Shown here piece by piece: positions 1 to 64,000 of a stretch of 64,000 nt of DNA. Numbering within the stretch: the stretch's first letter is position 1; each line of letters opens with the position of its first letter. Under the pieces are notes generated by a model, which saw only the letters and a list, made by a program, of their open reading frames with translations, was not told where the DNA came from and made no database searches. The translations under genes and the position numbers were made by a program. Source of the stretch: Sinomonas sp. ASV322 (GTDB lineage: Bacteria > Actinomycetota > Actinomycetes > Actinomycetales > Micrococcaceae); contig NZ_JAVFJJ010000003.1 of NCBI RefSeq assembly GCF_030908245.1, forward strand, positions 124,001-188,000. Direction: 5' to 3'.

Positions 1-134
1 AGGTTCTCGTCTTCTCGCAGCCCGGTGCCCTTCCGCCCGCGGCGCTCGAACAGGTGATCACCGCGGTCAAGGGCCTCGACATGGAGGACGTCCACCGCAA
101 GGTCGCCGAGGCCCAGGCCTCGCGCGAGAGCTGA
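1..134 (+). CDS. thioredoxin-like protein, C-terminal end (partial)
   Basis: The window opens inside this gene; only the last 43 codons are present, read from base 3 to a TGA at 132-134. The visible tail contains SQPGALPPAALEQVI followed by an amphipathic helix. From memory this matches the C-terminal end of actinobacterial thioredoxin-family proteins in which an extra helix follows the thioredoxin fold. The redox-active CxxC motif would lie upstream, outside the window, so activity cannot be judged. A strong hairpin follows the stop. The assignment rests only on the tail. Confidence 0.55.
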   Translation, partial: VLVFSQPGALPPAALEQVITAVKGLDMEDVHRKVAEAQASRES

Positions 135-147
135 CCGAAGCACGTTC

Positions 148-182
148 GACGGCGCCGCCCCCCGTCCGGGAGCGGCGCCGTC
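148..182 (+). terminator. hairpin terminator after the thioredoxin-like gene
   Basis: GACGGCGCCGC and GCGGCGCCGTC form a perfect 11-bp stem with a 13-nt loop, 13 bases after the stop codon. There is no real U-tract (the tail is GTCGTCTAC), which is common for terminators of high-GC actinobacteria. Confidence 0.55.
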
Positions 183-259
183 GTCGTCTACGGGTTCCCT
201 GCCTCGCGCCCCGTTGCTAGCCTGCTGCCACATGTGATCGACGAGGATCGGGAGGGCCC

Positions 260-1951
<1,692 letters not shown>

Positions 1952-2109
1952 GGGCGCGGCGCGACGTTCTGGTCCGTTTCTTGGGCCGCTCGCGCAGTGT
2001 TTGGCAGTGACACGCCGGGTTTCTACCGATTGGGACGAAACAACTGGACGGGAGCGCGGGCTGAGGGTCGACGCTACGTCGCTTTACCGACGAGAACGGA
2101 GAACCGGAC

Positions 2110-2682
2110 ATGGCAAAGCTCATCGTGAGCGAGAACGTCTCGCTCGACGGAGTCATTCAGGACCCGGCCGGCGATGAAGGCTTCAGCCGCGGAGGCTGGG
2201 TCGGACTGATAGCGGCTCACGAGGACCTGGCCAAGGTCGCGCTCAATGAGGCGCTCGGCGCAGAGGCCTTCCTGCTCGGCCGGCGGAGCTACGAGTGGCT
2301 GGCCGCACGATGGCCATCCCGGTCCGGCGCCTTGGCGGACAGGCTCAACAGCTTGCCCAAGTACGTCCTGTCCTCCACCCTCGGAGATCCCGCCTGGAAC
2401 AACTCGACCGTGCTGTCCGGCGATGCTGTGGATGCGGTCTCGAAGCTGAAGCAGACGCTGACAGGGGAAATCGTCGTCGCAGGCAGCTTCCAGCTCCTGC
2501 GCACGCTGCTCGAGCACGACCTCGTCGACGAGCTGAGGCTGAAGGTCTTCCCGGTTGTGCTCGGGGCTGGCAACCGTCTCTTCGGCGAGACGAGCGAGAA
2601 GAAGCCAATGCGGCTTGTCGACAGCCGAATCCTCGGCGAGGGCATCGCCTTCCTCACCTACGAGCTGGTCCGGGGCTCCTAG
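2110..2682 (+). CDS. dihydrofolate reductase family protein (RibD C-terminal type)
   Basis: The 190-residue product begins AKLIVSENVSLDGVIQDP, the typical first strand and loop of the RibD C-terminal/DHFR-like fold (YwjB/YyaP group). It continues with FLLGRRSYEWLAARWP and ends with the GSFQLLRTLLEHDLVDELRLKVFPVVLG-like block, shortened here, that marks this family. Members bind NADPH and are presumed reductases of unknown substrate; they are not the folate enzyme, which is encoded separately at 42.8-43.3 kb. A GGAGAA site precedes the ATG. GC content is visibly lower than in the neighbours, and the gene ends convergently 31 bp from the AlkA-like gene. Confidence 0.8.
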   Translation: MAKLIVSENVSLDGVIQDPAGDEGFSRGGWVGLIAAHEDLAKVALNEALGAEAFLLGRRSYEWLAARWPSRSGALADRLNSLPKYVLSSTLGDPAWNNSTVLSGDAVDAVSKLKQTLTGEIVVAGSFQLLRTLLEHDLVDELRLKVFPVVLGAGNRLFGETSEKKPMRLVDSRILGEGIAFLTYELVRGS

Positions 2683-2713
2683 CATCCGGCCGCAGAGGAA
2701 CACGGGCTTGGTC

Positions 2714-3706
2714 TCAGTGGCCTCGGTGGTCCTGGATCGTCATGCGCGGGCCGTAGCGCGGCGCCCGCACGCCCGCAAGGCCGAGCATTCGCACGACGCG
2801 CTGGCGCTGCCCGCGCCATGGTTCGAGGAGTCGGAGCATCCCGGCGTCGTCCGTGCGCTCGCCCGTGAGCGCGTAGCCCACGAATTTTGCGAGGTGGTAG
2901 TCGCCCACCGAGATCGAGTCCGGGTCAGCGTGCGTTCGCTGGGTGATCTCCGCGGCGGTCCACACGCCGATGCCCGGAATGGTCTGGAGGCCCGCGGAGG
3001 CCTCGGAGGCCGTCTTCGCGGCCAGGCGCTCAAGGCCCGACGCCGAGCGCAGCGCCCGCATGATCGTCGCCGAGCGCTGGGGCCCGACGCCCGCGCGGTG
3101 CCACTCCCACGACGGAACGCGGAGCCACTCCGCGGCCGACGGCGGGACGACAAGGCCCGCCGGAGCGGCGCGGCCCGCCCCCGGGGCAGGCGATCCGAAG
3201 CGGCGCATGAGGTACCGATATGCTCGGCGGGCCTCGACTCCCGTGACCTTCTGCTCGAGGATTGCGGGCACGAGCTCCTGGGTCACGCGTCCCGTCGCGG
3301 GCAGGCGCAGCCCCGGGTTCCGCCGTCGTGCCTCGCGCACGAGGGGAGGCAGAGTCGAGTGGAACGGCTCGGCGTCGAACGCCTCCCATGAGTCGGTGAG
3401 CCCGAGGAGCGCGGGCGCGGATTCGATGGCCGACGCCGCCCCCTCGCCCCATGCGCGGGCCCGCAGCTCACGCCGGGCGTGCGTGAGGAGGAGCGACGCC
3501 GGGCCCTCGGGCGTGCGGAACGCCGTCCATAGCCCGGCGGGGTGGGCCGCGAAGGCGGGGTCGCCGTCGCCCCTCTGAAGTGGGAAGCACGTCGCGGCGA
3601 GGGAATAGTGCTCGGGGGCCTCCCAGACGTCTTCGGCGTCTGGCTTCCCTGACGCGCCTTCGGACGCGGCCGATGCGGCGCGCGCGAACGGGGGAGCCAA
3701 GGTCAC
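2714..3706 (-). CDS. DNA-3-methyladenine glycosylase family protein (AlkA-like)
   Basis: This 330-residue protein carries the HhH-GPD fold of AlkA-type base excision glycosylases, which remove alkylated purines from DNA. The helix-hairpin-helix is LQTIPGIGVWTAAEI near residues 241-255, and the expected catalytic aspartate follows in SVGDYHLAKF near 268. An EQKVTG segment near 150 marks the start of the catalytic half. The N-terminal half is the AlkA_N-like domain with little conservation. The start used is a GTG at 3706 with no clear ribosome site, so a downstream start is possible. It is divergent from the VOC gene. Confidence 0.82.
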   Translation of the reverse strand: MTLAPPFARAASAASEGASGKPDAEDVWEAPEHYSLAATCFPLQRGDGDPAFAAHPAGLWTAFRTPEGPASLLLTHARRELRARAWGEGAASAIESAPALLGLTDSWEAFDAEPFHSTLPPLVREARRRNPGLRLPATGRVTQELVPAILEQKVTGVEARRAYRYLMRRFGSPAPGAGRAAPAGLVVPPSAAEWLRVPSWEWHRAGVGPQRSATIMRALRSASGLERLAAKTASEASAGLQTIPGIGVWTAAEITQRTHADPDSISVGDYHLAKFVGYALTGERTDDAGMLRLLEPWRGQRQRVVRMLGLAGVRAPRYGPRMTIQDHRGH

Positions 3707-3846
3707 CCGAGCATCATGTCACGGCCCGGCGACAATTCCCCGGCACCTCACAGATGCAGACCCTTGACGCCCTTGGGGCGCCCCCGAAGAATCGCCGTAG
3801 GGCGCGCATCCGACGCTCGGTCCCCCCACCGACGGAAGGCAACACC

Positions 3847-4245
3847 ATGGCTGGACAAGTTGTGCACTTCGAGATTCCCGCAGACGATTCGACCCGCGCA
3901 GGCTCGTTCTACTCCGAGGCCTTCGGCTGGAACCTCATGCCGGTCCCCGGGATGGACTACACGATGGTCGGCACGACTCCGTCGAACGAGATGGGTGCCC
4001 CGACGGAGCCGGGGGCCATCAACGGCGGCATGTACACGCGCAACGAGCAGTTCCCGCAGTCGCCCGTGGTCACGGTCGACGTCGAGGACATCGATGCGGC
4101 CCTCGCCAAGATCGAGTCCCTCGGCGGGAGCACCGTCTCGCCGAAGATCCCGGTGGGCGAGATGGGCTTTGCTGCCTACTTCAAGGACACGGAGGGCAAC
4201 ACTCTGGGCCTGTGGCAGAACGCTGCCCCGCCCGCGGCCGAGTAG
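3847..4245 (+). CDS. VOC family protein (glyoxalase/bleomycin-resistance fold)
   Basis: The 132-residue protein has the paired beta-alpha-beta-beta-beta modules of the vicinal oxygen chelate superfamily. It begins GQVVHFEIPADDSTRAGSFY and ends with AAYFKDTEGNTLGLWQ, the usual last strands. In this subgroup (close to CFP-30/27 family proteins) the function is mostly unassigned. A GGAAGG site lies 6-7 bases before the ATG, which fixes this start over in-frame upstream codons. It converges on dnaE2 with only 9 bp between the stops. Confidence 0.85.
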   Translation: MAGQVVHFEIPADDSTRAGSFYSEAFGWNLMPVPGMDYTMVGTTPSNEMGAPTEPGAINGGMYTRNEQFPQSPVVTVDVEDIDAALAKIESLGGSTVSPKIPVGEMGFAAYFKDTEGNTLGLWQNAAPPAAE

Positions 4246-4254
4246 CCGAGAGGT

Positions 4255-7200
4255 CTAGCGGAAATTCCGGCTCGAGGTCTTCGCCCGCAGCGGCAGGGCC
4301 TCGAGCCGGTCCGCGACAAGGTTCGTGACGCCTTCCTTCGACCGCTCGAGCAGACCGCGGACGATCATCGCCCCCGCGCTCTGCGCCACCCTCCGGTAGC
4401 GGGTCCAGACGCCGATGCTGCACACGATGTTGAGGATCCCCGTCTCGTCCTCGAGGTTCATGAACGTGATGCCCTGAGCCGTCTGCGGCCGCTGACGGTG
4501 CGTCACGATCCCCGCGACCTCGATCCGGGTTCCGTCCTCCGCCGCGCGCAGGGAGTCGATGCGCAGGACGCCGCGGGCGTCGAGCGCCTCGCGGGCGTGC
4601 CGCACGGGGTGGTCGTCGGTCGCGACGCCCGTGGCCCACAGGTCGTAGGCCACGGCCTCCTCGTCGCTGAGCTCGGGCAGGAGGGGAGGCTGGACGAACG
4701 GCTGCGTCCCCGGCAGCTGGCCCGGCCGCTCGAGCGCCGCGGCTCCGGCCCGCCACAGGGCCTCGCGGCGCGTGAGCCCGAGGGAGTCGAGGGCCCCGGC
4801 CGAGGCGAGCGATTCGAGCTGCTCGGCACTCAGGCCCGTCCGCCGCGAGAGCTCGGCGAGCTCCCGGAAGGGGCCGTTGGCCTCGCGCTCGGCGACGATC
4901 CGCTCGGCGAGGTCCTTCCCGATACCCGTGACGCTCGAAAGCCCCATCCGCACGGCGCGGGACGCGTCGCGTCGGTGAGCGGCGCCGTCGTCCGGAGCCT
5001 CCGGATCGAAGCCCCCGACCTCGGGCTGGAAGATATTGAGGCACGCATCGAGCCCGCGGGGCTCGCCGGAAGGGGCGACGACGTCCGGCCCCTCGCCCGC
5101 GAGAGGTTCCAGGCACGCGTCCGCCTGCGAGCGGAGGATGTCCGGGCGCAGCACGGTCACGCCGTGTCGGCGCGCGTCCGCGACGAGCGTCTGCGGCGAG
5201 TAGAAGCCCATGGGCTGCGCCCGCAGGAGCGCCGCGAGGAACGCCCCCGGGTAGTGGAGCTTGAGCCACGAGCTCGCATACACGAGCACGCCGAAGGCGA
5301 TCGAATGCGACTCGGCGAAGCCGAAGTCCGCGAACGCGGCGATCTGGGTGTAGATCGCCCTCGCCTCGTCGTGGCTCAGCCCGTTCGCGGCCATGCCCGC
5401 GAAGAGCTTCTCTCGCAGGCTCCCGATGCGTTCGACGCCGCGCTTGGACCCCATCGCGCGGCGCAGCAGGTCCGCGTCCTCGGCGCTGCAGCCGCCGATC
5501 GCCATGGCCATCTGCATGACCTGCTCCTGGAACAGGGGGACGCCGAGCGTGCGCTTGAGCACGGGTTCGAGGAGCGGGTGAGGATAGGCCTCCTTCTCCT
5601 CGCCCGCTCGACGCCGGATATACGGGTGCACGGCCCCGCCCTGGATGGGTCCAGGCCGGATGAGCGCGATCTCGACGACGAGATCGTAGAAGCTGCGCGG
5701 TCGGAGCCTCGGGAGCGTGCTCATCTGAGCACGGGACTCGACCTGGAACACGCCCACCGAGTCGGCCCGGCACAGCATGTCGTAGACCGCAGGCTCTTCC
5801 TTCGGGATGTCCTCGATGCGCCAGCGCTCGCCGAAATGCTCGTCCACGAGGTCGAAGCAGTACTGGAGCGCCGCGAGCATGCCGAGGCCCAGGAGGTCGA
5901 ACTTGACGAGGCCCATCCACTCGCAGTCGTCCTTGTCCCACTGCAGCACCGTGCGGTTCTCCATGCGCGCGTGCTCGATCGGCACGACCTCGCCCACGGG
6001 CCGTTCCGTGAGCACCATGCCGCCCGAGTGGATCCCGAGGTGCCGCGGCGCTCCCAGGATCTCCCGCGCGAGGGCCACGACGCGCGGGGGGATGCGGTCG
6101 TCGTCGCCTGGAGGGGCCGTGGCTGAGGTGCCGGTGGCACCTTGGGCGCGTGCGCCGTCGTCGTTCGCGGCGTCGCCCGCCTCGGCCTCGGCCCCGGTCT
6201 CGGCGGCCTCGGCCGCGAGCCCGTCCCATCGATCGAGCCGCTTGGACCACGCGTCCTGCTGGCCCTGGCTGTAGCCGAGGGCCTTCGCGACGTCCCGCAC
6301 GGCGTTCTTGGGCCGATAGCTCACGACGTTCGCGACCTGCGCTGCGTTCCCCCGCCCGTACACCTCGTAGACGTGCTGGATGACCTCCTCTCGCCGATCC
6401 GAATCGAAGTCGACGTCGATGTCCGGCTCCTCTTCGCGCAGGCTCGAAAGGAAGCGCTCGAACGGCAGCCTGTACCGGATGCTGTCCACGGCCGTGATAC
6501 CGAGGAAGTAGCACACGGCCGAATTGGCGGCCGAACCGCGGCCCTGGCACAGGATGCCTCGGCCCTTCGCGAACTGGACGATCTCGTAGACGATGAGGAA
6601 GTAGCCGGGGAAGTCCTTCTTCTCGATCACCGCGAGCTCCTGCTCGACCCGTTGGCGGACCTCCTCGGGGGAAGCCGTGCTCCTCCACTGACCGCCGGGC
6701 ATGCCGTAGCGTTCGACGATGCCGCGGTCCACGAGCTCGCGCAGATAGGACATGGGCGTATGCCCGTCCGGGACCTTCTGCTTGGGCAGCTTCGGCCGGG
6801 CCGCCCGGAGCGGGAACGCGAGCTCGTCGGCGAAGCGCACGGTGTTCTCGACCGCGCCCGGATAGCGAGCGAAGCGCCGCGCCATTTCCGCCCCGCTGCG
6901 CAGATGAGCGCCGTCGCTCGCGGGGAGCCAGCCGTCGAGCTCGTCGAGGCTCCTCCGCGCCCGCACGGCGGCGACGGCGGTCGCGAGCGGATGCCGGGAG
7001 GGCTCGGCGTAGTGCACGGCGTTCGTCGCGACCGTCGGAAGGCCGAGCCGCGCGGCGATCGACGCGAGCGCGTCGTTGTGCGCGCTGTCGAGCGGGTTGC
7101 CGTGGTCGAAGAGCTCGACGACGACGGCGTCCCACCCGAAGCGGTCCGCGAGCTCCCGGAGCGCGCGGGCAGCCGCGGCCTTCCCTCCCGTCGCGAGGGC

Positions 7201-8256
7201 GCGCCGGACGGCGCCTTTGCGGCAGCCCGAGAGCACGAGGCAATGGCCCTGCAGCCGCTCCGTGAGGTCGTCGAGCTTGTAGACGGGGCGGCCCTTTTCC
7301 GCACCTCCCGCGAGCTGGGCGGCCGTGATCGCCCCGGCGAGCCGGTGATAGCCCTCCTCGCCGCGCGCGAGGACGAGCAGATGCTCGCCTTCCGGGTCCG
7401 CGACCCCGTTCTGCGGGCCGCCGAGGCCGAGGGAGAGCTCGGCGCCGAACACGGTCTTGAGCCCATACGCCTCCGCGGCCTCCGCGAGACGGACGACGCC
7501 GTAGAAGCCGTCATGATCCGTGATCGCGAGGGCGTGGAGGCCGAGCCGGACCGATTCCTCGACGAGTTCCTCGGGGGCCGAGGCCCCGTCGAGGAAGCTG
7601 TAGTGCGAATGCGCATGGAGTTCGGCGTACGGGACGGTGGGTGGGGCTGGCTCGGGGACCGAAACGGACGACGACGCGCGCTCGCCTCCCGATGCTGCCT
7701 CGCCGCTCGGGGCGGCGGCGGGGGCACCTGGCGCGTCGGGAGAGCCTGGGGCGCCTGCTGAGTCTGGGGCGCCTGCCGAGCTTGGGGCGCCTGCTGAGCT
7801 TGGGGCGCCTGCTGAGTCTGGGGCGCCTGCCGAGCTTGGGGCGCCTGCTGAGCTTGGGGCGCCTGCTGAGCCTGGGGCGCCTGCTGAGCCCGGGGTGCCT
7901 GCTGAGCTTTGGGTGCCTGCTGAGCCTGGGACAAGGGGCAGCGGGATGTACGGGCCGCGCTTCCGCGTCCACGCGGGGCTGTCCCCGCCGTCGTGCAGTT
8001 CTGGGGCGCGGCCGGTGCCGGTCCGTGGCGTCCCGGTTCGAGGCGCTCCGGTCCGAGGGGTCCCCGTTGAAGGGGTCTGGGACCGGCCCTTCCTGCCCGC
8101 CCCGGCCTTTCCAGCGGCTGCGCCGGCCTTCCCGGCGCCCGCCCCAGTTCCAGTGGCCGGCTCGGACGAGGCCTCGCTCGTGGGGAGCGTGACCTCTTTC
8201 CCCTCAAGGATGTCGTGGAGCTGCTGCCACGGTATTGGCGGGTTGTTCCAGCCCAT
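4255..8256 (-). CDS. dnaE2: error-prone DNA polymerase III alpha subunit
   Basis: This 1333-residue C-family polymerase is the catalytic member of the ImuA-ImuB-DnaE2 mutasome used for SOS-induced translesion synthesis. The DnaE2-specific start GWNNPPIPWQQLHDILEG is present, then a PHP domain from about residue 210 (HAHSHYSFLDGAS). The palm motif PDIDVDFDSD near 613 and KFDLLGLGMLA near 785 carry the catalytic aspartates; a helix-hairpin-helix and OB fold (VAGIVTHRQRPQTAQGITF) close the protein. It is longer than the usual 1050-1150 residues because of a low-complexity insert before the PHP domain (residues about 25-205) and an acidic Ala/Gly-rich linker near 680-715. AGGAGG precedes the ATG by 7 bases. 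It is last in the operon after imuB. Confidence 0.95.
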   Translation of the reverse strand: MGWNNPPIPWQQLHDILEGKEVTLPTSEASSEPATGTGAGAGKAGAAAGKAGAGRKGRSQTPSTGTPRTGAPRTGTPRTGTGRAPELHDGGDSPAWTRKRGPYIPLPLVPGSAGTQSSAGTPGSAGAPGSAGAPSSAGAPSSAGAPDSAGAPSSAGAPSSAGAPDSAGAPGSPDAPGAPAAAPSGEAASGGERASSSVSVPEPAPPTVPYAELHAHSHYSFLDGASAPEELVEESVRLGLHALAITDHDGFYGVVRLAEAAEAYGLKTVFGAELSLGLGGPQNGVADPEGEHLLVLARGEEGYHRLAGAITAAQLAGGAEKGRPVYKLDDLTERLQGHCLVLSGCRKGAVRRALATGGKAAAARALRELADRFGWDAVVVELFDHGNPLDSAHNDALASIAARLGLPTVATNAVHYAEPSRHPLATAVAAVRARRSLDELDGWLPASDGAHLRSGAEMARRFARYPGAVENTVRFADELAFPLRAARPKLPKQKVPDGHTPMSYLRELVDRGIVERYGMPGGQWRSTASPEEVRQRVEQELAVIEKKDFPGYFLIVYEIVQFAKGRGILCQGRGSAANSAVCYFLGITAVDSIRYRLPFERFLSSLREEEPDIDVDFDSDRREEVIQHVYEVYGRGNAAQVANVVSYRPKNAVRDVAKALGYSQGQQDAWSKRLDRWDGLAAEAAETGAEAEAGDAANDDGARAQGATGTSATAPPGDDDRIPPRVVALAREILGAPRHLGIHSGGMVLTERPVGEVVPIEHARMENRTVLQWDKDDCEWMGLVKFDLLGLGMLAALQYCFDLVDEHFGERWRIEDIPKEEPAVYDMLCRADSVGVFQVESRAQMSTLPRLRPRSFYDLVVEIALIRPGPIQGGAVHPYIRRRAGEEKEAYPHPLLEPVLKRTLGVPLFQEQVMQMAMAIGGCSAEDADLLRRAMGSKRGVERIGSLREKLFAGMAANGLSHDEARAIYTQIAAFADFGFAESHSIAFGVLVYASSWLKLHYPGAFLAALLRAQPMGFYSPQTLVADARRHGVTVLRPDILRSQADACLEPLAGEGPDVVAPSGEPRGLDACLNIFQPEVGGFDPEAPDDGAAHRRDASRAVRMGLSSVTGIGKDLAERIVAEREANGPFRELAELSRRTGLSAEQLESLASAGALDSLGLTRREALWRAGAAALERPGQLPGTQPFVQPPLLPELSDEEAVAYDLWATGVATDDHPVRHAREALDARGVLRIDSLRAAEDGTRIEVAGIVTHRQRPQTAQGITFMNLEDETGILNIVCSIGVWTRYRRVAQSAGAMIVRGLLERSKEGVTNLVADRLEALPLRAKTSSRNFR
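7751..7930 (-). repeat. ten 18-bp tandem repeats inside dnaE2
   Basis: Ten consecutive 18-bp units, reading GCGCCTGCTGAGCTTGGG with small variants on the plus strand, encode a six-residue Gly-Ala-Pro-Ser-Ser-Ala repeat at about residues 109-168 of DnaE2. The unit length is a multiple of three, so gain or loss of units keeps the frame. Adjacent shorter PRTG repeats (around 8030-8070) are similar in nature. Confidence 0.95.
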
Positions 8257-8275
8257 TCGTGCCTCCTGGGCTCTT

Positions 8276-8340
8276 ATCCGGTGCGAACCCGCTCAATCGG
8301 TGCTGGGCAGCACCGGTTATGCGGGTCCGGGCCGGGCATA
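8276..8340. repeat. intergenic nested-palindrome repeat, copy 1
   Basis: The core is an inner hairpin CGGTGCT-GGGC-AGCACCG at 8298-8315, enclosed by an outer arm pair ACCCGC/GCGGGT that continues imperfectly outward to 8276 and 8340. The same inner hairpin with GGGC loop occurs in two other intergenic gaps (36197-36252 and 37304-37363). This copy lies between imuB and dnaE2, inside the SOS operon, so it is probably transcribed. Confidence 0.75.
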
Positions 8341-8342
8341 TC

Positions 8343-9944
8343 TCAGTCGTAGCGGGCCTCGGCCCGCCAGGCCCCTTCTTCGCCGAGGAGGAGCCAGGCC
8401 TCGCCGTCGTCGTCGAGGATCTGGAACCGCTCGGCGTGGCGGCTCTGATCGGCGTCCCACCATCGCTGCCGCAGCGGCCACGGGCCAGCCCAGCTTCGGA
8501 CCCTTCTGCGGTCCTCACGGGGGCCGGGGCGGAACCACGTGGGCGGTGCCACGAGATCTCCCCGGGGCCCGACGCGGACGGTGGACCCGGCGTCGTCGAC
8601 GAGTTCCACGGGGAGCGGCTCGGGGAACACCGTGGCCGGGAGCGGCTCGGGGACCGTCCCGGGCCAGGGCTGAGTGGAGAGGGCCGCAGTGCCCGACGGC
8701 GGCGCCTCGCCCCACGGGAGCAGGAGGCAGCGCTCGGCGAGGAGTCGGCCCCCGCTCGCGACCGGGTGCAGCACCGAGCCGTGCCCGAGCATGCTCTGGA
8801 GACGGCGGAGACCGTGGTCGAGCCGCTCGTCGACGCCCCCGAAGAGGGCCTGCCCACGGCGCCCGAGCTGGTCGGTGCGTTCGGGCGTGAGGCGGATCTG
8901 CACGACGGGAGCGGCCAGGCCGTCGCCTGTCGAACGCCAGGTGGTCCTCGGCACGTGCGCGCGAGGATCGGTGGGACCGGACTGGAGCTGCCAGCGGACG
9001 CGGTCCACGACGTCGTTCGCGCCGAAATGCTGCGGGTGCCCCCAACAGCGCTCGGAGCGCTGGTCGGCGTCGTCCGTGATCTGGACGCGCAGCTCTGTGC
9101 ACGCGAGCCCCTGGAGCCTCAGCCCCTCGACGAAGTCCTCGGCTGTGGGCCGCACGGCGAAGGCGATCTGGTCCACACGGTCGAGCCCGGGCTCGAAGTC
9201 TGCGACGCGATCGAGGGGCGGGGGCGGCACTCGGGGCGTCACGGCCCGCGCGTCGTGCCCTTGGGCCCGCGCGTGGGCTTCGAGGCCTTCAGCCCCGAAG
9301 CGCGAGCGGACGTCCGACGGTGGGAGGGCCGCGAAGTCCCCGAGGGTTCGGATCCCGAGGCGGATGAGCAGCGAGCCGAGCTGGGGATCGCCGAGGACGC
9401 TCACCGGCAGCGGCGCGAGGAATGCGGGCGAGGCGCCCGCAGCGAGCACCAGCAGGGGAGAGAGCTCGTCCGCCCTGCGTGCCGCCTGTTCCGCCGCGAA
9501 GACGGAATCGGCGATCCCCGCGCGGGCCTCGAGCCCGAGCCGTGAGGCCGCCTCGAGGGCCGCGCCCCCGGCGGCCTCCTCGCTCCCGTAGTAGCGCGCG
9601 GCGCCGCGCGCTCGCAGCGCGCAGAGCCCCGGCCGGAGCACCTGGACTCCTGGGAGCGCTTCGTCGAAGCGGAGGAGCGTGGGTTCGAACTCGCGGGCGT
9701 CCCGGGCGGCGTCGGCCGGTGCGACGACGAGCGCGGGGCAGCGCGACTGGGCCTCCCGCAGACGGAGTCCCCGGACGACGCCCGCGTTCCTCGCCTCCGC
9801 CGAGCACACCGCGACGCGCCCCTTCTCCATGACGGCAGCGGGAACCCGGTCGGGAAGCTCGCCCGCGAGCTGGGCGGCGACGAGCGGCCAGTCCGGGAAC
9901 CAGACGACGAGGGCGCGTGTCACGCCGTTCCCGGAGCCGCTCAC
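8343..9944 (-). CDS. imuB: ImuB, Y-family polymerase-like mutasome protein
   Basis: This 533-residue protein is related to Y-family polymerases but belongs to the ImuB group, which links DnaE2 to the sliding clamp and has no polymerase activity of its own. The N-terminal ALVVWFPDWPLVAAQ replaces the DxDxF catalytic strand, and the usual SIDE acidic pair is not visible, consistent with an inactive site. A helix-hairpin-helix segment (IRLGIRTLGDFAALPP) lies near 210-225. The GTG start at 9944 overlaps the imuA stop in GTGA, which decides it over a GTG 21 bases downstream. The C-terminal tail contains RRVRSWAGPWPLRQRWW, typical of the ImuB C-terminal region. Confidence 0.92.
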   Translation of the reverse strand: MSGSGNGVTRALVVWFPDWPLVAAQLAGELPDRVPAAVMEKGRVAVCSAEARNAGVVRGLRLREAQSRCPALVVAPADAARDAREFEPTLLRFDEALPGVQVLRPGLCALRARGAARYYGSEEAAGGAALEAASRLGLEARAGIADSVFAAEQAARRADELSPLLVLAAGASPAFLAPLPVSVLGDPQLGSLLIRLGIRTLGDFAALPPSDVRSRFGAEGLEAHARAQGHDARAVTPRVPPPPLDRVADFEPGLDRVDQIAFAVRPTAEDFVEGLRLQGLACTELRVQITDDADQRSERCWGHPQHFGANDVVDRVRWQLQSGPTDPRAHVPRTTWRSTGDGLAAPVVQIRLTPERTDQLGRRGQALFGGVDERLDHGLRRLQSMLGHGSVLHPVASGGRLLAERCLLLPWGEAPPSGTAALSTQPWPGTVPEPLPATVFPEPLPVELVDDAGSTVRVGPRGDLVAPPTWFRPGPREDRRRVRSWAGPWPLRQRWWDADQSRHAERFQILDDDGEAWLLLGEEGAWRAEARYD

Positions 9945-10627
9945 GGCCAGCCCCCCGCAGCCGGGCGCGCGGCACCCGTGCGGAGCGCGACGACGTCCGG
10001 CGCGCTGAGGTCGACGACGGCGCTGCGGGCCAGGCCGCGCTGCGTGAGCTCGAGGTCCACGCGGTGTCGTGAGAGATGCCCATAGCCCTCGCCGAGGCCC
10101 TCCCAGCTCGTGCCGCGCATCCGCAGGACGGCCTCGCTCTGGGGCCATGGCCCGAGGACGAGGAGCGTCCCGGCCCGCTCGCGCAGCCGCGACCCGAGCT
10201 TCGCGGCCTCGCCGGGCGCCACGCGCCCCGGGCCCTGGGCGAGGAGGAGCGGCAGGACGTCGGCGAGGGCCGCGACGACGGGGAACCAGTGCTCCCCGGG
10301 ATCGGGGACGAGCACGAGCCGGTCGAGGGCGATGCCGAAGCCCGCGGCGGCCTCGGCGCCGAAGTCCGGGAATCCGACGGCTCCGCACCACTGTCCCTCG
10401 GACGAGGCGCCCGCGAGCAGGGCCATGGCCACGGAGAGCGGAACGTCGAGCGAGTACGCCGTGCCGCCGCGCAGGCCCGACGGCAGGAGCGGGGCGAAGC
10501 ACGGGAGCACGGGGTACGAGCCCTCGCGGTTGCGCCGCCCCTGGAGCACGTGGATGCGTTCCTGCAGCTCCTCGAGCGTGCCCGCACCAGAAGGTGTGGG
10601 GGGCAGCGTGGGGAGAGGCAGAGACAT
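9941..10627 (-). CDS. imuA: ImuA-like (RecA-fold) mutasome protein
   Basis: The 228-residue product sits first in the SOS cassette and resembles the actinobacterial ImuA-prime group, a short RecA-fold protein that supports ImuB and DnaE2 in damage-induced mutagenesis. Visible landmarks are LEELQERIHVLQGRR at the start, the strand GQWCGAVGFPDFG and GTLLVLGPWP. A clear Walker A is missing, as is common in this group. The ATG at 10627 has AGAGG only 1-2 bases upstream, too close for a Shine-Dalgarno, and a candidate -10 places the transcript start at this ATG, so translation may be leaderless. Its stop overlaps the imuB start. Confidence 0.85.
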   Translation of the reverse strand: MSLPLPTLPPTPSGAGTLEELQERIHVLQGRRNREGSYPVLPCFAPLLPSGLRGGTAYSLDVPLSVAMALLAGASSEGQWCGAVGFPDFGAEAAAGFGIALDRLVLVPDPGEHWFPVVAALADVLPLLLAQGPGRVAPGEAAKLGSRLRERAGTLLVLGPWPQSEAVLRMRGTSWEGLGEGYGHLSRHRVDLELTQRGLARSAVVDLSAPDVVALRTGAARPAAGGWP

Positions 10628-10662
10628 ACCTCTATTTTCGAAAGTATGTTCGATTAAGTCAA
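10627..10662 (-). promoter_or_regulatory. LexA (SOS) box within the imuA promoter
   Basis: The palindrome TCGAAAGTATGTTCGA at 10638-10653 matches the Gram-positive/actinobacterial LexA consensus (CGAAC-N4-GTTCG) with one changed base. On the minus strand it lies in the 17-bp spacer between TTGACT (10657-10662) and GAAAAT (10634-10639). This arrangement would let LexA occlude RNA polymerase. The -10 ends six bases before the imuA ATG. Confidence 0.85.
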
Positions 10663-10754
10663 CCTGCTGAAGTGTCGGTTCGGAGAAATCATCGTGCTAC
10701 GCGAGGCTTCGCGCGAGACGCCCCGCAACGGCCCCAGCGGATAGAGTTGGGGGC

Positions 10755-12140
10755 GTGAAATACGCCAACTCCGTCGTCGAGCTCATCGGGCACACGCCGC
10801 TGGTCAAGCTGCAGAAGGTGACTGAGGGCATCAAGGCGACGGTCCTCGTCAAGCTCGAGTACCTCAACCCCGGCGGCTCCATCAAAGACCGCATTGCCCT
10901 CAAGATGATCGAGGAGGCGGAGCGCTCCGGCCAGCTCGAGCCCGGCGGGACGATCGTCGAGCCGACGAGCGGCAACACGGGCGTTGGCCTGGCCCTCGTC
11001 GGCCAGCAGAAGGGCTACAAGTGCATCTTCGTCGTGCCGGACAAGGTCGGCGAGGAGAAGCGCGCGGTGCTCGAGGCCTACGGCGCCGAGGTCGTCGTGA
11101 CCCCGACGGCGGTCCCGCCCGAGTCGCCCCAGTCCTACTACGGCGTCTCCGACCGGCTCGTCCGCGAGATCGCGGGCGCGTTCAAGCCGGACCAGTTCTC
11201 CAACCCCGGCGCCCCCGCGAGCCACTACGAGACCACGGGGCCCGAGATCTGGGCCGACACGGACGGCAAGATCACCCACGTCGTCATCGGCGCGGGCACG
11301 GGCGGCACGATCACCGGAACGGGCCGCTACCTCAAGGACGTCTCGAAGGAGCGGCCCGAGTCCGACGGCGGCCAGGTCAAGGTCATCGGCGCCGATCCCG
11401 AGGGATCGGTGTACTCGGGCGGCAGCGGCCGGCCGTACTTCGTCGAGGGCGTCGGCGAGGACATGTGGCCCGCGAACTACGACAAGGCCGTCCCCGACGA
11501 TGTCCTCGCCGTGAGCGACGCCGACTCGTTCGCCATGACCCGCCGCCTTGCGCGCGAGGAGGGCCTCCTCGTGGGCGGGTCGTCGGGCATGGCCGTCGTT
11601 GCGGCCCTGCGTGTGGCGCGGGACCTGCCCGAGTCCGCGGTCGTCGTCGTCATCCTCCCGGACAGCGGGCGGGGCTACCTCGCCAAGATCTTCAACGACG
11701 ACTGGATGCGCTCGTACGGCTTCCTGCCCGGCGAGTCCGAGGCGACGATTGGGGACATCCTGCGCGGCAAGGACGGCAAGCTCCCGGACCTCGTCCATAC
11801 GCATCCCAACGAGACGGTGCGCGACGTCATCGACATCATGACCGAGTACGGCGTGAGCCACCTCCCGATCCTCTCGAACGAGCCGCCGGTCGTCATGGGC
11901 GAGGTGCTCGGCGCCGTCGACGAGCGCACCCTCTCGGCGAAGCTCTTCAGCGGCGAGGCCAAGCTCACCGACAAGATCTCGCAGCACATGGGCCCGAGGC
12001 TGCCCGTCATCGGCTCGCTCGAGAGCCAGGCGACTGCGCGCAAGATGCTCTCCCACGAGGATGCCCTCATGGTGACGTTCGTCGGCGCGCCGATCGGCAT
12101 CGTCACGCGCCACGATCTCCTGGCCAGTCTGAACAAGTAG
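10755..12140 (+). CDS. cbs: cystathionine beta-synthase
   Basis: This 461-residue enzyme condenses serine (or O-acetylserine) with homocysteine to cystathionine, using PLP. The N-terminal domain carries LNPGGSIKDRIALKMI with the PLP lysine near residue 44, PTSGNTGVGLALV near 75 and GAGTGGTITGTGRYLK near 180. A pair of CBS regulatory modules follows at about 330-460 (TVRDVIDIMTEYGVSHLPI and the second copy near the end). That C-terminal pair separates it from plain cysteine synthase. The GTG start at 10755 follows GGGGG. It lies 11 bp upstream of metB, forming a transsulfuration operon. Confidence 0.93.
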   Translation: MKYANSVVELIGHTPLVKLQKVTEGIKATVLVKLEYLNPGGSIKDRIALKMIEEAERSGQLEPGGTIVEPTSGNTGVGLALVGQQKGYKCIFVVPDKVGEEKRAVLEAYGAEVVVTPTAVPPESPQSYYGVSDRLVREIAGAFKPDQFSNPGAPASHYETTGPEIWADTDGKITHVVIGAGTGGTITGTGRYLKDVSKERPESDGGQVKVIGADPEGSVYSGGSGRPYFVEGVGEDMWPANYDKAVPDDVLAVSDADSFAMTRRLAREEGLLVGGSSGMAVVAALRVARDLPESAVVVVILPDSGRGYLAKIFNDDWMRSYGFLPGESEATIGDILRGKDGKLPDLVHTHPNETVRDVIDIMTEYGVSHLPILSNEPPVVMGEVLGAVDERTLSAKLFSGEAKLTDKISQHMGPRLPVIGSLESQATARKMLSHEDALMVTFVGAPIGIVTRHDLLASLNK

Positions 12141-12151
12141 AGGAGCGCAGC

Positions 12152-13321
12152 ATGAGCGAGAACAGCGCGGAAACGCACAGCACAGGCTTCAACACCCGCG
12201 CCGTCCACGCGGGCCAGGCGTTCGAGCCCCGCACGGGAGCGGTCGTCCCGCCCCTGCACTTCAGCTCGACCTACGCCCAGGACGGCATCGGCGGCCTGCG
12301 CTCGGGCTACGAGTACGGCCGTGGCGGCAACCCGACCCGCGACGCCCTCCAGGAGCAGCTCGCCGCCCTCGAAGGCGGCCGCCACGCGTTCTCGTTCGGC
12401 TCGGGCCTCGCGGCCGAGGACGGGCTCATCCGGGCCCTGTGCTCGCCCGGGGACCGGATCGTGCTCGGCAACGACGCGTACGGCGGCACCTACCGCCTCA
12501 TCAACCGGGTGCTCGGCGGCTGGGGGATCAAGAACAAGCCCGTCGACATGTCCGCGCTCGACGGCGTGCGCGCGGCCGTTGCGCAGGGCGCCCGGCTCGT
12601 GTGGGTCGAGACGCCGTCCAATCCGATGATGAAGATCACGGATATCGCCGCGCTCGCCGAGATCGCGCACGACGGCGGGGCCCTCCTCGTCGTCGACAAC
12701 ACCTTCGCGTCGCCCTACCTCCAGAACCCGCTCGCCTTGGGTGCGGACATCGTCGTGCACTCGACGACGAAGTACATCGGCGGGCATTCCGACGTCGTCG
12801 GGGGCGCCGTCGTCGTGAACGACGACGAGCTCGCCGAGAAGATCGGCTTCGTCCAGTTCGCGGTAGGTGCCGTGTCCGGACCCATGGACGCGTTCCTCAC
12901 GACGCGCGGGCTCAAGACCCTCGGCGTGCGCATGGAGCGCCACTCGGACAACGCGCAGAGGATCGCCGAGTGGCTCGTGGGCCGCCCCGGCGTCGAGAAG
13001 GTGCTCTACCCGGGCCTTCCGGACCACCCCGGGCACGAGCTCGCGGCCAGGCAGATGCGGCGCTTCGGCGGCATGATCTCGGTTCAGTTCTCGGGCGGCG
13101 AATCCGCGGCGCGCAAGGTCGCGGAGTCCACGACCCTGTTCACGCTCGCGGAGTCGCTCGGCGGGATCGAGTCCCTCATGAACTACCCGTCGGAGATGAC
13201 GCACGCGTCGGTGAAGGGGACCGAGCTCGCCGTCCCAGAGAACCTCGTCCGCCTCTCCGTGGGCATCGAGGACGCGGACGATCTCATCACCGACCTCGAC
13301 GAGGCCATCAGCCGACTCTGA
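12152..13321 (+). CDS. metB: cystathionine gamma-synthase / gamma-lyase family enzyme
   Basis: This 389-residue PLP enzyme belongs to the Cys/Met metabolism family. The conserved start is NTRAVHAGQ, followed by YEYGRGGNPTRDALQEQLA; the PLP lysine sits in VVHSTTKYIGGHSD near residue 207, and ESLGGIESLMNYPSEMTHAS is near the C-terminus. Family members either make cystathionine from an O-acyl-homoserine (MetB) or split it (MetC/CGL), and sequence inspection alone does not settle which. Coupling to cbs suggests a role in reverse transsulfuration, so gamma-lyase activity is plausible. The ATG follows GAGGAG. Confidence 0.88.
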   Translation: MSENSAETHSTGFNTRAVHAGQAFEPRTGAVVPPLHFSSTYAQDGIGGLRSGYEYGRGGNPTRDALQEQLAALEGGRHAFSFGSGLAAEDGLIRALCSPGDRIVLGNDAYGGTYRLINRVLGGWGIKNKPVDMSALDGVRAAVAQGARLVWVETPSNPMMKITDIAALAEIAHDGGALLVVDNTFASPYLQNPLALGADIVVHSTTKYIGGHSDVVGGAVVVNDDELAEKIGFVQFAVGAVSGPMDAFLTTRGLKTLGVRMERHSDNAQRIAEWLVGRPGVEKVLYPGLPDHPGHELAARQMRRFGGMISVQFSGGESAARKVAESTTLFTLAESLGGIESLMNYPSEMTHASVKGTELAVPENLVRLSVGIEDADDLITDLDEAISRL

Positions 13322-13410
13322 CGCTTCCACCACCGCCCGAGTTTTCCCCTCCCACCCGCCCCGAGTTTCCCCCTCCCACCGCCCGAACCAACCTGAGAGG
13401 ACCCCGAACG

Positions 13411-14349
13411 ATGCCGTCGTCGCCCTCGACCGCTTCCGCCTGGACCAAGGCGCCCTGGTTCAAGCCCGCCGCGATCGCCGTCGGCGCGATCATCGTGCTG
13501 GGGCTGCTCGTGCTGCTGGCCCGATGGCTGCGCAGCACCGAGGCGATCGCGCAGTTCATCGCGACCTATCCCGGCCACGCGTCGCTCCCGTCGGACGCGC
13601 CGACCGGCCTCCCGGCGTGGCTCAACTGGCAGCACTTCTTCAACATGTTCTTCGTCGTGCTCATCGTGCGCTCGGGACTGCAGGTCCGGTTCACGACGCG
13701 GCCGCAGGGCTACTGGAAGCGCAACAACAAGGGCCTCATCAAGACCAAGGGCCAGCCCAAGAAGATCAGCCTCGACCTGTGGCTCCACCTCACGCTCGAC
13801 GCCCTCTGGGTGCTCAATGGGCTCATCTACGTGATCCTGCTGTTCTCCACGGGGCAGTGGAAGCGGATCGTCCCGACGGGCTGGGACGTGTTCCCGCATG
13901 CGGTCTCGGTGGTCATCCAGTACGCCTCGCTCGACTGGCCGCTCGAGAACGGCTGGGTCAACTACAACGCCCTCCAGCTGCTCGCGTACTTCGTGACCGT
14001 GTTCATCGCGGCCCCGCTCATGATCCTCACGGGTCTCCGCACGTCCGGCGCCTGGCCGGCCAAGGCCCCGCGCCTCAACAAGGTGTACCCGATCGAGGCG
14101 GCCCGGGCGCTGCACTTCCCGATCGCGATCTACTTTGTCGCGTTCGTCGTCGTGCACGTCTTCCTCGTGCTCACCACGGGTGCGCTGCGGAACCTCAACC
14201 ACATGTTCGCCTCGAACGACGGCGAGGGCTGGTGGGGCTTCGGACTCTTCGCGGCCGCGATCGTCGTCATCGTCGCGGCGTGGTTCCTCGCGCGGCCGCT
14301 CTTCCTACGGCCGGTCGCGTCGCTTATGGGATCCGTGACCCGGAACTGA
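13411..14349 (+). CDS. cytochrome b/b6 domain membrane protein
   Basis: The 312-residue protein has a membrane segment near residues 20-42 and about four more helices between 60 and 300. Histidines suited to b-haem binding sit inside helices: NWQHFFNMFF, DLWLHLTLDALW and, in the third, RALHFPIAIYFVAFVVVHVF. This layout is that of the di-haem cytochrome b561/hydrogenase b-type subunit family, which passes electrons between quinone and a partner. No partner oxidoreductase is next to it, so its redox partner is unknown. The ATG follows GAGAGG with longer than usual spacing. It overlaps the convergent downstream gene by 26 bp. Confidence 0.75.
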   Translation: MPSSPSTASAWTKAPWFKPAAIAVGAIIVLGLLVLLARWLRSTEAIAQFIATYPGHASLPSDAPTGLPAWLNWQHFFNMFFVVLIVRSGLQVRFTTRPQGYWKRNNKGLIKTKGQPKKISLDLWLHLTLDALWVLNGLIYVILLFSTGQWKRIVPTGWDVFPHAVSVVIQYASLDWPLENGWVNYNALQLLAYFVTVFIAAPLMILTGLRTSGAWPAKAPRLNKVYPIEAARALHFPIAIYFVAFVVVHVFLVLTTGALRNLNHMFASNDGEGWWGFGLFAAAIVVIVAAWFLARPLFLRPVASLMGSVTRN

Positions 14350-14725
14350 TCCCGGCCCGCTCGTAGCCGCGCAGCTGCTCCGAGGTGATGTACCAGTCCC
14401 CGGCCACCTCGGTGCAGGTGAGCGCGGCGTCTCCCGCGAGGTCGAGCAGGGTGCCGTCCGTCGTGACGCCCGAGACGGACCAGTCGAGGATGATCTCGCC
14501 GCAGCCGCCCATCTCGGTGATGCTCCTGAAGGAGATCCCGATCGGGAGGCCGAGCCGTGCCCGGTCGACTGCCGCGTCGTCGGGCGTCGCCTCGAAGCGG
14601 ACCTTGCCGACGACGAGCACGAGCACTGCCGTCGGGACGTAGAGCGAGCGCAGCGCCCTGGCGTCCCCTTGGGCGAGGGCGTGTTCGAGCGCCGTACACA
14701 GGCCTTCGAGTGATCGTCCGGCCAT
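14324..14725 (-). CDS. SnoaL/ketosteroid-isomerase-like small protein
   Basis: From the ATG at 14725 the product is 133 residues. It begins with a helical region (LEGLCTALEHALAQGDARALRSLY), followed by strands ending in CTEVAGDWYITSEQLRGYERA. This order fits the NTF2-like fold (DUF4440/SnoaL group), whose members range from enzymes to structural subunits; the function here is not known. Upstream in-frame codons give a basic Arg/Gly-rich stretch that does not look like protein. Its stop lies inside the end of the cytochrome b gene on the other strand. Confidence 0.6.
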   Translation of the reverse strand: MAGRSLEGLCTALEHALAQGDARALRSLYVPTAVLVLVVGKVRFEATPDDAAVDRARLGLPIGISFRSITEMGGCGEIILDWSVSGVTTDGTLLDLAGDAALTCTEVAGDWYITSEQLRGYERAGISSGSRIP

Positions 14726-14898
14726 GGCCAAATCCTTCCCGCTTGAGGCGCGCTTTGCGCCTCCTGCCAAGGGAGAGCCGCCTGCCCCGCGACTATGACG
14801 CGAAACCCGCCGCCTCCCAACGATTGGCCAGATCCCACCCAACCCGTGGCCACGCCCACGCACCCGTGGCCGCCTCCGCGGTGTGCAAGCATGGTCAC

Positions 14899-16458
14899 AT
14901 GCCGCAGCGCGCGCCGCTCTTTCCCGCCCCCGAGCACCGTCTCGGGCTCGCGCAGCTCGGAATGCTCGACCGCCGTCGTACGCTCTGGGGGCTCGCCCTC
15001 GCGGTTGTCCTGCCGAGCGCCGTCGAGGCGATTGTCGTCGCGAGCGGGTACCACAACGTCGCGATGACGATGCTCGTCCAGCTCGCCGCCGCGGTTGCGG
15101 TCGCCGTTGTCGGCGGGCTGTGGCCCGCGGCGTTCGCGGCGGTCGTCGGCGCCGTCCTTCTCAACTACTTCTCGGTCGATCCGATCGGGAGCTTCCACAT
15201 CGCGGACCCTCAGGTCGTCGGCGAGCTCGCGATCTTCCTCGCGGTCGCGTGTGCCGTCGGGGTCGCGGTCGGCGCCGCGACCCGCCGCTACGAGCAGGCG
15301 ACGCGCGCCCAGTCCGACGCGCGCGCGATGGCCGAGCTCGCGCGGGGGATGCTCGGATCGGGTGGGAGCCTCGAGGACTTCCTCGAGCGCGTGCGCGCTG
15401 CGCTCGGCCTGCGCGCCGTGACGCTCCTCGACCGCCGTGAGCCTGGCACGCCCCTCGAGGTCGGCCCCGGGTGGGAGGTCGTCGCGAGCGCCGGCAAGGC
15501 GCCGCCGGTGACGCTGCCGGCCGCCGACGACGTCGTCGTCGCCGACGAGGACTACACCCTTCTCGCGGGCGGCCGCGCCCTCGAACCGGCCGAGCGCCGC
15601 ATGATGGAGGCGTTCGGCGCCTACCTCGTCGCGATCCGCCAGGGCCGCCAGCTCGCCTCGAGCCGCGAGGCCAACCGTCGCCTTGAGGAGGGGAACAAGA
15701 TTCGCACATCGATCCTCCGAGCCGTCTCCCACGACCTGCGGACCCCGCTTTCCGGGATCAAGCTGAGCGTGAGCAGCCTGCGCCAGCCGGGCGTCGACTT
15801 CGCGCCCGAGGACCGGGCCGAGCTCCTGGCCACGATCGAGGACTACACGGACAGGCTCTCCGTGCTCGTCGGGAATCTGCTCGACATGTCGCGCATCTCG
15901 GCGGACAGCGTCACCCCGCTCCTGAGGCCCGTGCGCTGGCGCGAGGGCATCCCGTCATGGCCCGGGGACGTCGCGGCCCGCATCGAGGACCGCGTTGCCG
16001 ACGGCGGCCCCACGGTCGTCGCCGACCCGGTGCTTCTCGAGCGCATCGTCGCGAACCTTGTCGAGAACGCCGTCAAACATGCGCCCGACTCGCCCATCGA
16101 GCTCGAAGCCGGGTTCGGCGAGCCGGGCCCCGATGGCGGCGGCACGGGCGAACTGAGGGTCATCGACCACGGAGCCGGCATCCCGCCCGAGCAGCTTTTC
16201 GCGGTCTTCAGCCCGTTCCAGCGCGTGAGCGATTCGGGCGGGCAGGCGAGCGGCATCGGGCTCGGGCTCGCCGTCGCGAAGGGTTTTGCCGAGGCGATGG
16301 GCGGGGGAATCGTTGCCCAGCGGACGCCCGGCGGGGGGCTCACGATGCGGGTCGTGCTTCCGCTCGCGGAGCACGACGGCGGCTCCCTCCTCGGCGGCCC
16401 GGTGCGCGAGAGCGCGGACGACGGCGGCGCCCCCGCTCCGGCGGGAAGCGCGCCGTGA
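14899..16458 (+). CDS. sensor histidine kinase (KdpD C-terminal-like, DUF4118)
   Basis: This 519-residue kinase has four closely packed TM helices near residues 28-125 (the KdpD/DUF4118 arrangement). A GAF-like region follows, then the DHp helix with AVSHDLRTPLSGIK near 278 and an HATPase domain (ANLVENAVKHAP, DHGAGIPPEQLF, SGIGLGLAVAKGF). It lacks the roughly 400-residue cytoplasmic KdpD/Usp sensor region of true KdpD, and no kdpFABC potassium-pump genes are nearby. The ATG at 14899 has no clear ribosome site; a GTG six codons upstream is an alternative. The stop overlaps the response regulator start in GTGA. Confidence 0.88.
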   Translation: MPQRAPLFPAPEHRLGLAQLGMLDRRRTLWGLALAVVLPSAVEAIVVASGYHNVAMTMLVQLAAAVAVAVVGGLWPAAFAAVVGAVLLNYFSVDPIGSFHIADPQVVGELAIFLAVACAVGVAVGAATRRYEQATRAQSDARAMAELARGMLGSGGSLEDFLERVRAALGLRAVTLLDRREPGTPLEVGPGWEVVASAGKAPPVTLPAADDVVVADEDYTLLAGGRALEPAERRMMEAFGAYLVAIRQGRQLASSREANRRLEEGNKIRTSILRAVSHDLRTPLSGIKLSVSSLRQPGVDFAPEDRAELLATIEDYTDRLSVLVGNLLDMSRISADSVTPLLRPVRWREGIPSWPGDVAARIEDRVADGGPTVVADPVLLERIVANLVENAVKHAPDSPIELEAGFGEPGPDGGGTGELRVIDHGAGIPPEQLFAVFSPFQRVSDSGGQASGIGLGLAVAKGFAEAMGGGIVAQRTPGGGLTMRVVLPLAEHDGGSLLGGPVRESADDGGAPAPAGSAP

Positions 16459-17129
16459 CGCGCGTGCTCGTCGTCGAGGACGAGGCCCAGATCGCGCGCG
16501 CCCTCCAGATCAACCTGCGCGTGCACGGCTACGAGGCCGTGACGGCACCCTCGGGCGAGGCGGCCCTCGCGGCGGCGGCGGAGACGCCCGCGGACATCGT
16601 CGTCCTCGATCTTGGACTCCCCGGCATGGACGGCGTCGAGGTCATCCGCCGGCTGAGAGAGTGGTCGTCGGTCCCGATCATCGTGCTCTCGGCCCGGCAC
16701 GGCGCCGAGGACAAGGTCGAGGCCCTCGACGCGGGCGCGGACGACTATGTGACGAAGCCGTTCGGGCTCGAGGAGCTCATGGCCCGCCTCCGCGCGGCGG
16801 CGCGGCGCGGCACGACGAGGCCCGAGGCGCCGCGCGTCCAGACGCGCGACTTCGCCGTCGATCTCGCGGCCCGCCGCGCGTCCCGGGACGGGAAGGACGT
16901 GCGCCTCACGCCCACGGAATGGAGCATCCTCGCGGTGCTCGTCCGCCAGCCGGGCACCCTCGTGACGCAGCGCGAGCTCCTCATGCAGGTCTGGGGTCCC
17001 GCGTATGCGAAGGAGAGCCAGTACCTGCGCGTGTACATGGCGCAGCTGCGCCGCAAGCTCGAGCGGGATCCGTCGAATCCGCGCCACCTCAAGACCGAGG
17101 CGGGGATCGGGTATCGCTTCGATCCGTGA
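16455..17129 (+). CDS. OmpR/KdpE-family response regulator
   Basis: The 224-residue protein has a receiver domain (VLVVEDEAQIARALQINL) with the phospho-acceptor in VVLDLGLPG near residue 52 and the conserved lysine in VTKPFG near 101. A winged-helix DNA-binding domain follows from about 125 (VRLTPTEWSILAVLVRQPG and YLRVYMAQLRRKLE). It is the partner of the preceding kinase, with which it shares a 4-bp overlap. The closest known relative by architecture is KdpE. Targets cannot be named from this window. Confidence 0.9.
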   Translation: MTRVLVVEDEAQIARALQINLRVHGYEAVTAPSGEAALAAAAETPADIVVLDLGLPGMDGVEVIRRLREWSSVPIIVLSARHGAEDKVEALDAGADDYVTKPFGLEELMARLRAAARRGTTRPEAPRVQTRDFAVDLAARRASRDGKDVRLTPTEWSILAVLVRQPGTLVTQRELLMQVWGPAYAKESQYLRVYMAQLRRKLERDPSNPRHLKTEAGIGYRFDP

Positions 17130-17211
17130 CCGGGCGCTCAAGCCTGCGTGCGCCGCGGACAGGGATCCCGTGTGGTCCCGCGTGAACCCGTCGGGGGCTA
17201 GGCTGTGCTCC

Positions 17212-17859
17212 ATGAAGACCGCCCGCATCGTCGCCGTCTGCCGCGTCCAGCAGCTTCTGCCCGACTCCGGGAACGTGGGGGTCACGGCGATCGACAAGCG
17301 CCCGGTCGACGGGCCCGTGCGCGTGCGGCGGCTGGGCATCCACGGCGACGTGCAGGCGGACCGGGCGAACCACGGCGGCGAGAACAAGGCCGTCTACGCG
17401 TATTCGGAGGACGACGCCGCGCTGTGGGCTCGCGAGCTCGGGCGCGAGATCCCGCCGGGCTACTTCGGCGAGAACCTTCGTGTCGACGGGATCACGGCGA
17501 GCCGCGCCGTCATCGGGGAACGCTGGCGGTTCGCGGGCGGGACCCTTCTCGAGGTGACCATGCCGCGCGTTCCGTGCGCGACGTTCGCGCGCCGCGTCGG
17601 CGAGGACGGCTGGGTCAAGCGGTTCATGGCTTCGGGCCTGAGCGGCGCCTATCTCCGCGTGATCACGCCGGGCGACATCGAGGCCGGCGAGCAATTCGTC
17701 GTCGAGCATGTCCCCGACCACGGCGTCCGCGTGGGGAAGTGGCTCTCCGATCCGACGCCCGAGATGGCCGAGGCTCTCCTCGATGCCGAATCCGAGGGGA
17801 CGCTTCGGATCGCGTCCGAGCTGCGCCCTTACATCGAGCGCGTTCTGGGCCGCGTCTAG
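17212..17859 (+). CDS. MOSC domain-containing protein (YiiM-like)
   Basis: The 215-residue protein consists of a single MOSC domain, the sulfur-carrier domain also found at the C-terminus of molybdenum cofactor sulfurases. Visible markers are GDVQADRANHGGENKAVYAY, GYFGENLRVDGI and the conserved cysteine in PRVPCATFARR near residue 122. YiiM-type members take part in reduction of N-hydroxylated compounds with molybdenum enzymes; whether this one does is inference. The ATG at 17212 is the first sensible start; no strong ribosome site is seen. A hairpin follows. Confidence 0.85.
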   Translation: MKTARIVAVCRVQQLLPDSGNVGVTAIDKRPVDGPVRVRRLGIHGDVQADRANHGGENKAVYAYSEDDAALWARELGREIPPGYFGENLRVDGITASRAVIGERWRFAGGTLLEVTMPRVPCATFARRVGEDGWVKRFMASGLSGAYLRVITPGDIEAGEQFVVEHVPDHGVRVGKWLSDPTPEMAEALLDAESEGTLRIASELRPYIERVLGRV

Positions 17860-17891
17860 CGTCTGTGCCCAAGCTCACGGCGCGACAGACG

Positions 17892-17914
17892 ACGACGGCG
17901 AGCGGCGCCGTCGT
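17892..17914 (+). terminator. hairpin terminator after the MOSC gene
   Basis: ACGACGGCG and CGCCGTCGT form a 9-bp perfect stem with a 5-nt loop, 32 bp after the stop. It ends just before a TACGAT hexamer that may be the -10 of the helicase gene. Confidence 0.5.
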
Positions 17915-18166
17915 GCGTCCTGTACGATAGTTGCATCCCCCACTGTGCCGGTATTCCCTCTCTCTGCCCAATTCTTGAGGCAGGGAAGCACGTGTAGGGG
18001 CCCGCAGGGGCGGGCAGTTTCATAGGGGAGTCCGGCTGAAGAAAACGCTGAGTGTGCGCATGCGGCGCCGAGCGCAGCGAGAAGTCCTGCCACGGGATTG
18101 AGAGAGCGCCGGGCTTCGGTATTGACCGACGAGCCACCCGAGGCTCCCCAACCCGAGGACACACCT
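17915..18166 (+). promoter_or_regulatory. probable promoter and long structured leader of the RNA helicase gene
   Basis: TGTACGAT at 17921-17928 is the best -10, with no good -35. If it is used, the leader is about 230 nt. Two hairpins are visible: TCTCTGCC/GGCAGGGA at 17961-17986 (8 bp, one G-U pair, 10-nt loop) and GCCCGC/GCGGGC at 18000-18015 (6 bp, 4-nt loop) followed by AGTTTCAT. No open frame of note occupies the stretch. Long leaders on DEAD-box helicase genes are often regulatory, for example in the cold; that role here is inference. Confidence 0.45.
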
Positions 18167-20251
18167 ATGTCTGAAACCCTCGACACCGCCATCGAACCTG
18201 ACACCATCAGCGACGAAGCCCCGGCTTCGGAGACCGCCTCGCAGGAGGGCGAAGAGCGCGGCGTGCTCTTCACCGACCTCGGCATCGACGCGCGCGTCCT
18301 GACCGCGCTCAGCGACGTCGGCTACGAGAAGCCCTCGCCGATCCAGGCTGCGACGATCCCGCTCCTGCTCGAGGGGCGCGACGTCGTCGGCCTCGCCCAG
18401 ACGGGCACCGGCAAGACGGCCGCGTTCGCGATCCCCGCGCTCTCGCGCCTCGCCGAGCTGCACGACGTCAACGGCCCGTCCCGCGCGACCCAGGCCCTCG
18501 TGCTCGCGCCGACCCGCGAGCTCGCGCTCCAGGTCGCGGAGGCGTTCACGTCGTACGCGAAGCACCTCGAGGACTTCACCGTCCTGCCCGTCTACGGCGG
18601 CTCCGCCTACGGCCCCCAGCTCGCTGGCCTCCGCCGCGGCGCCCAGGTCGTCGTCGGCACGCCGGGCCGCGTGATCGACCACCTCGAGAAGGGCTCGCTC
18701 GACCTCTCCGAGCTCCAGTACCTCGTGCTCGACGAGGCGGACGAGATGCTGCGCATGGGCTTCGCCGACGACGTCGAGCGGATCTTCCAGGAGACGCCCG
18801 ACGGCCGCCAGGTGGCGCTCTTCTCGGCGACCATGCCGTCGCAGATCCGCCGCATGTCGAAGCAGTACCTCAACGATCCCGAAGAGGTCACGGTCAAGTC
18901 CAAGACCACGACGGGCACGAACATCCGCCAGCGCTTCGTCCAGGTGGTCGGCTCGCACAAGCTCGACGCGCTCACCCGCATCCTCGAGGTCGAGGACTTC
19001 GATGGCGTCATCGCGTTCGTGCGGACGAAGATGGCCACCGAGGACCTCGCCGACAAGCTCAAGGCGCGCGGCTTCCAGGCCGCCGCGATCAACGGCGACA
19101 TCGCCCAGGCGCAGCGCGAGCGCACCGTCGAGGCGCTGCGCGAGGGCAAGATCGACATCCTCGTGGCGACGGACGTCGCGGCGCGCGGCCTCGACGTCGA
19201 GCGCATCAGCCACGTCATCAACTACGACATCCCGCACGACACCGAGAGCTACGTCCACCGCATCGGCCGCACGGGCCGCGCGGGCCGCAAGGGCGACGCG
19301 ATCCTCTTCATGACCCCGCGCGAGAAGTTCCTCCTCCGCGCGATCGAGAAGGCGACGCACCAGGCCGTCGAGCAGATGTCGCTCCCGACGGCGGAGACCG
19401 TCAACTCGCTGCGCATGAGCAAGTTCGCGGACCAGATCTCCGAGACCCTCGAGTCCGAGGACGTCTCCCTGTTCCGCGACCTCATCGCCTCGTACGAGGC
19501 CGAGCACAACGTGCCGGCGGCCGAGATCGCGGCGGCGCTCGCGGTCATGGTCCAGGGCGACGCCCCGTTCTTCGTCGAGGAGCTCCCGAGCGTTCCCGAC
19601 TTCGCGAAGCGCGGCGAGCGTGGCACCCGGGACGCGCGCGACGGCGGTCGCGCCGACCGCGGCCAGGGCGGCCGCGGCCAGCGCGGCCCCGCCGAGGGCA
19701 GCGCAACCTACCGTATCGCCGTGGGCCGGCGCCATCGCGTGCAGCCCGGCTCGATTGTGGGCGCGCTCGCGAACGAGGGCGGCTTCCACTCGAGCCAGAT
19801 CGGCGGCATCGACATCCGCTCGGACTTCTCGCTCGTCGAGCTTCCCGCGGACCTCACGGGCGATCAGTGGAAGGCCCTCTCGAAGACCCGCATCGGCGGC
19901 GAGCTCATCAAGCTCGAGCTCGATTCGGGCCGTCGGCCCGCGCGCGACGGCGACGATCGCGGCGGCGACCGCGGCTTCGGCGGCCGCGGCGGGCGTGGCG
20001 GTTTCGACCGCGGTTCGCGCGGCGGCGACTGGGGCGACCGCGGGTCGCGTGGCGGGTTCGGCGACCGCGGCGGCTTCGGCGGGCGCGATCGTGGTCCGCG
20101 CGACGGCGAATGGTCCGACCGTGGTCCGCGCGGCGGCGACTGGGGCGGCGCGCGTGAGGGCGACCGAGGAGGCCGTGGTGGCTTCGGCGGGAGCCGCAAG
20201 GGCGGCTCGGGCTCGGGCGGCGCTCGCCGCTTCGGCGGCAGCCGCGGCTGA
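18167..20251 (+). CDS. deaD: DEAD-box ATP-dependent RNA helicase (DeaD/CsdA type)
   Basis: This 694-residue helicase remodels RNA, typically in ribosome assembly, RNA decay or cold adaptation. In order it shows the Q motif region (YEKPSPIQAATIPLLL), Walker A AQTGTGKT near residue 78, LVLDEADEML near 187, FSATMPSQIRR near 222, and HRIGRTGRAGRKGD near 364. A DbpA-type RNA-binding domain follows at about 515-590 (YRIAVGRRHRVQPGSIVGAL). The last hundred residues are an RGG/Gly-Arg-Asp-rich tail suited to non-specific RNA contact. The ATG at 18167 is preferred to an upstream TTG. It is monocistronic, with a hairpin after the stop. Confidence 0.93.
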   Translation: MSETLDTAIEPDTISDEAPASETASQEGEERGVLFTDLGIDARVLTALSDVGYEKPSPIQAATIPLLLEGRDVVGLAQTGTGKTAAFAIPALSRLAELHDVNGPSRATQALVLAPTRELALQVAEAFTSYAKHLEDFTVLPVYGGSAYGPQLAGLRRGAQVVVGTPGRVIDHLEKGSLDLSELQYLVLDEADEMLRMGFADDVERIFQETPDGRQVALFSATMPSQIRRMSKQYLNDPEEVTVKSKTTTGTNIRQRFVQVVGSHKLDALTRILEVEDFDGVIAFVRTKMATEDLADKLKARGFQAAAINGDIAQAQRERTVEALREGKIDILVATDVAARGLDVERISHVINYDIPHDTESYVHRIGRTGRAGRKGDAILFMTPREKFLLRAIEKATHQAVEQMSLPTAETVNSLRMSKFADQISETLESEDVSLFRDLIASYEAEHNVPAAEIAAALAVMVQGDAPFFVEELPSVPDFAKRGERGTRDARDGGRADRGQGGRGQRGPAEGSATYRIAVGRRHRVQPGSIVGALANEGGFHSSQIGGIDIRSDFSLVELPADLTGDQWKALSKTRIGGELIKLELDSGRRPARDGDDRGGDRGFGGRGGRGGFDRGSRGGDWGDRGSRGGFGDRGGFGGRDRGPRDGEWSDRGPRGGDWGGAREGDRGGRGGFGGSRKGGSGSGGARRFGGSRG

Positions 20252-20269
20252 TATCGCGTGATCTGCAGT

Positions 20270-20304
20270 GCGGGCCGGCCACTCTTCGCGAGTGGCCGGC
20301 CCGC
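20270..20304 (+). terminator. strong hairpin terminator after deaD
   Basis: GCGGGCCGGCCACTC and its exact complement form a 15-bp perfect stem around a TTCGC loop, 18 bp after the deaD stop. There is no U-tract. Confidence 0.75.
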
Positions 20305-20354
20305 CGTGCCTCTTGGCTGCCTCTCCTCAGCGGTTCGCCGCGCAGCGCGCCGAT

Positions 20355-20402
20355 AGTTCCGCCGGATGGTGGGAGTTCCGCCGGATGGTGGGAGTTCCGC
20401 CG
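20355..20402. repeat. 19-bp direct repeat, two and a half copies
   Basis: AGTTCCGCCGGATGGTGGG occurs twice in tandem and then its first ten bases once more. It lies in the non-coding gap between deaD and tRNA-Thr. No function is evident. Confidence 0.85.
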
Positions 20403-20488
20403 CAAACAACCCCCGTCAGGGCGGGAAACCGGCTGAACGGTGGGCCATCGGCGGCGTTCTGCCGGACCACACCCTGGGGCGGCGCGAT

Positions 20489-20518
20489 TTGTTCAGAGGC
20501 TGGTGGCTCCGGTAAAGT
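20489..20518 (+). promoter_or_regulatory. promoter of the tRNA-Thr/tRNA-Met pair
   Basis: TTGTTC (20489-20494) and TAAAGT (20513-20518) are separated by 18 bp. The expected start is about 20525, just before the tRNA-Thr 5' end at 20530. Confidence 0.6.
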
Positions 20519-20529
20519 ATCTGTCTGTT

Positions 20530-20601
20530 GCCCCCCTAGCTCAGTGGTAGAGCGCCATCTTGGTAAGATGGAGGTCACGGGATCGATTCCCGTGGGGGGC
20601 T
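20530..20601 (+). tRNA. tRNA-Thr (GGT)
   Basis: A full cloverleaf can be drawn: acceptor GCCCCCC/GGGGGGC, D-arm TAGCTCAGTGGTAGAGC, anticodon stem CCATC/GATGG with loop TTGGTAA (anticodon GGT), and T-arm ACGGG-ATCGATT-CCCGT. CCA is not encoded. Confidence 0.96.
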
Positions 20602-20657
20602 CTCTGAAAAGGGTTAGCGTTCACGGCTGTGGCCGGAACGTGTGGCCCTTTTCGTAT

Positions 20658-20731
20658 GGCGGTGTAGCTCAGTTGGTTAGAGCGCACGACTCATAATCGT
20701 GAGGTCGGGAGATCGAGCCTCCCCACCGCTA
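20658..20731 (+). tRNA. tRNA-Met (CAT), elongator type
   Basis: The cloverleaf has acceptor GGCGGTG/CACCGCT (first pair G-U), anticodon stem CACGA/TCGTG with loop CTCATAA (anticodon CAT), and discriminator A. The paired first acceptor position argues against initiator tRNA. It follows tRNA-Thr by 56 bp and precedes a terminator. Confidence 0.92.
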
Positions 20732-20737
20732 CGACTC

Positions 20738-20761
20738 AAAGCCCCGGTTCGCCGGGGCTTT
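20738..20761 (+). terminator. Rho-independent terminator after the tRNA pair
   Basis: AAAGCCCCGG and CCGGGGCTTT form a 10-bp stem closed by a TTCG tetraloop, followed by a short T run. It is a classic tRNA operon terminator. Confidence 0.9.
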
Positions 20762-20815
20762 CGTCGTCTCGAGCCATCCGCCTGTCCGGGCGGGTGGGGC
20801 GAGCCCTTGCGAGAG

Positions 20816-21550
20816 ATGGGGGCCGAGATGCGGCGTCGGCGCGCGCAAGCCATCGGGGGAGTCGTGATCGCCCTGGTCGCAGTCATCGCTGTCGCGTGGG
20901 CGACGATTCCGACGCTCGGAGGCTCCGCCGTCGTACAAGCCGGTCCCGCCCGCCCCTCGGGGACGGCGGAGCAGGACGCGCCCGGGGAGCCCGTCTGGCC
21001 CGCGCCGCAGCACGTCGCCCGATTCGCCGCCATCGGCGACTCGATCACCTACGCGAACAGCCCCGATTTCCTCGGAGGCAGGACGAGCTCGCTCTCGTGG
21101 ATCACGTACGCCGTCGGCCCGGAGCTCCGCTTCGTCGGCGGCTGGGCGCGGGGCGGGGCCACGACGGCCGTCATGGCGGCGAACGCCACACCGGAAGACG
21201 CGGACGTCCTCGCGATCATCGCGGGGACCAACGATCTCGCCCAGCAGGTGCCGTTCTCCGCGACCGCCGCGAATCTCGAGAAGATCGTCGCGACGGTTGG
21301 GACGAAGCGCGTGGTCGTCTCCGCGATTCCGCCGCGGAACGACAATCCGCAGGGCACCGCGGCGTTCAACCAAACCCTTGAGCGCTTCGTGGTCCAGCGC
21401 GGCTGGACCTTCGTCGACGCCGTTGCCGGTGTTCGGGACGGCGAGCGCTATGCCGCGGGAATGACCGACGACGGCGTGCACCCCTCCGAGCGGGGGGCCC
21501 GGATCATCGGGCGCGCACTGGGGCTTGCGCTCCTTGATCCGGTCAGCTGA
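20816..21550 (+). CDS. SGNH/GDSL hydrolase, membrane-anchored or secreted
   Basis: The 244-residue protein has an N-terminal basic stretch and one hydrophobic segment (QAIGGVVIALVAVIAVAWA) near residues 10-29, acting as a signal peptide or anchor. The catalytic SGNH blocks follow: AAIGDSITYAN (nucleophile Ser), WARGGATT (Gly), IIAGTNDLAQ (Asn) and TDDGVHPSERGARI (Asp/His). The family hydrolyses esters of lipids, sugars or cell-wall groups; the substrate is not indicated. The start could be 20816 or the ATG at 20828, the latter with GGGGG six bases upstream. A downstream O-acyltransferase might be functionally paired, which is inference only. Confidence 0.85.
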   Translation: MGAEMRRRRAQAIGGVVIALVAVIAVAWATIPTLGGSAVVQAGPARPSGTAEQDAPGEPVWPAPQHVARFAAIGDSITYANSPDFLGGRTSSLSWITYAVGPELRFVGGWARGGATTAVMAANATPEDADVLAIIAGTNDLAQQVPFSATAANLEKIVATVGTKRVVVSAIPPRNDNPQGTAAFNQTLERFVVQRGWTFVDAVAGVRDGERYAAGMTDDGVHPSERGARIIGRALGLALLDPVS

Positions 21551-21640
21551 CCCGGCGGCGTCGGCTGGCATCCGCCCTCGCCCGCCCGTGGAAGCGTTTC
21601 CTGTGAGTGGCTCCCAGAGTCGCTGGTTAGGCTGAATCAG

Positions 21641-22690
21641 GTGACCGTTACCGAATCGTTGCCTGTTGCCCGAGTACAAGCCTCACGGCTCGGCCACGTT
21701 CCGGCGCTCGACGGGCTCCGGGCCGTGGCCATCACCCTCGTCGTGGTGTACCACGCCATCATGCCTGCGCACTTCGGCGGCGCGGGCGGCGTGGACGTCT
21801 TCTTCGTCCTGTCCGGCTTCCTCATCACGACGCTCTTGCTCGAAGAGTACGACGCGCGGAAGGCCGTGTCCTTTCGCCGCTTCTACTTCCGGAGGCTCGC
21901 CCGGCTTGGGCCGCCGCTCGTTCTCATGCTCGCCGTCGTCCTCGTCCCGATCGCGATCACCATGGGCCTCACGACGGCCCTCGGCGGCACTGCCCTCTCG
22001 CTCTTTTACGTCATGCCGATCGGCGCAGAATCCGGCGCGACGACGCTCTCGCCCTATGAGCACACGTGGTCGCTCGGGGTCGAGGAGTGGTTCTACGCCC
22101 TGTGGCCGCCTGTTCTCGTGTGGATCCTGCGGGGCCGCCGGCGCTGGGCCCTTGTCGGTGCCGCCGCGACCACGGGAATCCTGGTCCTCGCGGCGTTCGC
22201 GGCCGAGGCCCAGTCGGCCGAGGTCTCGTTCATTCTGCGGGCGTGCGGCCTCATGGCCGGATGCGTCGTCGCCGTCGCGATGCATCGGACGAACGTGAAG
22301 GTGGGCCGATGGGCCGGAATCGCCGGTCTCGCGCTGCTCGGCCTGAGCGTCCTACGATCGTCGATCGAGCCGTTCTCGACGATCGATGTCGTGAGTTCCG
22401 ATCTCGGGACGCTTCTCCTCGTCCTGGCGATCGTGCGCGGCCCCGAGGGTCCGCTGTGGCGGGCGCTCTCGCTCCGCCCCGTGGCCTACGTTGGCCGCAT
22501 CAGCTATGAGATCTATCTGTGGCACTACCCGGTCCTGTGCATCCTCGGCGTCCTGAACCACTCGGACTGGCTCGAGGTCGGCTGGATCGCGATTGCCGCC
22601 TCGTTCGTGCTTGCTGTCATCGCCCACCGCGTCACGCGGCCCGTTGCCTCGGCCCTGCGGTCTAGGATGGCGAGGTGGATTCCCGCCTGA
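21641..22690 (+). CDS. acyltransferase family 3 membrane protein (OafA/YrhL-like)
   Basis: This 349-residue polytopic protein has about ten hydrophobic helices. The catalytic-type histidine is in VVVYHAIMPAHFGGAGG near residue 36, followed by DVFFVLSGFLITTLLL and the RFYFRRLARLGP block. HTWSLGVEEWFYALWPP near 130-147 and SYEIYLWHYPVL near 288 are typical of acyltransferase family 3. Members move acetyl or other acyl groups to sugars or peptidoglycan at the membrane. There is no C-terminal SGNH domain. The GTG at 21641 directly follows CAG, with no strong ribosome site. It overlaps the next gene by 16 bp. Confidence 0.88.
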   Translation: MTVTESLPVARVQASRLGHVPALDGLRAVAITLVVVYHAIMPAHFGGAGGVDVFFVLSGFLITTLLLEEYDARKAVSFRRFYFRRLARLGPPLVLMLAVVLVPIAITMGLTTALGGTALSLFYVMPIGAESGATTLSPYEHTWSLGVEEWFYALWPPVLVWILRGRRRWALVGAAATTGILVLAAFAAEAQSAEVSFILRACGLMAGCVVAVAMHRTNVKVGRWAGIAGLALLGLSVLRSSIEPFSTIDVVSSDLGTLLLVLAIVRGPEGPLWRALSLRPVAYVGRISYEIYLWHYPVLCILGVLNHSDWLEVGWIAIAASFVLAVIAHRVTRPVASALRSRMARWIPA

Positions 22691-23619
22691 TCTATGGATG
22701 CATGGGCCTTGGCGGCCCGTGGGACGCGCCCGACTACGGGCCTGAGCACATCGATTCCGCCGCGGAGGCGGTCGAGGCCGCGCTCTCACTCGGCATCACA
22801 CGCTTTGACCATGCCGACATCTATGGCCGCGGCAAGGCCGAGGCGGTCTTCGGCGAGCTCCTGGCGCGGGACGCCGGGCTGCGCGAGCGGATTCGAATCC
22901 AGAGCAAGGTGGGCATCCGGCTCGGCGAGGCGGGGGGCTTCGGCCACTACGACCTGAGCGGGCGGGCGATTCTCGACGGCGTCCAAGGCACCCTGCGGCG
23001 GCTGCGCACCGACTATCTCGACGTCCTGCTCCTGCACCGCCCGGACCCGCTGCTCGACCCCGCGGAGGTGGGCGACGCCGTCGGACGGCTCGTCGCGGAC
23101 GGCGCGATTCGCGCAATCGGCGCGTCCAACATGTCGGCCGCCCAGATGGACGCGCTTCAGGACCACCTGCCTGTCCCGCTCGTGGCGGACCAGCTCGAGC
23201 TGAGCCTTCGGCATCACGCGTTCGCCGAGAGCGTCGTGCTCGTCAATCACGGCGACGGTGCGGGGGTCAGCTTCCCGCACGGCACGCTCGAGCATTGCGT
23301 GCGGGAGGGGATCGAGCTCCAGGCGTGGTCGCCGCTCGCGGGGGGCCGCTACACGGGGCGCCCGCCGGCCGAGGCGAGCGACGCCGACCGCGCGACGTCG
23401 GCACTCGTCGCCGAGTTCGCGGCCGCGAAGGGAGCGACGCCCGAGGCGGTCGTCCTGGGCTGGCTCATGCGGCACCCGGCGCGGATCGCGCCGGTCATCG
23501 GCTCCGCGAACCCGGTTCGCATCCGGGCGTGCGCCGGCGCCGAGGCGGTCGCGGAAGCGATGACGCGGGCCGAATGGTTCGCGCTGTTCCAGACGGCACG
23601 CGGCAAGCGCGTGCCATAG
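22675..23619 (+). CDS. aldo/keto reductase (YdhF-like)
   Basis: The 314-residue protein is an NADPH-dependent (beta/alpha)8 barrel reductase. The catalytic tetrad is visible: Asp and Tyr in FDHADIYGRGKAE, Lys in QSKVGIR and His in LLLHRPDPL. The C-terminal cofactor block is PVIGSANPVRI. The start is a GTG at 22675 inside the end of the acyltransferase gene, which suggests translational coupling. The carbonyl substrate is unknown. It converges on the NmrA-like gene with 21 bp between the stops. Confidence 0.88.
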   Translation: MDSRLIYGCMGLGGPWDAPDYGPEHIDSAAEAVEAALSLGITRFDHADIYGRGKAEAVFGELLARDAGLRERIRIQSKVGIRLGEAGGFGHYDLSGRAILDGVQGTLRRLRTDYLDVLLLHRPDPLLDPAEVGDAVGRLVADGAIRAIGASNMSAAQMDALQDHLPVPLVADQLELSLRHHAFAESVVLVNHGDGAGVSFPHGTLEHCVREGIELQAWSPLAGGRYTGRPPAEASDADRATSALVAEFAAAKGATPEAVVLGWLMRHPARIAPVIGSANPVRIRACAGAEAVAEAMTRAEWFALFQTARGKRVP

Positions 23620-23640
23620 GCGGGCGACGACGGTCCGCCC

Positions 23641-24546
23641 TCAGGCGCGGAGCGGGTGCCCGAGGCCGGTGATGAACCTGGCGATCGCGTCCTCGGCGGT
23701 GGGAACGCCGAAAACCTGGGCTTGGCGCGTCGTGTCCGCCACGTAGCGCCCGGTCTCGAACCAGGCGAGCATCGAGCCCATGTCCCTCGCCATCGGCACG
23801 ACGGGGCCGAGCACGCGGCCCGCCGTGCGCATGAGCCCGGACGGCCCGGAGCGAACCGTGATCGGCCGGCCGAGGAGCTTGCTGGAGATATCGGCGACGT
23901 CCCGCATGCTCACAGCGCGATCCCACCCGATGTCGATGCGCTCGCCGGCGGCGATGTCGGCGTCGACTGCCGCAGCGAGGTACGCGGCGACGTCCGCCGT
24001 GAGGACGTACGTGAGCCGGGTTCCGGGAGAACCGAACGACGAGAGCCGGCCCTTGGCGAACGGGTCTCCGCCGAACCTCAGGATGCCATCGAGGAAGGCG
24101 CCGGGACGAAGGGCCACGAACGGCACCTGCTGCTGCTCGAGCCGGTCTTCCATGAGCTTCTTGTGCCAGAAGTGCGGCAGGTCCGGCGTCTGGTCGCACG
24201 TGAGGATGCTCGTGAGGACGAAACGGTGCACCCCTGCCCGCGCGGCAGCGTCGGCGAGATTGCGGTTCCCGGTCACGTCGATCTCAGCGGTGTCGCCCTT
24301 GCTGTGGCGCGTGTAGCCGGCCGCCGTCGTGACGACCGCGTCGACGCCCTCCATCGCCCGCATGAGCGAGTCGAAGTCCATCATGTCCCCGGGGGCGATC
24401 TCCACGCCCGCCGTCTCGAGCCGTGAGGCGTCCGACGCCGGCCTCACAAGTGCTCTCACGCTCTTGCCGCGATCCTGCAGGGCACGGACGACCTGGCCGC
24501 CCACAAACCCCGTGCCGCCTACCACCAGAACCGGTGAACTGTTCAT
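23641..24546 (-). CDS. NAD(P)-binding NmrA/SDR-a family protein
   Basis: From the ATG at 24546 (AGGAAG upstream) the product is 301 residues. It starts with the nucleotide-binding strand PVLVVGGTGFVGGQVVRAL, an extended/atypical short-chain dehydrogenase signature, and continues with VDAVVTTAAGYTRHSKGD and FVLTSILTC. No YxxxK catalytic pair is evident, so it may be an NmrA-like redox sensor rather than an enzyme. It is divergent from the PadR-type regulator with 212 bp between, so control by that regulator is possible. Confidence 0.78.
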   Translation of the reverse strand: MNSSPVLVVGGTGFVGGQVVRALQDRGKSVRALVRPASDASRLETAGVEIAPGDMMDFDSLMRAMEGVDAVVTTAAGYTRHSKGDTAEIDVTGNRNLADAAARAGVHRFVLTSILTCDQTPDLPHFWHKKLMEDRLEQQQVPFVALRPGAFLDGILRFGGDPFAKGRLSSFGSPGTRLTYVLTADVAAYLAAAVDADIAAGERIDIGWDRAVSMRDVADISSKLLGRPITVRSGPSGLMRTAGRVLGPVVPMARDMGSMLAWFETGRYVADTTRQAQVFGVPTAEDAIARFITGLGHPLRA

Positions 24547-24748
24547 GGTCGGCTTCCTGTCGTTTTGCCCGCCCGTTGGCACGCTACGCGCGCGGCCGCG
24601 AGCCCACAAGGCCCGACGGAGCCAGTTCAGGAGCTGCGTCGCTGATCCTCCGAGGGCTTCTTGCCGCACCCCCACATGATCCGACTGGTCTTGGCGACCC
24701 TACCAACCATGCTCGGGAGAGGAACGGCCTTCCCCTCGCCTGTTCCTA

Positions 24749-24765
24749 CATATATAGTATGAGCA
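24749..24765 (+). promoter_or_regulatory. candidate PadR operator and -10 element
   Basis: CATA-TATAG-TATG at 24749-24761 is a short inverted repeat that covers TATAGT (24753-24758), a good -10. The expected transcript start falls at the ATG at 24765, six bases on, so the gene may be leaderless. No convincing -35 is seen. Overlap of a palindrome with the -10 suits autoregulation. Confidence 0.4.
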
Positions 24766-25031
24766 TGGGCACCTACTTGCGGCTCACGCCGGCGCTCCGG
24801 GCGGTCTTGACGTGCTTTTTGGAGTCGGACGACGCGCTGTGGGGGCTGCTGATCTCCGCCAGGTCTGGGAAACCGACGGGGACCATTTACCCCCTTCTCG
24901 AACGGTTGGAGAGAGCCGGGTTTATTGCTTCATTCTGGGAGGGCGACGCTGGGCATCGCGGGCCCCGGCGTCGCCTCTACTCCCTGCTTCCCGAGGGTCG
25001 CCTGTGGGCGGAAGAACGCCTGGGACGGTAA
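24759..25031 (+). CDS. PadR-family transcriptional regulator (small)
   Basis: The 90-residue product (88 if the ATG at 24765 is used) is a winged-helix domain of the PadR type. ALRAVLTCFLESDDALWGLLIS and TGTIYPLLERLERAGFIASFWE are characteristic, followed by the beta-wing RGPRRRLYSLLPEGRLWAEE. The C-terminal dimerisation helices of long PadR proteins are missing, as in the small PadR-s2 subgroup. It is followed after 25 bp by a membrane protein gene, the common arrangement in which PadR controls its neighbour. Base composition is lower in GC than the surroundings. Confidence 0.85.
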   Translation: MSMGTYLRLTPALRAVLTCFLESDDALWGLLISARSGKPTGTIYPLLERLERAGFIASFWEGDAGHRGPRRRLYSLLPEGRLWAEERLGR

Positions 25032-25056
25032 CTGCCAAGAAAGTTGAGGGGACAAC

Positions 25057-25638
25057 ATGGGCAACTCGGAACGCAAAATCCGACGAGCAGTCAAGAGGAC
25101 GCCGATCGAAGAGCGCTCGCGCTATGCCGAAGAGTGGCGACGCGATGTGGCTGAGGCCAAATCCGTGGGCCCGCATGCGGAGGCCGAAGTCAGCCGCGGG
25201 GCGATGCGTATGGCTACACACCTCAGGCAGCGCTGGTTGGGTCGGCTGCTGCTCGGTGGCTTAGGGCCGGTTTGGGCGGTTATCGGCTGGGCTGCGCTGG
25301 CTCTGTGTGCGCTTGCCGCATTCCTGTTCGGCGGCCCGGTGATAATCCTTGGCCTCATCGTCTTCGTCATCGCCGTGCTCGTCCTTTCCCGGGCGGGAGT
25401 CCATACATTCTGGAGCTATTTCGCGATGGTTGCCCCGGTCATCGTCGGGACGGCGGCCGCAGCCTTCGCCTGGTGGGTCTTGGGTCTGGCGATCGATGCG
25501 GCCGATGCGAACACGCCAGCACCTGAGATCACCCATTGGGGCGGAGCGGCCCTGAGCTTGATGGGGCTCTGTGCCATCGTCTTCATCACGTCTGTCATCT
25601 TCGCGGCCGTGAGACAACACAGAATTGGTCCGTTGTAG
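25057..25638 (+). CDS. membrane protein of unknown function, partner of PadR
   Basis: This 193-residue protein has a charged N-terminal cytoplasmic region of about 65 residues (RRAVKRTPIEERSRYAEEW). About four hydrophobic helices follow in two pairs, near 67-110 and 123-190, ending with a short basic tail. GAGGGG lies 7 bases before the ATG. I do not recognise the family. Its position behind a small PadR gene suggests a membrane-stress or drug-responsive unit, but this is inference from context. Confidence 0.7.
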   Translation: MGNSERKIRRAVKRTPIEERSRYAEEWRRDVAEAKSVGPHAEAEVSRGAMRMATHLRQRWLGRLLLGGLGPVWAVIGWAALALCALAAFLFGGPVIILGLIVFVIAVLVLSRAGVHTFWSYFAMVAPVIVGTAAAAFAWWVLGLAIDAADANTPAPEITHWGGAALSLMGLCAIVFITSVIFAAVRQHRIGPL

Positions 25639-25739
25639 AGAAGCAAGAAGGGCCATCCCGCGGATAGGCTCCGCGGCTGGGGCGATGCGCGAATGTCCGG
25701 GATATGGCTTCGTGACCAAGTGGATTCTTGCACAATTGT

Positions 25740-25773
25740 CACATTTGCCCCTGTCGCAGGGGAATTAAATGTG
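25740..25773 (-). terminator. two-part inverted repeat ending the ROK gene
   Basis: CACATTT and AAATGTG form an outer 7-bp stem around an inner CCCCTG-TCG-CAGGGG hairpin, with AATT unpaired on one side. It spans the stop of the minus-strand ROK gene and lies between convergent genes. Confidence 0.5.
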
Positions 25774-26988
25774 TCCGGGGGGACCTGTGTGGGTGGCCCC
25801 CGGCAGCTCGATCTCGAGCGCCCGCTCGGCGACGTCGTCGAGCGCGCGCCGCACGGCGCCCAGGGCAACGGCCTCGCCCCCGAGCGAGGACACCTCGACG
25901 CGCGCGGGCGTGTTCGTGAGCAGCGGAAGCTCGGCCCTAATCTGGGGGAGCAGCCGGGCTGTCGCCGGCGAGATCGCGCCTCCGAGCACGACGAGCTCGG
26001 GGTTGAGCAGCGTGCAGAGGACCGCGACGACCCGGGCCATGCGCCCGCCGAGCCGCGCGAGGACCCCGCGGGCGGCCGGGTCGCCGTCGTCGGCCGCCGT
26101 GAAGACCGCCTCGGCGGTGACGTGCGACGGCGCGAGGCCGCCGAGTCCGCCCGAAGCAGCGGCCGCCTCGGCCCCCCACGCCCGCGCGAGCGGTGCAATG
26201 CCGTGCGGGCCGACGGCGCCGTCGACGAGCGCGAGGAACGCGAGCTCGCCCGCGCCCCCGCTCCGCCCGCGCAGGAGCCGGCCGGATTCGATGAGCCCCG
26301 CGCCGAGGCGCTCGCCCGCGAGGAGGACGGCGACGTCGTCGACGCCCTGCGCGGCGCCGCGCCACTGTTCGGCGAGGGCGGCGAGGTTCGCGTCGTTCTC
26401 GAGGAGCACGTGCCAGCCGTGCCGTTCGAGCAGCGCCTCGGCGAGGCCGACGTCGAACATCTCCCAGAAGCTGGAGCCTTCGGCAACGCGCCCACTGCGG
26501 TCGACCGGCGCGGCGACCCCCGCTCCCACCGCGAGCACGCTTCCGGGCCCGGCGCCCGCCGCGGCGAGCGCAGCCAAGGCCGCGCCGCCCACGCGGTCGA
26601 GGCGGGCCTCGGCGGTCCGAGCGCCGCGGGGGAGGGCACGCGACGCGGTGCCGAGGAGCGTGCCGCGGAGATCCGCGACGAGTGCGGTCGTCTTGTGGGC
26701 GCCGATGTCGAGGCCGACGACGACGCCGGCGCGCGCGCGGAACGTGAACGTCCGCGGGGGCCGCCCGCGCTGGGGACCGGTGCGGTCGGGGTCCAGCTCT
26801 TCGGCCCACCCGCGGCGCACAAGGTCCTCGCACACGGCGATGACGGTCGCCCGCGTGAGGCCCGTGAGCTCGACGAGCTCGGTGGCCGTGAGCGGTCCGC
26901 CGCGCCGGAGCTCGCCGAGCACGGTGCGGGCCGTCACGAGGCGAACAACGTGGGGTCCGACTGAACCCGTTTCGCTTCTTTCCTGCAC
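25765..26988 (-). CDS. ROK-family transcriptional repressor
   Basis: From the GTG at 26988 (AAGGAGG ten bases upstream) the protein has 407 residues. An N-terminal winged helix (LTATELVELTGLTRATVIAV) is followed by an ATPase-fold sugar-binding domain starting at VVVGLDIGAHKTTALVADL near residue 88. ENDANLAALAEQW is present near 200. The zinc-binding CxCGxxGCxE signature of ROK kinases and most ROK repressors is absent; the matching stretch reads GRSGGAGELAFLALV. It is divergent from an alpha-glucosidase gene, with an 18-bp palindrome between them, so control of alpha-glucoside use is the likely role. Confidence 0.87.
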   Translation of the reverse strand: MQERSETGSVGPHVVRLVTARTVLGELRRGGPLTATELVELTGLTRATVIAVCEDLVRRGWAEELDPDRTGPQRGRPPRTFTFRARAGVVVGLDIGAHKTTALVADLRGTLLGTASRALPRGARTAEARLDRVGGAALAALAAAGAGPGSVLAVGAGVAAPVDRSGRVAEGSSFWEMFDVGLAEALLERHGWHVLLENDANLAALAEQWRGAAQGVDDVAVLLAGERLGAGLIESGRLLRGRSGGAGELAFLALVDGAVGPHGIAPLARAWGAEAAAASGGLGGLAPSHVTAEAVFTAADDGDPAARGVLARLGGRMARVVAVLCTLLNPELVVLGGAISPATARLLPQIRAELPLLTNTPARVEVSSLGGEAVALGAVRRALDDVAERALEIELPGATHTGPPGHI

Positions 26989-27041
26989 GGGCTGGCAACC
27001 TCCTTGACGTGCTCCGCACGGCGTCACAATAATGGACTCGC

Positions 27042-27059
27042 GACTCTATATTTAGAGTC
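27042..27059. promoter_or_regulatory. candidate ROK operator
   Basis: GACTCTA-TATT-TAGAGTC is a perfect 7-bp inverted repeat in the divergent gap between the ROK repressor and the alpha-glucosidase genes, followed by TAAATT. Its size and A/T-rich centre resemble NagC/Mlc-type ROK sites. Confidence 0.65.
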
Positions 27060-27118
27060 TAAATTATTCCAACCGAAGCCAGGAGTCCAGTGACTCCGCC
27101 CATCCCCAAGGAGAGCCG

Positions 27119-28819
27119 GTGCCCACGTCCGCCGAGACCGCCGCCACCACCACCCACGACGCCGACTGGTGGCGCCAGGCCGCTGTCTACCAGATCTATC
27201 CGCGCAGCTTCGCCGATGCGAGCGGCGACGGCATTGGCGACATCAAAGGCATCACGTCGAAGGTCCCGTATCTCAAGGCGCTCGGGATCGACGCCGTCTG
27301 GCTGAGCCCGTTCTACCCCTCGGCCCTCGCGGACGGCGGGTACGACGTCGACGACTACCGCAACGTCGACCCCCGCCTCGGCACGCTCGAGGACTTCGAC
27401 GAGATGGTCGGTGCGCTGCACGAGGCTGGAATCAAGGTCATCGCGGACATCGTCCCGAACCACACCTCGGATCGCCACGAGTGGTTCACGGAGGCCCTCG
27501 CCTCCCCGAAGGGCTCTGCGGCCCGGAATCGGTACATCTTCCGCGACGGCCTCGGAGCGAACGGCGAGCTCCCGCCGAACGACTGGACGTCGATCTTCGG
27601 CGGCGGCGCGTGGGAGCGCGTCACGGAGCCCGACGGGACGCCCGGGCAGTGGTACTTCCACCTCTTCGCGAAGGAGCAGCCGGACCTCAACTGGGACAAC
27701 CCGGAGGTCCACGAGGACTTCCTCGCGACGCTGCGCTTCTGGTCCGACCGTGGTGTGGACGGCTTCCGCGTCGACGTAGCCCACGGCCTCAAGAAGGACA
27801 TGGACGCCGAGCTGCCGAGCCTCGAGACCATCCACCGCGCCGACCTGTTCAAGGACGGCGAGCACCCGCTCTGGGACCGCGACGAGGTCCACACGATCTA
27901 CGCCGAGTGGCGCAAGGTCTTCAACGAGTACAACCCGCCCCGCACGGCCGTCGCCGAGGCCTGGGTCCACGCCGACCGCCGGGCGCGCTACGCGTCTCCC
28001 GAGGGCCTGGGCCAGGCGTTCAACTTCGACCTCCTCCAGGCCGACTTCGACGCCGACGTGTTCCGCGCGATCATCACGAAGAACCTCGCCGAGGCCGCCG
28101 CGACGGGCGCCTCGTCGACGTGGGTCTTCTCGAACCACGACGTCGTGCGGCACGCGACGCGCTACGGCCTGCCGAAGGGCACGGGCCGCCGGGGCGGTGG
28201 CCCCGACGGAACGGATTGGCTGCTCGAGGGCGGCGACCCGGCCAAGGTCGACGCCGCGCGGGGCTTGCGCCGCGCGAAGGCCGCGACCCTGCTCATGCTC
28301 GCCTTGCCGGGCTCGGCGTACCTGTACCAGGGCGAGGAGCTCGGCCTCCAGGAGGTCGGCCAGATCCCCGACGAGGATCGCCAGGACCCGACGTTCTTCC
28401 GCAACAAGGGCGTCGAAGTCGGCCGCGACGGCTGCCGCGTGCCGCTGCCGTGGGAGGCCACGCCGGCTGCGGGTTCGTCCTTCGGCTTCGGCGCGAACGG
28501 CGCGCACCTGCCCCAGCCCGAGTGGTTCGCCGGCTACGCCGCGAGCGTCCAGGCCGACGACGAGGGCTCGACCCTCGCCTTCTACCGGCGCGCCCTCGCG
28601 CTGCGGCACGAGCTCCAGGGCGCCGAGGCGCTCGGCTGGCAGGATTCGGCCGACGACGACGTCCTGCACTTCGTGCGTCCCGGTGGCTGGCACGTCGTGG
28701 CCAACTTCGGGACGACCCCCGTCGAGCTTCCGGCCGGCGAGGTGCTCCTCGCGAGCTCCGACGTCGAAGGCGGCAAGCTCCCCGGCGAGGCGACCGCCTG
28801 GGTCCGCGCCGCGCGCTGA
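27119..28819 (+). CDS. alpha-glucosidase, glycoside hydrolase family 13
   Basis: This 566-residue enzyme belongs to the oligo-1,6-glucosidase/alpha-glucosidase branch of GH13. It begins WWRQAAVYQIYPRSFADASGDG, shortened here to its key part YQIYPRSF. Conserved regions follow: IADIVPNHTSDRHEWF, GFRVDVAHGL (nucleophile Asp near 219), AVAEAWV (acid/base Glu near 280) and VFSNHDVVRH (Asp near 341). Length is typical. It splits alpha-linked glucose from oligosaccharides in the cytoplasm; specificity for maltose, isomaltose or sucrose is not decided. AAGGAGAG precedes the GTG at 27119. Confidence 0.92.
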   Translation: MPTSAETAATTTHDADWWRQAAVYQIYPRSFADASGDGIGDIKGITSKVPYLKALGIDAVWLSPFYPSALADGGYDVDDYRNVDPRLGTLEDFDEMVGALHEAGIKVIADIVPNHTSDRHEWFTEALASPKGSAARNRYIFRDGLGANGELPPNDWTSIFGGGAWERVTEPDGTPGQWYFHLFAKEQPDLNWDNPEVHEDFLATLRFWSDRGVDGFRVDVAHGLKKDMDAELPSLETIHRADLFKDGEHPLWDRDEVHTIYAEWRKVFNEYNPPRTAVAEAWVHADRRARYASPEGLGQAFNFDLLQADFDADVFRAIITKNLAEAAATGASSTWVFSNHDVVRHATRYGLPKGTGRRGGGPDGTDWLLEGGDPAKVDAARGLRRAKAATLLMLALPGSAYLYQGEELGLQEVGQIPDEDRQDPTFFRNKGVEVGRDGCRVPLPWEATPAAGSSFGFGANGAHLPQPEWFAGYAASVQADDEGSTLAFYRRALALRHELQGAEALGWQDSADDDVLHFVRPGGWHVVANFGTTPVELPAGEVLLASSDVEGGKLPGEATAWVRAAR

Positions 28820-28898
28820 TCCGGTTGCCCAGGCCGAAAGGCCTTCCCCGGAAGCCCGTAGCCGTGTAAGCCTGACCATGACTCATGAGGAGGCAGTC

Positions 28899-29336
28899 AT
28901 GTCGACGGTGGATTACGGCTACGGGCCCGGGGCCCGGCATCAGGACGTCGAGCTCGACGAGGAGAAGTGCTGGGCGCTGCTCGGCTCGTCGGGGATCGGT
29001 CGCTTCGCGTCCCTGCATGAGGGATGCATCAGTGTCTTTCCCGTGCATTACGTCGTGCTCCGCGGCGGCGTGTACTTCCGCACGTCGCGCGCCGGCGCGA
29101 TCGCTTCCGCGGTCCCGCAGGAGAAGATCGCGCTCCAGATCGATTCCGCGTCTCGCGATGTCCAGGCCGGATGGTCCGTCCTCGTCTCGGGAGACGCGCG
29201 CCCGGTCGAGGACGAGGCGCTCGCGACGGAGCTCTTCGGCCTCTCGGCATCGGAACCCTGGGCGGGCGGCGTGCGCGACTTCTACGTCGGGATCGTGCCG
29301 AGCGGCCTGACCGGACGCCAGGTCTTCCTCGGCTGA
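28899..29336 (+). CDS. pyridoxamine 5'-phosphate oxidase family protein
   Basis: The 145-residue protein has the split-barrel flavin-binding fold. ELDEEKCWALLGSSGIGRFA starts the domain, followed by VFPVHYVVLRGGVYFRTS and SGWSVLVSGDARPVED-like segments (VQAGWSVLVSGDA as seen). Members with this pattern bind FMN or F420 and often lie near stress genes; none has a firm activity here. An ideal GAGGAGG site six bases before the ATG at 28899 decides the start over an ATG seven codons earlier. It is a monocistronic gene. Confidence 0.85.
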   Translation: MSTVDYGYGPGARHQDVELDEEKCWALLGSSGIGRFASLHEGCISVFPVHYVVLRGGVYFRTSRAGAIASAVPQEKIALQIDSASRDVQAGWSVLVSGDARPVEDEALATELFGLSASEPWAGGVRDFYVGIVPSGLTGRQVFLG

Positions 29337-29697
29337 TTGCCGTTTCTCAAATCGCTTGACATACCCGGGTTTCCGGGAGTCCACTTGTACTTGGATCGTC
29401 GCGCTGGGGAGCGATTCGTCGAACCGTTCGAGGAATCAGGAGATCAGCTATGGCTGACGTCGAGTCCCAGCCTGCCCAGAACGCTGCGAGCGAGGCGCGT
29501 AATTCTGCCGGCGAGCGGGAGGCGTCCGCGACGTTCCATTCGTCGGCGGGGTCAAGGCAACAGCCGAAACGGTCCGGGATCACGTGGTGGGAAGCCTGCG
29601 GCGGCTGGAACTCGAGGTACGCGCTGAGCATGTGAGCCTCGGCGTCTCTCGGAATGCGGAATAGGACGAGGGCGCGCGTGCGGGATACCGTTGACCC
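29337..29697. other. 361-bp gap without a convincing gene
   Basis: The stretch contains a TTGACA at 29356-29361 with no good -10 at normal spacing, a small CCCGG-GTTT-CCGGG hairpin at 29364-29377, and one short open frame listed separately. Codon choice is poor in all frames and GC is slightly low. A second reading frame ending at 29664 shows a protein-like stretch (ATAETVRDHVVGSLRRLELE), so this may be a decayed gene. Confidence 0.5.
29450..29635 (+). CDS. short hypothetical protein, doubtful
   Basis: The 61-residue frame starts with an ATG behind CAGGAG and is rich in Ala, Ser and Gln. It has no recognisable motif, and its second half lies on top of a different frame that looks more protein-like. 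I regard it as uncertain coding sequence, perhaps one half of a frameshifted gene. Confidence 0.25.
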   Translation: MADVESQPAQNAASEARNSAGEREASATFHSSAGSRQQPKRSGITWWEACGGWNSRYALSM

Positions 29698-30582
29698 ATG
29701 ACGTCATTGACCGCCGCCGATTCTTCACGCCCCGCCCGCGCTGATTCCTCCCGCCCAGCCCGCGCCGTGAACCCCGAGATCGCCCGCTCGTGGCTGCTGG
29801 TCAACGCGATGCGGGCCGAGACGTTCAACGAGGCGTCCTCATCCCGCGCGGACGCCGTCATCCTCGACATCGAGGACGCCGTCGACCCGTCGCACAAGGA
29901 CGAGGCGCGAGAGAACGTCATCCGCTGGATGCAGGCCGGCGGCCAGGCATGGGTCCGCGTCAATGACGCGACGAGCCCGTTCTGGGCGGACGACCTGGCG
30001 GGCCTGCGCGGCACCCCCGGCCTCCTCGGCGTCATGCTCGCGAAGACCGAGTCTTCGGACCAGGTGACCGAGAGCTTCCACCGCATGGACGGCAAGGTCC
30101 CGGTCATCCCGCTCGTCGAATCGGCGGTCGGGATCGAGGAGGCCAACAACATCGCGAAGGCGCAGGGCGCGTTCCGCCTCGCGTTCGGCTCGGGCGATTT
30201 CCGCCGCGACACGGGGATGGCCGCGACCCCTGAGGCCATGGCGTACCCCCGGGCCAAGCTCGTCGTCGCGAGCCGCGTCGGGAACCTGCCGGGGCCGATC
30301 GACGGCCCGACGGTCGGGACCAACCACCCGATCCTGCGCGAGCAGAGCGCGATCACCGTCATGATGGGCATGACGGGCAAGCTGTGCCTCGCGATCGACC
30401 AGACCGCGGTCATCAACGAGGTCATCAGCCCGACCCCGAGCGACGTCGCGTGGGCGTCCGACTTCATGCGCGACTTCGAGGCCAACGGCCGCGTCATCCG
30501 GGATGGCTCGGACCTGCCCCGCCTCGGCCGCGCGGAGAAGATCATGAAGCTCGCGACCGCTTTCGGCGTCCGGCCCGCGTGA
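29698..30582 (+). CDS. HpcH/HpaI aldolase/citrate lyase family protein (CitE-like)
   Basis: This 294-residue protein has the CitE-like TIM barrel. SWLLVNAMRAETFNEAS is the first strand region, followed by ADAVILDIEDAVDPSHKDEAR with the metal-binding acidic residues, VPVIPLVESAVGIEEANNIA and LAFGSGDFRRDTG. Stand-alone CitE proteins without CitD/CitF act on acyl-CoA thioesters such as malyl- or citramalyl-CoA, so a lyase or thioesterase role is likely. The N-terminus carries an exact eight-residue duplication (ADSSRPARADSSRPARA) before the conserved domain, unlike the usual compact start. It may be the first gene of a run with the small membrane protein behind it. Confidence 0.85.
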   Translation: MTSLTAADSSRPARADSSRPARAVNPEIARSWLLVNAMRAETFNEASSSRADAVILDIEDAVDPSHKDEARENVIRWMQAGGQAWVRVNDATSPFWADDLAGLRGTPGLLGVMLAKTESSDQVTESFHRMDGKVPVIPLVESAVGIEEANNIAKAQGAFRLAFGSGDFRRDTGMAATPEAMAYPRAKLVVASRVGNLPGPIDGPTVGTNHPILREQSAITVMMGMTGKLCLAIDQTAVINEVISPTPSDVAWASDFMRDFEANGRVIRDGSDLPRLGRAEKIMKLATAFGVRPA

Positions 30583-30589
30583 GCTTCAC

Positions 30590-30829
30590 GTGCTCGACTG
30601 GGAGAACGCCTCGCCGCTCTACAAGGGGTTCGTGCTGTCCGGCATGGCCTTCTTGGCCGTCGGCCTGATCCTCAACATCACGGCGAATCTCGCCCACATC
30701 CCGTGGCTCCTGTACGCGTCGATGGCGATCATCGGCGTCGGCCTCGTGGCGCATCTCGTGGGCCTCGGGATCCGCTCGCGCGATGCGCGTCGCAGGCTTC
30801 GCGCGCAGGAGCCACCCAAGGGCCGCTAG
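30590..30829 (+). CDS. small membrane protein, two TM helices
   Basis: The 79-residue product starts at a GTG seven bases after the CitE-like stop. It has two hydrophobic helices (GFVLSGMAFLAVGLILNI and LLYASMAIIGVGLVAHLVGL) and a basic tail with RSRDARRRLRAQ. The family is not known to me. Codon use is normal for the region and the spacing suggests co-transcription. Confidence 0.65.
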   Translation: MLDWENASPLYKGFVLSGMAFLAVGLILNITANLAHIPWLLYASMAIIGVGLVAHLVGLGIRSRDARRRLRAQEPPKGR

Positions 30830-30839
30830 GCTACTGGCC

Positions 30840-31289
30840 ATGGCCATCAACCCCGACCTCCAGGGCCGCGTGTACCCGCCCGCCGAGGTGTACGACGTCG
30901 CCCGCGAGAAGATCCGCGAATTCGCACGAGCCGTCAAGGCCGAGCACTCCGCCCATTTCGACGTCGACGCCGCCGCCGCGCTCGGCTACACCGACCTCGT
31001 GGCCCCGCCGTCGTTCGCGATCATCGTTGCCCAGCGCGCCGACGCGCAGCTCATCGCTGACCCCGAATCCGGCATCGACTTCTCGCGCGTTGTCCACGCG
31101 GAGCAGCGCTTCACACATCACCGCCCGATCGTCGCGGGGGACCGCCTCACGGCCGAGCTCCACGTCGACCAGGTCCGTGCGATGGGCGGAGGAGCGATGA
31201 TCACGACTCGCGCCGAGATCTCGAGCGAGTCCGGCGAGAAGGTCGCCACCACGACGTCGTCCATCCTGGTCCGAGGGGAGGGCCAGTGA
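30840..31289 (+). CDS. MaoC-like dehydratase, HadA-type subunit
   Basis: The 149-residue protein has a hot-dog fold of the FAS1-dehydratase-like MaoC_N type: VYDVAREKIREFARAVKAEH, YTDLVAPPSFAIIVAQRA and the strand HHRPIVAGDRLTAELHV. It lacks the catalytic Asp/His of hydratase 2, so it should act as the non-catalytic half of a heterodimer with the next gene, as HadA does with HadB in mycobacteria. It begins with an ATG at 30840 and its stop overlaps the ATG of the partner by one base (TGATG). In this genus the pair is presumably linked to acyl-chain dehydration; the substrate is unknown. Confidence 0.83.
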   Translation: MAINPDLQGRVYPPAEVYDVAREKIREFARAVKAEHSAHFDVDAAAALGYTDLVAPPSFAIIVAQRADAQLIADPESGIDFSRVVHAEQRFTHHRPIVAGDRLTAELHVDQVRAMGGGAMITTRAEISSESGEKVATTTSSILVRGEGQ

Positions 31290-31744
31290 TGGCCGCGCAG
31301 AGTGCAGCAGTGCCCGTGTTCGACGCGCTCGAGACGGGCCTCGAGATCGGCCGGCGCGAGATCGCCGTGACCCGTTCGGACCTCGTGAAGTACGCGGGCG
31401 CATCGGGTGACTTCAACCCGATCCACTGGAACAACGACTTCGCAGTGGCCGTCGAGCTTCCGGGCGTCATCGCCCACGGCATGTTCACGATGGGCGCGGC
31501 CGTCCAGCTCGTCGTCGACTGGGCGGGCGATCCCGGACGCGTGGTCGATTACCAGACCCGCTTCACGAAGCCAGTCCCCGTCGCGGACACGACCGGGACG
31601 GACGAGCCGGGCGCGGTCCTCGAGGTCGTCGGCACGATCGGGGCGATCGACGCCGAGGCCCGGACCGCCCGCGTGGACCTCGCCGTGACGAATGCCGGCC
31701 AGCGCGTCCTCATGAAGGCCCAGGCCGTCGTCCGGCTTGCGTGA
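31289..31744 (+). CDS. MaoC-like dehydratase, HadB-type catalytic subunit
   Basis: This 151-residue protein carries the hydratase-2 motif ASGDFNPIHWNNDFA near residues 35-50 with the catalytic Asp and His, followed by ELPGVIAHGMFTMGA. It should dehydrate or hydrate beta-hydroxyacyl thioesters together with the preceding HadA-like subunit. The ATG at 31289 is favoured by GAGGGGAGGG upstream over the in-frame GTG at 31286. murB follows 69 bp downstream. Confidence 0.87.
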   Translation: MAAQSAAVPVFDALETGLEIGRREIAVTRSDLVKYAGASGDFNPIHWNNDFAVAVELPGVIAHGMFTMGAAVQLVVDWAGDPGRVVDYQTRFTKPVPVADTTGTDEPGAVLEVVGTIGAIDAEARTARVDLAVTNAGQRVLMKAQAVVRLA

Positions 31745-31813
31745 CACACCGCTTCGGAAGGTACGGTCTACGCCCGAGGCGCCGTCCGCCGTCGTCCGAC
31801 TAGGCTAGTCTCC

Positions 31814-32878
31814 GTGAGCCAGACCCTTCTCTCCTCCCTGACGACCTCCGGCGTGGGCGGGCCTGCGGCCCGCTTCGAGGAGGCCCGCACCGAGGCGGAG
31901 ATCATCGACGCCGTGCGGACGGCGGATGACGCCGGGGAGCAGCTCCTCATCATCGGCGGCGGATCGAACCTTGTCGTGTCCGACGACGGGTACCCCGGAA
32001 CCGTCCTGAGGATCGCCACGGAGGGGCTCGCCGTGAATTCGGCGGACGCGTGCGGCGGCGTCTCGGTCGCGGTCCAGGCGGGGCACGTGTGGGACGACTT
32101 CGTCGAGCACGCCGTCCGGCACGCGTGGAGCGGTGTCGAGGCCCTCTCGGGGATTCCGGGTTCGGCGGGGGCCACTCCCGTGCAGAACGTCGGCGCCTAC
32201 GGCGCGGACGTCGCGCAGACCATCTGGCAGGTGCGCACCTATGATCGCGTGGCGCGCGCCGTCAGGACCTTCGTCCCGTCCGAGCTTGCGTTCGGCTACC
32301 GGGATTCGCTCCTCAAGCAGACGACGGCGGCTGGCTCGCCCAGGTTTGTCGTCCTCTCGGTCGAGTTCCAGCTCCCCCTCGGGCGCATGAGCGCGCCCGT
32401 GCGGTACGCCGAGCTCGCACGGGCGCTCGGCGTCGAGCCGGGGGAGCGCGCCTCGGCGCTTGACGTGCGGCGCGAGGTGCTGCGCCTCCGCGCCTCCAAG
32501 GGCATGGTCCTCGATCCCGAGGACCGCGACACGTTCTCGACCGGTTCGTTCTTCACGAACCCGATCCTTGCCGTCGAGGACGCCGGGGTCCTGCCGGAGG
32601 GTGCGCCGAGGTACCCGGCCGGCGATGGGCTGGTCAAGACGTCGGCCGCGTGGCTCATCGAGCATGCGGGATTCCCGAAGGGGTACGGCCTCGCGCCGGA
32701 CAGCGTCACGGGCGGCCGCGCGTCCCTCTCGACGAAGCACACGCTCGCGCTCACGAACCGCGGCGGCGCCACGGCCAAGGATCTGCTCGCGCTCGCGCGC
32801 GAAGTGCGGGACGGAGTGCGTGCGCGGTTCGGGATCCAGCTCACGAACGAGCCGCTCCTCATCGGGATCGAGCTGTGA
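31814..32878 (+). CDS. murB: UDP-N-acetylenolpyruvoylglucosamine reductase
   Basis: MurB is the FAD/NADPH enzyme that reduces UDP-GlcNAc-enolpyruvate to UDP-MurNAc, the second committed step of peptidoglycan precursor synthesis. The 354-residue sequence has the FAD-binding GGGSNLVVSDDG, the conserved GIPGSAGATPVQNVGAYG, FGYRDSLLK, and a catalytic-serine region TGSFFTNPI. AAWLIEHAGFPKG and TKHTLALTNRGGATAKD close the substrate domain. The GTG at 31814 has no strong ribosome site. Its stop overlaps the next gene in GTGA. Confidence 0.95.
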   Translation: MSQTLLSSLTTSGVGGPAARFEEARTEAEIIDAVRTADDAGEQLLIIGGGSNLVVSDDGYPGTVLRIATEGLAVNSADACGGVSVAVQAGHVWDDFVEHAVRHAWSGVEALSGIPGSAGATPVQNVGAYGADVAQTIWQVRTYDRVARAVRTFVPSELAFGYRDSLLKQTTAAGSPRFVVLSVEFQLPLGRMSAPVRYAELARALGVEPGERASALDVRREVLRLRASKGMVLDPEDRDTFSTGSFFTNPILAVEDAGVLPEGAPRYPAGDGLVKTSAAWLIEHAGFPKGYGLAPDSVTGGRASLSTKHTLALTNRGGATAKDLLALAREVRDGVRARFGIQLTNEPLLIGIEL

Positions 32879-33576
32879 GCGCGGCCGCCGAGCCCGGAGC
32901 CGGCAAGGGCGGCGCGCAGCGCGAGCGCGCGCTCTTCCGTCACGACGTGGCCGCGGCGGCGGTTCGGCTGTATGCCGAGCAGGGGTACGAGGCGACGAGT
33001 GCCGAGCAGGTTGCGGCTGCGGCCGGCCTCTCGCGCAGCACGTTCTTCCGGCAGTTCCGCTCGAAGGAGGACGTCGTCTTCGCCGACCACGACGCGCTCC
33101 TCGAGGAGGCAGAGGCGTTTCTCGCGCAGCGGCACGAGGATCCGTGGGAGGCCGTGTGTCAGGCCGCCGAGCTCGTGTTCGCCCATTTCGACGAGCAGCG
33201 CGAATTGGCACAGCTGCGCTACCAAGTGGTCAACCGGGAGCCGAGCCTCCGGGACAAGGAACTCGTCACGACGTTCCGCTACGAGCGGCTCTTCCGGCGC
33301 TATCTGCGCTCGGCCGTCGCGGGCATCGAGCCGCTCGACGCCGTGCGCTTCGCGGCCACGGTCATCGCGACCCACAACTACCTTCTCCGGGGCCTCATGC
33401 TCGGAGAGCCGGGCTCCGACGTCGCACGCCTGCGCAGCGAGCTCGACGGAGTGAAGCGGCTCTACCGGGTTGGTTCGGGCAGTGCGGACGACGTCGTCGT
33501 CGCCGTCTTCCCGCGCTCGATGCCGTCCGCCGATGTCGCGCGCCGGGTCAGGGAAGCCCTCGAGCACCCGGTCTGA
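32875..33576 (+). CDS. TetR-family transcriptional regulator
   Basis: From the GTG at 32875 the protein has 233 residues. The helix-turn-helix is AAAVRLYAEQGYEATSAEQV then AAAAGLSRSTFFRQFRSKED near residues 22-62. The rest is an all-helical ligand-binding and dimer domain of the usual TetR length. It is translationally coupled to murB by GTGA, although its natural target appears to be the acyl-CoA dehydrogenase behind it, since a palindrome lies just after its stop. A fatty or aromatic acyl-CoA ligand is plausible. Confidence 0.9.
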   Translation: MSAAAEPGAGKGGAQRERALFRHDVAAAAVRLYAEQGYEATSAEQVAAAAGLSRSTFFRQFRSKEDVVFADHDALLEEAEAFLAQRHEDPWEAVCQAAELVFAHFDEQRELAQLRYQVVNREPSLRDKELVTTFRYERLFRRYLRSAVAGIEPLDAVRFAATVIATHNYLLRGLMLGEPGSDVARLRSELDGVKRLYRVGSGSADDVVVAVFPRSMPSADVARRVREALEHPV

Positions 33577-33579
33577 GAT

Positions 33580-33604
33580 TCAGTCTCGCTTGACGTGAGA
33601 CTGA
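33580..33604. promoter_or_regulatory. candidate TetR operator over the acyl-CoA dehydrogenase promoter
   Basis: TCAGTCTC and GAGACTGA are perfect inverted arms separated by nine bases. The spacer contains TTGACG (33590-33595), a possible -35, with ATACAA 17 bp downstream. Binding would block the promoter of the gene at 33626. Confidence 0.6.
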
Positions 33605-33625
33605 GTTTCAGGATACAAGTGGACC

Positions 33626-34807
33626 GTGCCTGACTACGACGTCTCCGCTGCTCTCGACACCGACTACTACGGAGTGTTCGCCGACATTCCCGCGGCCGAT
33701 CGCGCCGCGTGGGACCGCGCGCGCGGGTTCGTCGACGAGGCCCTTCCGGACATGAACGGCTACTGGGACCGCGCGGAGTACCCCGTGCATCTCGTCAAGC
33801 GCATGGGCGAACTCAACCTCCTCACCGACGGGATCGAGGTTCCCGGGCTTGAGCCCATGAGCCCGCTCGCCGCGGGACTCGTGAACATGGAGATCTCACG
33901 CGGAGACGGTTCGCTCGGCACGGTCGTCGCCGTCCAGGGCGGCCTCGCGCTGCGCTCTATCGCGTTCCACGGCTCGGACGCCCAGAAGGAGCGCTGGCTC
34001 GGGCCGCTCGCGCGCGGCGAGGAGCTCGGAGCCTTCGCGCTCACCGAGCCCGACCACGGCTCAGACTCGGTGAGCCTCGAGACGACGGCTCGCTTCGAAG
34101 GTGGGCACTGGGTGCTCGACGGCGAGAAGAAGTGGATCGGGAACGGCGCCTCGGGCGGCGTGACGGTCGTGTGGGCCCGCGACGAGGAGGGCAACGTTCG
34201 CGGCTTCCTCGTCGAGCAGGACACGACCGGCTACGAGGCGGAGGTCATCGAGGGCAAGGGCTCGCTCCGTGCGATCCATCAGGCGCGCATCCGGCTCGAT
34301 GGCGTGCGGATCCCGGCGGAGAACCTGCTGCCCGGGGCGAAGACGTTCAAGGACACCTCTCGCGTGCTCGTCGCGACGAGGCTCGGCGTTGCGTGGTCCG
34401 CACTCGGGCACGCGACCGCGGCGTACGAGGCGGCGCTCAGCTATGCGACGCAGCGCTTGCAGTTCGGCAAGCCCCTTGCGAAGTTCCAGCTCGTGCAGGA
34501 CCGGCTCTCGCAGATGCTCGCCGAGCTCACGAGCATGCAGCTCCACTGCGTCCACCTCGCGCGTCTCGACGCCGCCGGCCTCATGAGGCCCACGCAGGCG
34601 TCGATGGCGAAGTACCACAACACCCGCAAGGCACGGTTCATCGCCTCGACCGCGCGCGACCTGCTCGGCGGCAACGGGATCCTCCTCGAAAACCATGTCA
34701 TCCGCCATCTGGCGGACATTGAGTCGATCCACACGTACGAGGGGACCGAGAGCGTCCAGGCACTCCTCATCGGCCGCGACGTGACGGGCGTCGGCGCGTT
34801 CGTGTAG
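33626..34807 (+). CDS. acyl-CoA dehydrogenase (glutaryl-CoA dehydrogenase-like)
   Basis: The 393-residue flavoenzyme has the standard acyl-CoA dehydrogenase layout. The flavin signature region is GAFALTEPDHGSDSVSLETT near residues 135-155, followed by KKWIGNGASGGVTVVWA. The C-terminal helical domain holds ARDLLGGNGILLENHV and the catalytic glutamate in IHTYEGTESVQALLIG near 371. The ending YEGT...LLIGRDVTGVGAF is most like glutaryl-CoA dehydrogenases, so a decarboxylating role in lysine or tryptophan breakdown is possible but unproven. The GTG start lies 22 bases after the TetR-type palindrome. Confidence 0.88.
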   Translation: MPDYDVSAALDTDYYGVFADIPAADRAAWDRARGFVDEALPDMNGYWDRAEYPVHLVKRMGELNLLTDGIEVPGLEPMSPLAAGLVNMEISRGDGSLGTVVAVQGGLALRSIAFHGSDAQKERWLGPLARGEELGAFALTEPDHGSDSVSLETTARFEGGHWVLDGEKKWIGNGASGGVTVVWARDEEGNVRGFLVEQDTTGYEAEVIEGKGSLRAIHQARIRLDGVRIPAENLLPGAKTFKDTSRVLVATRLGVAWSALGHATAAYEAALSYATQRLQFGKPLAKFQLVQDRLSQMLAELTSMQLHCVHLARLDAAGLMRPTQASMAKYHNTRKARFIASTARDLLGGNGILLENHVIRHLADIESIHTYEGTESVQALLIGRDVTGVGAFV

Positions 34808-34894
34808 CCCTGTTGCGCCGTCAGATCCGCGGGGTGTCTTCGATTGCGCCGTCACCTCCGGCGGGTCCCCTGCGGTTGCGGCGGCCCCGGCGCC

Positions 34895-34942
34895 CGGGGG
34901 GCCCCCGGCGTGGGCGCGGGCAGGTCCGCCGGGGGCCCCCCG
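34895..34942. terminator. very GC-rich 16-bp hairpin
   Basis: CGGGGGGCCCCCGGCG pairs exactly with CGCCGGGGGCCCCCCG across a 16-nt loop. It lies between two plus-strand genes and probably ends transcription of the acyl-CoA dehydrogenase gene, though no U-tract follows. Confidence 0.5.
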
Positions 34943-35012
34943 CGGGGACGGGACGGCGCAAGGGGACGACTGCGGACTGATCCTGTCCGCCTCCGCAGGG
35001 CATGATGGTCCC

Positions 35013-36137
35013 ATGACGACGCCCGCCCCGAGTGCCCGCAAGGTGACGACGACGGCGGTGGCCCGCCTCCGCTTGGCCGCGCAGTGCCTTCTGCCAGGCG
35101 GTTCCGACGCGAACGGCCTCGCGCAGGCACAGGACCCCGCCTCCGCCGTGCGCCGCATGGGAGCCATCCAGAGCCAGGACCTAGGCTCTGGCCTCCTCGC
35201 CGTCGGCGTCCGGACCCGGGCGGGGACCGCGTCCGGCGTCGCGGCCGCCCTGGCGAGCGGCGCCGTCGTCCGCACGTGGACGATGCGCGGCACACTCTTC
35301 CTCGTCCCCGCGGAGGACGTGCGCTCCTTCGTCGGGCTCGCGGCCGACCGGGTCATGCGCTCGGCGGCGACCCGGCACCGGGGGCTCGGGATCGCCGAGG
35401 AGGACGTCGCCGTGGCCCGGAAAGTCGCGGAGGAATGGCTCGCGGGGGACAAGGGGCTGACCCGCCCCGAGCTCTTCGAGGCGTTCGAGGCGGCGGGCCA
35501 GCCGACCGCGGCCCAGCGGGGTATTCATCTCCTTTCCATCCTGAGCCATCGGATGGTGCTCGTGCAGGGACCGCTCCGCGGGCGGCAGCAGGAGTTCCGC
35601 CTCGCCGACGAGTGGCTCCCGCGCGGCGAAGGCCTCACGGGCGACGACGCGGTCGAGTACTTCGCGCGCCGGTACCTCGCGTCGCACGGACCCGCCGACG
35701 AACGGGACTTCGCGTGGTGGCTCGGCCAGCCGCTCGGCGTCGTGCGGGGCCCGTTCCGAGCTGCCGCGGCCGATTGCGTCCCCGTGGAATTCGACGGGCG
35801 CGAGCTGTTCTGCGCTCCCGAGGTCGCCGCGCTGCTCGATGCGCGGACCGGGGCCCGCGCGGTCGTGGCTCTTCCGGGCTTCGACGAGCTCGTCCTCGGG
35901 TATCAGGACCGCTCCGCTGCGGTCCCCGACGCGTATCTCGACCGGGTGATCCCGGGCACCAATGGGGTGTTCAAGGCAACCTTCGCGCTCGGAGGGCGAG
36001 CCGTCGGGACGTGGGTCAAGGGTGGCACCCCCGCGGCGCCCCGCGTCGTGCCCGAGCTGTTCGAGGAGCTCACGGCTTCGGCCGCGGCAGGCGTCGAGCG
36101 CGCGGCGGCACGCATCGAGGCCTACTGGGCGGGGTGA
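35013..36137 (+). CDS. winged-helix DNA-binding domain protein (AlkZ-like)
   Basis: This 374-residue protein belongs to the HTH_42 (winged helix DNA-binding domain) family, which includes the interstrand-crosslink glycosylase AlkZ of Streptomyces and YcaQ. The start LRLAAQCL is followed by VRRMGAIQSQDLGS with the Gln-Ser-Gln triad near residues 53-55 that corresponds to the catalytic QxQ motif of AlkZ. TMRGTLFLVPAEDV and the late LPGFDELVLGYQDRS are also family hallmarks. Whether it unhooks crosslinks or removes single alkylated bases is not known. The ATG at 35013 is the first plausible start. Confidence 0.85.
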   Translation: MTTPAPSARKVTTTAVARLRLAAQCLLPGGSDANGLAQAQDPASAVRRMGAIQSQDLGSGLLAVGVRTRAGTASGVAAALASGAVVRTWTMRGTLFLVPAEDVRSFVGLAADRVMRSAATRHRGLGIAEEDVAVARKVAEEWLAGDKGLTRPELFEAFEAAGQPTAAQRGIHLLSILSHRMVLVQGPLRGRQQEFRLADEWLPRGEGLTGDDAVEYFARRYLASHGPADERDFAWWLGQPLGVVRGPFRAAAADCVPVEFDGRELFCAPEVAALLDARTGARAVVALPGFDELVLGYQDRSAAVPDAYLDRVIPGTNGVFKATFALGGRAVGTWVKGGTPAAPRVVPELFEELTASAAAGVERAAARIEAYWAG

Positions 36138-36196
36138 GTCCCTGGTGAGGCGCCTGCCCTTCGGCCCGCCCGCCGATCCACGCGCCCCATCATGAC

Positions 36197-36252
36197 CGGC
36201 CCTTACCCGCTTAACAGGTGTTGGGCAGCACCGGGCATGCGGTCGAGGGCCG
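36197..36252. repeat. intergenic nested-palindrome repeat, copy 2
   Basis: The inner hairpin GGTGTT-GGGC-AGCACC (one G-U pair) is enclosed by CCGC/GCGG and then CGGCCC/GGGCCG. It lies in the 189-bp gap before the AbiEi-like gene and matches copies at 8276-8340 and 37304-37363. Confidence 0.7.
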
Positions 36253-36326
36253 TTTGACCGTGTGGTTATCCACATACGGCCGAACGCGCTCGCGCGGCGC
36301 TGTGCGGGTCGGGAAGACTGATCGGC

Positions 36327-37286
36327 ATGGAGCCCGAGGAGATTCGTTCGCGCGTGGAGACCTGCTGGCCAGCGAGGGCAGTCGCGCCGACTTCAGAATT
36401 GGTGCGTGCAGGGATCGGGGATCGGTTGCTTACCGGTGCCGTCCGAGGGGGTAGCGTGATTCGCCTCTGTCGCGGCGCCTACATCCTCGGACGGGCATGG
36501 CGTGCTGCGACTCCTTGGGAACAGTCCCTCTATCGCCTCGACGCTCATGCCGCCTCGACGTCGGGCCGGACGATCTATAGTTACGCCTCTGCCGCGAGGC
36601 TCCTCGGCTGCAGCACGTGGAACGTCGGCGAGAAGGTGCATGTCACGGTGCCGTACTCGTCGTCGTCGCGTAGCCATGGTCCTGATGTCGCGGCGCACGT
36701 CGGATCTGTCGGCGACACCGACTTGGTGGAACTTGTGCGGGAGGGGCGTGTGCTGCGGTTGACCTCGTTGAATCGCACGGTGGCCGACTGCGCCCGGATT
36801 CTCGATTTCGAGAGGGCCTCGGTCATTGGGGATCATGCGTTGCGCCTCGGAGCGACTGTGGACGGCATTGCTGAAGCCGCCCGCCGGACTGGTGCGACGC
36901 GTGGGTCCCGGCGAATCGAGCGATTGCTGCCGGTCTTGGATGCGCGCTCGGAATCGGCAGGAGAAACGAGGACGCGATTGCTCCTCGCGGGGACTAGCCT
37001 GGCGCGGCCTGAGCTGCAGTTCGAGGTCTATACCGAGGAGGGGATTTACCGCGCAGACTTCGCATGGCCCAAACTGAGGGTCATCCTTGAGTTCGACGGC
37101 GATGTCAAGTACTTCAACTATCGCCCGACTCCCGATGTTCTGCTTGCCGAACGCCGTCGGGAGAACGCCCTCCTTGCTGCAGGATGGGTCGTCGTCCGGA
37201 TCCGGTGGGCCGATCTCGCCGTGCCCGGGATGGTTCTCGCGAAACTGCGGGCCGCCTTCGCTCGGGCGGCCAAGCTTGCTGGATGA
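36327..37286 (+). CDS. AbiEi-like N-terminal domain fused to a PD-(D/E)XK/Vsr-like nuclease domain
   Basis: This 319-residue protein has two parts. The N-terminal two thirds resemble the actinobacterial type IV antitoxin AbiEi family: a short winged helix (ELVRAGIGDRLLTGAVRGG then VIRLCRGAYILG) and a middle region with TSLNRTVADCARILDFERA. The last 90 residues look like a DUF559/Vsr-type nuclease, with YRADFAWPKLRVILEFDGDV and a lysine after it, giving a D...ExD...K set near residues 242-262. No AbiEii toxin gene is adjacent. GC content is lower than in the surrounding genes and it is bracketed by two copies of an intergenic repeat, both consistent with transfer. A defence role is inference. 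Confidence 0.72.
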   Translation: MEPEEIRSRVETCWPARAVAPTSELVRAGIGDRLLTGAVRGGSVIRLCRGAYILGRAWRAATPWEQSLYRLDAHAASTSGRTIYSYASAARLLGCSTWNVGEKVHVTVPYSSSSRSHGPDVAAHVGSVGDTDLVELVREGRVLRLTSLNRTVADCARILDFERASVIGDHALRLGATVDGIAEAARRTGATRGSRRIERLLPVLDARSESAGETRTRLLLAGTSLARPELQFEVYTEEGIYRADFAWPKLRVILEFDGDVKYFNYRPTPDVLLAERRRENALLAAGWVVVRIRWADLAVPGMVLAKLRAAFARAAKLAG

Positions 37287-37303
37287 CAGAGTGCCGAAAC
37301 ACA

Positions 37304-37363
37304 ACCGGCCCGGAACCGCAGAATCGGTGCTGGGCAGCACCGCCTTTGCGGCTCCGGGCCGGT
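37304..37363. repeat. intergenic nested-palindrome repeat, copy 3 (best conserved)
   Basis: The outer arms ACCGGCCCGGAACCGC and GCGGCTCCGGGCCGGT pair over 16 bp with one mismatch. Inside lies CGGTGCT-GGGC-AGCACCG, with AGAAT and CCTTT as side linkers. It sits between the convergent AbiEi-like gene and asd, so it could also serve as a bidirectional terminator. Confidence 0.85.
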
Positions 37364-37381
37364 CATACGCTGGAAGCTCGC

Positions 37382-38509
37382 CTACAGCGTTCCCGTGGCG
37401 ATCTTGAGCATGCGGCGCAGCGGCTCGGCCGCGCCCCACAGGAGCTGATCGCCGACCGTGAAGGCCGAGATGTACTCCGGCCCCATCTCGAGCTTGCGGA
37501 TGCGGCCCACGGGGATGTCGAGGGTACCCGACGCGGCCACCGGGGTCAGCTGCTCCATCGACGCCTGCTTCTCGTTCGGCACGACGCGCGCCCACTCGTT
37601 GTCCGCGTCGATGAGCTTCTCGATCTCCGCAACCGAGAGGTCCTCGCGGAGCTTGAGCGTGAGGGCCTGAGAATGCGAGCGCATGGCCCCGATCCGGACG
37701 CAGAGCCCGTCCATGATCACGGGATCGATCGAGCCACCGGCGCGGGTGCCGAGGATCTTGTTGGTCTCGACGCCCGCCTTCCACTCTTCCTTGGACTGGC
37801 CGTTGCCGAGGTCGGCGTCGATCCACGGGATGAGCGAGCCCGCGAGCGGCACGCCGAACTGGGTCGCGTCGACGCCGCCGCGCTGGGCCGCGAGCACCTT
37901 GCGGTCGATCTCGAGGATGGCCGACGCCGGGTCGGACAGTTCCGCGGCCACGGCGCCGTTGAGCGTGCCGAACTGGGTGAGGAGCTCGCGCATGTGCCGC
38001 GCACCGCCGCCGGAGGCGGCCTGGTACGTCATCGACGTGCCCCACTCGACGAGGTTGTTCCGGAACAGGCCGCCGAGGCCCATGAGCATGCACGAGACCG
38101 TGCAATTGCCGCCGACGAAGTCCTTGACCCCGGACGCGAGGCCCTCGTCGATGACACTGCGGTTGACGGGGTCGAGCACGATGATCGAGTCGTCGTTCAT
38201 GCGCAGCGTCGAGGCCGCGTCGATCCACAGGCCGTCCCAGCCCGCCGCGCGGAGCTGCGGGTGCACCTTCTTCGTGTAGTCGCCGCCCTGGGCGGTCACG
38301 ATGATCGGCAGCTTGGCGAGGGTCTCGACGTCGTACGCGTCCTCGAGCGACCCCGCACCGCCGGCGAATGCAGGAGCCTCACCGCCGGCGTTGGACGTCG
38401 AGAAGAACACAGGGTTGATCGAGGCGAAATCGCCCTCGTCCTGCATCCGCTCCATGAGCACGGAGCCCACCATGCCGCGCCAGCCGACAAAGCCCACCGA
38501 AGAAGTCAT
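37382..38509 (-). CDS. asd: aspartate-semialdehyde dehydrogenase
   Basis: This 375-residue enzyme reduces beta-aspartyl phosphate to aspartate semialdehyde with NADPH, the branch point to lysine/diaminopimelate, threonine and methionine. It has the E. coli-type start [15 protein letters not shown], the active-site cysteine in [15 protein letters not shown] near residue 135, and the substrate-binding [15 protein letters not shown]. Histidine of the acid/base type lies in [12 protein letters not shown]. The ATG at 38509 follows GGAG by four bases; an ATG nine bases upstream is possible. The gene is separate from lysC in this window. Confidence 0.95.
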
Positions 38510-38684
38510 AGGCTCCATTCTACGGGCGGGCGGCCCCACGCCGATGTGGGCTGCGTCTCACAGCCCGCGCCCGGCCGGCCACGGCAGCCCCCGGCCCCTT
38601 CGCAGTGCCGCGGCCCGATGCTCGCGCCGTGCGGCAGCGAGCATCCACGTCGGCTTCGTTCGGTTGCCCCGCGGTGGCCTGCGG

Positions 38685-39923
38685 CTAACGCGATACCGCG
38701 GGGGCGGACCACCCCGTGAGGACGCTCAGCAGCGCCCGGCACAGCACTCTCGCGGTCATCAGAACGGCCCGTTCGTCTGCCTCGAAGCGCGGGTGATGGT
38801 GAGGAGCGCTCGCGGGCCCGCCGCATCCGACCCCGAGGAAGAGCCCGGGAACGCGGGTGGAGAACTCGGCGAAGTCGTCGCTTGCCGTGAGCGGCGGGAC
38901 CTCCGTGACCTCGGCAAGCCCGTCCGACATGATCGCGCGCCGGGCGACGGCGGCAAGCCCGGGGTCGTTGACGAGGACCGGCGCGTGGCCCGTCCACTCG
39001 ATCTCCGCGCGGCAGCCGAGCGCCGCTGCCACCCCGGAGCAGACCTCCTCGACCCGCCTCACGGCGCGCCTCGCCGTCGCTGGCTCGAGCCACCGCACGT
39101 TGCCGAGCAGCGTCACGTCCTCCGGCGCAGCGTTCGCGGCGTCCCCGCCGTGCACCGCGCCAATTCCGAGCACGAGGAGCTCATCCGGCGGCGTTTCGCG
39201 CGCGCTCACGGCCTGGAGCGCCGTCGTGAGGTGAGCCGTGGCGAGGATCGCGTCGGCGAACTGGCCCGGGGTTCCCGCGTGCCCGGCCCCGCCCGAGACG
39301 GTCGTGTGGAAGAAATCGGCTCCCGAGAGCACAGCGCCGGGATTGACGGTGACGGTCCCGTATGGAACCCCCGAGAGAACGTGGGCGCCGAGCGCGCCGT
39401 CGACCCCCTCGAGAACACCGTCGGCGAGCATCGGCGCCGCGCCCGCGAGAAGCTCCTCGGCTGGCTGGAGGCAGAACCGGACGCTGCCGGGCAGGCGGTC
39501 CCGCAGCCGGGAGAGGACCGTGGCGACACCGAGTGCGGCGGCAAGATGCACGTCGTGACCGCACAGATGCGCCGCTGAGCCGGTCGCGGCGAACTCGAGT
39601 CCCGAGGCCTCGCGGATCGGGAGGGCATCGAGTTCGGCCCGCACGAGGACGCGGGGTCCCGGCGCGGTGCCGTCGAGGTCGGCGATCACCCCCGCGCCGC
39701 CAACGCCGGTCCTCACCGACAGACCCAAGTGCCTCAGCTCGACGGCCATGAGGCCCGCGGTGCGGCTCACGTCGAACCCCACTTCGGGATGGGCGTGGAC
39801 GTCGCGCCGCACGGCGACGAGCCTCGTCTCGAGGTCCACGAGCTCGCGGTCGGCCTCGGCGGCCAGCGCGGAAGGTCCCTTCCGCGCGGAAGGCCGGAGC
39901 GCCGTCGTCCGTTCAACGCTCAC
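38685..39923 (-). CDS. M20D-family amidohydrolase
   Basis: From the GTG at 39923 the product has 412 residues. It belongs to the M20D group (hippurate hydrolase, N-acyl-amino-acid amidohydrolase, IAA-amino-acid hydrolase). VRRDVHAHPEVGFDVSRT is the conserved N-terminal block; metal ligands are expected in AHLCGHDVHLAAALG, LQPAEELLAGAAPML and the final GGPASAPHHHPRFEADE. GGAGHAGTPGQFADAI is the dimerisation lid histidine region. Its start overlaps the stop of the SnoaL-like gene (GTGA), so the two are co-translated. The natural substrate is unknown. Confidence 0.88.
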   Translation of the reverse strand: MSVERTTALRPSARKGPSALAAEADRELVDLETRLVAVRRDVHAHPEVGFDVSRTAGLMAVELRHLGLSVRTGVGGAGVIADLDGTAPGPRVLVRAELDALPIREASGLEFAATGSAAHLCGHDVHLAAALGVATVLSRLRDRLPGSVRFCLQPAEELLAGAAPMLADGVLEGVDGALGAHVLSGVPYGTVTVNPGAVLSGADFFHTTVSGGAGHAGTPGQFADAILATAHLTTALQAVSARETPPDELLVLGIGAVHGGDAANAAPEDVTLLGNVRWLEPATARRAVRRVEEVCSGVAAALGCRAEIEWTGHAPVLVNDPGLAAVARRAIMSDGLAEVTEVPPLTASDDFAEFSTRVPGLFLGVGCGGPASAPHHHPRFEADERAVLMTARVLCRALLSVLTGWSAPAVSR

Positions 39924-40351
39924 GACGACGCGGCCTCCGGAGCCGGGAAGAAGCCCAGCTGCATGAGCATGGCGAGCTGATCCACCACATGCCAATGCTC
40001 GGCGAGGCGACCGTCCGCGACGCGGTAGATGTCGATGCCTGCGATGTCGAACGGCTTGCCCGAGGCGGGGAGCCCGAGGAACGGCTCGACGTGCGTCCCT
40101 CGATTGCGCCAGCGGACGACGACGCGATCGCCTTCCGCGACGACGTCCTCGACCGTGAACCGCGGCTCGAGCGCCGTGACGAGCATCGATACGCGATCGC
40201 GAAGGCCCGACCGCCCTTCGCCCTGGCCCGGCATCGGATCGTTTTCGACGTAGTCCTCGACCGCGATCTGGTCGATGACGTCGAGGGACCGCCCGTTGAG
40301 CACCTCGTGGTACAGGCGGTCCACGAGGCTGCGGGATGTTTCGGATGACAT
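39920..40351 (-). CDS. SnoaL-like polyketide cyclase/ester cyclase family protein
   Basis: The 143-residue protein has the NTF2-like fold of the SnoaL-like group: VDRLYHEVLNGRSLDVIDQI, DYVENDPMPGQG, VEDVVAEGDRVVVRWRNRGTH and DIYRVADGRLAEHWHVVDQL. The last block is typical of ester cyclase-like proteins that are widespread and mostly without known substrate. AAGGAGGA lies ideally before the ATG at 40351. It is first in a two-gene operon with the amidohydrolase and divergent from the large regulator. Confidence 0.85.
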   Translation of the reverse strand: MSSETSRSLVDRLYHEVLNGRSLDVIDQIAVEDYVENDPMPGQGEGRSGLRDRVSMLVTALEPRFTVEDVVAEGDRVVVRWRNRGTHVEPFLGLPASGKPFDIAGIDIYRVADGRLAEHWHVVDQLAMLMQLGFFPAPEAASS

Positions 40352-40436
40352 GGCGTCCTCCTTCTGATTTCTGAGTTCGTAGCGACCTGGTACGGAACAG
40401 CGTGCGCCGTCGCGCGGCGCGGGGCCACGACGCGAA

Positions 40437-40469
40437 CTCACCGAGTGGCCCACCGACTTCGACGGTGAG
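40437..40469. promoter_or_regulatory. inverted repeat in the divergent gap before the XRE-ATPase regulator
   Basis: CTCACCG and CGGTGAG are perfect arms 19 bases apart, placed between the divergent SnoaL-like and regulator genes. No clear promoter elements are seen next to it, so the operator role is weakly supported. Confidence 0.3.
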
Positions 40470-40522
40470 GTCCCCGGCTGGCGGTCCGCCGCCTTAGCCT
40501 TGGCGTGGAAGGAAGGTGTCGC

Positions 40523-42742
40523 ATGGGCGCAGACACGGCGTTGTCCTACGAACTCCGACGGCTGCGCGCCGCGGCGGGACTGACCCAGGAGGAACTCGCC
40601 GAGCGCGCGGGGATCAGCGTTCGTGCCGTGAGCGACGCTGAGCGCGGTCTTCGCGGACACCTCTATCCCGCGACGGCGGCGCGGCTGGCCGACGCGCTCG
40701 GCCTCGCAGGCTCTCCGAAGGACCGGTTCACCGCCCTCGCCCGCGGGATCGCCGGACCTGGCGGCCAGCTGGTCCCGCTGCCGGCCCCCGCGACGCCGCT
40801 GCTCGGCCGCGACAAGGCTCTGGACGAGCTCACCGCCAGCCTCGGGGATCCCTCGACGCGACTCGTCACGCTCATCGGTCCGGGCGGCGTGGGCAAGACG
40901 CGGCTCGCCGTCGCGGCGGCCGAAAGGTGTGCGCCGCTGTTCGACGACGGCGTGGCCTTCGTCCAGCTCGCAAGCTGCCGAGATGCGGACGCTGCCGGCC
41001 TCGCGATCGCGACCGCCGTGGGTGCCAACGTGGCGCACGGCACGGTCACGGACATGCTGTGCGCGGCGATCGGGGAGCGCCGGATGCTGATTCTGTGCGA
41101 CACGTTCGAAGGAGTCGTCGGGGCCGCGCCCCTCATCGCCGAGGTCCTCGCGCGCTGCCGGGGCACGAGCGTCCTCGCGACGAGCCGGACCCCGCTGCGG
41201 CTCCTCGCCGAGCGCCTCATGCGGGTGGATCCGCTCGAAGCCCCCGCGGCGCACGAGCTGTTCGTCGAACGTGCCCGGGACGCGCGGCCGGGCGTCGACC
41301 TCTCGGGCTCGCGCGAGCTCGTCACGGATATCTGTGCGCGGGTTCAAGGGGTTCCGCTCGCGGTCGAGCTCGCCGCGGCGCGCGTGGCCCACCTCGGACT
41401 CGGAGAGCTCAGAGAGCGTCTGAGCCACCAGCTCGCGATTCTCACCGGGGGACCGGTCGACGACGACGCCCGGCACCGGACGATCGAGGCGACCGTCGCG
41501 TGGAGCTACGGGCTGCTCGGAGACGCGCCCGCGGATGCCCTCGCCCAGCTCGCGGTGTTCGACGGCTGGGACCTCGCCGCCGCCAGCGCTGTCCTCGGCC
41601 GCGACGCGCTCGCGGACGTGACCGCCCTCGTCGATCAGAGCCTCGCCGTCGCGCCGTCGCCGACCGACATCCACGGCCGGTACCGGATGCTGGACGCAGT
41701 GCGGGAGTTCGGTGCCGCCCGGCTGGTGGAATCCGGCGAGGACGCTGCCGCCCATGATCGCCACGCGGCATGGTTCCTCCGCGCCGCGGAGTCGGCGGCC
41801 GTCGCGATGCGGCAGGCCGGCCAGCACGGGGCGCATTGGGAAGCGTCCGCGGACCTCGGCAACCTCCGGCTCGCCTTCCGGTGGTTCACCGATGCCGGCC
41901 GCGCCGTCGAGGCCTTGCGTGTTGCCACCTCGCTGTGGATGTTCTGGCTCTGGGAAGGGGGATTCTCCGAGGGCCGTGCGTGGCTGCGCACGGCCCTGGC
42001 CTCCGCGGACGATGCCGACGCGGCGCTCGCCGCGCGGGCGAGGTGGGGAGCGGGCTGGCTCGCGTACCACCAGGGCGACTATGCCGAGGCGCGCATCCAC
42101 GCGAGCGCGCTGCGGCACCTCGCGGACGCGGGCGGCCCGGGGGAGCGCCGCAACGCGCTCACGCTCCGGGGCATGATCGCGCTCGCGGATCGCCGCACCG
42201 CCGAGGCTGCCGGGCTGCTCGGCGAGGCGCTCGCGGTGGCGCGGGAGATCGTCGGAGACCCGTGGCTCGTGGCGGTCTCGACGCTCAACGATGGCGCCGG
42301 GCTCGCGCTTTCGGGCCACCGCGACGAAGCGGAGCGCCGCTTCGTGGAGGCGCGGGATCGGTTCGCCGCGCTCGGCGACGAGACGTACCGGGCTCGCGCC
42401 CTCCGTCACCTTGCGGCGGTCCGGCTCCTCGCGGGGGATCCCGGCACAGCGCGCACATGCCTCGACGAGAGCCTCGAGATTGTCAGGGCTGCCGACGATC
42501 GCTGGGGCCTCGCCGAGACCCTCGAGAGCCGTGCGCATGCCGCCGCAGTGGCGGGCGACGTGCGAGGAGCGGGCACGCTCGCGGCGAGGGCCGCCGTCCT
42601 GCGTCGCTCTCTCGGCGTGGCTCCGCATCCGTTCGACGCGATCCTCGCCGAGCGCCACCTCGGCCCCCTCCGCGGCGCGGAAGCGTTCGTGGCCGGCTCG
42701 CGCGAGGGCACCGACGGCGGCGAGCTGGCCTGGGAGGCCTGA
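40523..42742 (+). CDS. XRE-family regulator with NTPase and TPR-like region
   Basis: The 739-residue protein starts with a helix-turn-helix of the XRE type (ELRRLRAAAGLTQEELAERA then ISVRAVSDAERG). A P-loop NTPase follows, with LLGRDKALDELTA, Walker A GPGGVGKTRLAVA near 119 and a Walker B-like LILCDTFEG near 190. LATSRTPLRLLAERLMRVDPL is the sensor-type arginine region seen in STAND ATPases (AfsR/SARP-like, LuxR-LAL). The second half is an all-helical repeat region of the TPR kind, about residues 430-720. Such proteins are signal-gated switches. It is divergent from the SnoaL-amidohydrolase pair, its most probable target. GGAAGG precedes the ATG at 40523. Confidence 0.85.
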   Translation: MGADTALSYELRRLRAAAGLTQEELAERAGISVRAVSDAERGLRGHLYPATAARLADALGLAGSPKDRFTALARGIAGPGGQLVPLPAPATPLLGRDKALDELTASLGDPSTRLVTLIGPGGVGKTRLAVAAAERCAPLFDDGVAFVQLASCRDADAAGLAIATAVGANVAHGTVTDMLCAAIGERRMLILCDTFEGVVGAAPLIAEVLARCRGTSVLATSRTPLRLLAERLMRVDPLEAPAAHELFVERARDARPGVDLSGSRELVTDICARVQGVPLAVELAAARVAHLGLGELRERLSHQLAILTGGPVDDDARHRTIEATVAWSYGLLGDAPADALAQLAVFDGWDLAAASAVLGRDALADVTALVDQSLAVAPSPTDIHGRYRMLDAVREFGAARLVESGEDAAAHDRHAAWFLRAAESAAVAMRQAGQHGAHWEASADLGNLRLAFRWFTDAGRAVEALRVATSLWMFWLWEGGFSEGRAWLRTALASADDADAALAARARWGAGWLAYHQGDYAEARIHASALRHLADAGGPGERRNALTLRGMIALADRRTAEAAGLLGEALAVAREIVGDPWLVAVSTLNDGAGLALSGHRDEAERRFVEARDRFAALGDETYRARALRHLAAVRLLAGDPGTARTCLDESLEIVRAADDRWGLAETLESRAHAAAVAGDVRGAGTLAARAAVLRRSLGVAPHPFDAILAERHLGPLRGAEAFVAGSREGTDGGELAWEA

Positions 42743-42758
42743 ACCCGTCGCGTCGGGG

Positions 42759-43340
42759 TCAGCGCCGGTAGAGCTCGATCCGGTAGCGGATGCCCGTCCG
42801 CGACTCGAGCCACGCGCCGTCGGCTGGCTCGGCGGAGGCGAGAGCCCATTCGGGGCCGAGCTTCGGGGCGAACGCGTCTCCCTCGAGGTCCAGGTCGAGA
42901 TGCGTCACCACCGCGGTGTTGACCGCGTCGAGCGGGAGCGCCTGAGCGAACAGCTCCCCGCCGCCAATGAGCCACGTGCGCGCTCCGCCGGGCGCGGACG
43001 TCGCCGCTGCGAGGGCCTCGTCGAGCGAATGGACGACGACGGCGCCGTCCGCCTCCCAGCCCTGCCGGCGGGTCACGACGATATTCGTCCGTTCTGAGAA
43101 CGGCCTGAACCGAGGTGGGATCGAGTCCCACGTCTTCCGGCCCATGACCACAGGGTGCCCCTTCGTCACGGACGCGAAGTGGGCCATGTCCTCGGGGACG
43201 TGCCACGGCATCGTCCCGTCGCGGCCGATCACGCCGCCGTGGGTCTGCGCCCAGATGAGCCCGACGCCTTCGCTCAGGTTCGCGTCCGCGGGCGTCGGGG
43301 CGAGGTCGGTCGCGCTCAGAGGATCGTTCATCCGGCTCAC
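42759..43340 (-). CDS. folA: dihydrofolate reductase
   Basis: This 193-residue enzyme regenerates tetrahydrofolate with NADPH. Recognisable blocks are [22 protein letters not shown], given here by its key part [15 protein letters not shown], then [20 protein letters not shown] and [13 protein letters not shown]. The N-terminus has about 25 extra residues before the first strand. The GTG at 43340 overlaps the thyA stop in GTGA; an ATG three codons later is the alternative. Coupling to thyA makes sense, since thymidylate synthase turns the folate cofactor into dihydrofolate. Confidence 0.94.
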
Positions 43341-44191
43341 ACCGCGATGGGCGCCTTGATCGTCGGGTGGTGCTCGTAGCCGACGATCTCGAAGTCCTCG
43401 TAGCGGTAGTCGAAGATGCTCTCGGGCTTACGGGCGATCTTCAAGGTCGGATAGGGGTACGGCTCGCGCGAGAGCTGCTCCCGGACCTGCCCGACGTGAT
43501 TGTCGTAGATGTGGCAGTCGCCGCCCGTCCACACGAACTCGCCGACGTTGAGGCCGAGCTGCTGCGCCATCATGTGCGTGAGGAGCGAGTACGAGGCGAT
43601 GTTGAACGGGACCCCGAGGAACATGTCCGCGCTGCGCTGGTAGAGCTGGCACGAGAGCTTCCCCGGGGCTGTTCCTTCGCGGTCTCCCGCAGGCTCGACG
43701 TAGAACTGAAAGAAGGCGTGGCACGGCGGGAGAGCCATCTTGGAGAGCTCCGCGACGTTCCACGCCGAGACGATGTGGCGCCGCGAATCCGGGTTGTTCC
43801 GCAGCGAGTCCACGACCGCCGCGATCTGGTCGATGTGCTGGCCGTCCGGCGTGGGCCACGAGCGCCACTGGACGCCGTAGACGGGGCCGAGCTCGCCGTC
43901 GTCGTCCGCCCATTCGTCCCAGATCGTGACGCCCTGCTCCTGCATCCAGCGCACGTTCGAGTCGCCGCGCAGGAACCAGAGGAGCTCGACCGCGACGGAC
44001 TTGAAGTGCACGCGCTTGGTGGTCACGAGCGGGAAGCCCTCGGCGAGGTCGAAGCGGATCTGACGCCCGAACACGCTGCGCGTGCCCGTCCCCGTGCGGT
44101 CCGACTTGTGCGCGCCGTGCTCGAGGACATCGCGGAGGAGGTCCTCATAAGGGGAGGCAGTGCGCGTGACCGGGCGCGTGAAGGTGGGCAT
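43337..44191 (-). CDS. thyA: thymidylate synthase
   Basis: This 284-residue enzyme methylates dUMP to dTMP with methylenetetrahydrofolate. The conserved [18 protein letters not shown], the active-site cysteine in [14 protein letters not shown] near residue 158, [20 protein letters not shown] and [10 protein letters not shown] are all present. The ATG at 44191 is preferred over a GTG six bases upstream. It lies nine bases after the MutT1-like gene and overlaps folA, so it is part of the ppk-mutT1-thyA-folA run. Confidence 0.97.
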
Positions 44192-44200
44192 GAACACAGC

Positions 44201-45220
44201 CTAGTCGTCGTACGGCTTGAACTGCTCGATCGCAACGACCCGCGCCGGCCCCTCGACGGGGACGTGGAACACGATCATCTCGCCGGCCGCGAGGAACGGG
44301 TCCTCGGTGGGCAGCTCAGTCTCGAGCCCCGGCTCGCAGCGGAGAACGAAGGACGCGAGGAGCGTGGGCAGCACGGGCCGGTGGGAGCACAGGACCACGC
44401 TCTGGCGCTTGTCGAAGAGACGGTCGACTGCCGCGGCCGCCCGGTCCGGCTTGCGCTTGTGCGAGGCTTCCGTGAGCCGGTCGTCGAGCTTGACCTTGAC
44501 GCGGCCGTTCGCCGACGCGATGTAGGGGCGGACGGTGTCGACGCAGCGCCGCCACGGGCTTGTCACGACGCGTTCGGGGCTCCACACGCCGAGAAGCCGG
44601 CCGACGGCGGCCGCCTGACGGACGCCGGATGCCGCGAGCGTGCGGTCCCCCTCGGCCTTCGTCCACGACGCGCGGGGCTTGGCCTTCGCATGCCGAAGGA
44701 GCACGAGGGGCCTCGTGTCGAGCTCGCCGCGTCGGTGCGCTTCGGCGAGCCAGCGCAGGGGGACGACGTCGGTCTGGTTGGTCAGGAGCGCCGCAGCTTC
44801 TTCGAGTCCGCACCAGTGCGTCGCGTCAACCTCGGTGCCGTCCGGGCTGACGACGGCGGACTGGGGCACCTTGAGCGCCCAATAGTGCACGATCTTGGGC
44901 CCGAGCGCCACGTGATAGCTCGTGGACGGGAGCGGGATGCCGAGCGGCTCCTCGAGCCCGATCTCCTCGCGCACTTCGCGGGCTGCGCACTCCGGCATCG
45001 TCTCGCCTCGGTCGAGCTTGCCCTTGGGCCAGGACCAGTCGTCGTAGCGGGGTCGATGGATGAGGAGGACTTCGAGTTCGGCCGAGCGCACACGCCACGG
45101 GATGGCCCCGGCGGCGTAGACGGCCACGGGCTCGCCCGCGTGGTCCACCTGCTCGGCCGTGTGGTCCACCTGCTCGGCCGTGCGGTCCACCGGCTTGGCG
45201 GTTTCGGGCTGATCAGTCAT
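44201..45220 (-). CDS. mutT1: Nudix hydrolase fused to histidine phosphatase (MutT1-like)
   Basis: The 339-residue protein has two domains. A Nudix domain carries the complete box GKLDRGETMPEC...REVREEIGL near residues 67-90. A histidine phosphatase domain begins near 175 with LVLLRHAKAKPRASW. This fusion matches mycobacterial MutT1, which removes 8-oxo-dGTP and diadenosine polyphosphates, and MutT1 likewise neighbours ppk1 in mycobacteria. The ATG at 45220 lies two bases after the ppk stop. The N-terminus contains two copies of a seven-residue VDHTAEQ-type repeat encoded by a 21-bp duplication (45141-45190) ahead of the Nudix fold. Confidence 0.92.
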   Translation of the reverse strand: MTDQPETAKPVDRTAEQVDHTAEQVDHAGEPVAVYAAGAIPWRVRSAELEVLLIHRPRYDDWSWPKGKLDRGETMPECAAREVREEIGLEEPLGIPLPSTSYHVALGPKIVHYWALKVPQSAVVSPDGTEVDATHWCGLEEAAALLTNQTDVVPLRWLAEAHRRGELDTRPLVLLRHAKAKPRASWTKAEGDRTLAASGVRQAAAVGRLLGVWSPERVVTSPWRRCVDTVRPYIASANGRVKVKLDDRLTEASHKRKPDRAAAAVDRLFDKRQSVVLCSHRPVLPTLLASFVLRCEPGLETELPTEDPFLAAGEMIVFHVPVEGPARVVAIEQFKPYDD

Positions 45221-45222
45221 CG

Positions 45223-47517
45223 TCACCGGAGCGCGGCGGATCGCTGTCGTGCGCGGGACGCGAGCAGCCAGGACTGGACGTCTTGGAGGACCCGTCCGTC
45301 GCCATCGAGATGGTGGCGCGTCCACGTGCCGGACTCGTCGAGGTGCCAGCTCGCCGTGCCATCGTCCATGTATCGGTCGAGGAGTGCGATGAGGTCGTTG
45401 ATGTCCTCGCGGTTCCTCAGCTGCACGAGGGCCTCGACGCGGCGGTCGAGGTTGCGGTGCATCATGTCGGCAGAGCCGATGTAGACGACAGGGTTCCCGC
45501 CGTTGGCGAACGCGAACACCCTCGAGTGCTCGAGGAAGCGGCCGAGGACTGAACGGACCGTGATGTTCTCGCTCAGACCGGGCACACCCGGGCGCAGCGA
45601 GCAGATCCCGCGCACGATGATGTCCACCTTCACGCCCGCCTGCGAGGCGCGGTACAGCGAGTCGATCGTCGCCTCGTCGACCATCGAGTTGACCTTGATG
45701 ACGACCCGAGAGCGGAGCCCTGCGCGCGCATTCTTGATCTCTGTCTCGATGCGGTCGATGAGGCCCGAGCGGATCGAGCGGGGCGCGACGAGGAGGCGCT
45801 TGAACGTTGACTTCGGCGCGTAGCCCGAGAGCTGGTTGAAGAGCCTCGAGAGATCCTCGCCGACCTGCTCGTCGCACGTGAGCAGACCGAAGTCCTCGTA
45901 GTAGCGGGCCGTGCGCGGGTGGTAGTTGCCCGTGCCGATGTGACAGTAGCGGCGAAGCCCGTCGTTCTCCTGCCGCACGACGAGGGAGAGCTTGCAGTGC
46001 GTCTTGAGGCCCACGATGCCGTAGACGACATGCACCCCGGCCTGCTCGAGCTTGCGGGCCCATGAGATGTTGGCCTGCTCGTCGAAGCGGGCTTTGATCT
46101 CGACGAGGGCAAGGACCTGCTTGCCCGCCTCGGCCGCGTCGATGAGCGCGTCGACGATCGGCGAATCCCCGGACGTGCGGTAGAGCGTCTGCTTGATCGC
46201 CTGGACCTTGGGGTCCGCGGCGGCCTGCTCGAGGAAGGCCTGGACCGACGTCGAGAACGAGTCGTAGGGGTGCTGGAGCAGGATGTCGCGCCGCCGCATC
46301 GCGGCGAAGACGTTGGCCGCCTTCGCCGTCTCCGACTCGTTGAGGAAGCGCGACGTGTGGGCGAGCTGCTTCGGGTAGTGGAGCTCCGTCCGGTCGATCC
46401 CGCTGATGACGGAGAGGCCGCGCAGGTCGAGCGGAGCGGGCAGCGAGTAGACCTCGGACTCCTCGACGCCGAGCTCGCGCACGAGGAGCGCACGGATGTT
46501 CGGGTTGATGTCCGTCGTGACCTCGAGGCGGACGGGCGGTCCGAACCGACGCCGCAGGAGTTCCTTCTCGAGCGCCTGGAGGAGGTTCTCGGCGTCGTCC
46601 TCTTCGACCTCGAGGTCCTCGTTGCGCGTGACGCGGAACGTGTGGTGCTCGACGACTTCCATGCCCGGGAAGAGCTGGTCGAGGTGGACGGCGATGAGCT
46701 CCTCGAGCGGGATGAACCGCGCGAGCCGTCCCGCGACATTGCCCGCGCGCGGGCCGTCGACCGAGATGAGGCGCGGGAGCTGGTCCGGCACCTTGAGGCG
46801 CGCGAAGAGATCCTTGTCGCTCACGGGATTCCGGACGACGACGGCGAGGTTGAGGGAGAGGCCCGAGATGTACGGGAACGGGTGCGCGGGATCGACCGCA
46901 AGCGGGGTCAGGATCGGGAAGACCTGCTCGGCGAAGAGCTCGCTCAGGCGCTCGTGCTCCGACTCCCCGAGGTCGTCCCACGAGACGAGCTTGATGCCCG
47001 CGTTCTCGAGCGACGGGCGGATGTGGTCGGCGAACGCGCGGCAGTGCCGCTCCTGGAGCTCGTAGGCCGCGACGGAGATCTGGTCGAGCACCTCGTGGGG
47101 GCTCAGGCCGGACGCGGACGGGACCGCGAGGCCCGTCGCGATGCGCCGCTTGAGGCCCGCGACGCGCACCATGAAGAACTCGTCGAGGTTGGACGCGAAG
47201 ATCGAGAGGAAGTTGACGCGCTCCAGGAGGAACAGCTCGGGGTCCTCGGCGAGCTCGAGCACGCGGGCGTTGAACGCGAGCCAGCTCAGTTCGCGGTCGA
47301 GGAAGCGATCCGGGCCGATCTCGCCCTCGGGGGAGGGGCTCGGGAGGAACTGCGGGATGTCGATCCGGTCTTCGGTGGCCCGCGACGCCGGGACCTCCGA
47401 AGAGCCGAAGACGGGCACCGCCGTCGTGCGCAGCGTCGGTCGGGTCGACACGGCGACGGCAAGGTCGGTGATCTGCGGCGCCGTTGCTGCAGGGCTCTCG
47501 TGCTGGGATTCGGTCAC
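45223..47517 (-). CDS. ppk: polyphosphate kinase 1
   Basis: PPK1 makes long-chain polyphosphate from ATP. The 764-residue sequence starts its N-domain at [20 protein letters not shown], has [13 protein letters not shown] and the head-domain [20 protein letters not shown]. The C1/C2 phosphotransfer domains contain [18 protein letters not shown] and [15 protein letters not shown] with the autophosphorylated histidine. [18 protein letters not shown] is near the C-terminus. The GTG at 47517 follows GGAGGA. About 45 residues precede the usual start, without recognisable features. It heads a minus-strand run with mutT1, thyA and folA. Confidence 0.96.
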
Positions 47518-47614
47518 TGTTCCTCCGCTGGAGCTCTGATGTAGTCCGGATCCAGCCTACAAGGGCTTCCGGCCTGATGCGCGGGCGGGCCCCGCCTCAC
47601 GCATGCGTTCGGCG

Positions 47615-48598
47615 TTACGCCTCTTCCGGATCCCCCGGGCCGTAGAGGACGTCCTTGTCCCACAGGGTGAAACCGAGCTTGCGGTAGAGCGCGACGGCGG
47701 CCGGGTTGTCCGCGTCGGTGTACAGCATGACGGTCTTGAGCCCCTTGCCGCGCAGGTAGTCGATTCCCGTTCGGGTGAGCGCGAGCCCGAGGCCACGCCC
47801 CTGCGCCGCCGGGTCGACGCCGACGACGTAGACCTCGCCGACCGCCCGGTGCTCGCCGTGGGCCGGATGCACCTTCGTCCAGTGGAAGCCCAGGATGCGG
47901 TCGTCGTCGTCGACCGCGAGGAAGAAGCCGGCGGGGTCGAACCACGGCTCGCCCATGCGCGCCTCGAGGTCGCTCCGGCGGAGGGCCCCTTGCTCAGGGT
48001 GATCGGCGAACGCCGCCCGGTTCGCCGCGAGCCACGCGTCCTCGTCGAGTCCCGGCTCGAACGTGCGGATCGTGACGCCCTCCGGAAGGGTCGGCGCGGG
48101 GCCGTCCTCGTGCCGGACGAGCACCATCTTCCAGAGCTCCCGCAAGGGCGCGAACCCGTAGAGGGCCGCGAGCTCGGCGGCGGCCTCGTGGTTGCCGTGC
48201 GACCACGCCGTGAGCCGCGCACGCCCGCCGGGACCGCGCAGATCGCGGATGGCCTCGACGAGCCGCACCCCCACGCCCTGGTTCCGGTACGTGGGGTGCA
48301 CGGCGAGCTCGAGCACGCCCTCGCCGGCCTCCCTGAAGGCGATGGCCGCGATTCCCGCGAGGTCCTCGGGCGCCGACGAGCCTGACGTGTCGTCGAGAGC
48401 GTGGACCGCGATCGTCAGGATTTCCTCGGCTCGGGTCTCGGGCGACCGCATGAGGACGGTCGTCTGCTCCGAAAGGGACGGGTTGCCGTCGGATTCCTCC
48501 GCGGCGGCGAGGAGGGCCTCGATCTCCGTCCAGAGTGCCCGGGGTACACGGCCTTCGACGACGGTGGCCGGCCAGTCCTGCGGGTAAGCGCTCGTCAT
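47615..48598 (-). CDS. mshD: mycothiol synthase
   Basis: MshD acetylates Cys-GlcN-inositol in the last step of mycothiol synthesis, the low-molecular-weight thiol of actinobacteria. The 327-residue protein has two GNAT domains in tandem. The N-terminal one contains ELAVHPTYRNQGVGVRLVEA; the C-terminal, active one contains EVYVVGVDPAAQGRGLGLAL and the downstream MLYTDADNPAAVALYRKLGF. This double arrangement and length are diagnostic. The ATG at 48598 lacks a strong ribosome site. It is followed at 97 bp by ppk on the same strand. Confidence 0.95.
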   Translation of the reverse strand: MTSAYPQDWPATVVEGRVPRALWTEIEALLAAAEESDGNPSLSEQTTVLMRSPETRAEEILTIAVHALDDTSGSSAPEDLAGIAAIAFREAGEGVLELAVHPTYRNQGVGVRLVEAIRDLRGPGGRARLTAWSHGNHEAAAELAALYGFAPLRELWKMVLVRHEDGPAPTLPEGVTIRTFEPGLDEDAWLAANRAAFADHPEQGALRRSDLEARMGEPWFDPAGFFLAVDDDDRILGFHWTKVHPAHGEHRAVGEVYVVGVDPAAQGRGLGLALTRTGIDYLRGKGLKTVMLYTDADNPAAVALYRKLGFTLWDKDVLYGPGDPEEA

Positions 48599-48636
48599 GG
48601 AGCAAGGCTAGCGAATGCGTCCGCCGCGTGGGCGGT

Positions 48637-48666
48637 TTGCCCGGCTGCGAGGCTCCTGTGTACAGT
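48637..48666 (+). promoter_or_regulatory. plus-strand promoter in the mshD-glnR gap
   Basis: TTGCCC (48637-48642) and TACAGT (48661-48666) are 18 bp apart. It points away from mshD and into the gap, with no coding gene on the plus strand downstream before a terminator. Confidence 0.5.
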
Positions 48667-48671
48667 GGATG

Positions 48672-48792
48672 ACCGCGGCTCGCCCGCGCGAGGGGGATCC
48701 ACCAGTGGGGTGGCCTCGATACGTTCGACCCGTATGTCCTCCACAGAATGACCCAGAAGACCCCGCACCGGGAACGGGTGCGGGGTCTTCTG
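48672..48792 (+). ncRNA. candidate small RNA, about 120 nt
   Basis: From the expected start near 48672 to the terminator at 48755-48791 the transcript would fold into three hairpins: GAGG...CCACC/GGTGG...CCTC (about 48690-48716), ATACG-TTCGACC-CGTAT (48719-48735) and the terminator stem. No reading frame with a normal start and ribosome site fits inside. It matches no RNA family that I can recall. It is antisense to neither flanking gene, as it lies in their intergenic gap. Confidence 0.42.
48755..48791. terminator. 15-bp bidirectional terminator
   Basis: AGAAGACCCCGCACC and GGTGCGGGGTCTTCT form a perfect 15-bp stem with a 7-nt loop. With A-rich and T-rich ends on the two sides it can end both the minus-strand glnR transcript and the plus-strand candidate RNA. 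Confidence 0.88.
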
Positions 48793-48842
48793 CGTCGTGG
48801 CCCCGGGGCATCGGGGCCTCCTGTGCCTGCGGTCGTCGGGCC

Positions 48843-49538
48843 CTACGCGTCGCTGAGCTCGTCCTCGCTGAGCCGCGTGAGTGTGAGGCGGTAGCCGACG
48901 TTGCGGACCGTTCCGATGAGGCCCTCGTGGTCCGGGCCGAGCTTCGCGCGCAGGCGCCGCACGTGAACGTCGACCGTGCGCGTGCCGCCGTAATAGTCGT
49001 AGCCCCACACCTCGGTGAGGAGCTGTTGGCGCGTGAACACGCGGCCGGGATGCTGCGCGAGGTACTTCAGGAGCTCGAACTCCTTGAACGTGAGGTTCAG
49101 TGCCTCTCCGTTGACCCTCGCCGTATAGCTCGCCTCATCGATGACGACGCCCGCGGCGCGGATCTCCGTGTCGGGCTCCTCGACGTGCGCGCTGCGGGAG
49201 ATGGCGAGGCGGATGCGGGCCTCGATCTCTGCAGGCCCGGCCGATTCGAGGATGATGTCATCGACGGCCCACGCCGCCGACACCGCGGCCATGCCGCCCT
49301 CCGTGAGGATGAGCAGGAGCGGCGAGCTGAGCCCCGTGGCCTTGAGGAGCTGGGTCAGCGAGCGGGCGCCGACGAGGTCCTTGCGGGCGTCGAGGAAGAT
49401 CACGTCGGCCGGATCGGCGTCGAGGAGGGCGGTCGGTTCCGCGGGGAGGATGTGAACCTGATGATTCAGAAGTTCGAGCGCAGGTAGAACGTCAACCGAG
49501 GAGCCTCGGCTGTTGGTCAGCAGCAAGATGTGCGACAT
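48843..49538 (-). CDS. glnR: GlnR-type OmpR-family nitrogen regulator
   Basis: The 231-residue protein matches the actinobacterial GlnR pattern: the start [20 protein letters not shown], the region [23 protein letters not shown] with Asp50 kept, and [21 protein letters not shown]. The winged helix contains [20 protein letters not shown] and [17 protein letters not shown]. GlnR is an orphan, atypical response regulator that works as a phosphorylation-independent dimer and controls glutamine synthetase, ammonium uptake and other nitrogen genes. No kinase lies next to it. It is divergent from a membrane protein gene. Confidence 0.88.
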
Positions 49539-49627
49539 GGTTCCTCCCCAATAGCAGTCTGCGCGGCGTCGGGCAGGGCGTACCTTTGCCGACGATTATA
49601 CGGGGACGCCTATGGAAGGATGGCAGG

Positions 49628-50374
49628 GTGAAGACATGGATCGGGGGCGCGGCGGCGGCGGGCATTGGCGTGGCCGGCACCGCGGCACTCATCGTGTCGA
49701 GCCTCGGGGGGCCGATCGCCCAGGCTGTTGTCGCCGTCGTCCTCGCCGCTCTCGCGGGCATCGGGTGGCCCTTCTTCCTTGGAATTCCGGCGAAGAAGAC
49801 GAACGGGACGATCCTCGCGATCGCGGGTGCCGCGGCCGGGATCTCGGCGGCTTCCGTGGCCGGGCCAGAGTTCCTGTTCTGGACCCCCGCCGCGATCGCT
49901 TTCGGCGTCATGGCCGTGACGATTGTCCAGCTCATCCGCGGCACGGGCCAGAGTCACCGGCTCGAATCGGCCCTCGGGGCCAGTGCGGGTGTCCTCCTGT
50001 GCTGCCTCGGCGCCGGCTGGATCGCGACCGCGCGTCTCACGGGCACCGGTTCGATGCTCATCGTGGCTGGTATCAGCACGGCCGTCGCGTTGCTCGTGGG
50101 GGCCATCAACTGGCCGGACACGATCGTCGCCCCGCTCGCGATCGTCTTCGCGGGCCTCGCGGCCCCTCTCGCGGCTCTCGTCCTGACGGACATCTCCGTG
50201 ATTCCCGCCACGATCGCGGGGGCCCTCATCGGGGCCGTCCTCGCCGCCGTGCGCCGACTCAACCGGACCCGGTCGCGGCCCATGCCGCCCGCGGGCCTCA
50301 TGGCACTCGCCCTCGCGCCCGTTCTCGCCGTCGGCTCTCTCGCCTACTTCATCGACAAGCTGCTCCTCTACTAA
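49628..50374 (+). CDS. integral membrane protein, about eight helices
   Basis: From a GTG at 49628 with GGAAGG upstream the product has 248 residues, nearly all hydrophobic. Helices are evident near 5-25, 28-48, 52-75, 77-95, 107-128, 133-150, 155-200 and 220-245. The family is not known to me, and no motif or charged catalytic residue inside the membrane stands out. It ends with LAYFIDKLLLY. The stop codon is the first base triplet of a short direct repeat. Confidence 0.65.
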   Translation: MKTWIGGAAAAGIGVAGTAALIVSSLGGPIAQAVVAVVLAALAGIGWPFFLGIPAKKTNGTILAIAGAAAGISAASVAGPEFLFWTPAAIAFGVMAVTIVQLIRGTGQSHRLESALGASAGVLLCCLGAGWIATARLTGTGSMLIVAGISTAVALLVGAINWPDTIVAPLAIVFAGLAAPLAALVLTDISVIPATIAGALIGAVLAAVRRLNRTRSRPMPPAGLMALALAPVLAVGSLAYFIDKLLLY

Positions 50375-50440
50375 GAGGCCACTGCTACTAAGAGGCCACT
50401 GCGCAATTAAGAGGCCACCACACACTCAGAGGCCTCTGAG
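50372..50440. repeat. TAAGAGGCCACTG direct repeat and adjacent 16-bp palindrome
   Basis: TAAGAGGCCACTG occurs at 50372 and 50389 and, less its last base, at 50408. It is followed by the perfect palindrome CTCAGAGGCCTCTGAG (50425-50440). The first copy supplies the stop codon of the membrane protein gene. All copies share the GAGGCC core with the palindrome. Confidence 0.85.
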
Positions 50441-50490
50441 TGGCGTCATACGCGGCGGGGAGGCCCTAGCCGAGGCGCTACGATGGCGCT

Positions 50491-50604
50491 ATGTCTGTTC
50501 TTGCGTGGGAAATCCTCTTCATCGTCCTTCTCGTGATCGCCGGCGTCTCCATGGCGTGGTTCGCCGTCTACACGATCCTGGGCCTCTTCCGCGGCCAGCG
50601 CTGA
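50491..50604 (+). CDS. small membrane protein, 37 residues
   Basis: A 37-codon frame starts with ATG and encodes a single TM helix (EILFIVLLVIAGVSMAWFAV) followed by TILGLFRGQR, with the charged end inside. Codon choice is typical of the region. It lies 18 bp before the nitrobindin-like gene and is probably co-transcribed. Short one-helix proteins in this position are seen in related genomes as far as I recall; the function is unknown. Confidence 0.55.
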   Translation: MSVLAWEILFIVLLVIAGVSMAWFAVYTILGLFRGQR

Positions 50605-50621
50605 CCGTCCCGGAGAGCGCG

Positions 50622-51251
50622 GTGCCCATCGAGATTCCCACCGGACTCACTCCCGAACTGGTCCCGCTGTCGTGGCTCATCGGGGAGTGGGAGGGCCATG
50701 GGCGTCTCGGCGCGGGCGAAGCGGCGGACGAGCACTTCGGCCAGCACGTCACCTTCGCCCACCACGGCTTCCCGTACCTCGAATACACGGCCGAGAGCTG
50801 GCTCTGCGACGAAGCCGGCATTCGGCTGCGGCCCCTCTCGATCGAGACAGGGTTCTGGCAGCTCGACCGTCCGCTCCAGGAGGCCGACGGCGGCCCCGGC
50901 CTGACGCCCGCCGACATCGTCCCGGCGTACAAGACCGCGGATGAGGTCGAGGCCCTCCGCAACGGCGATGGCGGATTCGACATCACGGTTTCGGTACTCC
51001 ACCCGGCCGGGATCGCCGAGCTGTACTACGGCCAGATCAAGGGGCCACAGATCCACCTCAGCACGGACGCCGTCCTCCGCGGTGCCAACAGCCGGGACTA
51101 TTCGGCCGCGACGCGCATCTTCGGCCTCGTCAACGGCGACCTCTTCTGGCGGTGGGACGTCGCCGCGGGAGGGGCTCCGCTCGCGCCGCACGCCTCCGCG
51201 ATCCTGCGCCGCGTGGCTGCGCCCGTGCCGCCCCAGCAGCCCACGGAATGA
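50622..51251 (+). CDS. nitrobindin-like (FABP/THAP4) haem-binding protein
   Basis: The 209-residue protein has the ten-stranded FABP-like barrel of the nitrobindin family (Rv2717c type). LSWLIGEWEGHGRL is the GxWxGxG family signature near residue 14; HHGFPYLEYTAESWL and RPLSIETGFWQLDRP follow. Family members bind b-type haem through a C-terminal histidine and react with peroxynitrite. The C-terminal histidine candidate is in LAPHASAILRRV. A GGAGAG site precedes the GTG at 50622. Confidence 0.85.
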   Translation: MPIEIPTGLTPELVPLSWLIGEWEGHGRLGAGEAADEHFGQHVTFAHHGFPYLEYTAESWLCDEAGIRLRPLSIETGFWQLDRPLQEADGGPGLTPADIVPAYKTADEVEALRNGDGGFDITVSVLHPAGIAELYYGQIKGPQIHLSTDAVLRGANSRDYSAATRIFGLVNGDLFWRWDVAAGGAPLAPHASAILRRVAAPVPPQQPTE

Positions 51252-51329
51252 TCCGGGCCGAAACCGGCTGATACCGGGCACTTTCTGCGCCGGTGGACTG
51301 AATCCGACTTCTTGGACGTTGAACAGATC

Positions 51330-52457
51330 ATGAGCTTCACTTCCCCTCTTCTTGCCCGTCCCGGCGCCGTCGCGGCCTCGGGGGCTAACGCCGGGGCCGC
51401 CGCCCACTACGGTGACCCGCTGCGGGAGCAGCGCGCGCTCGCCGAGGGGCGCGCCGTCGTCGACCTCTCCTTCCGCGGCGTCGTCACGGTGACCGGGCCG
51501 GACCGGCTCACGTGGCTCACGACGCTTTCGTCGCAGCAGGTCGCGAACCTCGCCCCGGGCGAGTCCGCCGAACTTCTGCTCCTGAGCCTCCAAGGCCGCA
51601 TCGAGTACGACGCGCGGATCGTCGACGACGGCACGACGGCGTGGCTCCTCGTCGAAGCGGGCGAGGCTGTGGGGCTCACCGCATGGCTCGATTCGATGCG
51701 CTTCATGCTTCGGGTCGAGGTTGCGGACGTGAGCGACGCGTGGGGCGTGCTTGCCGCGACCCGGCGGCTCGACGAGTTCGCGGGGCTGGCCGGAATCGGG
51801 CCCGTGTGGCAGGACCCGTGGCCGCACGTCGCGCCGGGGGGCTACAGCTACGCGACCGTGGCCGAAGACCGCCATCCCGGGCTGGAGCGGCCGTGGTTCG
51901 AGCAGCTCGTTCGGGCTGACGAGCTCGAGGTGGTCGCGGACGCCCTTGACGCCTCGGGCGTGGGCCTTGCGGGGTCGATGGCGAGCGAGGCCCTCCGCAT
52001 CGCCGCATGGCGCCCACGCGTCGGCTTCGAGACCGACGACAAGACGATCCCGCATGAGCTTGATCTTCTTCGAACAGCCGTGCATCTTTCCAAGGGCTGC
52101 TACAAGGGCCAGGAGACGATCGCGCGCGTCCACAACCTCGGGCACCCGCCGCGGCGGCTCGTCATGCTCCAGCTCGACGGCTCGGCCCACACGCTGCCCA
52201 CGGCAGGCAGCCCGGTGTTCCTCGCGGGCGACGGCGGCGCGAAGGCCGTCGGCCGGGTCACCTCGGCGGCACTCCACTACGAGATGGGCCCGATCGCCCT
52301 CGCCGTCGTCAAGCGCAGCACGGACCCCAGCGCGGCCCTTGTCGTCCACGGTGAGGCCGAGGGCGAGACGTACGCTGCAGCCCAGGAGACCATCGTCGCG
52401 CCGGACGCCGGGCAGGTCGTCGATCGGCCTGCGGGGCTTCTGCGCGGCCACCCCTGA
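51330..52457 (+). CDS. ygfZ: YgfZ/GcvT-domain folate-binding protein
   Basis: This 375-residue protein carries the YgfZ signature KGCYKGQETIARV near residue 255, with the conserved cysteine, which separates it from the glycine-cleavage T protein. YgfZ proteins bind folate and help mature or repair some iron-sulfur enzymes. The N-terminal GcvT fold shows LSFRGVVTVTGPDRLTWLTT and LLSLQGRIEYDARIVDDG. The ATG at 51330 is preferred to a TTG six codons earlier; neither has a strong ribosome site. It follows the nitrobindin-like gene in the same direction at 78 bp. Confidence 0.9.
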   Translation: MSFTSPLLARPGAVAASGANAGAAAHYGDPLREQRALAEGRAVVDLSFRGVVTVTGPDRLTWLTTLSSQQVANLAPGESAELLLLSLQGRIEYDARIVDDGTTAWLLVEAGEAVGLTAWLDSMRFMLRVEVADVSDAWGVLAATRRLDEFAGLAGIGPVWQDPWPHVAPGGYSYATVAEDRHPGLERPWFEQLVRADELEVVADALDASGVGLAGSMASEALRIAAWRPRVGFETDDKTIPHELDLLRTAVHLSKGCYKGQETIARVHNLGHPPRRLVMLQLDGSAHTLPTAGSPVFLAGDGGAKAVGRVTSAALHYEMGPIALAVVKRSTDPSAALVVHGEAEGETYAAAQETIVAPDAGQVVDRPAGLLRGHP

Positions 52458-52521
52458 CCGGCCGCGAGCCATGGCCCACGAGCGCGCAACGTGATGTTTC
52501 TCTCTGATCGCGGCGGGCGAA

Positions 52522-52553
52522 CACTTGCGGACATCCGCTGTCCGCAGGAAGTG
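52522..52553. promoter_or_regulatory. inverted repeat before the MFS transporter gene
   Basis: TGCGGAC and GTCCGCA (52526-52532 and 52540-52546) are perfect 7-bp arms around a 7-bp spacer, and CACT/AGTG continue outside with a 3-base offset. It lies 14-45 bp before the MFS start, a usual place for a repressor site; no regulator gene is adjacent. Confidence 0.4.
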
Positions 52554-52566
52554 AGAACCTAGTTCG

Positions 52567-54159
52567 GTGGAACGCATCGAACGGCCGTGGGCGGCCCTCT
52601 GGTCTCTTGTCATCGGCTTCTTCATGATCCTTATCGACACGACGATCGTCTCGGTCGCCAACCCCGCGATCATGCGAGGGATCGGCGCGGACATCAACGA
52701 GGTCATCTGGGTCACGAGCGCGTATCTGCTCGCATACGTCGTGCCTCTGCTCATCACGGGTCGTCTGGGCGACCGCTTCGGGCCCAAGAACATGTACCTC
52801 GCGGGCCTCGTGATCTTCACGCTCGCGTCGCTGTGGTGCGGGCTCTCGGGGAGCGTCGCGTCGCTCGTTGCGGCGCGCGTCGTTCAGGGCCTCGGCGCGG
52901 GCCTCATGACCCCGCAGACGATGGCCGTCATCACGCGCATCTTCCCGCCGGAGCGCCGTGGCGCGGCGATGAGCATCTGGGGCTCCACCGCGGGCGTCGC
53001 GATGCTGGTGGGCCCGATCCTGGGCGGTGTCCTCGTGGACAGCCTGGGCTGGCAGTGGGTGTTCTTCATCAACGTCCCGGTCGGCGTCGTCGGCTTCATC
53101 CTCGCGTTCCGGCTCGTCCCGCGCCTGACGACCCATTCGCATCGCTTCGACTGGCTCGGCGTTGCCCTGAGCGGCGTCGGGATGTTCCTCCTCGTCTTCG
53201 GCATCCAGGAGGGCCAGACGTATTCGTGGGGCACGATCTCGGGCCCGATCACGGTGTGGGGGATCATCATCGCGGGCATCGTCGTCATGGCCGCGTTCGT
53301 CGTGTGGCAGGCCGTCAACAAGGCCGAGCCCCTTGTGCCGCTCGGCCTCTTCCGCGACCGGAACTTCTCCCTCGCGAACCTCGGCATCTCGACGGTCGGC
53401 TTCGCCGTGACGTCGTTCGGCCTCCCGACGATCTTCTACTACCAGCTTGTCCGCGGCATGACTCCGACCCAGTCCGCGCTCATGATGATCCCGATGGCCG
53501 TGCTCTCGGGCGGTCTCGCGCCGGTCGCCGGTAAGTTTGTGGACCGCGGCCACGCGAAGGCCATGAACATCGGCGGCATGCTCCTCTTCGCCGTCTCGCT
53601 CGTGCTGTACTACGTGCTCCTCACGCCTGACCAGCCGATCTGGCTGCTCCTCATCCCCGGCACGGTGCTGGGCCTCGCGAATGCGGGGATCTGGGGTCCG
53701 CTCGCGACGCTCGCGACGCGCAGCCTCCCGCCCCAGCTCGCGGGCGCCGGTTCAGGCATCTACAACACGACGCGCCAGATCGGCTCCGTGCTCGGGAGCG
53801 CCGCGATCGCCGCCCTCATGCAGGCCCGAATCAAGGCCGAGCTTCCCCCGCTTCCTGGTGGCGGCCAAAGCACGAGCGCCCTCGCGGCCGGCCGGCTTCC
53901 CGCGTTCATCCAGGGCGGGTTCACGACGGCGATGGCCCAGTCGGTCCTCTTGCCCGCCGGCGTCGTCGTCATCGGCCTCGTCGTCGCCTTCTTCTACGTC
54001 AAGGTGCGTCCGGCGGCCCAGGCTCCTGCCGGCGGCCCGCAGGCGGCCGGGGCGCGCGGGGCGGCCACGTCCGGGGCGGCCTCCGCGGACGCCAAGTCGG
54101 GCCCCGCGGACGCTGGAGCCGAACGCGAAGGGTCGCCTGTCGACGCAGAGCGCCCTTAG
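52567..54159 (+). CDS. DHA2-family MFS drug transporter (EmrB/QacA type)
   Basis: The 530-residue protein has about 14 TM helices, the count of the DHA2 family of proton-driven multidrug exporters. Motif A appears as GRLGDRFGPKNMYLAG near residue 68, motif C as STAGVAMLVGPILGGVL near 142, and FFINVPVGVVGFILA is typical of EmrB-like proteins. A Pro/Ala/Gly-rich tail of about 45 residues follows the last helix. The GTG start at 52567 has no clear ribosome site. Substrates cannot be named. Confidence 0.9.
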   Translation: MERIERPWAALWSLVIGFFMILIDTTIVSVANPAIMRGIGADINEVIWVTSAYLLAYVVPLLITGRLGDRFGPKNMYLAGLVIFTLASLWCGLSGSVASLVAARVVQGLGAGLMTPQTMAVITRIFPPERRGAAMSIWGSTAGVAMLVGPILGGVLVDSLGWQWVFFINVPVGVVGFILAFRLVPRLTTHSHRFDWLGVALSGVGMFLLVFGIQEGQTYSWGTISGPITVWGIIIAGIVVMAAFVVWQAVNKAEPLVPLGLFRDRNFSLANLGISTVGFAVTSFGLPTIFYYQLVRGMTPTQSALMMIPMAVLSGGLAPVAGKFVDRGHAKAMNIGGMLLFAVSLVLYYVLLTPDQPIWLLLIPGTVLGLANAGIWGPLATLATRSLPPQLAGAGSGIYNTTRQIGSVLGSAAIAALMQARIKAELPPLPGGGQSTSALAAGRLPAFIQGGFTTAMAQSVLLPAGVVVIGLVVAFFYVKVRPAAQAPAGGPQAAGARGAATSGAASADAKSGPADAGAEREGSPVDAERP

Positions 54160-54168
54160 GCTGGGGCC

Positions 54169-54999
54169 ATGACCGCTGCGCCGCTGGTTTCGCTGTCCTC
54201 TGGCCACCACATTCCCCAGCTCGGCCTCGGCACGTGGCCGTTCGACAACGCTCAGGCGGCTGACGTCGTCGCGACGGCGCTCGAGCTCGGCTATCGGCTC
54301 GTCGACACCGCGGAGAACTACGGCAACGAAGAGGGCGTGGGGGAGGGCCTGCGCCGATCCGGCGTGCCCCGCAGCGAGATCTTCCTGACGACGAAGTTCA
54401 ATCGCGCGTGGCACAGTGTCGCCGGTGTGCGCGAGGCGTGGGAGAACAGCGCGAGGCGCCTCGGAGTCGACTACCTCGACCTGTTCCTGATCCACTGGCC
54501 GAACCCGGATCAGGGCACGTACACCGAGGCCTGGGAGGGGCTGCTCGAGCTTCGCGACGAGGGCAAGGTCCACTCGATCGGGGTCTCCAACTTCACTCCC
54601 GAGCACCTCGGCACGATCATCGAGGCCACGGGGGTTGGGCCCGACGTCAACCAGATCCAGCTCTGCCCCTATTGGGTCCAGCATGAGGCCCGCGCGTACC
54701 ACGGGGCCCACGCGATCGCCACCGAGTCGTACAGCCCCCTCGGCAAGGGGCAGGACCTCCTTGCCGAATCGGTGGTCGTGGCGGCCGCCGAGGCACACGG
54801 GGTTACGCCGGCCCAGGCCGTCCTGCGCTGGCACACGCAACAGGGCCTCGTTGCCATCCCGAAGTCCTCCTCGCGCGAGAGGCTCGCGCAGAACCTCGAC
54901 GTGTTCGGCTTCGAGCTCAGCGCGGCGGAGATCGCGGCATTCAACGCCCTCAACGGCTCAGGGCCGAAAGCTGCGGATCCCAACACTTTCGGCCACTGA
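54169..54999 (+). CDS. aldo/keto reductase (2,5-diketo-gluconate reductase-like)
   Basis: The 276-residue protein is a classic AKR barrel of the AKR5-like bacterial type. IPQLGLGTWPFDN, the Asp/Tyr pair in RLVDTAENYGNEEGVGEGL, Lys in FLTTKFNRAWHS and His in DLFLIHWPNPD form the catalytic tetrad. The C-terminal cofactor block is VAIPKSSSRERLAQNLDVF. It lies nine bases after the MFS gene and is probably co-transcribed. The substrate is unknown. Confidence 0.9.
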   Translation: MTAAPLVSLSSGHHIPQLGLGTWPFDNAQAADVVATALELGYRLVDTAENYGNEEGVGEGLRRSGVPRSEIFLTTKFNRAWHSVAGVREAWENSARRLGVDYLDLFLIHWPNPDQGTYTEAWEGLLELRDEGKVHSIGVSNFTPEHLGTIIEATGVGPDVNQIQLCPYWVQHEARAYHGAHAIATESYSPLGKGQDLLAESVVVAAAEAHGVTPAQAVLRWHTQQGLVAIPKSSSRERLAQNLDVFGFELSAAEIAAFNALNGSGPKAADPNTFGH

Positions 55000-55001
55000 C
55001 A

Positions 55002-55063
55002 CATCGACTGCTCCGTAACTGTCGTTTTGGAGCCTCAAAACGACAGTTACGGAGCAGTCGATG
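55002..55063. terminator. 28-bp perfect hairpin between convergent genes
   Basis: CATCGACTGCTCCGTAACTG and eight more bases to 55029 pair without mismatch with 55036-55063, around a GAGCCT loop. It ends the plus-strand reductase gene. Its right arm contains the last codons and the TAA stop of the minus-strand metalloprotease gene. The length is far beyond a normal terminator. Confidence 0.9.
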
Positions 55064-55553
55064 GGGTGTGACCAGCCCTGAGGCGGCGCACGGCGGCGAC
55101 CACGGCTTGGCCATCGCCGAAACAGGGCAGGAGAAGGACGATGTGCGCGAGGTACCACCAAGCCAAGCCAAGCTGCGGGACGGCCACCCAGAGCACCACG
55201 CCCGGGACCACGCAGGCGAGGGGACCGGCGAGGGCGACGGCGATGGCTTGGCGCGCGGTGATCTCGCCGTGGGGCTTGAGCGAGACCCGAAACGCTATGG
55301 CTTCGACAGACACAGCACGGATGCCTCGACACAGTCCCAGCGCGGCGAAGTGGCCGCATTCGTGGACGACATACGATCCGAGCATTCCCATCGAGGCATG
55401 TAGCAGTATTCCCAGCGCAAGGGGAAGCGCTCCCCACGCCCTATGGGCGAGGCCAAGCCAGACGGCTGTGGCAACAAACAGCGCAGGCGCGGCCAGAATC
55501 CAGCTGTAGCGAAGGGCAAGTGCCGATCCGAAACGGAGCGTGCGGACGAGCAC
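55047..55553 (-). CDS. small membrane metalloprotease (M50/site-2-protease-like)
   Basis: The 168-residue protein has about five hydrophobic helices and a zinc-protease motif VVHECGHFAAL (HExxH) near residues 64-74. A second acidic motif appears in LLPCFGDGQAVVAAV near 147, comparable to the DG motif of site-2 proteases. The size matches small peptide-maturation M50 proteases. It starts with a GTG at 55553, four bases after the two-TM gene, and closes the operon. The suggested role is cutting the membrane-embedded peptide encoded at the operon start; this is inference from order and analogy with EpeP. Confidence 0.68.
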   Translation of the reverse strand: MLVRTLRFGSALALRYSWILAAPALFVATAVWLGLAHRAWGALPLALGILLHASMGMLGSYVVHECGHFAALGLCRGIRAVSVEAIAFRVSLKPHGEITARQAIAVALAGPLACVVPGVVLWVAVPQLGLAWWYLAHIVLLLPCFGDGQAVVAAVRRLRAGHTPSTAP

Positions 55554-55557
55554 TGGC

Positions 55558-55881
55558 TTACCTGATATCTGGCCCGTGTTCGACCAGCGCTTCCCTATAG
55601 CGGCGAAGCCAGCCGAAGATCAGGATCGACACGAAGGCCAGCACCGAGAGCACAAGCCACAACGCGACGAAGACCGTCCAGTTCTCGACTCCGAGTTCGA
55701 GGGACATCGAACCGTCGGAGCGATCAATGGCTTCGAAATAGACGCCGCCGAAAAGGCCGACGGCCCGAACGCCTGGCCCCCGGGTCGAAAACATGAGCAC
55801 GAGGATTGCCGTCGTCGCGACGATGAGGGTTCCGAGGAACCCGGCCAGCACCGCATTAACTACCTGTAACAGCCGTTTCAT
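55558..55881 (-). CDS. two-TM membrane protein of unknown function
   Basis: The 107-residue product has helices near 10-31 (AVLAGFLGTLIVATTAILVL) and 68-91 (FVALWLVLSVLAFVSILIFG), with an outside loop of about 36 residues containing YFEAIDRSDGSMSLELGVE. The ATG at 55881 lies inside the end of the permease gene (26-bp overlap) and has AGGAGA upstream. I do not recognise the family. In a peptide-producing operon, a protein of this size would be a candidate for immunity or a transporter accessory. Confidence 0.6.
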   Translation of the reverse strand: MKRLLQVVNAVLAGFLGTLIVATTAILVLMFSTRGPGVRAVGLFGGVYFEAIDRSDGSMSLELGVENWTVFVALWLVLSVLAFVSILIFGWLRRYREALVEHGPDIR

Positions 55882-57289
55882 GGCGCTTTCTCCTCGTGAT
55901 CTGCTTCATGCCGACGATGGAATAGACGACCGCGAGGGCTTGAGCGCACGCGGCACCGAACCCGAGCCACGGGCCGGGAACCTGGAGCAGACCTACCATT
56001 GCGCCGATCGAGACCAGGGCCCCAATGCAGACCGCGTAGCCCGTGAACACCACAATCGGGCTGTCGTTCTCCGCGACGAACACGATGGCAATGAGGGTTG
56101 TCAGTACGACTCCGCTCACGAGTGCGATGGCGACGATGCGTAGATCGGCCAAGGCTTCGGGCCGCGCCGCCGCGAACAACGAGATTGGGACGGCGTGGAC
56201 CGTCGTCACGATCGTCTGCCCGAGCAGCATGTGCACGACTTCCTTGGCCGCGGATCTCGAGTAACCGGGCATGAGCCGGAGTCGATTCGTGGCCGCATAG
56301 ACATAGATGCCTTGGGAAAGCAGGATCAGCGCCGCGTACACGAATGCCGTGCCCCCGTCGAGCCACAGCATGACCGAGCAGATGTAGGCCACGACGACAG
56401 CGATCCACCATTCGGACCGGCGGGCGAGCGCCGTGACGGTTGGCCAGACGGGCAATCCGGGGAGAGGCACAGCCGCCCTCACGAAGCGACGGCGAATGGG
56501 AAACGCCGCTGGCGAAGTCAGGGCGGCAAGGACGACCATCACCGTAGTGAGGGCGAGAAAGGCTGCGGCCGCAACGGGCCAGCCCAGTCGTTCGTGCAGA
56601 AATGGAAAGAGGTTCACGACATGGAATTCAATGCCGCCGCGCAGGAAGTCGCTGCTCATGTCCCGAATAAGGGTCATGGATGCCCCGTTGTACCACAGAG
56701 TCAGGGCTGCCATGAGCGAGAGGACCACGACGTGAACCAGCCGAGATCCTCCGAACGCCTGCACGACCCGGGAGACGACGTTGTACAAGACCGAGAGCAC
56801 CAGGTACGCAGTGACAGCAGTCATGGCGATTCCCGCGAGCAGGCCCGGGACAGCGTCAGGTCCGAGCCTCACGAGCGAAGCAATAGCGATGGGCAAGAAG
56901 AGGCCGCCAACGCACACTCCAACCATCGCGAACTCGTACAGGGCGAGCGCCGCGGACCGCTCGCGCTGACTCACTGGTAGGAGCATCGTGTACCGGACGA
57001 GATCGTCTGACGTCACGAAGAGGATCTTGACGAAGATGAATGCAATGAGGCTCCAGAAGACGACCGTCGTGGTCGAGATCTGGATGACGAGGAACAGCTC
57101 GCGCCGTCCAGGGACTATCTCCCGGAAGACCGACGTCGCGACTGCGCCAAGGACGACGACGCCTGCGAGAACTCCGACACCGAGGAAGATTCTCGCGAGC
57201 CGGCTCCGGAGGACACCTGCCGAGAGTGCTTTGCGAACGAAGTAGCGGAAGAAGAGCCGGGCGACAATGAGGACCTTGGCGACGCTCAC
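55856..57289 (-). CDS. ABC-2-like transporter permease
   Basis: This 477-residue polytopic protein has about ten to twelve TM helices in two bundles (residues about 30-240 and 290-470) separated by a cytoplasmic basic stretch (PIRRRFVRAAV). The VTSDDLVRYTMLLPVSQRER segment after the second helix is typical of ABC-2 type peptide or antibiotic exporters (the YydJ/EcsB-like layout). Its GTG start overlaps the ATPase stop by four bases, so the two form one transporter. GC is below the window average. Confidence 0.75.
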   Translation of the reverse strand: MSVAKVLIVARLFFRYFVRKALSAGVLRSRLARIFLGVGVLAGVVVLGAVATSVFREIVPGRRELFLVIQISTTTVVFWSLIAFIFVKILFVTSDDLVRYTMLLPVSQRERSAALALYEFAMVGVCVGGLFLPIAIASLVRLGPDAVPGLLAGIAMTAVTAYLVLSVLYNVVSRVVQAFGGSRLVHVVVLSLMAALTLWYNGASMTLIRDMSSDFLRGGIEFHVVNLFPFLHERLGWPVAAAAFLALTTVMVVLAALTSPAAFPIRRRFVRAAVPLPGLPVWPTVTALARRSEWWIAVVVAYICSVMLWLDGGTAFVYAALILLSQGIYVYAATNRLRLMPGYSRSAAKEVVHMLLGQTIVTTVHAVPISLFAAARPEALADLRIVAIALVSGVVLTTLIAIVFVAENDSPIVVFTGYAVCIGALVSIGAMVGLLQVPGPWLGFGAACAQALAVVYSIVGMKQITRRKRHETAVTGS

Positions 57290-58026
57290 GCCAACTCGCC
57301 GCAGTCTAGTGCCTCGCGAATGGTACGGCTCAACCGACTCCCGCCCGCGAGTTCGGCTCCCACGTCGAGATCAGCGACGAGTTTGCCGGCCCTGAGAACG
57401 AGAACTCGATCGGCGACGTCTTCGAGAAGACTGAAATCATGGGAGCAGAGCAGCACGCTCTGTCCACGGGATCTCATGTCGCGGAACTCCGCCTTGCACA
57501 CATCGACGGCATCGAGGTCAATGCCGTTGAGTGTCTCATCGATGACCGTCAGCCGGCGCCTCAGCAGGAACGCGCTGCTGAGCAGAAGCTTCTTCTGCAT
57601 TCCGTGGGAATAGTCCTCGATGAGATGGCTGGATCTCCCGGCCATGCCGAACGTCGAGAACTGCTCCTGAATTCTCTCGTCGGTCGGGCCAATTTGGCGA
57701 TAAAGGCCTGCAAGCACTCGAATGTACTCGACTCCCGTGAGGAATTCGGGCAACTCGTTGTCGCTAGGAAGATGGATCGCCCCGATGCGTGCTGTTTCGC
57801 TGCGGTGATCGACGCCATTGACGAGAACGGCTCCTTCTTGCCGCTCCATGAGGTTGAAGATCAACCGGATGAGCGTCGATTTTCCAGAGCCATTCGGCCC
57901 GACGAGCCCGACGATTTCGCCGGCCTCTATACAGAAGCTGACTCCTGTCAGGGCTGGCGCGTTCGACGAGGGGTAGACGAAGCCTACATCGTGAACATTC
58001 AGCGGAAAGTCGTCTTTTTCGAGCAT
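57286..58026 (-). CDS. ABC transporter ATP-binding protein
   Basis: The 246-residue ATPase has Walker A GLVGPNGSGKSTLIRLI near residue 40, a signature region YSHGMQKKLLLSSAFLL near 143 in place of LSGGQ, and Walker B LTVIDETLNGIDLDAV near 162 with the catalytic Glu. CSHDFSLLEDVADRVLVL carries the switch histidine. The degenerate signature (Y-S-H-G-M) is the type found in exporters of the BcrA/EcsA kind. It lies 40 bp after the peptide gene and pairs with the permease. Confidence 0.9.
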   Translation of the reverse strand: MLEKDDFPLNVHDVGFVYPSSNAPALTGVSFCIEAGEIVGLVGPNGSGKSTLIRLIFNLMERQEGAVLVNGVDHRSETARIGAIHLPSDNELPEFLTGVEYIRVLAGLYRQIGPTDERIQEQFSTFGMAGRSSHLIEDYSHGMQKKLLLSSAFLLRRRLTVIDETLNGIDLDAVDVCKAEFRDMRSRGQSVLLCSHDFSLLEDVADRVLVLRAGKLVADLDVGAELAGGSRLSRTIREALDCGELA

Positions 58027-58066
58027 TCGTGTTCTCTGGCCGAAGATCCCTCGCTGCAGGGCGCGA

Positions 58067-58321
58067 TTAACGGCATTCGAAGGAGACGTTGACGCCCCAG
58101 TCTTTATACTGCCATGCGCCCGTGAAGTTTTTGCCCTGATTCACGACACACCAGATCGCGAGTCCGACGAGCAGTCCGACGCCGATTGCGAGGATAACCG
58201 CCAGGAATACCAAGAACCAGGCGTCGTATCGAAGCACGGCAGCGTCGAAGCGGGTCTTCGAACGCTCAGCGAGCTGAGCTGCCCAAGGAGTTGTCGGCAT
58301 AACAGCAAGAATTGTTGACAT
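58067..58321 (-). CDS. small peptide with internal TM and cysteine-bounded tail, candidate precursor
   Basis: The 84-residue product starts with an ATG behind GAGGTGGGGGAT. The N-terminal 32 residues are soluble and slightly basic, residues 35-56 are one strong TM helix (AWFLVFLAVILAIGVGLLVG), and the tail runs from Cys58 to Cys83-Arg84. Between the two cysteines the tail is rich in Trp, Tyr, Asn and Gly (KNFTGAWQYKDWGVNVSF). I know no family match. Position at the head of an ABC exporter-metalloprotease operon makes a secreted or processed peptide plausible; a membrane accessory subunit is the alternative. Confidence 0.6.
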   Translation of the reverse strand: MSTILAVMPTTPWAAQLAERSKTRFDAAVLRYDAWFLVFLAVILAIGVGLLVGLAIWCVVNQGKNFTGAWQYKDWGVNVSFECR

Positions 58322-58382
58322 ATCCCCCACCTCTATCGGGTTGTCGCCGCCTATTCGCCGGCGTCTGAGTGGTATGTCATCG

Positions 58383-58411
58383 ATATTTGCTGAGCGCCGG
58401 ATCTCCGTCAA
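58383..58411 (-). promoter_or_regulatory. promoter candidate of the peptide-ABC operon
   Basis: On the minus strand TTGACG (58406-58411) and AAATAT (58383-58388) are separated by 17 bp, about 62 bp before the peptide start. The -35 is good and the -10 weak. Confidence 0.4.
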
Positions 58412-58448
58412 GAGAGGCGGGTCCCATATGCCCACCTGTCATAAATGC

Positions 58449-58745
58449 CTAACATTTTCGGTGACTTGGCAGGCTGTGCGCGAGGGCAGCATTCGAGGCT
58501 GCCATCCCCGTCATCGACTCGGCGAGCCGCAGGATCTCGACGGCGGCGGGGAAGACCTCCGTCCCCGCAGAGTTCAGCCTCATGCCGCCTTGGCGGCGCC
58601 CGAAAAGCTTCGTTCCTACGAAACGCTCGAAGTCCGCGACTTGCCGGCTGACAGCCGACTGGGTGAACCCCAGCTCGGCGGCCGCTTCAGTAGTGCTTCC
58701 GCACCTGGCCACCGCCACGAAGGCCCTGACTCCGCTCAGATGCAC
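58449..58745 (-). pseudogene. LysR-type regulator, N-terminal DNA-binding fragment only
   Basis: The 98-residue frame (GTG at 58745, GGGGGG upstream) encodes a complete LysR winged helix, LSGVRAFVAVARCGSTTEAA then FTQSAVSRQVADFERFVGTK, and the linker helix to about residue 85. It then stops after LPSHRKC. Normal LysR proteins have about 300 residues, so the whole ligand-binding domain is missing. No remains of that domain are visible downstream before the operon promoter. It may be a relic left by insertion of the adjacent operon, or a short dominant regulator. Confidence 0.65.
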
Positions 58746-58813
58746 CGTACCCCCCACGGTCGCCTCTACCGATATATCAATACACGGTACACGACTTCGG
58801 AAGCATCAATTGA

Positions 58814-59518
58814 TCAATGGCCACCCAGCCGCACCGAGGCTAGGCGGCCGGACGGGACAACCCCGAGGGCGTCGGCCAGCCTCAGTGCCCCCACGTTCTG
58901 GGACTGCGCCTCGACTTGGATGAGGTAGCCCTCGGCGAGCGCCTCGTGTGCCGCGAGCCGCGCCATGAAGGCCCCGAGGCCGCGGTTCCGGAGTCCTGGC
59001 ACCACGAGGACGCCGAGGTCCGCGAGCAGTCCCTCGTGCACGCCGTACGCCGAGCAGGCTGCGGGGCCGTCGCCGAGCATGAGCGTGAAGCGATGATCGC
59101 GCCGATCGATCCCCGCCGAGCTCACGTCGTCGGGAGGGCAGCGGGTCTCAAGCTCGATCGCCTCCGGATTGCCGCGGGACACCTCAGGTTCCTCGTCGGG
59201 CTGGAAGACGGGCAGATCGTCGGCGAAGCCCAGGACGCCGGAGCTGAGCCCGTGCGCGCCGGGTCCGGCGAGGCGCAGCAGCGCCCCGCCGGAGAGGAGT
59301 TCGTCGTCGGGCAGCTCCGCGGCAGCCTTGACGAGCTCGGTCGGCCCGCTCAGTGCGAGCTGGCCGAAGAGCTCGACCGCGACAAGCTCGGGGGAGGAGT
59401 CTCGGAATCCAAGGAGGCGCGCGCCGTCGTCCGAGAAGGCAAGGTCCGGCAGCCCGAGCCGCCGTGCCCACGCGAGCCGGACGATGCCCCTGCTGCCGTC
59501 ATGGAAGGTCTCGCCCAC
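58814..59518 (-). CDS. GNAT-family acetyltransferase-like protein
   Basis: The 234-residue protein has a C-terminal GNAT domain with LADLGVLVVPGLRNRGLGAF near residues 165-185, the acetyl-CoA pyrophosphate loop, followed by EAQSQNVGALRLADALG. The N-terminal half is unlike standard GNATs and may be a degenerate second domain. The GTG at 59518 is uncertain. Substrate unknown. It lies downstream of nothing obvious and ends before the LysR fragment. Confidence 0.72.
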   Translation of the reverse strand: MGETFHDGSRGIVRLAWARRLGLPDLAFSDDGARLLGFRDSSPELVAVELFGQLALSGPTELVKAAAELPDDELLSGGALLRLAGPGAHGLSSGVLGFADDLPVFQPDEEPEVSRGNPEAIELETRCPPDDVSSAGIDRRDHRFTLMLGDGPAACSAYGVHEGLLADLGVLVVPGLRNRGLGAFMARLAAHEALAEGYLIQVEAQSQNVGALRLADALGVVPSGRLASVRLGGH

Positions 59519-59554
59519 GTCTGCCCCGGTTCGCCGCTGGTGTCCCCGCCCGTC

Positions 59555-60580
59555 CTAACCGAACAGGACGCGGGCCTCGTCGTAGCGGTCCTGGGGGACG
59601 GTCTTGAGCCGGCCGAGGGCGGTCTCGAAGCCGACGTGCACGATATCCGTGCCATTGAGGGAGACCATCGTGCCCCACCGGCCCTCGACGACCGAGTCGA
59701 TCGCGGCCATGCCGAGGCGCGTCGCGAGGACGCGGTCGAATGCGGTGGGGACGCCGCCGCGCTGGATGTGGCCGAGGACCGTCGCGCGGGTCTCGATGCC
59801 CGTGCGCGCCTCGATTTCGGGGGCGAGCCGTTCGCCGATGCCGCCGAGCCGCGGGCGGCCGAACGTGTCGAGGCCGCGCTCGGAGTGGGCCTGCTCCATC
59901 ATGTCGGTCGTGAAGCCCTCGGCGACGACGACGAGGGGCGCGCGGCCGCGGTCGTGGGCGAGCTTGACCCATTCGGCGATCTGGTCGATGCTCACGCGCT
60001 GCTCGGGGATGAGGATCGCGTGCGCGCCGGACGCCATGCCCGAGTGGAGCGCGATCCAGCCGACGTGGCGGCCCATGACCTCGGCGATCATGCAGCGGTG
60101 GTGGGACTCGCCCGTCGTGCGGAGGCGGTCGATCGCCTCGGTCGCGATCTCGACGGCGGTGTCGAAGCCGAAGGTGTAGTCCGTCGCGTCGAGATCGTTG
60201 TCGATCGTCTTGGGGACGCCCACGATCTTGAGCCCCACGTCGGTGAGGCGCTTCGCCGCCGCGAGCGTTCCCTCGCCGCCGATGGCGATGATCGCGTCGA
60301 TCCCGAGCCGGTCCATGTGGGCCTTGATGACGTCCGGCCCGCCCCCGTTCTCGAAGGGGTTGGTCCGGGACGTGCCGAGGATCGTCCCGCCCTGCTTCGC
60401 GATGCCCCGCACGAGCGTGCGCGGGATCTCGATGATGTCGCCCTCGACCACACCGCGCCAGCCGTCCCTGAAGCCCACGAACTCCTGCCCGTGCACGGCG
60501 ATTCCCTTGAGGACGGCCCCGCGGATCACCGCGTTGAGGCCGGGGCAGTCGCCGCCGGAGGTGAGGATGCCGATCTTCAT
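59555..60580 (-). CDS. pfkA: ATP-dependent 6-phosphofructokinase
   Basis: This 341-residue enzyme phosphorylates fructose 6-phosphate in glycolysis. ILTSGGDCPGLNAVIRG opens the fold, AIGGEGTLAAAKRL gives Gly at the position that is Gly in ATP enzymes and Asp in pyrophosphate enzymes, and GVPKTIDNDLDATD carries Lys at the second diagnostic position. Gly plus Lys is the actinobacterial mixed-substrate subgroup known from Streptomyces PfkA, which uses ATP. VMGRHVGWIALHSGMA and GHIQRGGVPTAFDRVLA complete the site. The ATG at 60580 has an AAAGGCCC-type weak ribosome site. Confidence 0.93.
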   Translation of the reverse strand: MKIGILTSGGDCPGLNAVIRGAVLKGIAVHGQEFVGFRDGWRGVVEGDIIEIPRTLVRGIAKQGGTILGTSRTNPFENGGGPDVIKAHMDRLGIDAIIAIGGEGTLAAAKRLTDVGLKIVGVPKTIDNDLDATDYTFGFDTAVEIATEAIDRLRTTGESHHRCMIAEVMGRHVGWIALHSGMASGAHAILIPEQRVSIDQIAEWVKLAHDRGRAPLVVVAEGFTTDMMEQAHSERGLDTFGRPRLGGIGERLAPEIEARTGIETRATVLGHIQRGGVPTAFDRVLATRLGMAAIDSVVEGRWGTMVSLNGTDIVHVGFETALGRLKTVPQDRYDEARVLFG

Positions 60581-60781
60581 ACAGGGCCTTTCCGCTGTGG
60601 ATGCGACAGGTCCGCGCGTGTCGAGGCGGGCCGTCGGTGGGTGTCGTGCTTGAGGCGCCCCGTTGAGCCCACGCCGATTCTAGCGGCGCGCTGTTCGTGA
60701 TGCACACCACAGCTAACGACGGCGATTGGCAGCGTCACATGGAGCTCGGAACCCTGTGCGCGCGGGTACTACTGTGATCGG

Positions 60782-61351
60782 GTGACCCGAACCGAATCGA
60801 ATCCGGCCGACAGTGATGCCCTGCTTGACCTGGGCCGCGCAATTCGCGCCCGCCGCCGGGACCTCGGACTCACGCTCGTGCAGATGGCCGCCCTCTCCGG
60901 GTTGAGCCAGCCGTTCCTGAGCCAAGTGGAGCGAGGCCAGGCGCGCCCGAGCATGCGTTCGCTCGGCACGATCGCGCAGGCGCTCGGCACGACGGCGCCC
61001 TCGCTCCTTGCGCTCCCGCGCTCGGCCGGCGTCTCGCTCGTTCACGCGGGGGACGTGCCGAGTATCGACAACTCGGCCCAGGGCACTGCGCGCTCGATCG
61101 CCGTCGGGGCTCGCGAACTGCTGCCGATGGAGTTCCTTGGCGGACCGGCGGAGTTCGAGGAATACCTCGAGCATGAGGGTGAGGAGATCATCTACGTCGT
61201 GTCCGGAACGATAGAGGTGGACCTCGCGGGGGAGGAGCGCAAGACCCTCTCGGTGCGCGATTCGCTCTATTTCGATGCCCGGGTGCCTCACCGATGGCGC
61301 GTCGTGTCCGAGCCCGTGTGGGTCATCGCGGTGTCGACGCGCGCACATTGA
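60782..61351 (+). CDS. XRE-family regulator with cupin sensor domain
   Basis: The 189-residue protein combines an XRE helix-turn-helix near residues 17-72 (LTLVQMAALSGLSQPFLSQV and RPSMRSLGTIAQALG) with a C-terminal cupin barrel (EEYLEHEGEEIIYVVSGTIE, then DSLYFDARVPHRWRV). Such proteins sense small molecules and control nearby catabolic or transport genes. It starts at a GTG at 60782. It precedes a sugar ABC importer in the same direction with a 29-bp palindrome in between, which makes it the natural candidate regulator of that importer. Confidence 0.88.
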   Translation: MTRTESNPADSDALLDLGRAIRARRRDLGLTLVQMAALSGLSQPFLSQVERGQARPSMRSLGTIAQALGTTAPSLLALPRSAGVSLVHAGDVPSIDNSAQGTARSIAVGARELLPMEFLGGPAEFEEYLEHEGEEIIYVVSGTIEVDLAGEERKTLSVRDSLYFDARVPHRWRVVSEPVWVIAVSTRAH

Positions 61352-61450
61352 CGTCCCTCTGGGTTCGGGCCCCGGATGCCGGGTTTTCCCGTCGGAGAGG
61401 AAGACTTAACGAGAACGACATCCTGCCGGTCTTTGGGTGAAATGGCCCTT

Positions 61451-61479
61451 GAGGAATATTGATGACATCAATATTCCTC
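61451..61479. promoter_or_regulatory. 29-bp perfect palindrome before the sugar ABC importer
   Basis: GAGGAATATTGATG and CATCAATATTCCTC are exact inverted arms of 14 bp around a single A. It lies 18 bp before the substrate-binding protein ATG and about 100 bp after the XRE-cupin gene. TTGAGG at 61449-61454 could be a -35 overlapping its left edge. It could be an operator or form a hairpin in the leader. Confidence 0.7.
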
Positions 61480-61496
61480 ATCCCCCGGAGGACCTC

Positions 61497-62501
61497 ATGT
61501 TCCGTTCCCTCACTCCTCGCCGCGTCGCACTCGCTGCGACGGCGATGCTCACTGCTGGCATCCTCACGGCGTGCAGCACAACTCCAGGCACGGGCTCGGC
61601 AGCGGCCGGCGCGGCCCCGGGCGACGTCAAGCACACGATCGCCGTCAGCTTCCCCAACGCCTCGGCGGCGCCGGTGGTCCAGAACCTGTTCCGCATCGCG
61701 AAGAACGAGGCGAAGGCCAAGGGCTATAACCTCGTGATCGACGATCCCGGAAGCGACGAGGCAAAGCAGGTCAACACGATCCAGACCTGGATCCAGCAGG
61801 GCGTGGGCGCGATCGTCGCCTCGACGCTCGACCCCAAGGTGCTCGACGGCGTCGCGAAGCAGGCGCGCGCGGCCGGCATCAAGTGGGTCACGTTCGGAGA
61901 CAGCATCCCCGATCAGGATGCGACGCTCGGCTTCCCGCACTCCGAGGCCGGGCAGAAGCTCGGGCAGGCCGCCGGCGACTGGATCACGAAGCAGCTCGGC
62001 GGGCACGCCAAGGTCGCCATCCTCTCCTGGGCGCCTGCCGAGTACGCCCGCCAGCGCCAGGACGGGATCACCTCCGCGCTCAAGGCCGCCGCGCCCGGCG
62101 TCGAGATCGTCGCGACACAGGACGCGCTCTCCTCAACGGACGGGCTCGCGAAGGTCTCGACGATCCTCCAGGCGCACCCCGACCTCAACATGGTGCTCGC
62201 GGTCGAGGACGCCGCCGGGCAGGGCGGCTACCAGGCCTTCCTCAACGCTGGGCACGCCGGCAACGACCCGAAGGTCTTCGTCGGCGGCATCGACGGTGCC
62301 CAGGACGAGCTCAAGCTCGTCCAGCAGGGAACGATGTACCGCGCGACGTCGGCCTTCAACCAGCAGCTGCTCGGCGAGGGATTCGTGACGCTCCCAGACG
62401 CTCTCCTGCACGGCGAGACCAAGAGCTACTACACGCCCGTCGAACTCGTGGAGAACGGAAACCCGGACATCACGAAGCTCCTCGGGTACTACGGCGGATG
62501 A
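61497..62501 (+). CDS. sugar ABC transporter substrate-binding lipoprotein
   Basis: The 334-residue protein has a lipoprotein signal: RSLTPRR, a hydrophobic core and the lipobox ILTAC with Cys26. The mature part is a periplasmic-binding-protein-1 (RbsB-like) fold: IAVSFPNASAAPVVQNLFRI, GVGAIVASTLDPKVLDGVA and MVLAVEDAAGQGGYQAFLNA. These bind pentoses, hexoses, inositol or autoinducers. CCGGAGG six bases before the ATG at 61497 fixes the start. Its stop overlaps the ATPase gene in ATGA. The specific sugar is not evident. Confidence 0.92.
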   Translation: MFRSLTPRRVALAATAMLTAGILTACSTTPGTGSAAAGAAPGDVKHTIAVSFPNASAAPVVQNLFRIAKNEAKAKGYNLVIDDPGSDEAKQVNTIQTWIQQGVGAIVASTLDPKVLDGVAKQARAAGIKWVTFGDSIPDQDATLGFPHSEAGQKLGQAAGDWITKQLGGHAKVAILSWAPAEYARQRQDGITSALKAAAPGVEIVATQDALSSTDGLAKVSTILQAHPDLNMVLAVEDAAGQGGYQAFLNAGHAGNDPKVFVGGIDGAQDELKLVQQGTMYRATSAFNQQLLGEGFVTLPDALLHGETKSYYTPVELVENGNPDITKLLGYYGG

Positions 62502-64000
62502 CGGCCTTGAATGCAGAGGCGGCGGCACCGGCCGCCGCCTTTGCGGTCCGCTCGCTGCACAAGTCCTACGGCGGGGTCCCCGTGCTCCAGGGAGTCGACC
62601 TCGACGTGCGGCCTGGGGAGATCCACGCGCTTCTCGGCGCGAACGGCGCGGGCAAGTCGACCCTCATCAAGTGCATCGCGGGGGTCACGCAGCCAGACTC
62701 CGGCGCGATCGAAATCGGCGGGTCGAGCTACGCCCAGCTCTCGCCGTCGTCGTCCCGCGCCGCGGGCGTCGCCGTCATCTACCAAGAGCTCAGCGTCGCT
62801 CCGACGCTGAGCGTGACGGCGAACGTCTTCCTCGGCAACGAGCGCCGCTTCGGGCCCTTCGTCAGGCACCGTGCGCAGGCCCGCGAGGCGAAGCGGGCGC
62901 TCGCCGACCTCGGCATGGACCTCGATCTCGCGCGGCCGCTCGGCTCGTACGGCGCCGCGGAATCGCAGGTCGTCGAGATCGTCAAGGCGCTCCGGAGCGA
63001 GCCTCGAGTGCTCATCCTCGACGAGCCGACGGCGTCGCTCACCCAGAAGGAGGCCGAGCAGCTCGCGGACAAGATGCGCGCCCTTCGGGCCCAGGGCGTC
63101 CCGCTCCTGTTCGTCACCCACCGCCTCGACGAGGTGTTCGCGCTCGCGGATCGCGTCTCGATCCTCCGGGCCGGGAAGATCGTGCTCTCCAAGGCAACGC
63201 GAGACTGCACGCCCCGCGAGCTCGTGACGGCGATCGTCGGGCGGGATCCCGAGACCCTCGCGCGGACGGGCGCGGCCGCGAGCACGGGCACGCCTCCGCT
63301 CCTCGCGGTCCGCGACCTCGTTGGGCCTGACCTCGGCCCGCTCGACCTCGACGTGTTCCCCGGCGAGGTGCTCGGCCTCTACGGGCTCGTCGGCTCGGGA
63401 CGCACGGAACTGCTCGAATCGCTCTTCGGGGCGCGGCTCACCGTGCGGGGGCAGATTGTGCTCGACGGCAAGGAGCTTCGCCTCTCGGGCCCGGGCGCCG
63501 CGATCGGAGTGGGCATCGCGCTCGTCCCCTCGGACCGCAAGCGCAAGGGGATCATCGGCGAGCTCTCCGCACAGGCCAACGTCATCCTCTCCTCGGGCCG
63601 CGCGCTTGGGCGCGCTGGATTCCGCCGCCGCGCGGCCGAGGGCCGCTCCTTTCGCTCCGTAGCGGCGGACCTCGACCTGCGGCCCATGAGCCCAAGGCTG
63701 GAGGGGCGCCGCTTCTCGGGCGGCAATCAACAGAAGCTCGTCGTGGGCCGATGGCTCCAGCCCGAGCTCGGATGCCGCATCTTGCTCCTCGACGAGCCGA
63801 CGCAGGGCGTCGACGTCGGCGCACGCGCAGACCTGTACCGCGCTGTCCGTGCATTCGTCGGGACGGAGCGCGCCGCGATCGTCGCCTCGTCCGAGCCGAC
63901 CGAGCTCCAGCAGCTTGCCGACCGCGTGATCGTGCTGTCGCGCGGCCGCGTCGCGACGACGCTTCCCGTGGCGGAGGCCACCGAGCACCGCCTCATCGAA
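62498..64000 (+). CDS. sugar ABC transporter ATP-binding protein (RbsA-like), partial
   Basis: The frame is open to the end of the window (501 codons). It has two ATPase domains as in RbsA/MglA. The first has Walker A LLGANGAGKSTLIKCI near residue 48, a degenerate signature SYGAAESQVVEI and Walker B VLILDEPTASLT. The second has the altered Walker A LVGSGRTELLE near 297, signature FSGGNQQKLVVGRW and ILLLDEPTQGVDVG. That asymmetry is normal for this family. The ATG at 62498 overlaps the binding-protein stop. The permease gene is expected downstream, outside the window. Confidence 0.95.
   Translation, partial: MTALNAEAAAPAAAFAVRSLHKSYGGVPVLQGVDLDVRPGEIHALLGANGAGKSTLIKCIAGVTQPDSGAIEIGGSSYAQLSPSSSRAAGVAVIYQELSVAPTLSVTANVFLGNERRFGPFVRHRAQAREAKRALADLGMDLDLARPLGSYGAAESQVVEIVKALRSEPRVLILDEPTASLTQKEAEQLADKMRALRAQGVPLLFVTHRLDEVFALADRVSILRAGKIVLSKATRDCTPRELVTAIVGRDPETLARTGAAASTGTPPLLAVRDLVGPDLGPLDLDVFPGEVLGLYGLVGSGRTELLESLFGARLTVRGQIVLDGKELRLSGPGAAIGVGIALVPSDRKRKGIIGELSAQANVILSSGRALGRAGFRRRAAEGRSFRSVAADLDLRPMSPRLEGRRFSGGNQQKLVVGRWLQPELGCRILLLDEPTQGVDVGARADLYRAVRAFVGTERAAIVASSEPTELQQLADRVIVLSRGRVATTLPVAEATEHRLIE

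Follow-up and report, generated by a model that had tools for sequence, protein, structure and literature searches.

Introduction

The closest described counterparts of the locus analysed here are the gene clusters of TMcins, an architecture that was characterised experimentally in a preprint of June 2026 (PMC13252029). As described in the accessible part of that preprint, the precursor TmcA is cut by the protease TmcP with the aid of the two-transmembrane (two-TM) protein TmcE, is disulfide-bonded, is exported by the ABC transporter TmcBC, and forms pores; in the case of S. aureus TMcin-G1905, the cleavage, disulfide, export, and escort were shown. The cysteines of TMcin-G1905, C25 and C50, are separated by 24 residues, and the structure 3B4R is named for TmcP. 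TMcin clusters are present across Gram-positive bacteria and, according to the same text, have been missed by genome mining (PMC13252029). A similar logic is known from the EPE system of Bacillus subtilis (epeXEPAB, yydFGHIJ), where a membrane protease matures the peptide, and where the immunity role of the ABC pair is presented as uncertain in the accessible part of the source (PMC7026026).

Results

The window, i.e., the whole analysed stretch of 64,000 nucleotides from Sinomonas sp. ASV322, contains five confirmed minus-strand open reading frames (ORFs), which encode, in order, a tmcA-like precursor peptide (84 aa; 58067–58321), a tmcB-like ABC ATPase (246 aa; 57286–58026), a tmcC-like permease (477 aa; 55856–57289), a tmcE-like two-TM protein (107 aa; 55558–55881), and a tmcP-like S2P/DUF3267 intramembrane protease (168 aa; 55047–55553). 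The tight spacing described in the sequence-only reading was reproduced from the ORF coordinates (a 40-bp gap, a 4-bp overlap, a 26-bp overlap, and a 4-bp gap), as was the lower GC content of the block (0.617 vs. 0.703 in the remaining window). As the same order of genes recurs in other genera, families, and orders, the five-gene set is far beyond chance. No oxidoreductase gene was found within the Sinomonas operon. A 62-bp palindrome with perfect 28-nt arms and a 6-nt loop (55002–55063) overlaps the 3' end of the protease ORF and is a possible terminator; its further copies are present elsewhere in the genome.

A sixth gene, which the sequence-only reading did not mention, accompanies the set in Sinomonas. 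This minus-strand ORF (58449–58757) encodes a LysR-like protein of 102 aa that comprises a helix-turn-helix (HTH) domain (Pfam HTH_1, E 2.5e-19) and no effector-binding domain. It is located upstream of the set at all three Sinomonas loci, one of the two others being at a different chromosomal place, and in the alignment it is 71% and 67% identical to its counterparts there. The operon is probably regulated by this protein, a role that we infer.

The precursor peptide has a single hydrophobic segment (Kyte-Doolittle), corresponding to one TM helix at about residues 36–54, as expected of a TMcin precursor. Its two cysteines, Cys58 and Cys83, have the spacing of C25 and C50 of TMcin-G1905, with 24 residues between them. 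A C-terminal Cys-x23-25-Cys together with F[T/S]G was found in 19 of 19 intact family peptides. The counterpart of the window peptide in S. susongensis is 69% identical to it (NG86 dN 0.22, dS 1.74, the latter near saturation). We placed the cleavage site with the use of TMcin-G1905 numbering, and, because of the cysteine spacing of TMcin-G1905, the predicted leader comprises residues 1–33 and the mature product is probably a peptide of about residues 34–84 that retains the transmembrane helix, rather than residues 58–84 as proposed earlier. Comparison of 11 family peptides with NCBIfam models gave no convincing match (the best, E 0.0017 in one of the 11, was to an unrelated membrane family), and a PDB search with the peptide profile returned nothing significant (best E 0.11). 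Profile comparison did not relate the peptide to the two-TM protein (probability 0.8%).

The ATPase is clear (ABC_tran, E 1.2e-22) and carries subfamily motifs visible in the alignment: PEFLTG, YSHGMxKK, and IDETLNGID. The permease, which would correspond to the 12-TM permease TmcC, is conserved across loci; it had no sequence match in Pfam, NCBIfam, or PDB, save a weak MalF_N_TM match of one member, a PDB search with its profile found none, and its AlphaFold model was unusable (pLDDT 51.6). The product of the next gene has two hydrophobic segments (residues 11–29 and 70–88), and its model matches in 11 of 13 loci, which gives the core operon a conserved two-TM protein, like TmcE, with a predicted escort and possible immunity function.

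The membrane protease has the HExxH motif (H64-E-C-G-H68) and a distal DG (D147-G148) in membrane helices, as does the S2P/M50 clan, and thereby also the HExxH and distal Asp of TmcP; H64, E65, H68, D147, and G148 are invariant in all 17 family proteases. Its kinship to the clan is established by the match of the family profile to the site-2 protease MJ0392 (3B4R; E 8.3e-5), in which both motifs are aligned. The similarity of the window protease to DUF3267 (PF11667), the family of TmcP, is below the Pfam cut-off (22.5 vs. 27.1 bits), and only five of 12 relatives match DUF3267 at E 0.1. The fold search brought no confirmation: with the AlphaFold model (3 rows, pLDDT 73.7), Foldseek found none below E 0.001 in PDB among 44 matches up to E 10 (best E 0.96).

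With the use of permease profiles, we gathered 16 loci, including that of the window. The peptide gene is intact in 13 of them and a presumed remnant in the remaining three, and a search of 394 genomes that started from the peptide returned the same genomes as that started from the permease (G000, G385, G907, and G962), of which G907 and G962 had contributed to neither profile. Thus, the peptide is a regular partner in the operon, and homologous operons do not routinely lack it. The five-gene set recurs across Actinomycetota, but the system is not one of actinobacteria, as had been supposed: it is also present, partly rearranged, on plasmids of Bacillota, namely, of Staphylococcus, Roseburia, Paraclostridium, and Peribacillus. 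A thiol-redox gene is present at three Bacillota loci. Among ORFs of at least 60 aa at the Peribacillus plasmid locus, we found those of the peptide, ATPase, and permease, and not those of the two-TM protein and protease. Plasmid searches returned no G1905 record and yielded instead plasmid pHOB2 of S. epidermidis, where genes are in the order ATPase, permease, two-TM protein, protease, and peptide and have an HTH gene and an ORF of 149 aa as neighbours. This layout agrees with that of the TMcin core operon (tmcB to tmcA, with tmcP as the fourth ORF) and bicistronic regulatory operon, as far as the preprint describes them (PMC13252029). A phage origin of the set was considered and dropped, as a search of 50,697 phage records with the window peptide returned no match, though one IMG/VR contig (L058) has the set. 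An ATPase scan of viral contigs gave at least 53 loci, among which L063 was recognised as the same contig as L058.

Six of the 16 loci contain a broken gene. The ABC genes are intact and the peptide gene is gone in L006 and L031, while L030 and L048 have broken ABC genes and an intact peptide gene. In L031 (genome G193), a 20-codon ORF and an out-of-frame terminal ECR-stop were read by eye as the peptide remnant, a weaker case than the remnant in Sinomonas G007, which was aligned. Genome G007 has lost the peptide and protease genes and has kept those of the regulator, ABC transporter, and TmcE-like protein; its ABC and TmcE-like genes are under purifying selection. In Sinomonas G001, an orphan tmcE that is intact occupies the same site of the chromosome.

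Discussion

Results of our analysis, in which TMcin-G1905 was compared by description, indicate with high confidence that the Sinomonas set is a TMcin-type bacteriocin cluster of the order tmcA-B-C-E-P. Its very probable role is to produce, process, and secrete an antibacterial TMcin-class peptide, which bears out the gist of the earlier proposal of an operon for peptide production, cleavage, and export, with the biochemistry being predicted for Sinomonas. The system is, however, already described, and not undescribed as that proposal held: the operon agrees with the TMcin clusters, as presented in the preprint, in every gene type tested (PMC13252029). Both have a one-TM precursor with a leader and two cysteines 24 residues apart, an ABC ATPase and permease, a two-TM protein, and an S2P protease of the four-TM type, in which HExxH is accompanied by a distal Asp. 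The differences from TMcin-G1905 are the first rather than last position of the peptide gene, the HTH-only LysR-like gene upstream, the chromosomal location, and the lack of tmcD, which, according to the preprint, is missing outside staphylococci (PMC13252029).

What we infer for Sinomonas, including all biochemistry, the place of cleavage, and the activity, may proceed as follows. TmcA would enter the producer's membrane via its single helix, and TmcP, a site-2-type protease missing the gating helices, would cut the leader near D33/A34, with TmcE replacing the missing gate. The Cys58-Cys83 disulfide would be formed by host oxidoreductases, and the 51-residue peptide would be lifted from the membrane and released by TmcBC to make pores in competitors.

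The same machinery could release a pheromone-like signal instead of a bacteriocin. Actinobacterial members have no known activity and the HTH-only regulator adjoins the set, as might be expected in that case, but no receptor gene recurs among the loci inspected, the closest tested relative, TMcin-G1905, is described as antimicrobial and pore-forming (PMC13252029), and the patchy presence and frequent decay of the loci fit a bacteriocin, which makes a signal improbable. Still less probable is an unreleased peptide that serves as a small, fixed component of the ABC transporter. While its one TM helix would suit a subunit, as would the adjacency of its gene to that of the ATPase at those actinobacterial loci that were inspected, the two genes are lost independently of each other (in L006 and L031 vs. 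L030 and L048), the peptide gene stands last in pHOB2, and the dedicated protease and the thiol-redox genes of three Bacillota loci favour processing.

The reading of the set as an epeXEPAB-like epipeptide operon that is missing its radical-SAM epimerase is hardly tenable. The resemblance noted earlier holds as an analogy, i.e., a common logic of a peptide, an M50-type protease, and an ABC transporter, and not as kinship, which we dropped. The absence of the radical-SAM enzyme was borne out, the best match to the YydG model in the genome reaching 20.7 bits against the cut-off of 300 (one of 14 control genomes was above it), and the family peptides lack a convincing NCBIfam match. Nothing indicates a loss of the epimerase, as none of the genes that are named in the annotations of the plasmid loci encodes such an enzyme. 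The window operon differs from EPE, as described in the accessible part of the source, also in a peptide to which no similarity was detected, a predicted disulfide ring, an additional two-TM protein, and a far larger permease-like protein (PMC7026026). The SKF system of B. subtilis is similar in the logic of its peptide, protease, ABC, and thioredoxin-like genes and in a disulfide, but its product is described as a sactipeptide that is cyclised head to tail and depends on a radical-SAM enzyme for its production (PMC8172795). Compared with daptides (PMC10036551), the window operon has no modifying enzymes; kinship to them was rejected, as the model of their HExxH protease was weakly matched by one of 17 proteases (E 0.035), near chance.

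According to the preprint, self-immunity of TMcin producers was outside the scope of its experiments (PMC13252029). We tentatively propose, as somewhat less than an even chance, that self-immunity in TMcin systems is conferred by TmcE, either by itself or together with TmcBC, and that non-producers such as G007 and G001 keep immunity-only leftovers as protection. The purifying selection in G007 is no proof that the genes were kept for immunity, as the peptide and protease genes may have been lost recently. Toxicity of the peptide in the absence of the ABC transporter, a rule that we also considered, did not hold cleanly, given L030 and L048.

TMcins are recent, and the experiments described concern S. 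aureus (PMC13252029); our analysis adds actinobacterial members that are chromosomal and have the complete set of five genes. The combination of Cys-x24-Cys and FTG in the peptide with PEFLTG...YSHGMxKK...DETLNGID in the ATPase provides a search signature for more members. Plasmid pHOB2 of S. epidermidis 14.1.R1 carries an overlooked candidate cluster; the literature found on this strain, in its accessible parts, does not trace the gene behind its activity against Propionibacterium acnes. Finally, the natural gene-loss variants make the question of TMcin immunity testable.

Identity of the operon

The minus-strand operon of the window (84-aa peptide, ABC ATPase, permease, two-TM protein, and HECGH protease) agrees in every testable feature with the TMcin bacteriocin class, as far as this class is presented in the portions of preprint PMC13252029 on which we draw, and is very probably a new actinobacterial member of it. 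In those portions, TmcA is a peptide with one TM helix, a 45-residue leader and a C25-C50 disulfide; TmcP is a protease of the S2P clan with an HEYMH motif and a DUF3267 domain, whose closest solved structure is 3B4R; TmcBC is an ABC exporter with a 12-TM permease; TmcE is a two-TM escort required for cleavage; and TmcD is a DsbA-like protein of staphylococci that is missing outside them. The sequence-only reading had recognized the right kind of system but called it undescribed, which the preprint contradicts. Its five ORFs were borne out in sizes, starts, and spacings by ORF re-reading of the window, and so was the lower GC content of the block (0.617 in the operon vs. 0.703 in the rest of the window). 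Its proposed product, residues 58-84, appears wrong: aligning C25 and C50 of TmcA, as given in the preprint excerpts, with C58 and C83 would put the start of the mature window peptide at A34. The system appears not to be in print for Sinomonas, judging from a literature search whose listed papers do not mention this genus.

The window ATPase is an ordinary ABC ATPase, and the permease matches no family in Pfam or NCBIfam. Pfam matches of the protease are weak, both being below the cut-off (DUF3267, E 1.5e-4; Peptidase_M50, E 0.018). All 19 intact peptides, a set that includes two nearly identical Paraclostridium rows, contain F[T/S]G and two cysteines with 23-25 residues between them, at most three residues from the C-terminus, and a conserved [A/G]W motif marks the start of the TM helix. 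The H, E, and H of HExxH and a later DG are invariant in 17/17 proteases. A 12-row protease profile matched 3B4R (Methanocaldococcus jannaschii S2P) with an E value of 0.021, and a 17-row profile with 8.3e-5, the HExxH and DG being aligned. Against this kinship, AlphaFold/Foldseek comparison of the protease gave no match, and the Staphylococcus epidermidis protease has no Pfam family at 0.001.

Distribution in Actinomycetota

The permease is present in 3/15 Sinomonas genomes, and permease-profile matches were found in 5/295 family, 9/396 order, and 4/394 class genomes, in total 15 genomes with 16 loci, including the window. Genus searches around two carrier genomes yielded no further loci (1/11; 1/35 with the peptide profile). 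A six-frame HMM scan of 13 non-window loci detected the ATPase and the permease in 13, the protease in 12, and the two-TM protein and the peptide in 11 each, one of the peptides (locus L042) being internally deleted (E 2.4e-4); ORF lists show all five genes in L055 and L056. Since the peptide model was built from only three Micrococcaceae peptides, its matches upstream of the ATPase in nine order-level loci represent an independent test. Peptide-first searches gave three strong genomes at the family level (E 1e-22 or better), all with the peptide beside the permease, the next match (E 0.004) being background, and at the class level the same four of 394 genomes as the permease-first search. The co-occurrence that the sequence-only reading proposed to check is found, with an intact peptide gene in 13 of the 16 loci and a remnant in three (G007, G193, and G492). 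One 1.9-Mb genome (G543) carries two diverged copies of the entire set on two contigs. A complete set is also present on a contig filed as viral (IMGVR_UViG_2868695505_000001), among ORFs judged by eye to be transposase-like.

Within Sinomonas, S. susongensis has all five genes at a different chromosomal place from the window, its site between the GNAT and AKR genes being empty. G007 has the set at the same place as the window. An ORF for a LysR-like protein cut down to its HTH domain lies upstream of the operon in 3/3 loci (window 58449-58757, HTH_1 E 2.5e-19; G007 locus 5150-5455; S. susongensis locus 4071-4376). The GNAT gene occurs in 15/15 genus genomes. Within about 1.5 kb of it, the window's own genome and G007 have operon genes, G001 has a two-TM gene that is an intact orphan (locus L117 2287-2631; 61% identity over 100 aa), and the remaining 12 genomes have no operon gene. 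The orphan is located between GNAT and AKR, and other operon genes were not found nearby.

Gene decay and possible self-immunity

A gene is broken in 6/16 loci. In G007, the HTH, ATPase, permease, and two-TM genes are intact, only a short remnant with a shifted frame is left of the peptide gene, and the protease gene is a stub running into a 62-bp palindrome, which sits at the deletion border. In the window, this palindrome (55002-55063; arms CTGCTCCRTAACTGTCGT; hairpin of -52.3 kcal/mol) overlaps the protease stop; its arm has 27 matches in the own genome (at most one mismatch; reversed control pattern 0), and it is a dispersed repeat that may be REP-like. The peptide gene is broken in G193 and also in G492, where an insertion taken by eye for a transposase splits the permease. 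G362 has an apparent frameshift in the permease. A simple rule that no peptide is kept without the ABC transporter is argued against by G286 (ATPase frame broken, permease cut, two-TM gene not found) and G422 (permease, two-TM, and protease genes fused through a deletion, peptide intact), which lost the transporter and retained the peptide.

TmcE is presumed, in the preprint portions used here (PMC13252029), to prevent autotoxicity. The G007 and G001 loci, as natural variants, agree with a protective TmcE, with or without the ABC pair, although these leftovers may also represent a recent loss or a fossil ORF.

Relatives on Bacillota plasmids

The window peptide as query matched a protein of a Roseburia sp. 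831b plasmid (44% over 75% of the query, E 9e-4), whose locus (L057) encodes the peptide, a two-TM protein, and an HEYLH protease, with the ABC pair downstream of IS110. Directly behind the protease is a gene (8092-9624) for a protein with two thioredoxin-like domains and a DsbD_2 region; a cysteine desulfurase is also present. Additional plasmid members occur in Paraclostridium bifermentans (three records), S. epidermidis (pHOB2), and Peribacillus muralis. The P. bifermentans locus L062 is an unusual variant: the genes behind the ABC pair (8512-10921) encode one protein matching Thioredoxin_4, another matching DUF3267 (E 3.7e-19), and a third in which a PqqD domain is fused to an HExxH membrane protein. 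The thioredoxin-type genes of Paraclostridium and Roseburia suggest other solutions in place of tmcD.

The mobilizable 9.3-kb plasmid pHOB2 carries the ATPase, permease, two-TM, protease, and peptide genes in that order (728-3964), the peptide being last, and no DsbA-like ORF was seen among the ORFs listed beyond base 600. Its host, S. epidermidis 14.1.R1, inhibits all P. acnes strains tested, and the agent is protease-sensitive, heat-labile, surface-adsorbing, and produced on agar, according to the part of PMC4770681 used here. The genome paper suggested a type VII system (PMC5347227); as a conjecture, the cluster on pHOB2 may be another candidate source of this activity.

Proposed mechanism

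The TMcin of PMC13252029 is active on Micrococcus luteus and forms pores in target membranes, and each step outlined below is demonstrated there for the S. aureus peptide, in the portions of the preprint drawn on. By analogy, the Sinomonas precursor would be inserted in the membrane, where the S2P-type protease would cut off its leader, the two-TM protein serving as gate or escort. Its disulfide would be formed by host enzymes, and the ABC exporter would extract the peptide from the membrane, the released peptide then probably forming pores.
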